Below, piece after piece: positions 1 to 44,092 of a DNA stretch of 44,092 bases. The notes beneath the pieces are model-generated. The model searched no databases. It was not told the origin of the DNA and saw only the letters and a list, made by a program, of their open reading frames with translations. A program made the position numbers and the translations under genes. The number at the start of each line of letters is the position of its first letter. The first letter of the stretch is position 1. This stretch comes from a virus, in the IMG/VR virus record IMGVR_UViG_3300043772_002937, positions 1 through 44,092 of that record; one strand, 5' to 3'.

Positions 1-102
1 CAAAGAGTTCGTTATACTGTTGATATTCGTGAATTAATACCTAGAATTATCTCCCAAATTCAAGATACTTTGGGTCAAGAAAAAATACATGTGGAATATT
101 AA
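1..102 (+). CDS. 3' end of an unknown gene (partial)
   Basis: An open frame runs from the left edge to a TAA at 100-102 and gives the last 33 residues of a protein whose start lies outside the window. The tail is hydrophilic with an amphipathic stretch (RELIPRIISQIQDTLG) and no motif I recognise. It ends 24 bp before the annotated helicase start, so it is probably in the same rightward operon as the replication genes. Function cannot be assigned from this fragment. Confidence 0.6.
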   Translation, partial: QRVRYTVDIRELIPRIISQIQDTLGQEKIHVEY

Positions 103-126
103 ACAACAAAATTGTAACAGCTATTT

Positions 127-1539
127 ATGAATATACAGAATAAAAAAATGGGTAAAAATGTTACATTAGGTTATTTAGGTTACAAATTTCAATCAGAACT
201 AATAAACCAAATCTTACACCCAGCCAATAAAAAATTTGCCGATAGAATTATCGACATCGTACACGCAAAGTACTTTGACAATGAGTACTTTCGTCTTATT
301 GTAGCTCAAATTAAAGACTACTATGAGAAATACGAGAAGATACCAACTATCGACACATTAGAAACGATTCTTAAAATAGAAATCAAAGACAAAGTTACAC
401 AAGACTATGTTTTTGAAATGTTAAAAGAAATTCGTGATTTGGCTGTGGAAGATTGGGAATTTGTACAAAGTAAGGCATTAAATTTTTGTAGACAACAAGA
501 ACTCAAAAAAGCAAATGAAAAAATCAACAAAATTGTTGATAACGGGGAGTTCGACAACTATGAAACTTGTGCCGAAATTTTAAGGGAAGCTCTTTCAGTT
601 GGAGCAGAAAAAGACGATGGTACTTCTATTACAGAAAATATTGAAGCTGTTTTAGAAAAAAACTTTAGACACCCAATTCCTACGGGAATAAATGGTATAG
701 ACCAACTAACCGATGGGGGTTTATCAAGAGGTGAACTTGGGGTTGTATTAGCACCGTATGGTGTTGGTAAAACAACAATTCTAACCAAAATCGCTAATTC
801 AGCTTACAATGAAGGGTATAATGTTTTACAAATTGTTTTCGAGGACATGCCTGATGTAATTAAAAGAAAACATTTAGCTTGTTGGTCAGGTATTGATTTA
901 AATGATTTAACAGAAAGAAAAGAAGATGTTTTAACAAAACACAAAGAGGTAACTTCAAACAGAACGAATGATTTAAGAATCAGAAAGTTTTCCTCAGAGG
1001 GTGTAACTATGCAAACAATCAAATCTTTCGTTAGACATGAAATTTCTACAGGATTCAAACCTGACATAATTGTTTTAGACTATATTGATTGTGTTGAATC
1101 AACGAAACAATATAGTGACGAATGGTCAGGTGAGGGTAACGTAATGAGAGGTTTTGAATCTATGTTAAGTGAATTTAGTTTGGTCGGATGGACCGCAGTT
1201 CAAGGTAACAGAAGTTCAATCAGTGCTGACGTTGTAACAGGAGACCAAATGGGTGGTTCTATTAAGAAAGCTCAAATAGGACATTTTATTATGTCAATAG
1301 CGAGAACCTTACCACAAAAAGAATCAGGAAGAGCTACAATAGCTGTTTTAAAATCACGTTTTGGACGTGACGGGGTTGTATTCGAAGATTGTACTTTCGA
1401 TAACGGAAAAGTTCATATAGACACAGAAACGTCTCAAACCTTTTTAGGATATGAAAAAAATCAAGAAGTTAAGAAAGAATCTCACACCCGAGAAAGAATA
1501 CAAAGAGCAAAAGAGTTACAAAAACAAAATAATAATTAA
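127..1539 (+). CDS. DnaB/T4 gp41-like replicative DNA helicase
   Basis: Likely the phage replicative 5'-3' helicase, an ATP-driven hexamer that unwinds the fork and works with the primase encoded at 31783. The 470-aa length and two-domain layout fit the gp41/DnaB family: a helical N-terminal domain (about 1-160), then a RecA-like core with Walker A APYGVGKTT (209-217) and Walker B IIVLDYID (314-321). A later QMGGSIKKAQ stretch resembles the conserved Q/K region of DnaB cores. The ATG at 127 sits inside a CTATTTATG element that resembles a motif found before other starts in this window. The in-frame ATG at 148 (M8) has the A-rich leader typical here, so it may be the real start. The reductase gene follows after 14 bp, suggesting one operon. 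Confidence 0.9.
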   Translation: MNIQNKKMGKNVTLGYLGYKFQSELINQILHPANKKFADRIIDIVHAKYFDNEYFRLIVAQIKDYYEKYEKIPTIDTLETILKIEIKDKVTQDYVFEMLKEIRDLAVEDWEFVQSKALNFCRQQELKKANEKINKIVDNGEFDNYETCAEILREALSVGAEKDDGTSITENIEAVLEKNFRHPIPTGINGIDQLTDGGLSRGELGVVLAPYGVGKTTILTKIANSAYNEGYNVLQIVFEDMPDVIKRKHLACWSGIDLNDLTERKEDVLTKHKEVTSNRTNDLRIRKFSSEGVTMQTIKSFVRHEISTGFKPDIIVLDYIDCVESTKQYSDEWSGEGNVMRGFESMLSEFSLVGWTAVQGNRSSISADVVTGDQMGGSIKKAQIGHFIMSIARTLPQKESGRATIAVLKSRFGRDGVVFEDCTFDNGKVHIDTETSQTFLGYEKNQEVKKESHTRERIQRAKELQKQNNN

Positions 1540-1553
1540 TAAAAAATTTAAAC

Positions 1554-3413
1554 ATGGAATTGTCAAGTAAATTACTTTCGGACATTACTGTCTATATGAA
1601 GTACGCAAAATATATCCCCGAGTTAAATCGTAGGGAAACATGGGAAGAATTGGTGACGCGAAATAAAGAAATGCACCAAAAGAAATTCCCTCAATTAAAA
1701 GAAGAGATTGAAAAAGTTTATAAACTTGTTTATGATAAAAAAGTTTTACCTTCTATGAGAAGTTTACAGTTTGGTGGTAAACCTATTGAAATCTCCCCAA
1801 ACAGAATTTACAATTGTGCTTATATGCCAATTGACCACGTAGATTCTTTTTCTGAAGCAATGTTTTTATTGTTAGGTGGAACTGGTGTTGGATATTCAGT
1901 TCAAAAACACCACGTAGAGAAATTACCTGAGATTAAAAAACCAAGTTCAAATAGAACAAGAAGATATTTAATTGGTGATTCTATTGAAGGATGGGCTGAT
2001 TCAATTAAAGTTTTATTGGAGTCTTATTTTGGGGCTAAAGCGTCAACACCTATTTTTGACTTCTCTGACATTCGTCCAAAAGGAGCACGTTTAGTAACTT
2101 CAGGTGGTAAAGCTCCAGGACCTCAACCATTAAAAGATTGTTTACATAACATTAAAAAAGTATTAGACAATAAAGAAGATGGTGATAAACTTAAACCTAT
2201 TGAAGTACATGACATTGTTTGTTATATTGCTGACGCAGTATTAGCAGGTGGTATTCGTAGAGCAGCTCTTATTAGTTTATTTTCAGCTGATGATGATGAA
2301 ATGATTTCTTGTAAATCAGGAAACTGGTGGGAATTAAACGCACAAAGAGGTAGAGCTAATAATTCAGCTGTGTTAATGAGACATAAAGTAACAAAAGAAT
2401 ACTTTATGGATTTATGGAAACGTATTGAATTATCTGGAGCTGGTGAACCTGGTATTTACCTTTCTAATGATAAAGATTGGGGAACTAATCCTTGTTGTGA
2501 AATTGGGTTAAGACCATACCAATTCTGTAATCTTTGTGAAGTTAATGCATCTGACATCACTTCCCAAGAAGATTTTGAAGAAAGAGTTAAAGCAGCATCT
2601 TTCATTGGAACTCTTCAGGCAGGTTATACAGACTTTCATTATCTTCGTGATGTATGGAAACGTACAACTGAAAAAGATGCCTTAATTGGTGTAGGAATGA
2701 CTGGTATTGGGTCTGGTGTTGTGTTAGGTTATGACATGAAAAAAGGAGCTAAAGCGGTAAAAGAAGAAAACGAAAGAGTAGCTGGTTTATTAGGTATTAA
2801 CAAAGCGGCAAGAACTTCTACAGTTAAACCTTCAGGAACTTCTTCATTAGTTTTAGGAACTTCATCAGGTATTCACGCTTGGCATAATGATTATTATATT
2901 CGTCGTATTCGTGTTGGTAAGAATGAAGCTATTTACACATACCTTTCAATCTATCATCCTGAATTAGTTGAAGATGAATATTTCCGTCCACATGATACAG
3001 CTGTAATTTCTATTCCACAAAAAGCACCAGAAGGAGCTATTATGAGAACTGAATCAGTATTTCAATTATTGGAACGTGTGAAAAAAGTTTCTACAGAGTG
3101 GGTAAAAGCCGGACATAGAGGTGGTTCAAACTCACATAACGTATCAGCAACAATTTCAGTTAAAGAAAATGAATGGGAATTAGTTGGTGATTGGATGTGG
3201 GAAAACAAAGATTCATATAATGGTCTTTCTGTATTACCTTATGATGGTGGAACTTATACTCAAGCACCTTTTGAAGATTGTACAAAAGAAACATACGATA
3301 ACTTAATGAAGAGTTTGAAAGATGTTGATTTAACAAAAATCATTGAATTAGATGACGATACTAATTTAAGTGGTGAATTAGCTTGTGCAAACGGAGCTTG
3401 TGAAATTAAATAA
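1554..3413 (+). CDS. Adenosylcobalamin-dependent (class II) ribonucleotide reductase
   Basis: Makes deoxyribonucleotides for phage replication using an adenosylcobalamin-generated thiyl radical. The sequence resembles the monomeric Lactobacillus-type ribonucleoside-triphosphate reductase (family knowledge). Visible active-site elements are C88 in NRIYNCAYM (first redox cysteine), NPCCE at 312-316 (N312, radical cysteine C314, E316), C325 in QFCNL (second redox cysteine), and the C-terminal shuttle pair C611/C616 in CANGACEIK, which is normally re-reduced by thioredoxin. At 619 aa it is shorter than the roughly 740-aa bacterial enzyme, so some insertions or an effector domain may be reduced. 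No radical-generating partner subunit or activase is seen nearby, as expected for class II. A thioredoxin gene lies at 33713. The dependence on B12 is inferred from family. Confidence 0.9.
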   Translation: MELSSKLLSDITVYMKYAKYIPELNRRETWEELVTRNKEMHQKKFPQLKEEIEKVYKLVYDKKVLPSMRSLQFGGKPIEISPNRIYNCAYMPIDHVDSFSEAMFLLLGGTGVGYSVQKHHVEKLPEIKKPSSNRTRRYLIGDSIEGWADSIKVLLESYFGAKASTPIFDFSDIRPKGARLVTSGGKAPGPQPLKDCLHNIKKVLDNKEDGDKLKPIEVHDIVCYIADAVLAGGIRRAALISLFSADDDEMISCKSGNWWELNAQRGRANNSAVLMRHKVTKEYFMDLWKRIELSGAGEPGIYLSNDKDWGTNPCCEIGLRPYQFCNLCEVNASDITSQEDFEERVKAASFIGTLQAGYTDFHYLRDVWKRTTEKDALIGVGMTGIGSGVVLGYDMKKGAKAVKEENERVAGLLGINKAARTSTVKPSGTSSLVLGTSSGIHAWHNDYYIRRIRVGKNEAIYTYLSIYHPELVEDEYFRPHDTAVISIPQKAPEGAIMRTESVFQLLERVKKVSTEWVKAGHRGGSNSHNVSATISVKENEWELVGDWMWENKDSYNGLSVLPYDGGTYTQAPFEDCTKETYDNLMKSLKDVDLTKIIELDDDTNLSGELACANGACEIK

Positions 3414-3419
3414 TTACGT

Positions 3420-3503
3420 ATGGAAATTAAATGGGGACCTGATATAACGTTAACACAACAAGTATTGTTGGCCTTATATGAAATACGTAAAAAAAACGGA
3501 TAA
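3420..3503 (+). CDS. Possible 27-aa minigene after the reductase
   Basis: A short ATG-to-TAA frame sits between the reductase stop and the terminator and encodes MEIKWGPDITLTQQVLLALY followed by EIRKKNG. It starts 6 bp after the reductase stop and ends just before the terminator stem, filling the gap almost exactly, which fits a translated last cistron. There is no recognisable family. It may be chance, as the region is short. Confidence 0.35.
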   Translation: MEIKWGPDITLTQQVLLALYEIRKKNG

Positions 3504-3505
3504 CT

Positions 3506-3530
3506 AAAAACCCTCTTCGGAGGGTTTTTT
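3506..3530 (+). terminator. Intrinsic terminator with UUCG tetraloop
   Basis: A perfect 5-bp GC-rich stem CCCTC/GAGGG (3511-3515 and 3520-3524) is closed by a TTCG loop, preceded by five A and followed by six T, so the stem can extend through A-U pairs. It closes the helicase-reductase unit and separates it from the tail module, which therefore needs its own promoter downstream. Confidence 0.92.
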
Positions 3531-3586
3531 AATGCAATAAACTTTACACTTTAGATTTTATTTTTTGGTGGTAAATTTCAAGGATA

Positions 3587-3597
3587 GATATTTATAA
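3587..3597 (+). promoter_or_regulatory. GATATTTATAA motif upstream of tail module (candidate phage promoter)
   Basis: The element lies between the terminator and the first baseplate gene, 10 bp before its ATG. Closely similar GATATTTAT elements occur at 24622, 34038 and 42858, each 12-15 bp before a start codon. Since transcription must restart after the terminator, a role as a phage-specific (late) promoter element is plausible. No TAnnTTTG host element is seen in this gap. The function is inference. Confidence 0.4.
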
Positions 3598-3607
3598 GTA
3601 AAAAGAA

Positions 3608-3994
3608 ATGGCACAAAAAGGTTACATAAATATACAGTTTCCTTTTCAAGATGATCCTGATGGTAAGTTTTTGAAAATGAACGATGATGTAAAACAGGCA
3701 ATTAAAGCCGATTTGTTACATCTACTTTTAACAAATAAAGGTGAAAGATTGTACATGCCAGATTTTGGTGCGAATTTAAGAAAATATCTTTTTGAACAAA
3801 ATGATGATATATCGTACCAAGCCATTACAAATGAAATAAATGACGCGGTAAGAAAATACATACCAAATTTAACAGTAAATGCAATAACACCAACTAAATC
3901 TGAGGATAGTATTTACGCTGTAGTAATTAAAATAGAATATACAGTTACTACAGGAGCTTTCCAATCAAATGACAGTGTAACATTAAAATTATAA
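3608..3994 (+). CDS. Baseplate wedge protein, gp25-like (GPW/gp25 family)
   Basis: A 128-aa protein with the pattern of the gp25/GPW family, a conserved small wedge component of contractile tails and type VI secretion baseplates that helps nucleate sheath assembly. Recognisable features are the central helix and loop VKQAIKADLLHLLLTNKGER, the MPDFGANLRKYLFE segment (family signature around a short loop then F/L-rich helix) and a C-terminal beta strand with alternating residues. Length is typical for the family (about 120-130 aa). It is the first gene of the tail module and precedes the gp6-like gene by 4 bp, the same pairing as in contractile-tail gene clusters. Confidence 0.85.
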   Translation: MAQKGYINIQFPFQDDPDGKFLKMNDDVKQAIKADLLHLLLTNKGERLYMPDFGANLRKYLFEQNDDISYQAITNEINDAVRKYIPNLTVNAITPTKSEDSIYAVVIKIEYTVTTGAFQSNDSVTLKL

Positions 3995-3998
3995 AAAC

Positions 3999-5816
3999 AT
4001 GGCAGAGAAAAAAATAAATTATTTCGCAAGAAATTTTGCTGACGTAAGAGGTCAGTTAATAACTTATGTAAAACATTTCTACCCGGAACTTTTCCAAGAT
4101 TTTAATGACGCTTCTGTTGGTATGATGTTATTAGAATTAAATGCGGCTGTATCAGATATGTTATCTTATCATACAGATAGAATGTTTACTGAAACACAAA
4201 TAGACTACGCACAAGAAAGAAGGTCATTACTTAATATAGCTAGAACTTTAGGTTTAAAAATACCTGGTAGAAGGTCATCTATTACTCTTGTAGATTTCTC
4301 TGTAAACGTACCTGTTTTTGGTGATACTTTTGATAATAGATATGCACCAATAATTAAATACGGAACACAAGTAGCTGGTGGTGGACAAACTTTTGAAACA
4401 TTAGACGATATTGATTTTAATTCACCTTTTAGTAGTGGTGGGGTTCCTAACAGATTGATAATACCTAATATAAATGCTAACAATCAAATAATTAATTATA
4501 CTTTAGTTAAGAGAGAAGTTGTTAGTAACGGTATAAGTAAAATATTCAAAAAAGTAATAGGACCTAATGATGCAATACCTTTTTTAGAAATTATATTACC
4601 TGATAACAACGTTGTTTCTGTTGAACAAGTTATTACAAAAGAAGGGACCAATTTAACAACAAACCCAACTACGGCCGAATTTACCGACCCTAACATAAGA
4701 TGGTATGAAGTTGATTCATTAGCTGAAGATAAAATATTTACAGAAGACCCATTAAGAACAACCGACAACTCAGGTATTACACCAGGTAAATGGATGTCAG
4801 TAACTAGAAAATTTGTTAAAGAATTTACAGATACTAATTTTTGTAAATTAACTTTTGGTTCAGGATTTTCTGACGAACAATACTTACAACAATATACAAA
4901 TGACCAGTATGTATTACAAATATCTAATTTCTTTAATAGTGTTGCGTTAGGTGAAATACCTAAACCTGGAACAACAATGTTTGTTAGATATCGAGTTGGT
5001 GGTGGAACTTCTGCTAACATAGGTGCTAATGTTATTGGTAGTATTGGTTTTGTTGACATGGTTGTTAACGGACCAAATCAATCTAATAATCAGGCTGTTA
5101 GAGCGTCATTAAGGGTTAACAATCCTGTACCTGCTTTTGGTGGCGGAAATGAACCAACATTAGACGAAATTAGATGGATGACAAAATATAATTTTGCATC
5201 ACAAAATAGAGCGGTAACCATAAAGGATTATATCGCAACAATATTTAAAATGCCAGGTCAGTTCGGTGTACCTTTTAGAATGCAAGTTTCAGAAACACAA
5301 AATAAAGTAGACTTTGCGATATTAGGTTTAGATGCGGCAGGAAAATTAAGTAACTCATCTACAAACTCATTAAAAGAAAATATGGCTACTTATTTAGCTG
5401 AATATAGGATGATTAATGACTATGTTAACGTTAGAGACGGTAAAATAATAAATTTAGGATTTGAAATAGATTTATTTGTTGATAAAGCTTACAACTCGGG
5501 AGAAATTATTAACAATACGATAAATACTGTTAAAGATTATTTTAATGTTAATAAATGGGAAATGGGTCAAAATGTGTACATGGCACAGTTAATAGAATCT
5601 ATAAATAATGTCGCTGGTGTTTTAAACGTAATTGATGTTAAAGTATTTAACAAAGTTGGTGGTAACTATTCTTTAAATAGAACTTCACAAGCTTATACTA
5701 GTGTTGAAACTAAACAAATAAATTTAACCGCCGATTTTGCCTTGTTCAACGAATACGACTCAATGTTTGAGATAAAATTCCCACAATCAGATATTAAAGT
5801 AAGGGTTAAATCTTAA
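3999..5816 (+). CDS. Baseplate wedge protein, gp6/J-like
   Basis: A 605-aa protein resembling the T4 gp6 / baseplate J family, the wedge subunit that forms the ring around the baseplate hub and drives the change that triggers sheath contraction. The N-terminal part has the expected pattern, with an aromatic-rich start, then YPELFQDFNDASVGMMLLE and LNAAVSDMLSYHTDRMFTE. The C-terminal third has the J-like alternation of helices and strands, including the segments TLDEIRWMTKYNFASQNRAV and TIKDYIATIFKMPGQFGVPF. It follows gp25-like and its TAA overlaps the next ATG (TAATG), implying coupled translation. Confidence 0.82.
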   Translation: MAEKKINYFARNFADVRGQLITYVKHFYPELFQDFNDASVGMMLLELNAAVSDMLSYHTDRMFTETQIDYAQERRSLLNIARTLGLKIPGRRSSITLVDFSVNVPVFGDTFDNRYAPIIKYGTQVAGGGQTFETLDDIDFNSPFSSGGVPNRLIIPNINANNQIINYTLVKREVVSNGISKIFKKVIGPNDAIPFLEIILPDNNVVSVEQVITKEGTNLTTNPTTAEFTDPNIRWYEVDSLAEDKIFTEDPLRTTDNSGITPGKWMSVTRKFVKEFTDTNFCKLTFGSGFSDEQYLQQYTNDQYVLQISNFFNSVALGEIPKPGTTMFVRYRVGGGTSANIGANVIGSIGFVDMVVNGPNQSNNQAVRASLRVNNPVPAFGGGNEPTLDEIRWMTKYNFASQNRAVTIKDYIATIFKMPGQFGVPFRMQVSETQNKVDFAILGLDAAGKLSNSSTNSLKENMATYLAEYRMINDYVNVRDGKIINLGFEIDLFVDKAYNSGEIINNTINTVKDYFNVNKWEMGQNVYMAQLIESINNVAGVLNVIDVKVFNKVGGNYSLNRTSQAYTSVETKQINLTADFALFNEYDSMFEIKFPQSDIKVRVKS

Positions 5817-7735
5817 TGGAAAGTAATAACATTACAAATCTAATAGGTAGTAAAAGATTCAAGTTAGCTCAAAATGCTAATACTAATATTGAATTAGGTT
5901 TAGAAGGAAAAACAAAACCTTTAACCGAATACGATATTATAGATATTGTAAATTCTTACGACCTTTTTTTACAAGAAAGAGATACCGTTAAAAAATATAG
6001 GTTCAACGGTAGATTTAACATTTTTGTAAATGGAGAGGTGGCACCAAATTCATCATTTTATTCACCAACAAAAGGAAAATTTGATGATGCAGCTTGGAGT
6101 CCCATGTTTTTTGGACCCCAAAAAGACATACCCCAAAATTGGGTTATGCAAATTGTTTATCCGGCAATATCTGACCTAGATTTTAATATTAATAAAAAAC
6201 TTTATACAGGCGGTATAACTAGCATGCCTACTGTTACAGGTAATATAAATAGTAAGGCGTTTAGAGGTTTACAATATGAAACTTTATATGTTATACCATC
6301 AGCTAGTAACCCAAGTAGTTATAATTTAGCTATAAGAGGTGTACAAAAACACAAACTACAGGTTGGTGATTATATATACCTATACAATAATGTAAATTAC
6401 AACGTATATCAAGGTATTCATGAAGTTTCTTCTTTGGGTATAAATTCACAAAATAGTGAAACTGATTTGACTTTAAATACGGTAGTTAACACAACTATAG
6501 GTTCTGGTTTATTTCCGGCCGGTAACTTTGTTAGAATTGTAGGACCTTCTTTTAATGATATAACTTTTAACTCAGCGGTTAGTTTTAATACCGCGACAGC
6601 TACAGATATAAGTGGTAGTACCACAGGTGTTTACGGACCTAACGAGCCAATTTTTACCACAGTAACAACCAATCAACCACACAATTTATTAGTCAATAAT
6701 TTTGTTGATATTAGAAGAAATGATGTTAGTACGTTAAATGGTGTTTTTAGAGTTTACTATATTGTTAGCCCAACAAAATTTGTTATTAGAACAAATCCTT
6801 CAGCTAACGCATTAACTAAAGGTAGTGTTGTAAACTTTACCAACCCGTTACCAAAATGGAGAAAATTAGACGGAACACCTTCTGAATACTATGTTAGAAA
6901 ATTTGAAGTTTTAACCACAAATAGTTATAGTGTAAACCCATGTGCTTTTAGTTCTTCGGTTTACCAAGATGTGAGCTTAATAAATACGGGATTAGTGAAC
7001 GATACTTGGTTATTTCAGTTTAATCAAGACATTGATTTAAAAAATCTTAGATCAAATAGAAACGGTGAAATATCGGAAGTTTATTACTCTATAATAAAAA
7101 GAGCGGGAGCATTACCAAATTTTCAATCACAACCAGTAGATTCTTGGTCAAATGTTAATGCCGATTGGGAGTTTAATAATAAAACTTTAACTACGGCAAA
7201 TGGGATTGAATTTGTATCGATTTATAATCCCTCTGGTTTAGGATCAATAGAAAAACTTTCAGCTAGAACTGAAACTATAGATGTTAACGGTAATTTAAGG
7301 ACAACGCCAGGTAGTTTGTATGTCGGTGATTTTTGTGAATTTAATTCCTTAGAACTTACGGAAAAAGTGGTGTCTGAAATTGTTAATAGATTTACAATAA
7401 ATTCAAACCCAAATGGAGAGGGTTACTATTACAAACCTTTTAAAAAATTAGAATTAAGAAAATATTCAGACACAATTGAAACTGCAGAATCAATAGACTC
7501 TACAATAAATGTACCAACTAACTATGTTACATATGCTGATAACACAATAGCTTGGCGAGATTTATTACCTATAGGTTATTTTGAAAATTTAAATAACGGT
7601 GTTGATTACCCTTTTTTAAATGGGGCACATTATTTTTATTTTAATAATAATTTTTATGTTAGAAGACAAATACCTGATCAAAATGTCCTAATTACTTTAA
7701 ACCGTAATAATTTAAATACAGAAGTTAAATGTTAA
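5816..7735 (+). CDS. Baseplate/tail structural protein with two HxL-VGD-type modules
   Basis: A 639-aa protein rich in Asn, Thr and Ser with mostly beta-type sequence and no catalytic motif. Two internal segments follow the phage pattern 'H-x-L-x-V-G-D ... Y-x-G-x-x-x-V': residues about 176-210 (HKLQVGDYIYLYNN) and about 285-330 (HNLLVNNFVDIRRN then NGVFRVYYI). Such modules recur in tail and baseplate proteins (my recollection of the pattern). Its position directly after gp6-like, where T4 has gp7 and gp8, suggests a peripheral wedge protein, but I cannot show homology. The start overlaps the previous stop by one base; the stop overlaps the next start by 7 bp. Confidence 0.6.
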   Translation: MESNNITNLIGSKRFKLAQNANTNIELGLEGKTKPLTEYDIIDIVNSYDLFLQERDTVKKYRFNGRFNIFVNGEVAPNSSFYSPTKGKFDDAAWSPMFFGPQKDIPQNWVMQIVYPAISDLDFNINKKLYTGGITSMPTVTGNINSKAFRGLQYETLYVIPSASNPSSYNLAIRGVQKHKLQVGDYIYLYNNVNYNVYQGIHEVSSLGINSQNSETDLTLNTVVNTTIGSGLFPAGNFVRIVGPSFNDITFNSAVSFNTATATDISGSTTGVYGPNEPIFTTVTTNQPHNLLVNNFVDIRRNDVSTLNGVFRVYYIVSPTKFVIRTNPSANALTKGSVVNFTNPLPKWRKLDGTPSEYYVRKFEVLTTNSYSVNPCAFSSSVYQDVSLINTGLVNDTWLFQFNQDIDLKNLRSNRNGEISEVYYSIIKRAGALPNFQSQPVDSWSNVNADWEFNNKTLTTANGIEFVSIYNPSGLGSIEKLSARTETIDVNGNLRTTPGSLYVGDFCEFNSLELTEKVVSEIVNRFTINSNPNGEGYYYKPFKKLELRKYSDTIETAESIDSTINVPTNYVTYADNTIAWRDLLPIGYFENLNNGVDYPFLNGAHYFYFNNNFYVRRQIPDQNVLITLNRNNLNTEVKC

Positions 7736-8577
7736 TAAAGTATCAAATAAGAAATAATTTTATCACTAACACTGGTAATACACAAGTTTATGTGTCTGGT
7801 GCAACAGGCCCAGTTGTTTTTAGTAACATAACACCACCAAGTGATTCTTATAAATCTTTTAACATACCAATTAACATGGAATTTTACCCTATCGATTATG
7901 GTGAAGATGTTAACGATATAGTTTTAGAAGAAAGAAAAAAAGCCATAAATCCTGTATTTGACGGTGAAACAATAAAATATATTTATAATAATCTTACAGC
8001 TAATAATAATGCTGGTCTTGTAATTAGGTTTAATTTTTATAATGGTTTAACTAATACTTACGGGGTTTCTTATCAAAACGCCAACGTCAATACTACAAAC
8101 CCAATTGGGTTTACTAATTCTGAAATATTTAAAAACTTAAATGCATTTAAAAAAAGTTTTTTTAGATTATATTTTTATGATAGTAATAGTGGTGATACAA
8201 GTAATTTATTATTTACTGAAGACATTAGTGCTTATAATAGTGAAATGCCACAATTTTCTTTTAACGGACTTTATTGGTTAAGAAATGACAGCGTTTTTCA
8301 AAATAGTAATTTAAATAGAACAATTTACATGGATGCTAGATTTTTCAATGCTAAAACTGGTAACATACAAAAATTTGTTAATCTACCAATTAACGTACCA
8401 CAAGCACCAGTAACTATACAAAATTATAGTAACCCTATTAATAGAGAGTGGAGAACTAGTGCTATAACAATAACAAACCCAAAATTAAATAACGGTAAAT
8501 ATAATTTTAATCCTTTAGTACCATTTGGTGCTAATACAACTTCAGTAATAACAATGACAGAACTTATAATGGCATAA
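7729..8577 (+). CDS. Unknown tail-module structural protein (282 aa)
   Basis: A 282-aa protein dominated by beta-strand-like stretches (Asn 15% or more by eye) with no membrane segment, signal peptide or recognised domain. It begins inside the previous gene (7-bp overlap) and its TAA shares a base with the next ATG, so it is translated as part of the tail operon. A role in the baseplate or in fibre attachment is inferred only from position between gp6-like and the SprB-repeat protein. A T4 counterpart such as gp8 is possible but not supported by visible motifs. Confidence 0.55.
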   Translation: MLIKYQIRNNFITNTGNTQVYVSGATGPVVFSNITPPSDSYKSFNIPINMEFYPIDYGEDVNDIVLEERKKAINPVFDGETIKYIYNNLTANNNAGLVIRFNFYNGLTNTYGVSYQNANVNTTNPIGFTNSEIFKNLNAFKKSFFRLYFYDSNSGDTSNLLFTEDISAYNSEMPQFSFNGLYWLRNDSVFQNSNLNRTIYMDARFFNAKTGNIQKFVNLPINVPQAPVTIQNYSNPINREWRTSAITITNPKLNNGKYNFNPLVPFGANTTSVITMTELIMA

Positions 8578-10622
8578 TGGAAATTTATAAAAGAAAAGTT
8601 GGATACGAGGATTATGGTAAAACAACAAATTTAGTTGTTACCGCTACAACTTTGTATTTCCCATTTTTTTTAAAACAAAATTTTGAAGATATAGGTTTGT
8701 ATACAGATACTAAAAATCCTATTGAAGAAGTTAGTGACACTTTTAACGGTGATTGGAATCAAATAACAAGTGGCTTAAATACTAGTGGTATTGGTACTAT
8801 TGGCGGTGGCACTGGTACTGTTAGTGGAACAGTTAATGTAGGCGGTGGCACACCTGTTGGTAATGTTCTAGGAAGATTACCTCAACAAATAGTGGCACCA
8901 GAAAGTAATACTTTTAATACAACACCTGTTGACACAAACGGGGTTACTTTTGGTACAGATGGACAAGTAACCAGCCAAGGTAGGTTTTCAAACCCAAACA
9001 CCTCTACAACTAATTCATTACGTTTAGGTGCTAATAGTAACACTTATTTAAATAATTGTAACGTTACTTTTTACTCAACACCGATAACAAGTTTTGGTGC
9101 CAATGATGGTTCATTATCTATAGTAATAGATGGTTGTCCTGGTCCACAAACTGTTGAATGGACTGGTCCTGACAATTTTACAGCAACAGGTCTTGTTGCA
9201 GGTAGAAATAATTTAACTGCCGGAAATTATATTGCTAAAATATATGATTTTAATAATAATATAACTTTTAAGTCTTATGTATTAGAACAACCACAAAGTT
9301 TATACTTAGGTTTAACTATTACAACTTCACAAAGTAACGTTACCTATAACGGTGGTAATAATGGTTCCGCTAGTATAACAGTAGAAGGTGGTTTGTCACC
9401 TTATACCTATTTGTGGTATTCTGGAACACCAAGTAATGTTTTAGGTACAAACTCTAATATCAACAATTTAATTGCTGGTAGATATAATGTTAGAGTACAG
9501 GATTCTAATGGTACCATAGTATCAAGTATTTTAAGAATTACAGAACCTTTAATTCTTTCAGGTTTTGTTGTGACAACAACCAATGTTAATTGTAACGGTA
9601 ACAATAATGCATCTATAGTAGTTAGAGCTACCGACGGAGTTCATCCATTTGGGTATATATTTGAATTAACAGGTCCAGTTTCTAAAATTATTAGTGGAAC
9701 AACATCGGATATAGTAACCTTTGATAATCTGACGGTTGGTACTTATACAATAAAAATTTACGATGATAATACAAATATAACGTTACCTAATGTTAGTATA
9801 ATACAACCTGAAGTTGTAGTTACAAATGCTGTAGTGACCTCACCAACTGTTTTAGGATACTATTCCGTAGGTGTTAGTACTGGGGGTACAATCAATATTA
9901 ACCCATATGGAGGTAATCCACCTTATTTTATTACAATAAGTAAAGATGGATTTATTTTTGGTACCACTAGTATTAACCCTTATGTATTACAAGGTTTAGG
10001 TGCAGGTACATATGAAATTAGTAGTGTAGATTCTGTTAACTGTTTAGGTACCACAGATACACTAGTACTTAAACAAAGACCTATTTTAACAGTTAGTGCT
10101 GATACAATAAATGTTGTTAATGGTTATAACATCACATGTAATGGTGGTACAACAGGAGTTACTTATAACACATATTACTTAACCGGAACTACCACACACC
10201 CAATACCTACACCTACGATTAGTTATTATATGGATAACATTTTAGATGCAACTATAACAGGTTTAACAACACAACATACTTTTACAGGTTTAACCGCGGG
10301 AGACCATAACGTATTAATTACTGATGGTTTTGCTACATTTAATAGGACGTTTACTTTAACACAACCACCAGAAATTTTATTAAGTTTTGGAGAAATTGTA
10401 AATCCTGTAGTTGTTTGTAGTGGTTGTACCACAAGTTGTAAACAATCTATAGTTCAAATCAACGGAGGTGTATTACCTTATACCATTCAATGGAGTGGGG
10501 ATGGTGATACTAGTACTTCTATAACATCAGATCCACATTGTACTGATACACCAGTAACAATTTCTGTTACAGTAACAGACAGTAATGGATGTAGTAAAAC
10601 TCAATCAGTAACATTATCATGA
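8577..10622 (+). CDS. Tail protein with six tandem SprB/PKD-like repeats
   Basis: A 681-aa protein. Residues 1-60 form a unique head and 60-155 a Gly/Thr/Asn-rich linker. About six Ig-like repeats of roughly 85 aa follow: about 160-240, 245-325, 328-412, 415-500, 503-598 and 600-681. Each carries variants of NVTYNGGNNGSASITVEGG, then PYTYLW, LTAGTY and VxDSNG followed by a QP or EP linker. This is the pattern of SprB-type repeats found in surface adhesins of gliding Bacteroidetes. The likely role is a fibre or spike shaft or a host-binding protein on the virion. The last repeats contain Cys pairs (CSGC, CTTSC). The stop overlaps the next ATG by 4 bp (ATGA). Confidence 0.75.
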   Translation: MEIYKRKVGYEDYGKTTNLVVTATTLYFPFFLKQNFEDIGLYTDTKNPIEEVSDTFNGDWNQITSGLNTSGIGTIGGGTGTVSGTVNVGGGTPVGNVLGRLPQQIVAPESNTFNTTPVDTNGVTFGTDGQVTSQGRFSNPNTSTTNSLRLGANSNTYLNNCNVTFYSTPITSFGANDGSLSIVIDGCPGPQTVEWTGPDNFTATGLVAGRNNLTAGNYIAKIYDFNNNITFKSYVLEQPQSLYLGLTITTSQSNVTYNGGNNGSASITVEGGLSPYTYLWYSGTPSNVLGTNSNINNLIAGRYNVRVQDSNGTIVSSILRITEPLILSGFVVTTTNVNCNGNNNASIVVRATDGVHPFGYIFELTGPVSKIISGTTSDIVTFDNLTVGTYTIKIYDDNTNITLPNVSIIQPEVVVTNAVVTSPTVLGYYSVGVSTGGTININPYGGNPPYFITISKDGFIFGTTSINPYVLQGLGAGTYEISSVDSVNCLGTTDTLVLKQRPILTVSADTINVVNGYNITCNGGTTGVTYNTYYLTGTTTHPIPTPTISYYMDNILDATITGLTTQHTFTGLTAGDHNVLITDGFATFNRTFTLTQPPEILLSFGEIVNPVVVCSGCTTSCKQSIVQINGGVLPYTIQWSGDGDTSTSITSDPHCTDTPVTISVTVTDSNGCSKTQSVTLS

Positions 10623-11038
10623 TAACAGGATTTACTTCAAATAAACTAGATTTAGTTAAAACATACGACCCCAACAACCCGTTTCAAGTCGGTGTTAACG
10701 GTGTTACTTCAGTATCTACCAATAATGTTAGTTATACCATAGGTAACATAAATTATTCCACAGAATTAAGTGGTAATTTTTTAACCACATTTAGTACTAA
10801 CGCTACAGGTTATGATTTTAACCCTTACATTATTTTTCCAAACAGACAAAATACTTTTGATATAAAAGAAGAGGCTAAAATGGGATTAGTTTTTCCACCA
10901 AAAGTCATTAACGAGCTATTTATAGAAAGACAAAGTACAGCTGTTTTTGAAAGACATTCTAGACTTTCAGGAATAAAAAATTTTGGTGAATTAGAAAATT
11001 ATAGAAACGGGTATTATAATATTGTACAAAATAGTTAA
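10619..11038 (+). CDS. Unknown small tail-module protein (139 aa)
   Basis: A 139-aa protein with a beta-rich N-terminal two thirds and a charged, helical C-terminal third (EELxxx-type, around FIERQSTAVFERHSRLSGIK). It begins within the stop of the SprB-repeat gene (ATGA) and is followed after 2 bp by the next structural gene, so it belongs to the same operon. No family is recognised. By size and context it could be a connector or chaperone for the neighbouring fibre proteins, but this is only a guess. Confidence 0.55.
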   Translation: MITGFTSNKLDLVKTYDPNNPFQVGVNGVTSVSTNNVSYTIGNINYSTELSGNFLTTFSTNATGYDFNPYIIFPNRQNTFDIKEEAKMGLVFPPKVINELFIERQSTAVFERHSRLSGIKNFGELENYRNGYYNIVQNS

Positions 11039-11040
11039 AA

Positions 11041-11937
11041 ATGGCAACAGGAAATTACGGTGTAGTTAGACCAGCAACAGTAACAACAGATGATATGGAG
11101 ATATTTTATACTTATGCTCCATCAAGGGATATAGCTCCGACAATACCACTAAGACAGTTGGTACCGGCTCAAGTTATATCAAGATTTAATCACCCAACAC
11201 CTAACACTAACGGTGTACCATTATTTGATGGTCTTTATAATTTACAATTACCGGCAGCTAATTTTTCAGCAAAAGGAATTTATAATGTAGTTATAAAACC
11301 TAGAGAAATTAGAACAACAATAACAGATTGTGGTGTATTAGCAGCATTTCCCGATATTAAAGGTATTGTGTTAGATATTAACACACTTGGAATACAAGAC
11401 GCTTCAAGATTGATAGGTTATAGGGTTGAGTATTATGATGCCGCAGGACAAAAAATACCTAATTTTTTTAGAGTTATAACATCAGCCAATAGAACTGAAG
11501 CTGTTAACGCCAATTTAAATAATACTACACAAAAATCGGTTAGATATCGTTTTAATGAAACTTCTAATTTAGTTTTTTGTACCTTAACACCAAGTTCAGC
11601 ACCTAATGTAAAACCTAACCAGTTTCCTGATATTGGTACACCAGGTCAAGCAATTTCCATTTCAAACACTTTTTTTAACCCAATATTGTTAGAATTAGAT
11701 ATGGTAGAATACGATATTGAAACATTAGCATACGGTATATTTGGAAATCAAACCAAGTCAATTAATGATGGTAAATACACAATTTATGACTTTGGAAATA
11801 ATATTTATAAACAGTATAACTTATACGAAATACAAGACCAATTTACTGGTGAACCTCTTTATGAAGTTCGTCAGTTAGTAAATAATATTGACTTCACAAA
11901 AGATTTCAATACAATAACTAACGTTCCTACGGCTTAA
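11041..11937 (+). CDS. Unknown baseplate/tail structural protein (298 aa)
   Basis: A 298-aa protein of mixed beta character. It contains a middle segment YNVVIKPREIRTTITDCGVL followed by KGIVLDINTLG and a C-terminal segment YEIQDQFTGEPLYEVRQLV, both suggestive of a globular virion protein instead of a fibre. No catalytic signature or membrane segment is visible. It is coupled to the next gene by TAATG. It lies between fibre-like repeat proteins, so it may be the adaptor that fixes them to the baseplate (inference from position). Confidence 0.55.
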   Translation: MATGNYGVVRPATVTTDDMEIFYTYAPSRDIAPTIPLRQLVPAQVISRFNHPTPNTNGVPLFDGLYNLQLPAANFSAKGIYNVVIKPREIRTTITDCGVLAAFPDIKGIVLDINTLGIQDASRLIGYRVEYYDAAGQKIPNFFRVITSANRTEAVNANLNNTTQKSVRYRFNETSNLVFCTLTPSSAPNVKPNQFPDIGTPGQAISISNTFFNPILLELDMVEYDIETLAYGIFGNQTKSINDGKYTIYDFGNNIYKQYNLYEIQDQFTGEPLYEVRQLVNNIDFTKDFNTITNVPTA

Positions 11938-14900
11938 TGGCAAACGTTAAAGTAGTACCTCGTTCATTAACAGAGGCATATAAAAGAAGAGAAGGTGATT
12001 TTTCACCTAATTTAGTTGGACTCCAATTTACAGATGGGGTCTCTCTTTTTACTTTCGGTAATTTTCAAGTAACAACTAATTTACAAACAACAGTTGCTAA
12101 AGATTTTGTTTTAGGTGGACAATGGTCTGATTATTATTCATTAGATAATTTAAACATAACCGAATCAGAGTCCTTAGAACTTCAATCAAATGAAATTTTT
12201 ATAAGATTAAATTTTAACATTTATGATGTTAGTAGATACGCTTATTTTGGTAGTTTTTATGAATTAACAAGAGTTTCAATTGAACAAATAATTCAAAAAT
12301 GGAAAGGTTCTTTATATCTTAACCCACAAATAACTAACACGGCTTTTAACACAGTACTTTCTTTTTCTTACAGTGCGGGAACTAACACAGCAAAATTTTT
12401 AATACCAACTAGTGTAATTCAAAATCCATATCAATTAATATATGAAACTAATGATAATATAGATTTAGGTAGTATACCTTCTTCAGAAATTTACAATTTA
12501 AACAGAGATTATGCTAAATATGTTGTATGGAACGGTCAAAACGAATTTAAAGTTATTGATTACGAAGGCTCAACTAGTACATACCCGTATGTTACAATTT
12601 ATACTAATGGTAATCCTTTTCCTAGTTTAACAGGTTCTACTTTTGGACAATTTGTTTATCATATAAGACCTAATAAAACTGAGGTTGAATTATTTTTTAA
12701 CTCACTTACTGATTTTGAAAGAGTATTATTAAATAGATTAACGTCACCCGCTTACACTTCTTATTATACAGTACCAGAAAGTTATGATGGTAATGTGTTT
12801 TTTAATGAAAAATATTTTACATGGCCTACAACAGACGGTTTTAATTTAGATAACAGTGGTAGAGATTATGGTTCTTTTATTACTGGTATACTTGAAATGG
12901 CAACAAATTTTGATTTGAACAAAACAGATTTGGTTGCTAGAAAATTTGTCGCAGAATCTATAATAGAATACGATACTAACGGTGGTGGTGACCCAGTATA
13001 CGGTAAGAAAGTTAATAAACTTTTAAGAATTTATGGTAGAGAGTTTGATGAAATTAAAAAATACATAGATGGTATTTCTTTCGCCAATGTTGTTACTTAC
13101 GATAAGTTAGATAATACTTCTGACGAGTTAATAAAAGTTATTGCAAAAAATTTAGGTTTTGATGTATTACTTACATTAACCACTGACAATTTTAATTTAT
13201 TAGAACAAATACAACCTTCCTTCAGTACACCTTTTAGTGGATACTCAAGAAGTTTATCAGCTAAAGAATTAGATATAGAATTATGGAGAAGGTTAGTTAT
13301 AAATGCTTGGTGGTTATTCAGGTCTAAAGGTACTAGAAAAGTAATTGAATTTTTCTTTAACTTATTTAAAATACCTCAGTGTATGATTAGTCTAGATGAA
13401 TATGTTTATTTAGCTGAAAATAGATTAGACACTACAGATGTGTATAATCAAATTACTAACATACTTGGTTCAGACACACAACTATCACTTTACCCTATAG
13501 ATGATTACGGATTCCCAAGAGTTTTACCTGAAACACCGGACAATTATTTTCAAAATGGAGGCTTTTGGTATAACGGTGGAAATGAAACAACCATTGGTAA
13601 TAACCCACATATAGGGCCTTATGATTACGGACAAAAATATCTCCAACAGTTTAAATGTTTTGTAAATAATTTTCAAGATTTTGTAACAGGAAGTACGTTA
13701 GTAACAGTTGTTAAAAATTATTTTGATAACTATAACGAAGGCACTTTTGTATTTGACCAAAACGGTTTACCAGTCCCTTATTATGGAACACCTTACGCAA
13801 ATTTTTTAAATAACAATAATGTAATACAAAACGCGGTTGTTACATCAGCCGGTTTAACTTACGTAGGAGGGACCAACTCACCTAGTTATGGTGTACCTAG
13901 TGGGGACACTTTTTCAATGAAAATTAGTTTTAAAGCTGGTACTGGAAACTATTGTGGACCTTGTAACTATAATTTAGTTTACGGTAATGACGGAATTGTT
14001 TATATATCAGGTTCACCAAACACTTATTTAACAACACAATCTTGTTGTCAAAATTATTGGTTAGCGACTACTAGTACACCACCAACCCCTTGCCCTTCAT
14101 CAACTAGTTTAACAATAGATATTAATGGAGTAGTTTTATATAACAACGTTACTTTATCACAAGCTTGTTGTATATCAAGTATAGTCGGAAGTAATGTTTA
14201 TTGGAATGGTACTGCCTGCGTATTACAAGGAATAACACCTTCTTGCCCAAACCCAGGTGATTTAGCAATAGATATTAACGGAATAGTATTATACAACAAT
14301 GTTACTTTATCAGAACCTTGTTGTACACAAGCTGTTGTCGGAGTACCTGTAACATGGGACGGTTCTCAATGTTTAACAATACAAGGTGGTGGCGGTGGTA
14401 CATCTATCACACCAGCAAGTGAACGTGCCGCAATCCCTTCAACAGAACCACCAGTCCCAATTACACCACCTTATCTTTGTTATTGGTGTCCACCTGTTAA
14501 TTATACTCAACAAATTTGTACTAGTAGTCAATATTTAAACTTATTAACTAGTCAAGAAGTTATACAGTTAGCTGTAACACTTGGAGCTACTTATACTGTT
14601 ATAAATTCACCTAACGGAACTCAATTACAAAATGCAACAAATTTTTTAACACCATTATTTAATAGTTTTTTCCAAAACAACGGATGTATTATTTTTGACA
14701 ATAACAATAGAGAAATTACCAATAGTGCGTGTTGTGCTAGACTTAATGGTACATGGACTAATATAAACAATAGAAACTATTGTGTTGTACCAGGAGGTTC
14801 AATTGGTGCTGGAAGTCAAATTTCAACACCACCTTGTCCACAAACAACTGTTAATCAGTATAACATTTTTGTAGACTCTAATGGTGACCCAGTGGGTAAT

Positions 14901-15620
14901 AACTGTTGTAGTAATTTTAATATAAACGGTAGAATTAACCTTTATGTAAACGGTGTATTAACTAGTGTTATAAGTGATACTCCAGCAATTACATTTATGA
15001 CAACTTATTTAACAAATTTATTAGGAGGTCCTTATAATTTCACCACAAATAGTAACCCTAATTACGGATATTGTCCTGATTGTCCACAAGAAGTTAATTT
15101 ATTAAATAATGGTGATGTTGTAGATTATACTACAAACACGTCTTTAACACAATCTTGTTGTACACAATACGGTTATTTTTATAACCCAGCAACTAATAAG
15201 TGTACTGTTTGTTCACCAGCAGTGAATTATGGAACAGGAAGTAACGCTAATTTAATCACAAATTTAGACAATTCAGATTTATCACAACAATGTTGTAATA
15301 ATATAGGTGGTTGGTATGGTTTCGCATCTTACGATAATAACAACGTTGCTATAGCTAGATGTTATACATGTCCGCCTATTAATGTTATAGACCCTAACAC
15401 ATTACTTTTAGGACCAAACAATAACTACCAATGGTCTCAATTTGACTATACCAACCCAATAGGTAATTGTGCTGGTACGGCTGAGGTACTTTACAATAAT
15501 AGTAGCTTAGATGTTGATTGTTGTAATTATTACACAACCAATTATCAATATGATACTAATCTTTACTCTATAACTTATGATGGTATTACAAATAAATGTA
15601 AAATATGTCAGTTACAGTAA
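11937..15620 (+). CDS. Large baseplate/fibre protein with C-terminal CC-repeat region
   Basis: A 1227-aa protein in two parts. The N-terminal about 480 residues are globular; around 460-477 is SKGTRKVIEFFFNLFKIP, resembling the 'KGT-x-x-x-I-E' helix of tail protein I / gp7-like wedge proteins that attach fibres. From about 660 onward it is Cys-rich, with at least eight adjacent CC pairs (for example C703-704, 744-745, 795-796) in units of the type C-P-x(n)-I-D-I-N-G-x-V-L-Y-N-N-V-T-L-S-x-x-C-C. Two units are near-identical and lie 51 codons apart. The C-terminal part may be disulfide- or metal-stabilised and exposed on the virion (inference). The next gene carries related CC motifs. Confidence 0.65.
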   Translation: MANVKVVPRSLTEAYKRREGDFSPNLVGLQFTDGVSLFTFGNFQVTTNLQTTVAKDFVLGGQWSDYYSLDNLNITESESLELQSNEIFIRLNFNIYDVSRYAYFGSFYELTRVSIEQIIQKWKGSLYLNPQITNTAFNTVLSFSYSAGTNTAKFLIPTSVIQNPYQLIYETNDNIDLGSIPSSEIYNLNRDYAKYVVWNGQNEFKVIDYEGSTSTYPYVTIYTNGNPFPSLTGSTFGQFVYHIRPNKTEVELFFNSLTDFERVLLNRLTSPAYTSYYTVPESYDGNVFFNEKYFTWPTTDGFNLDNSGRDYGSFITGILEMATNFDLNKTDLVARKFVAESIIEYDTNGGGDPVYGKKVNKLLRIYGREFDEIKKYIDGISFANVVTYDKLDNTSDELIKVIAKNLGFDVLLTLTTDNFNLLEQIQPSFSTPFSGYSRSLSAKELDIELWRRLVINAWWLFRSKGTRKVIEFFFNLFKIPQCMISLDEYVYLAENRLDTTDVYNQITNILGSDTQLSLYPIDDYGFPRVLPETPDNYFQNGGFWYNGGNETTIGNNPHIGPYDYGQKYLQQFKCFVNNFQDFVTGSTLVTVVKNYFDNYNEGTFVFDQNGLPVPYYGTPYANFLNNNNVIQNAVVTSAGLTYVGGTNSPSYGVPSGDTFSMKISFKAGTGNYCGPCNYNLVYGNDGIVYISGSPNTYLTTQSCCQNYWLATTSTPPTPCPSSTSLTIDINGVVLYNNVTLSQACCISSIVGSNVYWNGTACVLQGITPSCPNPGDLAIDINGIVLYNNVTLSEPCCTQAVVGVPVTWDGSQCLTIQGGGGGTSITPASERAAIPSTEPPVPITPPYLCYWCPPVNYTQQICTSSQYLNLLTSQEVIQLAVTLGATYTVINSPNGTQLQNATNFLTPLFNSFFQNNGCIIFDNNNREITNSACCARLNGTWTNINNRNYCVVPGGSIGAGSQISTPPCPQTTVNQYNIFVDSNGDPVGNNCCSNFNINGRINLYVNGVLTSVISDTPAITFMTTYLTNLLGGPYNFTTNSNPNYGYCPDCPQEVNLLNNGDVVDYTTNTSLTQSCCTQYGYFYNPATNKCTVCSPAVNYGTGSNANLITNLDNSDLSQQCCNNIGGWYGFASYDNNNVAIARCYTCPPINVIDPNTLLLGPNNNYQWSQFDYTNPIGNCAGTAEVLYNNSSLDVDCCNYYTTNYQYDTNLYSITYDGITNKCKICQLQ
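14114..14171 (+). repeat. Tandem coding repeat, copy 1 (CC unit)
   Basis: This 58-bp segment matches 14267-14324 at 51 of 58 positions by my count, offset by exactly 153 bp (51 codons). It encodes IDINGVVLYNNVTLSQACC. Conservation at silent positions indicates a recent in-frame duplication. Confidence 0.8.
14267..14324 (+). repeat. Tandem coding repeat, copy 2 (CC unit)
   Basis: Second copy of the 58-bp unit at 14114-14171, encoding IDINGIVLYNNVTLSEPCC. It keeps the reading frame, so the duplication adds one Cys-pair unit to the fibre protein. Confidence 0.8.
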
Positions 15621-15650
15621 AAAAACTTAAATTAAAATAATTATAGTTAA

Positions 15651-18464
15651 ATGGCAGAAATAATATTACAAGGTGAACTTTTTAGTGTTGTAGGTTGTAC
15701 AGACCCGTTAGCTAATAATTACGATCCAACAGCAACAACTTCTTGTTCAGATTGTTGTGTTTACGGTAATACACAAGCTAGAACATCAACAACAGGTATA
15801 TTAGGATGTACTGACCCATTTGCACTTAATTTCGATTCTAACGCAACAGTCGATGATGGTAGTTGTATATACGAAAGTGGTGGAGGAACCATTGGAACTG
15901 GGCCTATTGAAACAGGACCCATTGAAATTGGCCCTGGTGTTGGTTTAGGTACTGGTGGTAGTGAAATTTGTCCTGGTCCCTACTCAATAAATACTAATGA
16001 CGTTGTTGTAGGGGTAACCACTTCAAATTGTTGTGATGCACTTTATATTTCAGCTGGTTTTACACCAGCTGGTTATACTTATTCTTGGGTTCAAGAAGGT
16101 TCAAGAAATTATGTTTGTAAATTAATTAAATTATGTCCTACAAATCTTACTTGTGTAACTTGTAATAATTTTAATTGGTGGAATGATACATACATTCAAA
16201 ATCATAATGGGGTTAGTTTACAAACCACATCACCAGTTATATGGCAACAATTAGTTAATTTAGTTACTAATAGTGGTGGTACTTTTTATGTTGAAACAGC
16301 GAACGGTGATTTATTGACACAAGATTGTTGTACTCAAGCACAAGGAACTTATGTAAATGGTATATGTAATTGTACGACACAAAATATAAATGAAACTGTT
16401 AACCCCATTTGTATTTCTACAATACAACAATTTTTAAATTTTATTTCTACAATACCTGGTTACAATTTTTTTGTAGCAAATTTTCAAACCATAGGAGATG
16501 GGTTAGGATTAACCCCACAACAGATAAATTTTGTTTTGGCTAACATAAATAGTACAACTGATAGTAACAATAACGGTATACAAGATTTAACCGAGGCTAG
16601 GTTAATTTTAGCTAATGCTTTAACAATTACTGGTGGTTTCCATGTTGGTATAGGTTCTATAACAGGTTTACCTAGACCCATAGATTTTAACACATGTAAC
16701 ACAATAGGTGGTTTTTGGTCATCTTTAACAAACACTGGGACAACGATAAATACTGGTGGTGGTCTTGGAACTGGGACTATTGGAATCGGTGGTAGGGCAG
16801 CATCAACAGCTGAACCAGCCGAACCTTCACCAATAGTCGTTAACCCCCCAACCACCACACCAACTATTACACCTACATCAACAGGACAGTGTATGTGTAG
16901 ACCTGTAGTTGCTCAATGTGAAATCGATATAACACAAGTTACGGTTGTAAGTAGTTTAGATTTTTACAACAACACAATACAGACGGTTAATTTAACAGCT
17001 ACTAATACACCATTAAGTGAGGCTTGTTGTAATAGATTAATAAGAGATTATAATTTACCTTGGCAATGGCAATCACCTTATTGTTTAGCCGCACCAAGAG
17101 AAGATTGTTTACCAATTGTTTTTACATTAAACGATGAACCTATAAGAACAGAGCCTTGTCCAAACGACTTGGAAATATCTATGTGGGTTTATTTTGCTAA
17201 ACCATTAAATCCTTGTCAACCAATTCCTGACCCACCAGATAATGACGACCCTATAGTACTTGACGGTAGTTATTGTGATATAACATTAACACCTAATACA
17301 GGTGCTATTGTACCACCATTGGGCGGATTAGGTGTGGGTACAATTACGGTAGATCCAAGTATAACCACCCCGACAGTTACCACAACTTGTTGTTATAGTA
17401 CACAAAACCCTATAACGGCTATAATAAGTTTAACAGACCCTATTTTAAATCAGTTTTTAACACAAGTAAAAACTTATAATTCGGCATCAGATTATTTTAA
17501 TAGATGGGTTCAACTTAAAGCCGTTTTACCGACTTCTGGTGTAACATTAAATTTTGGTGTTAACTTTGAAATAACAAATGGTTTAAATTGTTGTTGTAAT
17601 TACGATTATTTTATTGATGATATTAAAGTTAATTGTTCTAGACAAGAACCTTCATTACTAGTTAATAACATTAAATGTCCTGGTTTTAATTTAACAAAAG
17701 TAATAGATAATAAAAAATCTTGGGTTTACAATCCAGGTCTACCAAGTGTAGGTATTTCTGAATACGACGTTATTGAAAGAGCTGACGGTAGTTTTGGTAT
17801 GTTAGATGGTGAAGGTACTATAAACAGAACTTTTGCACCAAGTTTAGACGCCGACATACCTTGGAGATATACAGATTATTTTAACCAATCAAGTGTACTT
17901 GAAAAACACAGTAATTTAGTTTTAAATTCTAAAGAGCTTTGGTTAACATTTGATATGTGTGCTACTTGTCCGATAAGTGGTACAACATTAGCTTGTCCTA
18001 GTGGTTACACACTATCTGCAAGTACAATTTATTGTTACAATATTAGTGGTAATACAACAACTGCAAATACTGTAACAACATTAACTTATTTAAGTCTTTA
18101 CGATTTAGAAAACTACAAAAAACAATTTCAAAGTTTTTGGATTCCGTTTATGGAACAGTTTATCCCTGCTACTACAATTTGGGTTGCAGGAGAAAGATGG
18201 TGTAACGTACCGTGTCCTTTAGTAGATACTTGTAAATATGATTTTGAGTTTACTGAGTCTGACGTTGTAGTACAACCAGTACCAACAGGATTTTTTCCTC
18301 AAACGTTTAACCCTGTTTTAGGATTTAGAATACCAGACCCTTTAACATCGACAGCACCAGACGTAGCTGCAACAAATAACGCAAGTAACCCAAGTTCAAC
18401 ACCTCAAATAGTTTTAGTTCAAGACCTTGGTTTAACTACGACGATACCTAATTTTAGACCATAA
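15651..18464 (+). CDS. Cysteine-rich virion protein with GCTDP motifs and an EF-hand-like loop
   Basis: A 937-aa protein. The N-terminus has two GCTDP-type motifs (about 15-37 and 52-75: GCTDPLANNYDPTAT, GCTDPFALNFDSNAT then DDGSC), a pattern common in secreted proteins of marine Bacteroidetes. Several CC pairs follow in contexts like those of the preceding protein (LTQDCCTQAQG, LSEACCNRL, LNCCCNY). Residues 304-315, DSNNNGIQDLTE, fit a 12-residue EF-hand calcium loop. Gly/Pro/Thr-rich linkers at about 78-105 and 370-400 separate globular parts. Size, composition and context suggest an exposed tail-fibre or baseplate-periphery protein. A 30-bp AT-rich gap precedes it. No enzymatic motif was seen. 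Confidence 0.65.
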   Translation: MAEIILQGELFSVVGCTDPLANNYDPTATTSCSDCCVYGNTQARTSTTGILGCTDPFALNFDSNATVDDGSCIYESGGGTIGTGPIETGPIEIGPGVGLGTGGSEICPGPYSINTNDVVVGVTTSNCCDALYISAGFTPAGYTYSWVQEGSRNYVCKLIKLCPTNLTCVTCNNFNWWNDTYIQNHNGVSLQTTSPVIWQQLVNLVTNSGGTFYVETANGDLLTQDCCTQAQGTYVNGICNCTTQNINETVNPICISTIQQFLNFISTIPGYNFFVANFQTIGDGLGLTPQQINFVLANINSTTDSNNNGIQDLTEARLILANALTITGGFHVGIGSITGLPRPIDFNTCNTIGGFWSSLTNTGTTINTGGGLGTGTIGIGGRAASTAEPAEPSPIVVNPPTTTPTITPTSTGQCMCRPVVAQCEIDITQVTVVSSLDFYNNTIQTVNLTATNTPLSEACCNRLIRDYNLPWQWQSPYCLAAPREDCLPIVFTLNDEPIRTEPCPNDLEISMWVYFAKPLNPCQPIPDPPDNDDPIVLDGSYCDITLTPNTGAIVPPLGGLGVGTITVDPSITTPTVTTTCCYSTQNPITAIISLTDPILNQFLTQVKTYNSASDYFNRWVQLKAVLPTSGVTLNFGVNFEITNGLNCCCNYDYFIDDIKVNCSRQEPSLLVNNIKCPGFNLTKVIDNKKSWVYNPGLPSVGISEYDVIERADGSFGMLDGEGTINRTFAPSLDADIPWRYTDYFNQSSVLEKHSNLVLNSKELWLTFDMCATCPISGTTLACPSGYTLSASTIYCYNISGNTTTANTVTTLTYLSLYDLENYKKQFQSFWIPFMEQFIPATTIWVAGERWCNVPCPLVDTCKYDFEFTESDVVVQPVPTGFFPQTFNPVLGFRIPDPLTSTAPDVAATNNASNPSSTPQIVLVQDLGLTTTIPNFRP

Positions 18465-18514
18465 TGTTTACATGGTATAATATAGAAATAGATTTACACA
18501 AACAAGGAATATAA
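18464..18514 (+). CDS. Putative 16-codon minigene coupled on both sides by TAATG
   Basis: The only short gap in this part of the tail operon is exactly one reading frame. ATG at 18464 overlaps the TAA of the preceding gene (TAATG), and its own TAA at 18512-18514 overlaps the ATG of the next gene (TAATG). It encodes MFTWYNIEIDLHKQGI. The same 1-base overlap joins most genes here, so this peptide, or at least the act of translating it, may relay ribosomes from one large gene to the next. No function for the peptide is known to me. Confidence 0.45.
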   Translation: MFTWYNIEIDLHKQGI

Positions 18515-21135
18515 TGGGATTTTTATGTACAAATAGACAGAATAGTAAAAATGTAAGTCAAAAAGATTTGGCAAACGAAAAGTTTTTACGTGATAACGGT
18601 TTAAGTAATGTTTATAATGTTAATCCTGATTTAAATCTTTGTTTGGAAGACTTCTATGGACCACAATATTATTTAAATGGTGCAACTAAATTAGTATCTG
18701 GATTGACAGCATCTTTGTCAGCCTGTACTACAGGTACTACTGGTGTGATTGGTGTATACAACTTAACTAATACACCTGATATTACATTAAGTTTTGTCAT
18801 AACAGGTGGTACCGATTTTTTAAATTATGACGGTGGGTTTTGTTACCAAATCTACCCAAAAGAAAGATTTACGGTCGGTACAACAACAAACTCACTATTT
18901 GGTTCTTATGTTGATGAATGTATTAGTTTTAGTGCAATATCAGCCACATACCCAAGTTATATAACAGAAGAAATAGTACCGACTGGTTTTAATACTAATT
19001 GGACCACTTTTAACTCTAACAATAACAAAGTTTACGTTTCAAATAAAGGTAGTCAAAGTATCGATATTGTGGATGTTAATACATATGATATTGTAAATAC
19101 AATTACATATAGTGGTTGGTCACCCACCACATCTGCTACCGATATTTTTAATAACAAATTATTTGTTTGTAATGACGCCCCTTTTGAGAAAGAAATTACA
19201 ATTATTGACTGTAATACAAACACTATTACAACAACATTAACGGCAGGTACATTTAATCAAAACATTGTTTACGCACCATTTGGTGATGGTTTCATGTTTG
19301 TCACAGATTCGGCCGAATCAAAAATATATAAAATTAATACACTCAACAATAATATAACAACAATAACTGGTTTTACTAATAATACTTACGGTATTACATA
19401 CGACCTCTCAGCTAACACAGTTTATGTAACTTCTCTTTTAGGGAATAATTTATATTCAGTTAATGCTACAACCGAAGTTATAAACTATGAATTAAATGTT
19501 GGTTCTTCACCTAGTTCTGTAGCTATAAACAGTTCAAACCAAACATTGTATATAACTAATTCTGGTACTACAAATATTACTGTTGTTAGTGCAACTACAT
19601 CACCATTATCGGGTTTTGTAAAAACAAATATTACAACAGATGTAAACCCAACTGAGGTAATAGGTCACCCATTAAGTAATAGCATGTATTACGTTTGTAA
19701 TAAACAAATAACTGGAACAACTTATCCTACTGTTTTTAGAATAGATTGTACTGATAATACAATAAAAGAATCTATACCACTCCCATCAGGTGTTGATGGT
19801 AGGTCAGGTGGATTTAGTTATGTAAGTTCAAAAAATTCAATTTATATTACAAATTCATATTTAGATCCTCTTGGGCCTTTGATAGATAGAGTCCACGTTA
19901 TAACACCTTCTACAATAACCAAAAAACTTTTAGAAGGTTCACTACCAAATAGTTGGGGTGAGTATTTGATACGTACAAATTATAATTTTGCCAGTAAAAC
20001 TTGTAGTCCAGGAACTATATACAACACTAGTAACATACCACAAACAAATGCTTATCAAGAAAGTGATTACTATTTTATGACAGTTACTAACCCCTCAATA
20101 CCAATAATTGAAGGACCTAGTTCTATAGGAAATGATAGTTATGTTTTAATAACTGATAGGTTATACGTTAAAGGTAGAACTGGACCACAATCACCACAAG
20201 CGATAAATAATGAAAGAAATTATTTTTATTTAACCGCGGTACCTTTAAACGGACAAATTATTTTAACGGTTAACGGTGTTCAATTGACTCAAAGTTTTGA
20301 TCCAATCACAGGATCTTACATAACACCAACACCACCTATTAATACAGATAACGGTGATTTTAGAATTATATACTTTCCTAACAGTAAACCACCAGTTGTT
20401 GAAATATACGGTCAAATTGAAGATGATGATATTGTTATAGCTAACTATATTACAGGTGGAGGTGCTCTTGATATTAATTATTTTGATACTTACACAATAA
20501 ATACAATAATAATTGACGGAATTGTAACAGGAACTAGTGCTAACGCTAGTTATAGAAATTTTTCTGATAACACAATATTTTATAATACCGAACATAATTC
20601 TTACGAATTTTTTACTACAGAGGCTATAAACACAGCCTTTTCCACAATTGTTTCAGTAAATGGGACCAAACTTACAAAAGATTTAGATTATTATATAAGT
20701 AATACTTTTAACGGTAGAATAATATTCAATAATAATATAGCTTTAGCTATTGATGATGTAGTATCTGTTTTATTTGCTTATAGTCAGGCAGGAATTAATA
20801 GCCCTAATTACGGTAGTTTAAGTACTAACGAATTCACTTTAACTTGGACCGTACCGACATCATTTACTAATCCTGAAGTCGTAGGTAAATTTATCGTACA
20901 ATTATTTGATAACATAACTGGTAATTTGTTAAGTCAACAAACACCGATAGATTTTGCACCGGGTCAATCCCAATACTCATCGTTGTTTACAAGTTTACCG
21001 TTAGATACAGAATTAAGATTTAAAGTGACATTTGAAACAAAATATATTGGTTATTTAAATAATGAAGTTATCACTTGTTCTTTTGCTGAAGCTTATGCAA
21101 ATACAACAAGTGAATACATTAACAATGTTTATTAA
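18514..21135 (+). CDS. Tail protein with YVTN-type beta-propeller
   Basis: An 873-aa protein. Residues about 150-475 contain repeated blades with patterns NKVYVSNKGSQSIDIVDVNT, NTVYVTSLLGNNLYSVNATT and QTLYITNSGTTNITVVSATT, the signature of YVTN/NHL-like beta-propellers. The C-terminal 400 residues are beta-rich, with a late segment (about 770-860) resembling a fibronectin-like fold. A propeller on a virion would normally be a ligand-binding or assembly platform, and a receptor-binding role is plausible (inference). Translation is coupled to the minigene before it and, by TAATG, to the 1156-aa protein after it. Confidence 0.7.
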   Translation: MGFLCTNRQNSKNVSQKDLANEKFLRDNGLSNVYNVNPDLNLCLEDFYGPQYYLNGATKLVSGLTASLSACTTGTTGVIGVYNLTNTPDITLSFVITGGTDFLNYDGGFCYQIYPKERFTVGTTTNSLFGSYVDECISFSAISATYPSYITEEIVPTGFNTNWTTFNSNNNKVYVSNKGSQSIDIVDVNTYDIVNTITYSGWSPTTSATDIFNNKLFVCNDAPFEKEITIIDCNTNTITTTLTAGTFNQNIVYAPFGDGFMFVTDSAESKIYKINTLNNNITTITGFTNNTYGITYDLSANTVYVTSLLGNNLYSVNATTEVINYELNVGSSPSSVAINSSNQTLYITNSGTTNITVVSATTSPLSGFVKTNITTDVNPTEVIGHPLSNSMYYVCNKQITGTTYPTVFRIDCTDNTIKESIPLPSGVDGRSGGFSYVSSKNSIYITNSYLDPLGPLIDRVHVITPSTITKKLLEGSLPNSWGEYLIRTNYNFASKTCSPGTIYNTSNIPQTNAYQESDYYFMTVTNPSIPIIEGPSSIGNDSYVLITDRLYVKGRTGPQSPQAINNERNYFYLTAVPLNGQIILTVNGVQLTQSFDPITGSYITPTPPINTDNGDFRIIYFPNSKPPVVEIYGQIEDDDIVIANYITGGGALDINYFDTYTINTIIIDGIVTGTSANASYRNFSDNTIFYNTEHNSYEFFTTEAINTAFSTIVSVNGTKLTKDLDYYISNTFNGRIIFNNNIALAIDDVVSVLFAYSQAGINSPNYGSLSTNEFTLTWTVPTSFTNPEVVGKFIVQLFDNITGNLLSQQTPIDFAPGQSQYSSLFTSLPLDTELRFKVTFETKYIGYLNNEVITCSFAEAYANTTSEYINNVY

Positions 21136-24100
21136 TGGCAAACAATTCAATTAGAATAAGAACAACACCAGGTTCTAGTAAAAACATTAGGGTTAAATTA
21201 GAACAAGACTTTGATTTTCTTGAGATTTTAAGTTTAAAAATAAGTCAAGAAGATTTATACCAAACTTTTTGTGCTAATTATGGGGTAGTTGTTGGTCGTG
21301 TTATAGCTAATAAAGGTTTTGGTTTGGCCAATGCAAAAGTTTCCGTATTCGTACCTATTACCGAGGAAGACCAAAAAAACACTTTAATAAAAGATTTTTA
21401 TCCATTTAAAACACCGTACCAAAAAAAAGACGGTATTAGATATAATCTATTAGTGTCCAAATCAACCTGTAGTTTAAACGTACCTATAGGTACATTTCCT
21501 ACAAAAGAAGAAGTACTAGATAATGATATTATATTAGAAGTGTTTGAAAAATACTACAAATATACCACAAAGACAAATAGTTCAGGTGACTTTATGATAT
21601 TTGGGGTACCTGTTGGACAACAAACTGTACACATGGATGTTGATTTAAGTGACACTGGTGCTGGAAGTCTTAGACCTTATGACTTAATAGCTGAAGGATT
21701 CCCACCAAAACTATTCAAATCAAATACAGAATTTAAAACAGCAACAAACTTAGATTCACTACCACAAGTTAAAACAGCGAACGTTGGTGTAGATGTTATA
21801 CCTTTTTGGGGTGACCCTGAAAGTTGTGAGGTAGGTATCACTAGAGTAGACTTTGACACTAATGCTGACATAAAAACCTCAGCTTTATTTTTTGGTTCTG
21901 TAATTACAGACTCAGGTAAAATGAGTTTGAATAAAGGATGTAACCCAAAAAACAAACAAGGTCGAGTAGAAAACTTAAAAACTGGACCTGGTACAATAGA
22001 AATGATTAGGGTTAGTGAAATAGACCCTGTAGAATGGCGTAACAATAATAAGATAAAACCTTTAGGTCTTGAAAAGTTTGAACTTACTGATACTGAGTTA
22101 ATAGATAATAACGGTACTTTCGCTTATGCTATACCATTAAATATTGGTCATATTATTACTGATGAATTTGGTAATTACATACCTTCTCCCGACCCTTCTA
22201 TAGGTATCGCTACTAAAGGAATGTACCGATTTAAAATGAAAATGCAAGGTAAAACCTCAATTTTTACTAAAATTAAAACTAAATTTAGGACCGCAACAAT
22301 GTTCTTTCCTAGTTTAGGTTATGATTTTGGTGGTACCCGTGGTATGTCTGATACTGGAAATATTTTAGATGCGAATGGGACACAAGACCAAAGATGGACA
22401 ACAGACATCACACAATACAATTACGGAACTAACGTTAATCCAAATAGTCCAGTAGTATCACCTACTTTTCCCGGTTTACCAGTATACGCACAGTCAAGAA
22501 TAGGTTTAGATTTTCATCTTTTTGAATGGAAACAAATATATACAATAGCACATTATATTAAAAAATATAAAAAAGGTGGTAATAGATTTAGTTTTTTAGG
22601 TCTTAAATCGACAGACCAAAGTAATTTTAATCCTTTTCCTTTTACCAACGCTGTTTGGAGTTATGATACAATATATTATTTAGGTGCGGCAATAATAGAT
22701 ATTAGAAAGTTTTTTATTAAATTAATCATAAAAATCATAGGTTTTTGTATTAAATTTTGTATGCGGTTAGTCATCGATATTAATGTGCAGATTATTCCAT
22801 ACATACCTCTTTATAGTGGTAATAGTTGGAGCGTAGCTAAAATAACAGTATCAATACCACCGATAGGCATAGGCCCAATAAATTTTAATTTTCATCTTAC
22901 CTTAATAAATTTTTGTTATAAAATATGTCCATTATCTTTTATCGGTAATATTATAGACGGTTTTAATTTAGAGTGTGAAAACGCACCAAACGGTGAGGGT
23001 TACCAAATACCATTAGTTAGTCCAAACCCACCTTATGATGGTACATGGTATGCCTGTAATCCAGTTGGTTGTGGCACATCTTTTGGTTGTGATTGTCCTA
23101 ACGATCCTTGTGCATGTCCAAACCCAAATGATCCAACTACATGTGATTATAATATATCAAACAATAACGTTCTTAAATTTGGTATAAAAGCAAGTGGTAC
23201 TAATAATAGTTCCCCTTGTTTAAATGTCTTAACAGATTGGGAGTGTTGTGCCAAACTAAATTTAGCTGAAAGTAGAGATGTTATACAAAGGGTATTTAAC
23301 GATGCTTGGGTATTTGGTACCGCATACCTATTTCAATTTAAATACAAAAGAAAGATTAAAAGAAGTACCGGTGAATTAAGAAAAGAAAAGTTTTGTGGTC
23401 CTGGTTCTGACCACGCAAGAGGAGACGGTTACAAAGGAAATCAATGTTGTGATGACACATCACCAAGTTCACCAGACCCAATTTTTAATAAAGGTTGTGG
23501 GGGTATTGACCCTTGTTCTTGTTTAAAATGTTTAGTTAGAGGACCAGGTCTATCAAGTACAAAAACATACGATCAATGGTTTACAAATACTATTTCTAAT
23601 AATTCGGGAGTTATAAGTACCGCTACATATGCCGCTTCATTAGCAGTCCCTGGTGCTCCTGTATACGGACCTACTGTAGCAAACCAAATCATTCAATACG
23701 CTAATGATGTTAATACAAGTGGAATTCAAGCTTATCACGTAGGTTCACACAATTCAGCATCACTTATTGGTTATAACGGTGCTGTAGATATTGAAGATTT
23801 AATTTATTGTAACGCTTTAATGTCTACAAAAATTATTTCATTAGGTCCACAGGAATTGTGTGAGGAAACTTTAGAAGAAATCACAAATGCTTCTCTTGCA
23901 TCACAAGCTTTAGTTCAATACGAACAAGATGCTAGTTTTTATACGGGTACATTTTATGAAAATGGTTGGGACCCAACTTTTTGGACTAATTTAATGGATG
24001 AAACTTCCTACGAAGACCCAATAGATGTTTTAATGTTTATGGGTAAAGTGTTTCCAGATAACCCATGTCAATTAAGAGATATGTTTTACGGTGGTGGAGT

Positions 24101-24605
24101 AAATGGTTACCCATGTCATGAGTACGAGTTAAAAGATTATCCTTATTTTTTTATGAAAGAAATTTCAAAAATATATATTGATATTGAAACTGCTGGAATA
24201 GCTCCAAACGAGGACGAATTTTTACCGGCAGGAATAATCAACATTACCAACCAAAGTGCTCAAGCCGCAGTTACAAACCCATACGCTGATTTAATTAATG
24301 ACCCACCACAATGGGGTGGTTTTTTAGTAGATAAAGAAGTTGCCAGTAGATTTAGCCCTTGTGGAGTATTAGGAAACTGTGTAGGACAACCACAAAATAG
24401 ATGGACAAATGGAATCAACCCAATAAATCAAATAGCTGTTGACACAAATGAGGCAGATAATGATGCTTGGGATAGATATATATCCCAAGGTAATAGAAAT
24501 AACCCTAACTCTAGGTCAAATATACCTTATTATTATTTTGGTCTTAACGCAGGAAAAACAGCAATAAACAAACTTAGAACAGAATTTTTTACTAGGGGTG
24601 GCTAA
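21135..24605 (+). CDS. Large virion protein: CarboxypepD-reg-like domain, hydrophobic segment, Cys-rich part
   Basis: An 1156-aa protein. Residues about 50-172 look like a carboxypeptidase-regulatory-type beta-sandwich (VVGRVIANKGFGLANAKVSV ... TNSSGDFMIFGVPVGQQTVH). At about 512-561 there is a striking hydrophobic and basic run (IIDIRKFFIKLIIKIIGFCI continuing through CMRLVIDI) that could be a membrane-active or buried helical segment. Around 650-675 a cluster CDCPNDPCACPNPNDPTTC follows, and further CC pairs occur (WECCAKL, NQCCDD). The last 250 residues are acidic and mixed alpha/beta. It ends the long coupled run; a 41-bp gap with a candidate promoter follows. It may be a large baseplate or fibre-network protein, and a penetration role is only a guess. 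Confidence 0.6.
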   Translation: MANNSIRIRTTPGSSKNIRVKLEQDFDFLEILSLKISQEDLYQTFCANYGVVVGRVIANKGFGLANAKVSVFVPITEEDQKNTLIKDFYPFKTPYQKKDGIRYNLLVSKSTCSLNVPIGTFPTKEEVLDNDIILEVFEKYYKYTTKTNSSGDFMIFGVPVGQQTVHMDVDLSDTGAGSLRPYDLIAEGFPPKLFKSNTEFKTATNLDSLPQVKTANVGVDVIPFWGDPESCEVGITRVDFDTNADIKTSALFFGSVITDSGKMSLNKGCNPKNKQGRVENLKTGPGTIEMIRVSEIDPVEWRNNNKIKPLGLEKFELTDTELIDNNGTFAYAIPLNIGHIITDEFGNYIPSPDPSIGIATKGMYRFKMKMQGKTSIFTKIKTKFRTATMFFPSLGYDFGGTRGMSDTGNILDANGTQDQRWTTDITQYNYGTNVNPNSPVVSPTFPGLPVYAQSRIGLDFHLFEWKQIYTIAHYIKKYKKGGNRFSFLGLKSTDQSNFNPFPFTNAVWSYDTIYYLGAAIIDIRKFFIKLIIKIIGFCIKFCMRLVIDINVQIIPYIPLYSGNSWSVAKITVSIPPIGIGPINFNFHLTLINFCYKICPLSFIGNIIDGFNLECENAPNGEGYQIPLVSPNPPYDGTWYACNPVGCGTSFGCDCPNDPCACPNPNDPTTCDYNISNNNVLKFGIKASGTNNSSPCLNVLTDWECCAKLNLAESRDVIQRVFNDAWVFGTAYLFQFKYKRKIKRSTGELRKEKFCGPGSDHARGDGYKGNQCCDDTSPSSPDPIFNKGCGGIDPCSCLKCLVRGPGLSSTKTYDQWFTNTISNNSGVISTATYAASLAVPGAPVYGPTVANQIIQYANDVNTSGIQAYHVGSHNSASLIGYNGAVDIEDLIYCNALMSTKIISLGPQELCEETLEEITNASLASQALVQYEQDASFYTGTFYENGWDPTFWTNLMDETSYEDPIDVLMFMGKVFPDNPCQLRDMFYGGGVNGYPCHEYELKDYPYFFMKEISKIYIDIETAGIAPNEDEFLPAGIINITNQSAQAAVTNPYADLINDPPQWGGFLVDKEVASRFSPCGVLGNCVGQPQNRWTNGINPINQIAVDTNEADNDAWDRYISQGNRNNPNSRSNIPYYYFGLNAGKTAINKLRTEFFTRGG

Positions 24606-24621
24606 TAAAAAATAAGATAAC

Positions 24622-24632
24622 GATATTTATAA
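24622..24632 (+). promoter_or_regulatory. GATATTTATAA motif (candidate phage promoter)
   Basis: Same element as at 3587, placed 14 bp before a GTG start in the only sizeable gap of the distal tail module. It is followed by an A-rich leader. It may start a separate transcript for the five distal tail genes. Confidence 0.4.
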
Positions 24633-24646
24633 AATAAAAACTAAAA

Positions 24647-26695
24647 GTGAGTTACATAGATAAAAATAGTAATATTGTCATGAGTTTAAACATGACAAAT
24701 GAAGGTAGAAGATTACTTTCATTAGGAAAATTAACTTTCGATACATTTAGATTAGGTGATTCTGAAATTGATTATACAACTTTAGGACCTGCCTATGATA
24801 TAACATTAGAAAATGTTATAAGAGCTAAACCGTTAAATCCTGATATTAAAACACCTTTATTCCCAACACCAACTTCAACAAGTTCTTTTCTTGCGGTACC
24901 AAACCTTAGCGAGGTTATTGTACAGACTTTAACTAATGCACCTAGAATTGGGTTCTTTGAATACGGTACAGGGACGACAATTGAATATACAGCTTATACT
25001 GACACTATTTGTCACGTTTTACAAGCTGACGCTATTATACCTATTTCAGGTACAACAGGTGGTACATCTGTTTCAGTTTATCAAGCACCAACTTACGGTT
25101 CAAATACATATGAACCAAAAATAGGTGATTTAATGTTGGTTAAAATGACCAATGATGAATTAGTTGCAACACAAAATCAGGCAGTTGTTGAACTTAATAC
25201 ACCTGTACCTTATCTATGGTATCAAGTACAAGGTGTTACTGGTAGTTTATCGGCAAATACTTTACAAGTTGAGATAGATAGAGATTTCGCCAGTTTCCCA
25301 AATTATACGGGACCTAATTATTGTTGGACAACTTTTTACCCACTTGGTTCTGGTAGTTCAAAAGATTACTTATTTAGTGATGGTGGATTTTTTAGTGGTG
25401 GTTGTGTATGGAATTTAAATAACGTTTGGTCTTACCCAATACCAGGGGTTAACCCTTTAACACATGAAACTTATAATAATTACGGTTCAGAAAGTTATGT
25501 TGGTAGTAAAGAATACTTTGGTTATACATCTGAAATACCTTTAACTTTTTCAGCCAATCCAGCTTGTCATTTAGTACCCTCAATTAGTATTATACATTAT
25601 ACAAATAAAGAAACTTGTGACAATACTTCAGAATTGAAATACGGACAAAGTTTTTATGTAGATACTACAATTCCTGAATCACCTAAGTTGATAATGCCAA
25701 CTTTAATGTGGCATAGGTCAACAACAGGTTCTACGATTGGTTATGTATTTAGTGCAACAAGTTCAGGAACTTCACAATTTGTAACACTTTCTGGTAACAA
25801 TACAACTATAGAATATTATCCTTTAGTGGATGGTTACAATGTAAGTGTTGGTAGATTATTCCCTGAATTACAAATGTTCACAATAGACGACCAAGAGTTA
25901 GTTGCAGCTTTATCTTATAAAGCAAACAGAAATTGGACCTTACCTACGGTTGAGGCATCTGTTGTTAGTAACACTGACGGTATAATTGATTCTACGGAAA
26001 ATCTTTATTTAACTTATTTATTAAAAAGTAATTCAGGTTATACAACAAGTTTACATTGTCAAAATATAATTTGTGTTAATTTCCCAGCAGTTAATTGTCC
26101 GCCAACAATAAGACAAGCTGTAGAGGTACAATTTCCATTAGGTCAATTACCTTACATGATGGTTACTGGTGGTACTGGTTGGTACTCTGACGAGTTTTAT
26201 ATATTAGCTCAAAGACAACCTTTAGGTACTTACCCTGACCCAACACAATGGACTTTAATGAACTATACATCTGGTATTACAAATCATATAACAGGTAATA
26301 GAATAGACCCAACAAATCTTGAATCAACAACTTTCCTTGTAACAAATACAGATTACATTAATGGAGTTAATTATGATTTAAGTAATTTTATTAAAATACC
26401 ACAGATAGCTGAAACCGATTATTTACAATTTGGTGATGAAAGATTTTTCTTTGGTAATGTAGAGGCTACTGCACTTAGAACTAGATATAGAACACAATTT
26501 GTCATCACTGTACCACCAAATTTATATAACACATCTATTAACCCTACTTGGGCAAACTCTAACCAAAGAGTTCACATTACAGATTTAGGTATTTATGATG
26601 TAAATAAAAATTTAGTGGCTATGGGTAAATTTAACTTACCAATAGATAAAGTACCTAACGTAACTTTAATACTTCAGGCGACAATTGATATATAA
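24647..26695 (+). CDS. Tail-fibre-like protein, first of a three-gene N-domain family
   Basis: A 682-aa beta-rich protein with no signal peptide. The chosen start is a GTG at 24647, giving MSYIDKNSNIVMSLNMTNEG; it is preceded by an A-rich leader and the GATATTTATAA motif, and no ATG fits upstream. Residues about 10-50 (LNMTNEGRRLLSLGKLTFDT then FRLGDSEIDY) align by eye with the N-termini of the next two genes, suggesting a shared attachment domain. The rest is likely a fibre body. The C-terminal stretch VHITDLGIYDVNKNLVAMGK resembles conserved C-terminal strands of phage fibre proteins (weak). The stop is joined to the next start by TAATG. Confidence 0.65.
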   Translation: MSYIDKNSNIVMSLNMTNEGRRLLSLGKLTFDTFRLGDSEIDYTTLGPAYDITLENVIRAKPLNPDIKTPLFPTPTSTSSFLAVPNLSEVIVQTLTNAPRIGFFEYGTGTTIEYTAYTDTICHVLQADAIIPISGTTGGTSVSVYQAPTYGSNTYEPKIGDLMLVKMTNDELVATQNQAVVELNTPVPYLWYQVQGVTGSLSANTLQVEIDRDFASFPNYTGPNYCWTTFYPLGSGSSKDYLFSDGGFFSGGCVWNLNNVWSYPIPGVNPLTHETYNNYGSESYVGSKEYFGYTSEIPLTFSANPACHLVPSISIIHYTNKETCDNTSELKYGQSFYVDTTIPESPKLIMPTLMWHRSTTGSTIGYVFSATSSGTSQFVTLSGNNTTIEYYPLVDGYNVSVGRLFPELQMFTIDDQELVAALSYKANRNWTLPTVEASVVSNTDGIIDSTENLYLTYLLKSNSGYTTSLHCQNIICVNFPAVNCPPTIRQAVEVQFPLGQLPYMMVTGGTGWYSDEFYILAQRQPLGTYPDPTQWTLMNYTSGITNHITGNRIDPTNLESTTFLVTNTDYINGVNYDLSNFIKIPQIAETDYLQFGDERFFFGNVEATALRTRYRTQFVITVPPNLYNTSINPTWANSNQRVHITDLGIYDVNKNLVAMGKFNLPIDKVPNVTLILQATIDI

Positions 26696-26934
26696 TGGCT
26701 TTTATAGGGGGTGATACAGATAAAATAAAACTTACGCTAACACAGTTTGGTGTGGAGACTTTGATGAAAAGAGGTTTGAATAAAAAAACAATTGTTTTTT
26801 ATCAAGTCCAAGATCAAGACGTTAATTATTTAACTGACGAACCACCAAATTTAATGGCCGACATAAATGGTAGTAAAAAAACTATAGTACCTAACAGTGT
26901 AAAATTTAGATATAATTTGACTAATAAGACATAA
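26695..26934 (+). CDS. Stand-alone copy of the shared N-terminal tail domain (79 aa)
   Basis: A 79-aa protein that consists almost entirely of the domain shared with its neighbours: LTLTQFGVETLMKRGL, then a VFYQVQDQDVNY strand-turn, then MADINGSKKTI. Compare LTRNGYTKLINNGL, FNVSDKTHLYEV and IPDVTGTHNTI in the next gene. It may be an adaptor or plug that occupies the same docking site as the longer proteins. No T4 counterpart is recognised. It follows the previous gene by TAATG and precedes the next by 4 bp. Confidence 0.65.
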   Translation: MAFIGGDTDKIKLTLTQFGVETLMKRGLNKKTIVFYQVQDQDVNYLTDEPPNLMADINGSKKTIVPNSVKFRYNLTNKT

Positions 26935-26938
26935 AATA

Positions 26939-28084
26939 ATGCCAAACTTAAAAACAACATTAACCAGAAATGGGTATACAAAATTAATCAACAACGGATT
27001 AATTGATTCTATTGTTTACTTTAATGTAAGTGATAAAACCCATCTTTATGAGGTTACAGCAAATGAAGTGTTTATTCCTGATGTAACAGGTACTCACAAT
27101 ACAATAACAAATGGTAAATGTGCCTTTGCTAAAGATGGAGGTATTTTTACAAATAACCCAACATCACAGGAAATACAAAATGCTATTAGCCAAGTACAAA
27201 TTAATTTTATAAATGAAAATTGTTCTTACGGTAATTTTAACCAATCAAATTTAAACATAGATATTAATGTAAATTCTTGGTTAGCACAATTACCAACAAC
27301 GTATTCTTATAAAACATCAAGTCCAACATTTACCTTAGATTTGTTTGACTATGTACAAGCTTCTATACAGAAATTAAATTTATCTACAAAAAGTTATGAT
27401 TCTATAAAATACATAACAGATTTAGGAATTACTTGGTCACCTAACACTGAAACTGATTTAAGAAATTTACTTTTAGTTTCACCAAGGTACGTTTCGGTTG
27501 GTACTGACGGTACTAGGGTTATGACCGATAATAGTGATATAAATAATGCATCACCATTCTTTTTATCTTGGAGTACTTACGCCGTAAACGGTAAACCTGT
27601 TCCAGCTACAGCTGGTAGATTAAGTATTGTACCTAATGAGATGGGTTATTATGTAACATACGGTAGTAGTAAGAACGGTGTGTTTTTAAAAACAACTGAT
27701 GTTGAAACTGTAGATTCAAATACATTTACAAGTATATTACCAGCGGCTGTTGTTGGAAATAGAATTTTTAGTTTAACAAATAATGTGGAATATCCTACAG
27801 AAACAGGTTTTTGGGGTTATGCATTAAACATGTACAACGTTAATAATGATGGTACTTCTTTAATAACTGCTTTAAAAGAACAAGTTATGTTATTTATGAA
27901 AACTTATGGTACACCTGATTCGGCTAGTCCTAGTAACACTACCTATAGAATACCAATAAGTCTTAGTTGTATAACTACAAACCCAGAAATAAATTTCTTA
28001 ACTACAAAGTTTGGTAACCAACTTAAAATAAACTTGATTTACAATACGGCAATAACAACAGAAGATCCAATTATTTATTACTAA
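26939..28084 (+). CDS. Tail-fibre-like protein with shared N-terminal domain (381 aa)
   Basis: Residues 1-60 carry the same domain as the two preceding genes (LTRNGYTKLINNGLIDSIVY). The body that follows is Asn/Thr-rich with predicted strands and no enzymatic motif. The middle region (about 110-150) contains NINSWLAQ-like and DLFDYVQASIQKLN segments suggesting one helix in a beta context. It is probably a virion surface protein attached through the shared domain. Its TAA overlaps the next ATG (TAATG). Confidence 0.6.
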   Translation: MPNLKTTLTRNGYTKLINNGLIDSIVYFNVSDKTHLYEVTANEVFIPDVTGTHNTITNGKCAFAKDGGIFTNNPTSQEIQNAISQVQINFINENCSYGNFNQSNLNIDINVNSWLAQLPTTYSYKTSSPTFTLDLFDYVQASIQKLNLSTKSYDSIKYITDLGITWSPNTETDLRNLLLVSPRYVSVGTDGTRVMTDNSDINNASPFFLSWSTYAVNGKPVPATAGRLSIVPNEMGYYVTYGSSKNGVFLKTTDVETVDSNTFTSILPAAVVGNRIFSLTNNVEYPTETGFWGYALNMYNVNNDGTSLITALKEQVMLFMKTYGTPDSASPSNTTYRIPISLSCITTNPEINFLTTKFGNQLKINLIYNTAITTEDPIIYY

Positions 28085-28302
28085 TGGCTATAATCACACC
28101 TACTTATACACCTAATACAATAAAATTTAGGATACCAGATAACGATATTAATCCAAGTATATCTCAAAAAGATTATTTTTATTCAGCAACTAATAAAAAT
28201 TTTTTAATTAAACAACTTGGTGGTACTTTAACAAGTGTACAATTTGATTTTTATAATCTTGATTGTGCTTTTTTTATCAATAACAACTTTACAACACCTT
28301 AA
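28084..28302 (+). CDS. Unknown small tail-module protein (72 aa)
   Basis: A 72-aa protein with no recognised family, rich in aromatic residues (DYFYSATNKNF, FDFYNLDCAFFI) and without a membrane helix. It is coupled by TAATG to the gene before it and lies 2 bp before the next. By context it is a minor virion or assembly protein. Confidence 0.5.
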   Translation: MAIITPTYTPNTIKFRIPDNDINPSISQKDYFYSATNKNFLIKQLGGTLTSVQFDFYNLDCAFFINNNFTTP

Positions 28303-28304
28303 CA

Positions 28305-29507
28305 ATGGCTTTACAACCTGTAACAGACGTATATCAATTTTCAGAAACTAATAAATCTAGTGTTTATAGTATGGGTCTTGGACCTGAAATAACATGGTAC
28401 AAATTACCTGCTTATAATGACGCTGGATTCACATCAAGTGGATTAGCTCATATTTGGGGTTATTTAGGAGCATATAACCAAGCTAGTATAAACATGATGA
28501 ATTTGCCACAAGCTCAAGGTGGTTTTATTGGTACCGCTTTAGAAAGACTAAGTGGAGCTTTTGAAAACACTGGTGCTGTAGCATTCTCAATAACTAGTGA
28601 TAATTATAGAGTTTCTATTGATGGAACTAACATAGCTTTATTAATTCCGTTAGATATGAATTATAGCGGTGTAACTTTTGGTATGTCGGCAACAACATTA
28701 TTTAGTTCTTACATTTATAACCCAGGAATTTTAGATAAAAACACTAGTTCTTTATGTTCACCTTCTGAAGCTGATTCTTATAGAAGTGAACCTTCACAAA
28801 GATACACTGCTGAATTAGGTATTGGTTACGAATACGTACCAGGTACAAACCCAAATACATCAAGTGATTACCCTTATTTTGATAGTGGTATAACTTATTT
28901 AGTAGCCGATTCTATTTATAAAACTTTTACAGGAGCAACTGGTTCTAGTATAAGTTGGGGATATGGTTACAACGTTGCTAACAAATATCAAAATGGAGCA
29001 CCACTTATAACTTTTGACCCTAGTAACCCTAATCCAAATGGATTTACTGGAACTGGTGGTTACGATATAATAACTGGAGCTTTCTTTAATAATTTTGGTT
29101 TTGGTATTATATGGGACCCAAATTTAGTGGGAGCTTTTAATTGGAGTGCTTCTACAGGTAACTTTAATTCAACATCTGGAGCAACATTTTCTTCTGGTGA
29201 TACAATATTTAACGCAGCTGACCTTGATTTCGCCGAAAAAGTAAGAGTTAAAATTGTTATGGATGCAATGCAATTTAATCAATCAGCTAACCCTTCTTAT
29301 ATAGGTTTAGGTAACGAAGATTGTGGTACTGCTTTCACTACATTAACTTTACATGACGAAGTAGGGAATTGTGTGGCCATAGTAAGACCCGATGAAGCTG
29401 TAGTTAAAACCGAAGGCCAATACAAAATTTTTGATTTAGACCTACCAATATCTGGTGATATAACAGATAGTTTAGCTGATACAAGAGGTTTACTTTACAA
29501 TCCATAA
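28305..29507 (+). CDS. Distal tail protein, possible fibre tip (400 aa)
   Basis: A 400-aa protein rich in Gly, Ser, Thr and aromatic residues (SWGYGYNVANKYQNG, FNNFGFGIIWDPN), a composition typical of exposed beta-structured fibre or capsid-surface proteins. No catalytic motif is seen. It is the last gene of the tail module, the position where many phages place the host-specificity protein or its partner, but that role is inference. The stop is followed by an AT-rich region with alternative hairpins. Confidence 0.5.
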   Translation: MALQPVTDVYQFSETNKSSVYSMGLGPEITWYKLPAYNDAGFTSSGLAHIWGYLGAYNQASINMMNLPQAQGGFIGTALERLSGAFENTGAVAFSITSDNYRVSIDGTNIALLIPLDMNYSGVTFGMSATTLFSSYIYNPGILDKNTSSLCSPSEADSYRSEPSQRYTAELGIGYEYVPGTNPNTSSDYPYFDSGITYLVADSIYKTFTGATGSSISWGYGYNVANKYQNGAPLITFDPSNPNPNGFTGTGGYDIITGAFFNNFGFGIIWDPNLVGAFNWSASTGNFNSTSGATFSSGDTIFNAADLDFAEKVRVKIVMDAMQFNQSANPSYIGLGNEDCGTAFTTLTLHDEVGNCVAIVRPDEAVVKTEGQYKIFDLDLPISGDITDSLADTRGLLYNP

Positions 29508-29563
29508 GTTATTATTATTAAATAACTTTAATTTATTAATATTATTATTACAATTAAAGTTAT
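29506..29563 (+). terminator. AT-rich alternative hairpins at the end of the tail module
   Basis: AAGTTATT (29506-29513) can pair with AATAACTT (29521-29528). The same middle segment extended, ATAACTTTAATT (29522-29533), can instead pair with AATTAAAGTTAT (29552-29563) in a 12-bp stem. The two structures exclude each other. The stems have almost no GC and no clean U-tract, so this may be a weak terminator, an mRNA 3'-end stabiliser or chance in AT-rich DNA. Confidence 0.35.
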
Positions 29564-29573
29564 ATAGATTATT

Positions 29574-30200
29574 ATGGATAAAAAACGCATACTTGGCCTC
29601 GACATCTCAACCAAAACAATTGGTATGGCTTTATTTGAGGAGGACGGTAAATTATTGGAGTTAACCCACATTACACCAAAAATTAAACCACAACCTGAAA
29701 ATAAATTAGAAGAACTCTTCAAAAAAGTTGATGCTTTTGAAAAACTTTTAACAAGGTATATGGACCTTGAAATTGAAAAAGTAGTTATTGAAGAACCCCT
29801 TCTTAATTCTAATAATGTTTACACTGTAGGTACACTACTTAGATTCAACGGAATGATTTCAAAAGTTGTCGATGATGTTTTAAATGTTGTGCCCGAATTT
29901 ATTACTTCTTACGATTCTAGAGCTTATGCTTACCCTGAATTAATGGCAATCAGAACTCACGACAAAAAGGGGGAGGCTTACAAAGAAAAAGATTTAAAAA
30001 ATAAAAAACCAGTTCTTTTTGGTGCATACCCTTGGGATATTGATAAAAAACAAATTATTTGGGACAAGGTTGCTGACCGTGAACCACATATTGTTTGGGA
30101 ATACGACAAGAATATGAAACTCAAAAAAGAGAATTTTGATATGACCGATGCTTATACCTGTGTTTTAGGACATATGCATAAAAAAGGTATTTGGAAATAA
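29574..30200 (+). CDS. RuvC-like Holliday junction resolvase (RNase H fold)
   Basis: A 208-aa protein with the acidic residues of a RuvC-type nuclease: D10 in ILGLDIS, E73/E74 in VVIEEPL and D189/D192 in FDMTDAYTCVLG. The first strand ILGLDISTKTIGMAL is typical of this fold. It would resolve branched replication and recombination intermediates before packaging, the job done by endonuclease VII in T4. It is slightly longer than bacterial RuvC (about 170 aa), with an insertion around 120-165. It starts a new group of genes after the tail module, and the glycosyltransferase follows after 1 bp. Confidence 0.82.
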   Translation: MDKKRILGLDISTKTIGMALFEEDGKLLELTHITPKIKPQPENKLEELFKKVDAFEKLLTRYMDLEIEKVVIEEPLLNSNNVYTVGTLLRFNGMISKVVDDVLNVVPEFITSYDSRAYAYPELMAIRTHDKKGEAYKEKDLKNKKPVLFGAYPWDIDKKQIIWDKVADREPHIVWEYDKNMKLKKENFDMTDAYTCVLGHMHKKGIWK

Positions 30201-30201
30201 A

Positions 30202-30900
30202 ATGGAAGGTGTATCAATAATTATACCTACACATGGAATACCAGAGTATTTGAAAGAGTGTATAAATTCTATTCGAAACCAAAAAATTGATTTTAATTAT
30301 GAAATACTTTTAGGTGTTGATAATTGTAAAGAAACTTTAAAAAGTATTGAAGATGATAAAGATTTTTATAAAGAAATTCGTCTTTATTATTTTAGAGAAA
30401 ATGTTGGGCCATTTATAATTAAAAACACATTAATAGATTTAACCACTTACGATAATATTTTATTTTTTGATAGTGACGACATAATGGTTAATACCATGTT
30501 ATCTGATTTTTTTAACCATGTTAAAGAAGTTGATTTAATTAGATTTAATTATTTAAATTTTAAAAAAAATGTGGAACAATCTAAACCTTTAACAGCTTGG
30601 GGTGTTTTTGGTGTTAAAAAATCGGTTTTTGATAGGTTTACTTGTTTTGAACCTTGGAAATGTGCCGCAGATTCAGAATTTATTGAAAGAGTAACTTTTC
30701 ACAAAATCACAACCAAAACAGTAGAAGGGGTGTCATTTCATCGTAGATTACATGATAAAAATTTAACACTAAAACCAGACACCAATATGAAATCTAAACT
30801 ACGAGAAGAATATAAAAATCAAATTCAACAAAAAGTATGGACAGGTAATTGGAACAACCCAAATAAAGTTGTAGCTCAATATAGAAAAATAAAATTATGA
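30202..30900 (+). CDS. Family-2 glycosyltransferase
   Basis: A 232-aa protein with a GT-A fold signature: N-terminal VSIIIPTHGIPEYLKECINS, and the metal and nucleotide-sugar motif ILFFDSDD with D90, D92 and D93. The C-terminal half keeps the expected FxPWKCAADSEF region (an acidic ED/DxE-type catalytic motif may be D-S-E at about 155-160). It is short but complete for a single-domain GT2. Possible acceptors are a virion protein, a host surface glycan or a modified base, and the sequence does not decide. It overlaps the next gene by 4 bp (ATGA), so it may act with the propeller protein. Confidence 0.8.
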   Translation: MEGVSIIIPTHGIPEYLKECINSIRNQKIDFNYEILLGVDNCKETLKSIEDDKDFYKEIRLYYFRENVGPFIIKNTLIDLTTYDNILFFDSDDIMVNTMLSDFFNHVKEVDLIRFNYLNFKKNVEQSKPLTAWGVFGVKKSVFDRFTCFEPWKCAADSEFIERVTFHKITTKTVEGVSFHRRLHDKNLTLKPDTNMKSKLREEYKNQIQQKVWTGNWNNPNKVVAQYRKIKL

Positions 30901-31751
30901 AATTCAAATTACCTGATTTTGATACAACTAATTTTCCTAAAGCTTATGTAGTTAATAGACTTAGAATTGCGACAGCTACAGACGTTCATTTTGTAAGTGA
31001 CACTAAAATTTTGGTGGCTTCTTTAGCTAACAAAAAAATTTATTTTATCGACATCACCAACGAAATAAAAATTATAGATGAAATTGATACACCTAATTAC
31101 CCTGATTTAATTGATTATAAAAACGGGGATATAATTACGGCAAACAACCCAATATTTAAATTAGGTGAAACACATGGATCAATTAGCTTATTTCAACTTA
31201 TAAACGATAAATTATTTTTTAAAAAAAACATAATTTTAGAAAACATAAAACCACATTCTTGTAATTTTTTAGATAAAGATAATGTTATTGTTTGTAACGT
31301 GGGGGACAATAAAACGGGTTGCTTAATTTTAAATTTAAATGAAGAAAAATATACCATCTTCAATAATTTTAAAAATTACCCTAAAGACACTTATATCACA
31401 GAAAATAATATATTATTAATAACTTCAGGTAAAGCATCACCTAATGTAAAAAATGAAAACATAAATTCTAATTTATATTTATACGATAAAAACTATTTAA
31501 AACTAGACGAAATAGAAATATTAGGACAAATAGATGGTATAACATTAAACGGTGAAAACGGTTTTATAACTTTACAAAACGAAGATGCAATAATTTATTT
31601 TAAATTATTAAATAATAAATTTGAAGTTATTAAAAAAATAAATGGTTTTGATTTTCCACACGGTATTTCATCTTTAAACGATAAAATCATTGTGACAAAC
31701 TATGGTGATAATTCCATAGATATTTTAAATATATCGGACTTAATTTACTAA
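30897..31751 (+). CDS. Beta-propeller protein (YVTN/NHL-like, 284 aa)
   Basis: The whole protein reads as repeated four-strand blades: DTKILVASLANKKIYFIDIT, GDIITANNP, NVIVCNVGDNKTGCLILNL and, last, DKIIVTNYGDNSIDILNISD. This matches a YVTN-like propeller of about six blades. There is no signal peptide. Its ATG overlaps the stop of the glycosyltransferase (ATGA), so the two are probably made together; a carrier, acceptor or substrate-presenting role is possible but unproven. Base composition here is especially AT-rich, as in the glycosyltransferase. Confidence 0.65.
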   Translation: MKFKLPDFDTTNFPKAYVVNRLRIATATDVHFVSDTKILVASLANKKIYFIDITNEIKIIDEIDTPNYPDLIDYKNGDIITANNPIFKLGETHGSISLFQLINDKLFFKKNIILENIKPHSCNFLDKDNVIVCNVGDNKTGCLILNLNEEKYTIFNNFKNYPKDTYITENNILLITSGKASPNVKNENINSNLYLYDKNYLKLDEIEILGQIDGITLNGENGFITLQNEDAIIYFKLLNNKFEVIKKINGFDFPHGISSLNDKIIVTNYGDNSIDILNISDLIY

Positions 31752-31782
31752 GTCATTAATTTTTATTATATTTTCCCATATC

Positions 31783-32757
31783 ATGGGACAAATAGAGAAT
31801 TCCTTATTATTAGATATTGTAATTGAGATTTTAGGTAATCCTAGAAAAGAAAATCTGACCAAAAGTCAGTATTCGTTTGACTGCCCAGTTTGTTCTGCTG
31901 AAAAAGATATGCCTGAAGGTGACGGTAAAGGTAACTTTGAGGTTAATCTATCCAAAGGTGTTTACCATTGTTGGAGTTGTGGCGGGACACATAATACTCA
32001 TGGTTCTATTGGTAAGTTAATAACCAAGTTTGGACGTAAAGACCACAAGAAAAAACTTAAACAATTAGGTATCCAATTAAGTGAAGTTAAATCAACTCAC
32101 AAGGTAATCCAAGAAGTTAGAGAAATACACTTACCTGAAGAATATATCCCATTTGAAGGAACCAACCCAAACAGTTTACCTTATAAAGAAGCTTGGAATT
32201 ATTTAACCAAAGAAAGAAATTTAAAACCAGATGTTATTTATAAACACAAAATGGGTTATACAACTGACGGTGAATATGCCTACAGAATTATTGTCCCATC
32301 TTACGATAAAGATGGTAAATTAAATTATTTCACGGGTCGTGCTTGGTCACCAAGAAAAAAACCAAAATATAAAAATCCCGATTTACCAAGAGAAGAAGTT
32401 ATTTTTAATGAACAATTAATTAATTGGGACTCAACCATATATATTGTTGAGGGACCTTTTGACCATATAGTTGTTTATAATTCGATTCCGATGTTAGGGA
32501 AAGAATTACATTCAAAGTTATACGATTCTTTGATGAAGAATGCCAATAGTTGGGTTGTGGTTTTATTAGATGATGATGCATGGGATAGAGCAAAACAAAT
32601 TTATTCACAGTTAAATGTTGGTAGATTATATGGTAAAGTTAAAATAATTAAAATGAAAGATGGTTATGATATTTCACAAGTTAACGAAGAGTTTGATAGA
32701 GAAGGTGTTGTGGAAGTTTTAAGAGGTTCGTTTAAATTAAAAGAAAGTTCAATATAA
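31783..32757 (+). CDS. DNA primase (CHC2 zinc finger plus Toprim)
   Basis: A 324-aa primase that would make RNA primers for lagging-strand synthesis with the helicase encoded at 127. The N-terminal zinc-binding part is FDCPVCSAE (C34, C37) with YHCWSC (H62, C63, C66). The Toprim part has IYIVEGPFD (E about 221) and VVVLLDDDAWDRA (acidic cluster about 262-266). The length matches T4 gp61-size primases, shorter than bacterial DnaG. The gap before it holds TATATTTT, one base off the host -7 element, but no clear -33. The stop is followed 1 bp later by the next ATG. Confidence 0.87.
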   Translation: MGQIENSLLLDIVIEILGNPRKENLTKSQYSFDCPVCSAEKDMPEGDGKGNFEVNLSKGVYHCWSCGGTHNTHGSIGKLITKFGRKDHKKKLKQLGIQLSEVKSTHKVIQEVREIHLPEEYIPFEGTNPNSLPYKEAWNYLTKERNLKPDVIYKHKMGYTTDGEYAYRIIVPSYDKDGKLNYFTGRAWSPRKKPKYKNPDLPREEVIFNEQLINWDSTIYIVEGPFDHIVVYNSIPMLGKELHSKLYDSLMKNANSWVVVLLDDDAWDRAKQIYSQLNVGRLYGKVKIIKMKDGYDISQVNEEFDREGVVEVLRGSFKLKESSI

Positions 32758-32758
32758 T

Positions 32759-32965
32759 ATGGGATTTAATAAGAGATATATTAATGAAGAAAAAATAAAA
32801 ACCATAATTAAAAATGAAGGTTTATCATATCTTATAGATTTTATTAAAAAACCTGATGCATTAATAATTGAGGATGACTTTTCAAAAAAAGTTTGTAACA
32901 TTATTAAAGAAGATGAAAAAATAGCTTTTGTCAGATTATTAGAAATGGGGGTATATGGCGAGTAA
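32759..32965 (+). CDS. Unknown small protein between primase and exonuclease (68 aa)
   Basis: A 68-aa helical, charged protein (KIKTIIKNEGLSYLIDFIKK), without recognised family or membrane segment. It starts 1 bp after the primase stop and overlaps the exonuclease start by 11 bp, so it is translated in the same unit. It may be a small partner of either enzyme (inference from position). Confidence 0.55.
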   Translation: MGFNKRYINEEKIKTIIKNEGLSYLIDFIKKPDALIIEDDFSKKVCNIIKEDEKIAFVRLLEMGVYGE

Positions 32966-33707
32966 AAGAAATAGTGTTGTTTATTTAGAACCTGTTGAAC
33001 ACAAATACTATCACAAAGTAACAGGTGAATCTTTTAAATCGGTAACAACCGTTTTAGGTATGTTGGAACCTGAGTTTAATTCTGAACAAATTGCTCTTGC
33101 AATTTCAATGCAAGACCCATCCAAGAAAAAAGAACAATACCAAAACATGTCACAAGAAGAAATTCTTGCAGAGTGGAAACGTATTAATGATGAGGCAAAT
33201 GAATATGGTACTGAAATCCACGAAATAATGGAACGTTATCTTTTAGCTAATAAAATTTATATACCTAAAAACGATTATGAGAGAAATTTAATATCCAAGT
33301 TCCAAGAAATAGATCCAATGACTAAAGGTACAATATACCCTGAGACCATATTATTTTCGGAAAAACATAAATTGGCCGGAACTGCTGATATTATTGAGGA
33401 TTGTGGTGACTACTTTAATGTTTGGGATTGGAAGACCAATAAAAAATTCAAATTTATATCTGAATATGACCACTGGTTAAACCCACCTGTTTCACACCTT
33501 TCAGACTGTCAATATAATGTTTATGCTTTACAATTATCAATCTACTCTTATATGTTCCAAATGGAAACCAAAAAAAAAGTTGGTAGATTAGGTATCTTTT
33601 ATTATGATAAAGAAGAAGGATTTAAATTAATACCATTACCTTATATGGGTTTAGAGGCGAAGGCTATTTTGGACCATTGGGTTAAAATAAATAAAAACAA
33701 AAAATAA
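32955..33707 (+). CDS. PD-(D/E)XK exonuclease, RecB/Cas4-like
   Basis: A 250-aa nuclease-fold protein. Key elements are the helix GTEIHEIMERY (H89, E90), E130 in YPETILF, D145 in AGTADIIED, the DWK triad D158-K160 in VWDWKTNKK, and QLSIYSYM (Q193, Y197) matching the QxxxY motif of RecB-family nucleases. It probably processes DNA ends during recombination or degrades host DNA. It is next to primase and thioredoxin and about 5 kb from the SbcCD pair. The start overlaps the preceding small gene by 11 bp. No iron-sulphur cysteine cluster of the Cas4 type is seen. Confidence 0.82.
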   Translation: MASKRNSVVYLEPVEHKYYHKVTGESFKSVTTVLGMLEPEFNSEQIALAISMQDPSKKKEQYQNMSQEEILAEWKRINDEANEYGTEIHEIMERYLLANKIYIPKNDYERNLISKFQEIDPMTKGTIYPETILFSEKHKLAGTADIIEDCGDYFNVWDWKTNKKFKFISEYDHWLNPPVSHLSDCQYNVYALQLSIYSYMFQMETKKKVGRLGIFYYDKEEGFKLIPLPYMGLEAKAILDHWVKINKNKK

Positions 33708-33712
33708 AAATT

Positions 33713-34021
33713 ATGCAACAATTTGATTTAGCAACTTACGAACAAAAAATTAATGAAGATAAATTAACTGTGGTTAAATATGCAGCTTCGTGGTGTGGTC
33801 CGTGTCGTACCTTAACTCCTATTATGGAAGACGTTATTAAAAACTATCCTGATATTAACGCAGGTGAAGTTGATATTGACCGTAATATGGTTTTAGCACA
33901 AAAAGACGGTATTCGAGGTGTACCAACAGTAGTATTTTACAAGAACGGTAAACTTTTAGATAAAATGGTTGGTTTGTCACCAGCTCAGGTTTATCAAGCC
34001 AAAATTGATTCTTTAAAGTAA
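33713..34021 (+). CDS. Thioredoxin
   Basis: A 102-aa single-domain thioredoxin with the classic WCGPC active site at 27-31 and the conserved GVPTVVFY cis-proline segment. It would re-reduce the C-terminal cysteine pair (C611/C616) of the class II reductase at 1554, so the phage carries both the enzyme and its electron donor. Length is normal. It follows the exonuclease by 5 bp. Confidence 0.92.
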   Translation: MQQFDLATYEQKINEDKLTVVKYAASWCGPCRTLTPIMEDVIKNYPDINAGEVDIDRNMVLAQKDGIRGVPTVVFYKNGKLLDKMVGLSPAQVYQAKIDSLK

Positions 34022-34037
34022 TTTTATTTTGTTTTTA

Positions 34038-34050
34038 GATATTTATTTTA
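34038..34050 (+). promoter_or_regulatory. GATATTTATTTTA motif (candidate phage promoter)
   Basis: A variant of the GATATTTATAA element lies in the 41-bp gap before the membrane-protein gene, 12 bp before its ATG. It shares nine leading bases with the copies at 3587, 24622 and 42858. Confidence 0.35.
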
Positions 34051-34062
34051 AAACATAATATC

Positions 34063-34551
34063 ATGAAAAAAAGAGATAAAATAAAAAATTATGAACAAGC
34101 AAACTTAATGCTTGAACAATCTTATTTAAAATCTAAAGGGTTAATTAATGAGGTGGACCAAAAAATTGAAAAAGCTGCCGAACAAATAGCTAACAATCCA
34201 AAAGTTCAATCAGAATTAGAAGAAAAATTAAAAAATCTTTCACCGGAACAGATTGAAAAATTAGAAATGGATATACAAAAAGCTATAAATCAGTTAAAAG
34301 TTGAGTCAAAAAATCCAACTGATAATATGAGTTATATGGACTCAAAAAATAAAACTGAAATTACAAAAGAAAAAGTTGCTGACACTTTAGAAAGTGTGGC
34401 AAGTGCTGGAGCAAGTACTTTATTAGTACCAATCATACCTGTAGCTATTGGATCGGCAATAGGTAGTGTTGCAGCAGGATTTGGTGTGTTTATTTTAGGG
34501 ATAACAGCTCTATACGGTTTAGCCAAGGCGATTAAAAAAATCAGTTCTTAA
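34063..34551 (+). CDS. Membrane protein with N-terminal coiled coil (162 aa)
   Basis: Residues 1-85 are charged and helical with coiled-coil character (VDQKIEKAAEQIANNPKVQS then ELEEKLKNLSPEQIEKLEMD). Residues about 118-153 form a long Gly/Ala-rich hydrophobic stretch (LLVPIIPVAIGSAIGSVAAG then FGVFILGITALYG) that could be one long or two short membrane helices. It ends in a basic KAIKKISS. No signal peptide is seen. It may be an inner-membrane phage protein, such as a lysis- or takeover-related factor, but there is no specific family evidence. Its end overlaps the opposing gene by 11 bp. Confidence 0.6.
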   Translation: MKKRDKIKNYEQANLMLEQSYLKSKGLINEVDQKIEKAAEQIANNPKVQSELEEKLKNLSPEQIEKLEMDIQKAINQLKVESKNPTDNMSYMDSKNKTEITKEKVADTLESVASAGASTLLVPIIPVAIGSAIGSVAAGFGVFILGITALYGLAKAIKKISS

Positions 34552-35098
34552 CACGAAACTCAATAGAAAGACGGTTAAAACCCATCCAACCTTTACGAAT
34601 TCTCCAACGATATTCAAGGTTAGATTGAGGAACAAAACCGTCTTCTAATTGAATACCGATATTAGACTGAGTAATTTTATCAAGAATATCCTGACCAATA
34701 TTTTTAACAATACCGTCAACAAACTGATTGTAATTTTCAATCGCTTTGTCCATATTACCAGACCCAAAAATTCTAGCTACCGCAGCAGCCCCTTCACGAG
34801 ACGCAACTTTAAAAATCGGTTCAGAGTAAAGAGTCCAATCTTTAAGTTTAGAGGTCTTATATTTCTTAAGTTCAACACGTTCACCTTTATCCGTAATAGC
34901 ATCATACTTATCAAAAACAGATTCAGAAGTAGGAACAAATTTGTCGGGATTAAAACCAACCGACGCAATCTTTTCAAAGTTGGTACGACCAACACCCGAC
35001 CAAGAAATTTTAGGTGATTTAGAAACACGAACCCACCCTTTAGACTGACACATAGTATTCTCAAACACTACCCCTGATTTATTTCTAGCTTGACCCAT
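34541..35098 (-). CDS. Unknown leftward gene, possible PD-(D/E)XK-type nuclease (185 aa)
   Basis: A 185-aa protein on the opposite strand to its neighbours, with its own host-type promoter at 35129-35160. The N-terminal half shows a pattern compatible with a PD-(D/E)XK core: E13 in GVVFENTM, D66 in KYDAIT and E76-L-K78 in VELKKYK, in the right order and spacing. A restriction-like or repair nuclease role is therefore possible, but the match is short and I do not recognise the family. Its 3' end overlaps the convergent membrane-protein gene by 11 bp. An opposite-strand open frame inside it is a shadow. Confidence 0.6.
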   Translation of the reverse strand: MGQARNKSGVVFENTMCQSKGWVRVSKSPKISWSGVGRTNFEKIASVGFNPDKFVPTSESVFDKYDAITDKGERVELKKYKTSKLKDWTLYSEPIFKVASREGAAAVARIFGSGNMDKAIENYNQFVDGIVKNIGQDILDKITQSNIGIQLEDGFVPQSNLEYRWRIRKGWMGFNRLSIEFRVKN

Positions 35099-35128
35099 TT
35101 ACTGATTCGGTTTTTTTGATTAACATTA

Positions 35129-35160
35129 CAAATATAACAATATTATTTAAATTGGCAAAA
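35129..35160 (-). promoter_or_regulatory. Bacteroidetes-type promoter for the leftward gene
   Basis: On the minus strand TTTTG (35160-35156), a 19-bp spacer and TATATTTG (35136-35129) match the Bacteroidetes primary-sigma consensus TTTG/TAnnTTTG exactly. The -7 element ends about 30 bp before the ATG at 35098. The -33 element overlaps the start of the divergent gene at 35160. Confidence 0.85.
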
Positions 35161-36308
35161 TGGCAGAAGTTTTTGATACAAAATTAACCCCCGAAGAAAC
35201 CTTAGAATTAACAAATAGACTAATGGGTTTCTATGAGAACTTGGAAACAATCCAAGATTATTTCCTTGAAAGAAAAAAAGAAAAGGTGGTTGATTTGGAC
35301 CATGATAAATACACAAAGTTAATGTTCAATGATTATTCGATTGAACCAAAAGATATGAACTTCGAAATCGAAATTATCGAAGGTAAATTGTTTAATCCAG
35401 CAACACAGATTATAACTTCATTACCGTTAGAATCTCAAATCGGTCGTCAAATTATGTTAGGTATTAAAGAAACTAATAGTAACAAATATATTGGGTTTAT
35501 CCGTTTAGCATCTCCTGTTTTATCTATTAAACCACGTAACGATTTGTTTGGTGAACTTAAAATCACAGCAAACGAAGTTAACAAGTATATGATTAACGGA
35601 GCCATTATTGTCCCTGTTCAACCATTTGGGTATAACTACTTGGGTGGTAAATTATTAGCTTTAATTTGTTGTTCACATGAGGCACGTCAAATGTTAAAAG
35701 ATAAGTATGGTGACCGTATTGATACTGTTTTTATGGAAACAACTTCTCTTTACGGTGACATCAAAGGTGTGAGTCAATATGACGGTTTAAAACCGTTTAT
35801 GAAGTACGGTAGTATGACGGAGTCTGATTTATTCTTATTTCCTAATGATGAGGTTTTTATGGGTATCAGAAATGTCTTAAGACCTTTATACGGTAAACCT
35901 GAATGGAATGGTTCTATGGTAGACCCAGGTCCATCTGGTCCTAAAATGAGAGAATTTAATAAAATGATTTCTATTCTTAAAAATCATTTGAAAGTTCAAA
36001 ACCCTGTTAAGTTTAAAGAATTCAGTGACTTCACTAAGTCCCACATGAAAGCTAAAACCAAGAAAAGATATTACTATTGCAACTATGGTTATGATAATGT
36101 CCCACAATACATTGCAAGTGATGGTAAAGTACCTTTGGTTAAACGTGATAATTGGGATAGATACCATGTTGAACATATGATTGAATGGTGGAAGAATAAG
36201 GCTCAATCACGTTATGAAAAGTTAAAAGAAGAAGGTAGATTAAGAAATGATTTGGAAATCTATACTCTAGAACGTATTGAATCAGGTAATGTTGATATGG
36301 TTAGATAA
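35160..36308 (+). CDS. DUF4338/DruA-like protein (382 aa)
   Basis: The central region follows the pattern I recall for the DUF4338/DruA family: IGFIRLASP (111-119), PVQPFGYNYLGGKLL (152-166, compare 'vrvpNLaShlL'), then KYGDRIDTVFMETTSLYGD (182-200) and a Y...G element (207-218, compare 'TFV...GT.Y.A.NW'). DruA is a core protein of the Druantia defence system, and its biochemical activity is not established. The layout also resembles GNAT-type acyltransferases. Here it heads a small rightward island with a P-loop NTPase and a Mom-like protein. The family call is by recollection and moderate. Its TAA overlaps the next ATG (TAATG). Confidence 0.5.
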   Translation: MAEVFDTKLTPEETLELTNRLMGFYENLETIQDYFLERKKEKVVDLDHDKYTKLMFNDYSIEPKDMNFEIEIIEGKLFNPATQIITSLPLESQIGRQIMLGIKETNSNKYIGFIRLASPVLSIKPRNDLFGELKITANEVNKYMINGAIIVPVQPFGYNYLGGKLLALICCSHEARQMLKDKYGDRIDTVFMETTSLYGDIKGVSQYDGLKPFMKYGSMTESDLFLFPNDEVFMGIRNVLRPLYGKPEWNGSMVDPGPSGPKMREFNKMISILKNHLKVQNPVKFKEFSDFTKSHMKAKTKKRYYYCNYGYDNVPQYIASDGKVPLVKRDNWDRYHVEHMIEWWKNKAQSRYEKLKEEGRLRNDLEIYTLERIESGNVDMVR

Positions 36309-36454
36309 TGAAGTTAATAATTAAAACAGAAGAAATTCACTTTGAGATAGAAAAAGAATATGAAGGTGATTCCAGCATCAGTGCACTTAAAGAATTAATT
36401 ACTAAGGTAGCAGACGAAACTATTAAAATAAAAAAAACCGAACACTTAACATAA
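36308..36454 (+). CDS. Small acidic protein of the modification island (48 aa)
   Basis: A 48-aa frame, MKLIIKTEEIHFEIEKEYEG continuing through SALKELITKVADETIKIKKT, starts at TAATG overlapping the previous stop and ends 1 bp before the next gene. It therefore fills the gap exactly and is very likely translated. It looks like a beta hairpin followed by a helix. No family recognised. Confidence 0.65.
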   Translation: MKLIIKTEEIHFEIEKEYEGDSSISALKELITKVADETIKIKKTEHLT

Positions 36455-36455
36455 A

Positions 36456-37019
36456 ATGTACGTAGAAATTTCTCCAAGGCAATCTGGTAAGACAACACGT
36501 CTTGTTCAGGCTGTTTCGGATTATTTAAGACATAACCCAACACATAATATAGCTGTGGTTGGTATGAATAGTAAAAATGTTGTAGATTTAAAAGATAAAT
36601 TTACTAGACTATTAACCAATCAAAATATCAATAGAATTACCTTTATGTCAGGTAACCTATTTGGTAAGTTTAACACTGAACCTGATTATTGGTTTTTTGA
36701 TGAATTTTGGTATATAAAAGAAGATTACGTTAGACACCCCATATATCAAAATATTATTGATAACGGATATTATTGTACAACACCGGGTCACCTATCAACA
36801 AACGTAATAGTTGACCATTGTATTCAAAGAGGTATTCAAATACATTTCAATAATCCTTGGACTGAACAAGTTATACAAGAAAATTTATGGAGTGATTATC
36901 TTAGAGACTCCGTCTTAGGTGATTGGGTTAGATTTATGGAATCTAAAGGTCTAATAAACGGTATTAAGATTAATTTAATTAGAAAAGAAATAAGAAAACA
37001 CAGATTCACCTCTTGGTAA
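36456..37019 (+). CDS. Small P-loop NTPase, terminase-ATPase-like (187 aa)
   Basis: Walker A SPRQSGKTT (6-14) lies at the very N-terminus. Walker B FFDEFW (80-85, D82 and E83) follows at the spacing seen in terminase and helicase-type ATPase domains; IAVVGMNSKN between them fits the second strand. No nuclease domain follows, so it is not a complete large terminase. The C-terminal 70 residues are helical and basic. Lying between the DUF4338-like and Mom-like genes, it may provide an ATP-dependent step for that system. The next ATG follows directly after its TAA. Confidence 0.65.
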   Translation: MYVEISPRQSGKTTRLVQAVSDYLRHNPTHNIAVVGMNSKNVVDLKDKFTRLLTNQNINRITFMSGNLFGKFNTEPDYWFFDEFWYIKEDYVRHPIYQNIIDNGYYCTTPGHLSTNVIVDHCIQRGIQIHFNNPWTEQVIQENLWSDYLRDSVLGDWVRFMESKGLINGIKINLIRKEIRKHRFTSW

Positions 37020-37811
37020 ATGAAATATAGATTTGAAATAAAAGAAGTTAATAGAGTCACAGCCACAAACTTTGTACAGGAAAGACACTACTCTAAAGTA
37101 ATGCCTAAGTTAACCAAACATTGGCTTGGTTGTTTTTTAGAAGATGAGTTAGTCGGTGTTTTAACTTTAGGTTGGGGTACACAACCATTACAAACAATTA
37201 AAAAGTTATTCCCTGATTTAAAATCAAGTGATTACTATGAGATTGGTAAGATGTGTATGGATGAGAAAATGCCAAAAAATTCCGAATCTCAAATGCTAGC
37301 TTCAGTTGTTAGATGGATGAAAAAAAATCTACCTGAAAAGAAATTCTTATACACTTGGGCAGATGGTATTGTTGGTAAGGTAGGGTATGTATACCAAGGC
37401 TCTAACTTCAACTACGGCGGGTTTATTTGGACTGATATCTATATTTCCCCAACAGGTGAAAAGATTCACCCTAGAAGTTCAAAAGCTTTATTAAAAGAAA
37501 ATGCTGAGTTTTTGGGTAAAGAAAAATTGTTTTGGATGACACCTGATTTCATGGCTATAAATGGTATTAGAAGAATTAGAGGTAAACAATTTAGATATAT
37601 CTACCCTTTAACAAAAGAAGCTAAAGTAATTATAGAAAAAGGTTCTACTGTGGATTGGCAACAAAAATACCCAAAAGAAGGCGATTTGTTATGGAAAGAA
37701 CAGGTCGGTAAGGGTAGTTATGTTAATTTAATTGGAAAACCTGAAATGGATTTAAGTATTGTTGAGTATAATGAAAAAAATGTTAACGCACATAAAAAGG
37801 TAATTAAATGA
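37020..37811 (+). CDS. Mom-like DNA modification protein (GNAT-type fold)
   Basis: A 263-aa protein resembling the phage Mu Mom family, which has an acyltransferase-like fold and modifies adenine to methylcarbamoyl-adenine to block restriction (family knowledge). Matching features are the N-terminal QERHYSKVMPKL (H23, Y24, S25), the strand WLGCFLEDELVGVLTLGWG, EIGKMCMDEKMPKNSESQML with the following helix, and YTWADGIVGKVGYVYQGSNF (D115). In Mu, mom is tightly regulated and needs a partner gene; no com homologue is seen here. It overlaps the next gene by 4 bp. Other GNAT-like roles remain possible. Confidence 0.62.
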   Translation: MKYRFEIKEVNRVTATNFVQERHYSKVMPKLTKHWLGCFLEDELVGVLTLGWGTQPLQTIKKLFPDLKSSDYYEIGKMCMDEKMPKNSESQMLASVVRWMKKNLPEKKFLYTWADGIVGKVGYVYQGSNFNYGGFIWTDIYISPTGEKIHPRSSKALLKENAEFLGKEKLFWMTPDFMAINGIRRIRGKQFRYIYPLTKEAKVIIEKGSTVDWQQKYPKEGDLLWKEQVGKGSYVNLIGKPEMDLSIVEYNEKNVNAHKKVIK

Positions 37812-38110
37812 TGGAAGAGTGGTTTTTAGAAGAGTTTGGACCGTATGGTTTTACATTAACACAAACTTTGTATAGCCCTGATACTTTTACACCTTGTAAA
37901 CAAGTTATACACCCAAAAGGTTTTAAAACTTCAATTAATTTAACAGAAGAAATAACTGATGATTTAAATGGTTGGTCTGTATCATCTAAAGAATGGGTAA
38001 TAGAGGAGTGTAAGATTTTAATTAGAGAACATTTGTTAAATACTTATCCTGAAGTTTTTGAGAGAAAAGACTTCTTACCAAAACAAAATTTGGATCAATT
38101 TAAATTTTAG
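37808..38110 (+). CDS. Unknown small protein after the Mom-like gene (100 aa)
   Basis: A 100-aa protein starting at an ATGA overlap with the Mom-like gene, hence translationally coupled. The sequence is mixed with several aromatic residues (EEWFLEEFGPYGFTLTQTLY) and a C-terminal acidic helix. No family recognised. It could be a partner of the Mom-like protein. It converges on the leftward gene with an 11-bp overlap. Confidence 0.55.
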   Translation: MMEEWFLEEFGPYGFTLTQTLYSPDTFTPCKQVIHPKGFKTSINLTEEITDDLNGWSVSSKEWVIEECKILIREHLLNTYPEVFERKDFLPKQNLDQFKF

Positions 38111-38774
38111 ATAATAAATCATCACCATCAACAACTTGAACCTGTGGGTGGTCAAGAATAAAATTTAAACGTCTTTCTTTATCACCTTCAGTTTCAAGGT
38201 CATCAAAAGTTGATAACATCAATATTTTTCTATCACCAAAGGTTGAGTTCATACGTGAATATAAACTATTAGAGACATCCCAGTTTACGGATTCGATAGT
38301 ATATATTTTATCTTTAACATCTTTAGGGGTTATTAATCTTTCACCTCTATGGTACCAAGTATAACCCATTTCTAAAAGTTTTGTTTGTAAGTCGTAAGTA
38401 TCTTGAACATCAACACCATTTCTAAATATGATAACAAAATTAGGTTTAAGGTTTTCTATATTAATCTTTTTAACATTTAGTTGTTTATAAAAATTAAAAT
38501 CAGGGTCGTAAGCTTTAATTAAACCACGAGCAACTAAGTCCTTAACATAACCTTCACTTTTGTAAGACTTACCATGTTTGGCTTGAAATATATAAACAGG
38601 ATAGGTAATATTTGGAGTATCACCAAAACCCATTTTATGAGCTGGATCATAACCAACATAAGTATAAGTTTCCCAATTATTACCTGATTTGATATGATAA
38701 TCGGCACCAATCTCAAAATCTATGACATCATCTATAGACGGTAACCAACTAAAATCTTCTTCGAAGTTTGACAT
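38100..38774 (-). CDS. Unknown leftward gene (224 aa)
   Basis: A 224-aa protein on the minus strand. The N-terminal half is beta-rich with aromatic residues (NNWETYTYVGYDPAHKMGFG). The C-terminal half has an alternating alpha/beta pattern, with VIIFRNGVDVQDTYDLQTKL and a later KILMLSTFDDL strand. No catalytic motif is seen. It is read from a TATATTTG element at 38805-38812. Together with the leftward gene at 34541-35098 it flanks the modification island, but its function is unknown. Confidence 0.55.
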   Translation of the reverse strand: MSNFEEDFSWLPSIDDVIDFEIGADYHIKSGNNWETYTYVGYDPAHKMGFGDTPNITYPVYIFQAKHGKSYKSEGYVKDLVARGLIKAYDPDFNFYKQLNVKKINIENLKPNFVIIFRNGVDVQDTYDLQTKLLEMGYTWYHRGERLITPKDVKDKIYTIESVNWDVSNSLYSRMNSTFGDRKILMLSTFDDLETEGDKERRLNFILDHPQVQVVDGDDLLSKI

Positions 38775-38804
38775 TTACTACTAAGTTTAAAAAGTTTATT
38801 ATTA

Positions 38805-38812
38805 CAAATATA
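38805..38812 (-). promoter_or_regulatory. TATATTTG -7 element of the leftward gene
   Basis: On the minus strand TATATTTG followed by TAAT is identical to the -7 region of the 35129 promoter and lies about 30 bp before the ATG, the same distance. At the expected -33 position (19 bp upstream) there is no TTG; the nearest one gives a 14-bp spacer. It is probably a weak or activated promoter. Confidence 0.55.
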
Positions 38813-38820
38813 CTATAAAT

Positions 38821-39609
38821 ATGATACAATCCGTAATACATACTGCAGATATTCATTTACGTTTATTTAAAAGACATGAAGAATATGCTGAACAATTTGA
38901 AAAGTTCTATAAAGAGTGTCAGGAAATAAAACCCGATAGAATTGTAGTCGTTGGTGATTTGGTTCATTCTAAAAATCAGATGACACCTGAACTTATTTAC
39001 ATGGTTACAACTTTTTTAAACAACTGTTCTAAAATAGCTAAGACTATAATTACTTTAGGTAATCATGATTTCTTAGCTAATAACCTTGATAGAATGGACG
39101 CACTATCACCTATTATATCTACAATGGATAACCCTAACATTATGTTTTTAAAGCATACGGGGTGTTATAGTGATGAGAATGTTGTTTGGTGTGTTTACGG
39201 TCATATGGAGGGTTCGGAACGTCCTAACATCGAAGAGGCAAGAGAATTCTATGGCGATGAGAAAACTTATATTGGTTTATATCATGACCCTTTAATTGGG
39301 TTAAAAACAGCAGTTGGTTTTGAATTTGAAGATGGAAAAGACATTTCTATTTTTGAAGGGTGTGATTTGGTTATGTGTGGAGACATCCACAAGTATCAAG
39401 TTATGAACCACCGTAAAACACCTATTGTGATGCCTTCTTCTATGATTCAACAAGATTTTGGTGAAGACCCACACAATCATGGATATGTATTATGGGATAT
39501 AAGAACCAAAAAACATGAATTAAAGAAACTACCTAATGATTATGGATTCTATACATTTAAAATAAAATCGATTGAAGATATTGAAAATGAATCTGAAAAA
39601 TTATGTTAG
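38821..39609 (+). CDS. SbcD/Mre11/T4 gp47-like nuclease subunit
   Basis: A 262-aa calcineurin-type metallophosphoesterase with all core metal-binding motifs: D10-I-H12 in HTADIHL, G45-D46-L-V-H49, GNHD (80-83), a histidine in GLYHDPLIG and GDIH in VMCGDIHK. It should be the nuclease of an Mre11-Rad50-type complex with the SbcC-like protein encoded at 40465. It would resect DNA ends for recombination-dependent replication and degrade host DNA. It is shorter than T4 gp47 (339 aa) and lacks most of the C-terminal capping region. The next gene overlaps by 7 bp and might supply part of it. Confidence 0.87.
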   Translation: MIQSVIHTADIHLRLFKRHEEYAEQFEKFYKECQEIKPDRIVVVGDLVHSKNQMTPELIYMVTTFLNNCSKIAKTIITLGNHDFLANNLDRMDALSPIISTMDNPNIMFLKHTGCYSDENVVWCVYGHMEGSERPNIEEAREFYGDEKTYIGLYHDPLIGLKTAVGFEFEDGKDISIFEGCDLVMCGDIHKYQVMNHRKTPIVMPSSMIQQDFGEDPHNHGYVLWDIRTKKHELKKLPNDYGFYTFKIKSIEDIENESEKLC

Positions 39610-39806
39610 AAGGTAGTGCATTAACTTATGAACAAGCATTAGAATGGTTGAACTACAAAATAAGTTTTGGAGATCCAAGTAGACACCCTTTCGATAGTAA
39701 TCATGTTAATGTTAGAAGATTAATGGTTATACGTAAAAAGTTGATTGAGGGTAGAAAAACCGATATGGGTATTAAAATGTTTATAAAACAACACAAAATA
39801 ACATGA
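39603..39806 (+). CDS. Small protein after SbcD-like gene (67 aa)
   Basis: A 67-aa helical protein (ALTYEQALEWLNYKISFGDP, ending KMFIKQHKIT). It begins inside the SbcD-like gene (7-bp overlap) and is joined to the next gene by ATGA. Because the SbcD-like protein is short at its C-terminus, this peptide may act as its missing C-terminal part, for example the segment that contacts SbcC. No frameshift signal was noticed. The family is unknown. Confidence 0.55.
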   Translation: MLEGSALTYEQALEWLNYKISFGDPSRHPFDSNHVNVRRLMVIRKKLIEGRKTDMGIKMFIKQHKIT

Positions 39807-40468
39807 GTAATAAAAATATAGTAGACGTACCACAAGAATTAAAAGATGAAATTTGGGATTTTTGTCGAGTTAATAACATAACCAATCTTGATTCTTTTAC
39901 AGTTAATTTAATTAAACAAGGCTTTGCGATAGAAAAATACGGCAATTCACCAATACAACCCCAAGTTATAGAAAAAGAAGTTATTAAAGAAGTTGAGGTC
40001 ATTAAGGAGGTAAAAGTTCCTGTTGAAAAAATTGTGGAAAAAACTATTCAAGTCCCTGTTGAAAAGATTGTTGAAGTTATTAAAGAAGTAACTGTTGAAA
40101 AAATTGTTGAAAAAATTATAACAGATGATTCACAAGTTAAAGAATTAGCAATCAAGATTGAATCTTTAGAGAAAGAAGTAGAAACTGTAAGGGAGAAAAC
40201 TTTAAAGGAAGTTAATGATAAAGAAAAAGATTTGTTACACAGAATAACTTTGTTAGAAAAAGATTTAGAGTTAGAAAAACTTAAAACCTCTAATAGTGGA
40301 CTAACTAAATTATACGACCAAATAAATAATTTGGAGTCTATGTTAGAAATTGAACGTAATCGAAACAAAACAAAAAAAGAACAAGAAAACCCATTTGGTG
40401 ATAAACCAAGAAATTCTATCAATTGGGTACCAAAAGAAGATAGAAACAAAAATTTATACGGAGAATGA
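39803..40468 (+). CDS. Coiled-coil protein with VPVEKIVEK repeats between SbcD and SbcC
   Basis: A 221-aa protein. Residues 1-50 form a small folded head (VDVPQELKDEIWDFCRVNNI). Residues 55-107 are a low-complexity run of Glu-Lys-Ile-Val units (VPVEKIVEK, IKEVEVIKEVKVP). Residues 110-190 form a long charged helix with heptad character, and the tail is disordered and basic-acidic (NPFGDKPRNSINWVPKEDRN). It lies between the two nuclease subunits and overlaps both neighbours by 4 bp (ATGA), so it is probably made together with them. A scaffold or regulator of the complex is plausible. In T4 the gap between 47 and 46 holds small genes of other kinds. Confidence 0.6.
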   Translation: MSNKNIVDVPQELKDEIWDFCRVNNITNLDSFTVNLIKQGFAIEKYGNSPIQPQVIEKEVIKEVEVIKEVKVPVEKIVEKTIQVPVEKIVEVIKEVTVEKIVEKIITDDSQVKELAIKIESLEKEVETVREKTLKEVNDKEKDLLHRITLLEKDLELEKLKTSNSGLTKLYDQINNLESMLEIERNRNKTKKEQENPFGDKPRNSINWVPKEDRNKNLYGE

Positions 40469-42840
40469 CGACTAAAACAAAAGAAAAAGTTTCAATACCA
40501 GCCAAAGCAAGTGTAAGAGTTGTATGGGAAGATGCGCCTGAAAATTATACTAAAGATAGGGTTAAAAGAGTTGAACAATATATAGCCGAGAAATACGGTG
40601 TTAGTAAAATCCAAGTTATTTTTAAACCTAAAAAACAAGATACTGAACATGGTCAGGTTGAAATGTCTATTGCGGACAACGTTATGGACACTACCTACCA
40701 AAGAAAATTGTTTAAAGAATGGTTAGATGGTAATAAAATAGATGTTGATTGGGACCGTCTTCTTCGTCTTGATGATAAAGTTAATGATAAGTTAAAACAA
40801 ATTCGTGATATTGAATACCGTTACCGTAATTGGTATATTAAAGAACTTGAATGGGATAATTTTTTATCTTATGGTGATGGTAATAAACTTTCATTTGATG
40901 GTTTAAGAGGTATTACAACTATTTCCTCTAATCCGGCAAACCAAGGTGGTAAGACAGCCTTATCAGTTGATTTACTTTTATTTCTTTTCTTTAACGAAAC
41001 TACTAGAACTAAAGTTGCTGCTCAGGTTTTTAATAAGTTTAGGGATGTAAATACGGTTAGAGTTAAAGGTAAAATTAATATTGATGGTGGTGATTATATT
41101 ATTGAAAGAACTTTAATCCGTACTAAAAAGAAAACAGAAGAAGGTTATAATGTTAAAACCGATTTAAACTTTCAAAAAGTTATGGCCGATGGAACCATCC
41201 AAAATCTTGAGGGTGAACAACGTAGAGAAACTGATGAGTTTATAAGAAAATCTATTGGTGATGTGGATGATTTTTTATTAACTATAATAGCTACTTCTGA
41301 TAATTTGGAAGATTTAATCCACACATTACCAACTCAAAAAGGTAAACTTCTATCTAAGTTTATTGGTTTGGAAGTTATTGAACAAAAGGAAGAAATTGTT
41401 AAAGAACTTAAATCTGCTTGGGCTAAAAACCTTAAATCAGACCAATATAATTCAGGTGATTTAACAAAGGAAATTAACGACTTGGGTGTTAAAATTAAAG
41501 ATTTAAATGATGATAATGATTTTTGTAATACTAAATTAGATGAACTAAAAGTTGATATCACAGAAACTAACAGCATTAAAGATACTTTATTATCCCAAAA
41601 AATTACCATCGATACTGAGATTATTAGATTAAGACCTGAAGACATTGATAGAGAAATTGAAACTATTACTGAAAAGGGTAAAAAATCTAAAGAAAAATAT
41701 GATATCTTAAAAAAAGAATTTGATAAGTTAACTGAAATTGAATATGACAGTCAAACCCACAAAGAATGGAAACAACAGTTAGGTGATTTAAATATTGCTA
41801 GGTCACACAAATCTGTTAAAAAAGAGGCTGTTCAGGATTTGATTAAAAACCTTGAAGAAGGTGAGTTTTGTTCTCTTTGTAAACAACCTTTAAAAGATGT
41901 TGATCATTCAGATGAGATTAATAGTAATAAACTTACTTTAGAAGAATTAATCAAAAATATTAAAGAGTTGGATATTGAGATTGAAGAGGCTAAAAAGGAA
42001 ATTGAAAAACTTGATAAAATTAAAGAACAGGTTGATGATTACGATAGAAAATCAATTATGATTGATAAGATTGGACTTGAAATGGAAAACCTTAGACTTC
42101 AATTAAAAGAGAAAAAAGACCTTAAAAAGAAGTATGAAGATAACATTGGTAACATCGAAAAGAATAAAGATTTAGATTCTAAGATTTTAGGTTATAATGC
42201 TAAATTAGATAGACTTAACCGAGAACGTGACGGTTATCTTTCTAGAATTCAAAGAAATAAATCCGATATTGAAAGAGCTGAAGACACCATAACCAAAAAC
42301 AGAGAACTTATTAAAACAATTAAGATTGAAGAAGAAGTTAAAATTATCTTTGAAATTTACATAAGAATGGTCGGTAAAAACGGTATTGTTAAACTTATCA
42401 TGAAGAATGTAATGCCTTTGTTAAATTCAGAGTTAGATAGGTTACTTTCAGATTCAGCTAACTTTAGATTAACAGTTGACATTAACCCAAAACAAGAGGT
42501 AGATTTCTTGTTGGAAAAAGAAGATGAAAATGGTCAAAAGATTAATTATCTATTAACAGAAGGTTCAGGACTTGAAAAAACATTAGGTTCCTTAGCTTTA
42601 AGGGTTGTTTTATCAAGAATTAGTTCTTTACCAAAACCAAATATAATTGTTTTTGATGAAGTATTGGGTAAGGTAGCAAATGAAAATTTAGAATTAGTTG
42701 GGAATTTTTTCCAAAAATGTTCTGAAATGTTTGATAACATCTTTTTAATAACACATAATCCACTTGTTAAAGATTGGTCTAACAACGTAATTACTATAGA
42801 AAAGATAAATAACGTATCTTCTTTGACTATGTCAAAATAA
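40465..42840 (+). CDS. SbcC/Rad50/T4 gp46-like ATPase subunit
   Basis: A 791-aa SMC-like ATPase. Residues 1-120 are an extra N-terminal region not present in T4 gp46. Then come the ATPase head (WYIKELEWDNFLSYGDGNKL) with an unusual P-loop NPANQGGKT (156-164), a long coiled coil interrupted by a zinc-hook CSLC (about 469-472), the signature region TEGSGLEKTLGSLALR (about 698-713) and Walker B NIIVFDEVLG (about 726-735), followed by an ITHN motif. It should dimerise through the hook and drive the SbcD-like nuclease. The replaced glycines in the P-loop are odd but K163 and T164 are kept, so it is probably active. Confidence 0.88.
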   Translation: MTTKTKEKVSIPAKASVRVVWEDAPENYTKDRVKRVEQYIAEKYGVSKIQVIFKPKKQDTEHGQVEMSIADNVMDTTYQRKLFKEWLDGNKIDVDWDRLLRLDDKVNDKLKQIRDIEYRYRNWYIKELEWDNFLSYGDGNKLSFDGLRGITTISSNPANQGGKTALSVDLLLFLFFNETTRTKVAAQVFNKFRDVNTVRVKGKINIDGGDYIIERTLIRTKKKTEEGYNVKTDLNFQKVMADGTIQNLEGEQRRETDEFIRKSIGDVDDFLLTIIATSDNLEDLIHTLPTQKGKLLSKFIGLEVIEQKEEIVKELKSAWAKNLKSDQYNSGDLTKEINDLGVKIKDLNDDNDFCNTKLDELKVDITETNSIKDTLLSQKITIDTEIIRLRPEDIDREIETITEKGKKSKEKYDILKKEFDKLTEIEYDSQTHKEWKQQLGDLNIARSHKSVKKEAVQDLIKNLEEGEFCSLCKQPLKDVDHSDEINSNKLTLEELIKNIKELDIEIEEAKKEIEKLDKIKEQVDDYDRKSIMIDKIGLEMENLRLQLKEKKDLKKKYEDNIGNIEKNKDLDSKILGYNAKLDRLNRERDGYLSRIQRNKSDIERAEDTITKNRELIKTIKIEEEVKIIFEIYIRMVGKNGIVKLIMKNVMPLLNSELDRLLSDSANFRLTVDINPKQEVDFLLEKEDENGQKINYLLTEGSGLEKTLGSLALRVVLSRISSLPKPNIIVFDEVLGKVANENLELVGNFFQKCSEMFDNIFLITHNPLVKDWSNNVITIEKINNVSSLTMSK

Positions 42841-42852
42841 TGATTACATTTG
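42822..42852 (+). promoter_or_regulatory. Bacteroidetes-type promoter (TTTG-N19-TACATTTG)
   Basis: TTTG at 42822-42825, a 19-bp spacer and TACATTTG at 42845-42852 match the host primary-sigma consensus exactly. The -33 element lies in the last codons of the SbcC-like gene. Transcription should begin near 42858 and read the three small genes that follow. The GATATTTATAA motif sits at the expected start point. Confidence 0.85.
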
Positions 42853-42857
42853 TTGAA

Positions 42858-42868
42858 GATATTTATAA
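42858..42868 (+). promoter_or_regulatory. GATATTTATAA motif (second element of a dual promoter or leader)
   Basis: Fourth copy of the recurring motif, 12 bp before the ATG at 42881 and directly downstream of a host-type promoter. Early host-type and later phage-type transcription from the same gap is one explanation; a leader element helping translation is another. Confidence 0.4.
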
Positions 42869-42880
42869 TAAAACCACACT

Positions 42881-43345
42881 ATGAATAGAAGATTCTTACT
42901 TATTATTCTTGGTACCGCTAACGGTATCGATAAAGATTTAAATTTTATTGCTGACGGAGAAACTGGTGTTAATTATGTAGACGGTAAAGGTATGTTCATC
43001 TGTACTTTTTATAGTCCATACACTATACCAGAAATACATGAAAGAATGGCTCACAGACCAGCAATGATGATTTTTGATATTACAGATAGTGAAAATTATG
43101 GAGTTAATCTACCTTCAAAGTATTATATGGGTATCTTCCCAGAAGTACAAAAAACAATGGATTCAATCCAAGATAAATGGGGACCAATAAAAACATCGGT
43201 TAAACCAAAAATAAAAGAAGAAGAAGTTGTAACTAAAATCGAAGAGTACGATTCAATTGATGAGATTTTAGATAAATTATCTCGTAACAATTACGACAGA
43301 ACTTGTTTGACAGAAAAAGAGTTAGAAATTTTAAATAAAAATTAA
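42881..43345 (+). CDS. Unknown protein with a DUF6576-like C-terminal motif (154 aa)
   Basis: A 154-aa protein with a mixed alpha/beta N-terminal domain (about 1-95, MNRRFLLIILGTANGIDKDL; MAHRPAMMIFDITDSENYGV) and a charged linker. The C-terminal segment SIDEILDKLSRNNYDRTCLT plus EKELEIL (125-151) resembles the short 'ILDKI...GY.SL...EK..L' motif found at the C-terminus of flavobacterial rhomboid-type proteins (DUF6576, from memory). Function unknown. It is the first gene of an early-type transcript and is followed immediately by a small membrane-protein gene. Confidence 0.55.
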   Translation: MNRRFLLIILGTANGIDKDLNFIADGETGVNYVDGKGMFICTFYSPYTIPEIHERMAHRPAMMIFDITDSENYGVNLPSKYYMGIFPEVQKTMDSIQDKWGPIKTSVKPKIKEEEVVTKIEEYDSIDEILDKLSRNNYDRTCLTEKELEILNKN

Positions 43346-43513
43346 ATGATTTTATTACTACTCGCCTTATGGACCGTATATATAGGTCTAGGTATTGCTT
43401 GGTTAAATTACCTTGTACAAAAAAATTATTTATTAGAATCTAATGTTATAGCGTCATTGTTTATATTAATTATATGGCCTATACACATGTTTTACACAAA
43501 AATTAAAAAATGA
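43346..43513 (+). CDS. Small membrane protein with two helices (55 aa)
   Basis: The ATG follows directly on the preceding TAA and its TGA overlaps the next ATG (ATGA), so this frame fills the gap exactly. It encodes MILLLLALWTVYIGLGIAWL as a first membrane helix and SNVIASLFILIIWPIHMFY as a second, with a short polar loop and a basic end KIKK. It looks like a small inner-membrane phage protein. Holin- or superinfection-type roles are possible but there is no direct evidence. Confidence 0.72.
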   Translation: MILLLLALWTVYIGLGIAWLNYLVQKNYLLESNVIASLFILIIWPIHMFYTKIKK

Positions 43514-44010
43514 ATTTATTAAAAATACTATTTAGTAATCCCTTCAAAAAAGAAACTTGGGGTGGAAAAGAAAAAGTAAGTAAAGAGTCTAAAGAGGCTT
43601 TTGTAAAACTTATTTCAGATAAGAAAAACAATAAAAAAAAGAAAAAATATAAATCAAAAGAGTCTGCTGAAATACAAGGTAACTTGTTAAAAATCGGTGA
43701 TAAAGTGATTTGTCGTTCAAATGAACCTTACCCCATCATGGTTGGTAAAATCATTGAATTTTGGGATAATGAAGGTAAATGGGAAACTGTAGTACCTGTT
43801 GTTAAAAATAACCGTACAGGTAAAAAATTTAATGTTCACGGTATTGTTAGACCTTATTCTGAAGAACTTATGGATACTTTACGTCCTATGAAACCGTTAG
43901 AACAATGGAATTATTTTGTTCCCGAAGATGTTCGTTATACAGAAGAAGAAATGAAGCGTAAAGAAGAAGCTTTCGAAAAAAGAGAAAAGTTTTTGCCAAA
44001 GAAAAAATAA
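43510..44010 (+). CDS. Unknown basic protein with an SH3-like core (166 aa)
   Basis: A 166-aa protein. Residues 1-50 are very lysine-rich (SDKKNNKKKKKYKSKESAEI). Residues about 57-115 read as a small beta barrel (LLKIGDKVICRSNEPYPIMV then GKIIEFWDNEGKWETVVPVV), resembling SH3/KOW-like nucleic-acid-binding folds. The tail is an acidic-basic helix (EEEMKRKEEAFEKREKF). A nucleic-acid-binding role is plausible. The gene is coupled to the membrane-protein gene by ATGA, and the next promoter overlaps its 3' end. Confidence 0.55.
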   Translation: MNLLKILFSNPFKKETWGGKEKVSKESKEAFVKLISDKKNNKKKKKYKSKESAEIQGNLLKIGDKVICRSNEPYPIMVGKIIEFWDNEGKWETVVPVVKNNRTGKKFNVHGIVRPYSEELMDTLRPMKPLEQWNYFVPEDVRYTEEEMKRKEEAFEKREKFLPKKK

Positions 44011-44022
44011 ATCTTACATTTG
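43991..44022 (+). promoter_or_regulatory. Bacteroidetes-type promoter at the right edge
   Basis: TTTTG at 43991-43995, a 19-bp spacer and TACATTTG at 44015-44022 match the host primary-sigma consensus exactly. The -33 side shares TTTTGCC with the minus-strand promoter at 35160. The likely start point coincides with the ATG at 44028, so the transcript may be leaderless. Confidence 0.87.
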
Positions 44023-44055
44023 TATCGATGATTCCTTATAACAAGTATCGATACA
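44021..44055 (+). promoter_or_regulatory. Inverted repeat / paired GTATCGAT sites (putative operator)
   Basis: TGTATCGAT (44021-44029) and ATCGATACA (44047-44055) form perfect 9-bp inverted arms 17 bp apart. Each arm holds the self-complementary core ATCGAT, and GTATCGAT recurs directly at 44022 and 44045. The left arm overlaps the -7 element, the start point and the start codon, the usual position for repressor control; an mRNA hairpin that hides the start codon is the alternative. Confidence 0.5.
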
Positions 44056-44092
44056 TATATCCACCCCGCCCCGAAATCAATTTACCTTCTTC
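44028..44092 (+). CDS. 5' end of a gene running off the window (partial)
   Basis: The ATG at 44028 opens a frame to the right edge encoding MIPYNKYRYIYPPRPEINLP and onward. It begins 5 bp after the -7 element, so translation would be leaderless or nearly so. The proline- and tyrosine-rich start has no recognised family. The frame is too short to exclude a later start. Confidence 0.5.
   Translation, partial: MIPYNKYRYIYPPRPEINLPS

What the first reader, a model, noticed from the sequence alone, without database searches (positions are those of the whole stretch)
34541..38774. Compact candidate modification / anti-defence island bounded by leftward genes
Five coupled rightward genes (DUF4338-like, 48-aa protein, P-loop NTPase, Mom-like, 100-aa protein) are flanked by two minus-strand genes, the only ones in the window. 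Both flanking genes end in 11-bp convergent overlaps and share a TATATTTG-TAAT promoter core about 30 bp before the ATG. The left one may be a PD-(D/E)XK nuclease. An ATPase between two acyltransferase-like proteins, with a possible nuclease beside them, suggests an undescribed modification or counter-defence system.
Basis: inference. Interest (0 to 1): 0.68.

Follow-up and report, generated by a model that had tools for sequence, protein, structure and literature searches.

The report
Phage Mom/DruA locus with orphan nuclease
A T4-like virus, probably of Bacteroidota bacteria, carries next to its DNA-repair genes a DNA-decorating enzyme (Mom), a relative of the bacterial defence protein DruA, a small ATPase and an undescribed nuclease-like gene; this is a swappable mix of DNA-protection genes in a replication block, not one new dedicated system.

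Summary
In detail: five rightward genes, two flanking leftward genes, 11-bp convergent overlaps and paired TATATTTG promoters (Bacteroidota -33/-7 type) all lie at the stated coordinates.

- 37020-37811 is a true Mom-family gene (Pfam 4.5e-53; profile match to the Mu Mom structure 6.6e-25).
- 35160-36308 is a DruA/DUF4338 protein with a GNAT-like model; in T4-like marine phages it sits among replisome genes.
- 36456-37019 is a small phage ATPase also found in replication modules of unrelated phages.
- The left minus-strand gene has no database match. Ten homologues keep an invariant E..D..ExK nuclease signature, and one lies beside a DNA methyltransferase. I read it as restriction-endonuclease-like; its fold is unproven.
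- The right minus-strand gene is clade-specific and in relatives heads a leftward cluster of secreted, type IX-tagged proteins.

In nine related lineages the DruA-ATPase pair is constant. The next slot holds Mom, a second DruA or neither, and Mom lies elsewhere in three contigs.

Best reading: an exchangeable modification/nuclease cassette in the recombination block, a variant of the known Mom-nuclease theme. The most novel open point is whether DruA-type GNATs modify DNA during replication.

The parts
34541..35098 (-). LEFT: undescribed PD-(D/E)XK-like nuclease family, restriction-endonuclease-like (predicted)
   Evidence: No Pfam/PHROG/NCBIfam/PADLOC/PDB match. E13, D66, E76-x-K78 invariant in 10 homologues of 37-92% identity; such a pattern arose in 1.3% or 0.6% of shuffles. 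L092 homologue 49 nt downstream of an N6_N4_Mtase gene.
35099..35159 (.). Divergent LEFT/DruA intergenic region; minus-strand Bacteroidota-type promoter TTTG-N19-TATATTTG, -7 element at -38 from the LEFT ATG
   Evidence: TATATTTG also at -38 in L067 and L069.
35160..36308 (+). DruA/DUF4338-like protein, GNAT-like acyltransferase fold; CoA-loop-like motif QPFGYNYLGGKL
   Evidence: Pfam DruA 1.1e-15 (58 bits, cut-off 27), phrog_19197 1.1e-90. AlphaFold2 model pLDDT 84.6. PDB matches dominated by GNATs incl. Mu Mom 8bv8, none below E 0.001. Replisome-adjacent in T4-like phages.
36308..36454 (+). 48-aa ORF, small fast-evolving protein
   Evidence: 58% identical over 48 codons in L067, dN/dS 0.31; absent or replaced in other relatives.
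36456..37019 (+). PL: small P-loop NTPase (Walker A PRQSGKT, acidic Walker-B-like FDEF), phrog_5437-like
   Evidence: phrog_5437 6.5e-6, AAA_14 5e-4 below cut-off; alignment A4; follows DruA in all nine relatives; similar proteins in replication modules of other phages.
37020..37811 (+). Mom-family DNA modification enzyme (predicted adenine acyl modification)
   Evidence: Pfam Mom 4.5e-53 (180 bits, cut-off 27), phrog_1384 1.7e-41; profile match to 8bv8 6.6e-25, the Ser mutated in 8bv8 aligning with S90 (numbering inferred).
37808..38110 (+). 100-aa ORF of unknown function, 4-bp overlap with mom
   Evidence: Homologues in the same locus in L001, L003, L067, L069; dN/dS 0.59.
38100..38774 (-). 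RIGHT: clade-specific protein of unknown function; first gene of a leftward run of secreted proteins in relatives
   Evidence: No family match; homologues only in this phage group; leftward cluster in L010, L011, L069.
38775..38820 (.). RIGHT promoter region, TATATTTG at -38 from its ATG
   Evidence: same offset in L067, TATATTTA variant in L010, L011, L069.

Best explanation
This is a flexible DNA-modification/nuclease locus inserted in the recombination-replication block (RuvC-like resolvase, primase, exonuclease, gp47, gp46) of a T4-like phage that probably infects Bacteroidota. Mom adds a bulky acyl group to adenines of phage DNA (inferred from family) so that host restriction enzymes, and possibly the phage's own LEFT nuclease, cannot cut it. 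LEFT is a restriction-endonuclease-like PD-(D/E)XK protein expressed from its own host-type promoter that would cut unmodified DNA of the host or of rival phages (inferred). The DruA-like protein is a GNAT-fold enzyme of the replication module, likely acting on phage DNA or a replication protein (inferred), and PL is a replication-module ATPase. Shown: gene content, families, synteny, slot exchange, and the nuclease-type residue pattern. Inferred: all chemistry, and who is protected from whom.
For: Mom. DruA fold; PMC10853773 independently calls DUF4338 a GNAT domain. LEFT motif and MTase neighbour. Comparable pairings: Mom fused to PDDEXK_11 in L062; D12 methylase plus a weakly nuclease-like gene just upstream of DruA, at LEFT's position, in L004. 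Exchangeable slot. Mom of the window is as close to that of L010/L011/L069 (89-90% aa) as they are to each other (90-91%), while DruA is 75-77% versus 90-93%, and PL and LEFT follow the DruA pattern, so Mom moves separately. Replication-block context: and the phage annotations. Bacteroidota host: TAnnTTTG promoters and T9SS tags.
Against: LEFT's only fold prediction (single sequence) was unusable (pLDDT 41) and no nuclease profile matches it. LEFT tracks the DruA/PL backbone rather than Mom: it is present without an adjacent Mom in L002, L003 and L067, so Mom need not be its protecting partner. DruA and Mom profiles do not align (hhalign probability 0.2%). The sampled genomes are fragments.
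Confidence: 0.5

Rival explanations
1. A dedicated, undescribed modification or counter-defence system in which DruA, PL and Mom work as one complex with LEFT as its nuclease arm.
For: Tight spacing in the window; DruA followed by PL in nine of nine relatives, and PL followed directly by Mom or a second DruA in six of them plus the window; LEFT present in seven of ten lineages including the window.
Against: Mom is absent from the slot in L001, L002, L003, L004, L067 and elsewhere in the contig in three of them; PL and DruA occur separately in other phages; Mom's divergence pattern differs from that of PL, DruA and LEFT.
Confidence: 0.12
2. DruA and PL are purely replication/recombination accessory proteins (for example a protein acyltransferase and a helper ATPase); Mom and LEFT are unrelated passengers at an insertion hot spot, LEFT being a selfish homing-like nuclease.
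For: DruA lies between or next to clamp-loader genes, next to gp43/uvsX, or just upstream of gp47/gp46 in T4-like phages; PL-like genes sit by the sliding clamp or exonucleases in other phages; relatives carry other nuclease-like insertions at the same places.
Against: LEFT's position, strand and sequence are retained in seven of ten lineages with purifying selection (dN/dS 0.12-0.24), more stable than expected of a homing gene; one homologue is paired with a methyltransferase.
Confidence: 0.3
3. The DruA-like gene is a phage-carried Druantia component used against rival phages.
For: Pfam and PADLOC DruA matches; the Phold paper reports structural similarity of Synechococcus phage homologues to DruA (PMC12774648).
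Against: No other Druantia protein among the flanking genes or the ten large window proteins scanned; the gene is embedded in replication operons in independent phage lineages.
Confidence: 0.05

Closest known systems
Mom family (phage Mu Mom, Pfam PF25680, PDB 8bv8)
   Same: Above the curated cut-off along the whole family profile; key serine position conserved; phage-borne.
   Different: Sits in a T4-like recombination block downstream of a P-loop gene, without an identified Com-type regulator; substrate and product untested.
Jumbo-phage Mom fused to a REase-fold nuclease (PMC7824862)
   Same: Mom plus a nuclease in one phage locus, proposed there to protect phage DNA while attacking other DNA; a Mom-PDDEXK_11 fusion was found here in L062.
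   Different: In the window the nuclease is a separate gene on the opposite strand with its own promoter, from an unnamed family, and it persists without Mom beside it in relatives.
DruA / DUF4338 (Pfam PF14236; Druantia; DndF fusions, PMC10853773)
   Same: Significant profile match, GNAT-like fold.
   Different: No other Druantia component found; part of the replication/recombination block in T4-like phages; function unknown in both settings.
Type II restriction-modification pairs
   Same: LEFT homologue in L092 directly downstream of an N6/N4 DNA methyltransferase.
   Different: In the window the only candidate modifying neighbours are Mom and DruA; no methylase lies in the island.

Membership tests
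Mom (PF25680) | Match over the family's curated cut-off along the whole domain | tested here: met
   180 bits against cut-off 27.1, profile positions 2-202 of 202; 8bv8 match 6.6e-25.
Mom (PF25680) | Serine mutated in the inactive S124A structure is conserved | tested here: met
   8bv8 residue aligned to S90 of the window protein is Ala in the mutant chain; Ser or Thr in all 16 homologues. Offset of 9 inferred from chain length 232 versus 241 aa (own knowledge).
Mom (PF25680) | Modifies adenine in DNA | not testable with these tools
   Needs mass spectrometry.
GNAT superfamily (DruA-like gene) | GNAT fold | tested here: met
   Model pLDDT 84.6; most of the best 50 PDB matches are GNATs, probability up to 0.99, but all E-values above 0.01; literature calls DUF4338 a GNAT.
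GNAT superfamily (DruA-like gene) | Acyl-CoA binding loop [QR]xxGx[GA] | tested here: inconclusive
   QPFGYN in the window and RHFGYN in the second paralogue, Asn at the last position; CoA binding untested.
Druantia defence system | DruA together with the other Druantia genes | tested here: not met
   Only the DruA match among seven island proteins and ten large window proteins; the window is a fragment.
PD-(D/E)XK nuclease (LEFT) | D-x(n)-(D/E)-x-K with upstream acidic residue conserved across homologues | tested here: met
   E13, D66, E76, K78 invariant in 10 sequences.
PD-(D/E)XK nuclease (LEFT) | PD-(D/E)XK fold | tested here: inconclusive
   Single-sequence model pLDDT 41, not usable; no profile match.
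Type II restriction-modification | Cognate DNA modification enzyme beside the nuclease | tested here: inconclusive
   Methyltransferase next to the L092 homologue only; the window has Mom and DruA nearby.
phrog_5437 small P-loop proteins (PL) | Profile match and Walker motifs | tested here: met
   6.5e-6; PRQSGKT and FDEF in alignment A4; flanking residues of the Walker-B-like motif vary among members.

The most novel reading that the evidence does not exclude
DruA/DUF4338 GNATs are a second class of DNA base acyltransferases, working at the phage replication fork and interchangeable with Mom in the slot behind PL, and LEFT is an unnamed restriction nuclease family tuned to spare acyl-modified DNA.
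Probability: 0.22. Interest if true: 0.75.

Novelty: new variant of a known kind. Interest (0 to 1): 0.42.

Why it matters
DruA is part of a bacterial defence system but its chemistry is unknown. T4-like phages carry it inside the replisome operon, and in one phage group a DruA paralogue occupies the same slot that Mom occupies in close relatives. That exchange makes DNA acylation by DruA directly testable, and it points to an unnamed nuclease family that may depend on such modification.

Tried and rejected
Nucleotide search of the region in phage records: no match. LEFT and RIGHT in phage records by tblastn: none; in cellular genomes: none; LEFT homologue in plasmids: none. A single-sequence fold of LEFT gave an unusable model; I submitted it without the alignment by oversight, so the fold test for LEFT is missing. 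Profile comparison of DruA with Mom found nothing, so a sequence-level link between the two is rejected; only the fold suggests kinship. PDB profile searches for PL, LEFT, RIGHT and DruA gave only chance matches or none. The weak LEFT-like match in a 735-kb phage is part of a larger protein and was not used. The Druantia-system reading was rejected for lack of the other genes. The idea that Mom was very recently transferred was not supported by synonymous sites, which are near saturation; the claim is kept only as separate inheritance. The LmuB PADLOC match of gp46 is read as ordinary gp46/SMC-type similarity.
Full report
What the window is. The record is a 44,092-bp IMG/VR virus fragment with no tRNA genes. 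Genes around the finding are a RuvC-like resolvase, primase and exonuclease upstream, and gp47/gp46-type SbcD/SbcC proteins downstream, so the finding lies in a T4-like recombination-replication block. Two lines point to a Bacteroidota host: the TAnnTTTG promoter type (Bacteroidota consensus from general knowledge) and type IX secretion tags in relatives.

Coordinates, strands, junctions and 11-bp overlaps are as stated. The shared promoter core is real and unlikely by chance. It is retained at -38 before LEFT in L067 and L069 and before RIGHT in L067; other relatives have variants or nothing clear.

Gene by gene. Mom is unambiguous. The DUF4338-like gene is a DruA-family protein, whose model (pLDDT 84.6) resembles GNAT enzymes including Mu Mom. 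Individual E-values are weak, but most of the list is GNAT, and PMC10853773 states that DUF4338 is a GNAT domain. The DruA and Mom profiles are not alignable by sequence. PL has Walker A PRQSGKT and FDEF and belongs to a family of small phage ATPases (phrog_5437). LEFT has no known relatives by profile, yet E13, D66, E76 and K78 are invariant in ten homologues. Shuffling the invariant residues gives such a motif in about 1% of trials, so the motif alone is suggestive. A homologue in L092 follows an N6_N4 methyltransferase on the same strand (PF01555 1.1e-29), the arrangement of a type II restriction-modification pair. RIGHT is found only in this phage group.

Synteny. Nine related lineages were compared (L001, L002, L003, L004, L005/L067, L009/L010, L011-L013, L014/L069, L107). 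In all nine DruA is followed by PL, directly or after a few small ORFs. LEFT lies in front of DruA, on the opposite strand, in six. The gene directly after PL is Mom in three lineages and the window, a second DruA (Pfam 9.9e-29 for L067) in three, and neither in L003 and L004; L107 ends there. In L003, L004 and L002 a Mom gene exists elsewhere on the contig, about 29, 36 and over 280 kb away. Among the 57 Mom loci found with the window protein, DruA or PL lies within the fetched flanks only in this phage group, plus one DruA 3.2 kb away in L035.

Independent inheritance. DruA, PL and LEFT of the window are closest to L067 (93, 70 and 92% aa), whereas L067 has no Mom at this locus. The window's Mom is 89-90% identical to those of L010, L011 and L069, which are 90-91% identical to each other, while DruA is 75-77% versus 90-93% for the same comparisons. 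So Mom is exchanged separately from the DruA-PL-LEFT backbone.

Wider context of DruA and PL. Ten annotated T4-like phages with DruA were examined. In seven it lies within one or two genes of clamp-loader genes gp44 and/or gp62; in HTVC008M it lies between gp43 and uvsX, with one small ORF in between; in S-B68 it lies two genes upstream of gp47, with gp46 following, as in the window. Mosig is different. PL-like proteins sit by the sliding clamp in Cygsa01, among exonucleases in a Friunavirus and after a RecA-like gene in L110. Both are therefore replication-module genes first, and their pairing is a trait of this phage group.

Mechanism. Most likely Mom protects phage DNA by adenine modification. 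LEFT is a nuclease that would spare phage DNA and cut other DNA. DruA is a GNAT enzyme working with the replication machinery on an unknown target. The first step rests on family membership, the second on residue pattern and neighbour evidence, the third on fold and context. None has been shown biochemically.

Against known kinds. Mom with a nuclease is already described in jumbo phages as a fusion (PMC7824862), and a fusion was found here in L062. The window differs in having a separate, opposite-strand, unnamed nuclease gene and a DruA/Mom exchange slot. DruA-like proteins in cyanophages were noted by the Phold authors (PMC12774648), and one record labels a homologue as Mom. I therefore rate this a new variant of a known kind.

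Noticed in passing
L010:6781-10422 (-); L011:6788-8635 (-); L069:7701-10662 (-): Between Mom and RIGHT, relatives carry a leftward cluster of secreted proteins with Bacteroidota-type signal peptides; in L010 one has a CHU_C type IX secretion signal (1.6e-16) and another PKD plus Por_Secre_tail. Phage-encoded T9SS cargo; T9SS-tagged variable phage genes were reported in PMC7468147.
   Followed up: partly
L010:11969-12562 (+); L011:10162-10755 (+): A second Mom-family gene (2.6e-29 in L010) lies just downstream of gp47 in the same phages; L015 and L021 also carry tandem Mom genes.
   Followed up: partly
L004:359-1809 (+): At LEFT's position this relative has a D12-class adenine methylase followed by a gene with only weak PD-(D/E)XK-like similarity.
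   Followed up: partly
L062:5488-6918 (+): Natural fusion of a PDDEXK_11 nuclease domain to Mom in one 476-aa protein.
   Followed up: partly
L067:276-998 and 2342-3235 (+); L003:4137-5042 (-): Related proteins inserted at different points around LEFT in different phages; the L003 copy matches DUF723 with weak DUF559, suggesting mobile homing-type nuclease genes.
   Followed up: no
L001:9943-12033 (+): gp47 is interrupted after about residue 193 by roughly 1.2-1.3 kb holding two ORFs; probably an intron or inserted homing gene.
   Followed up: no
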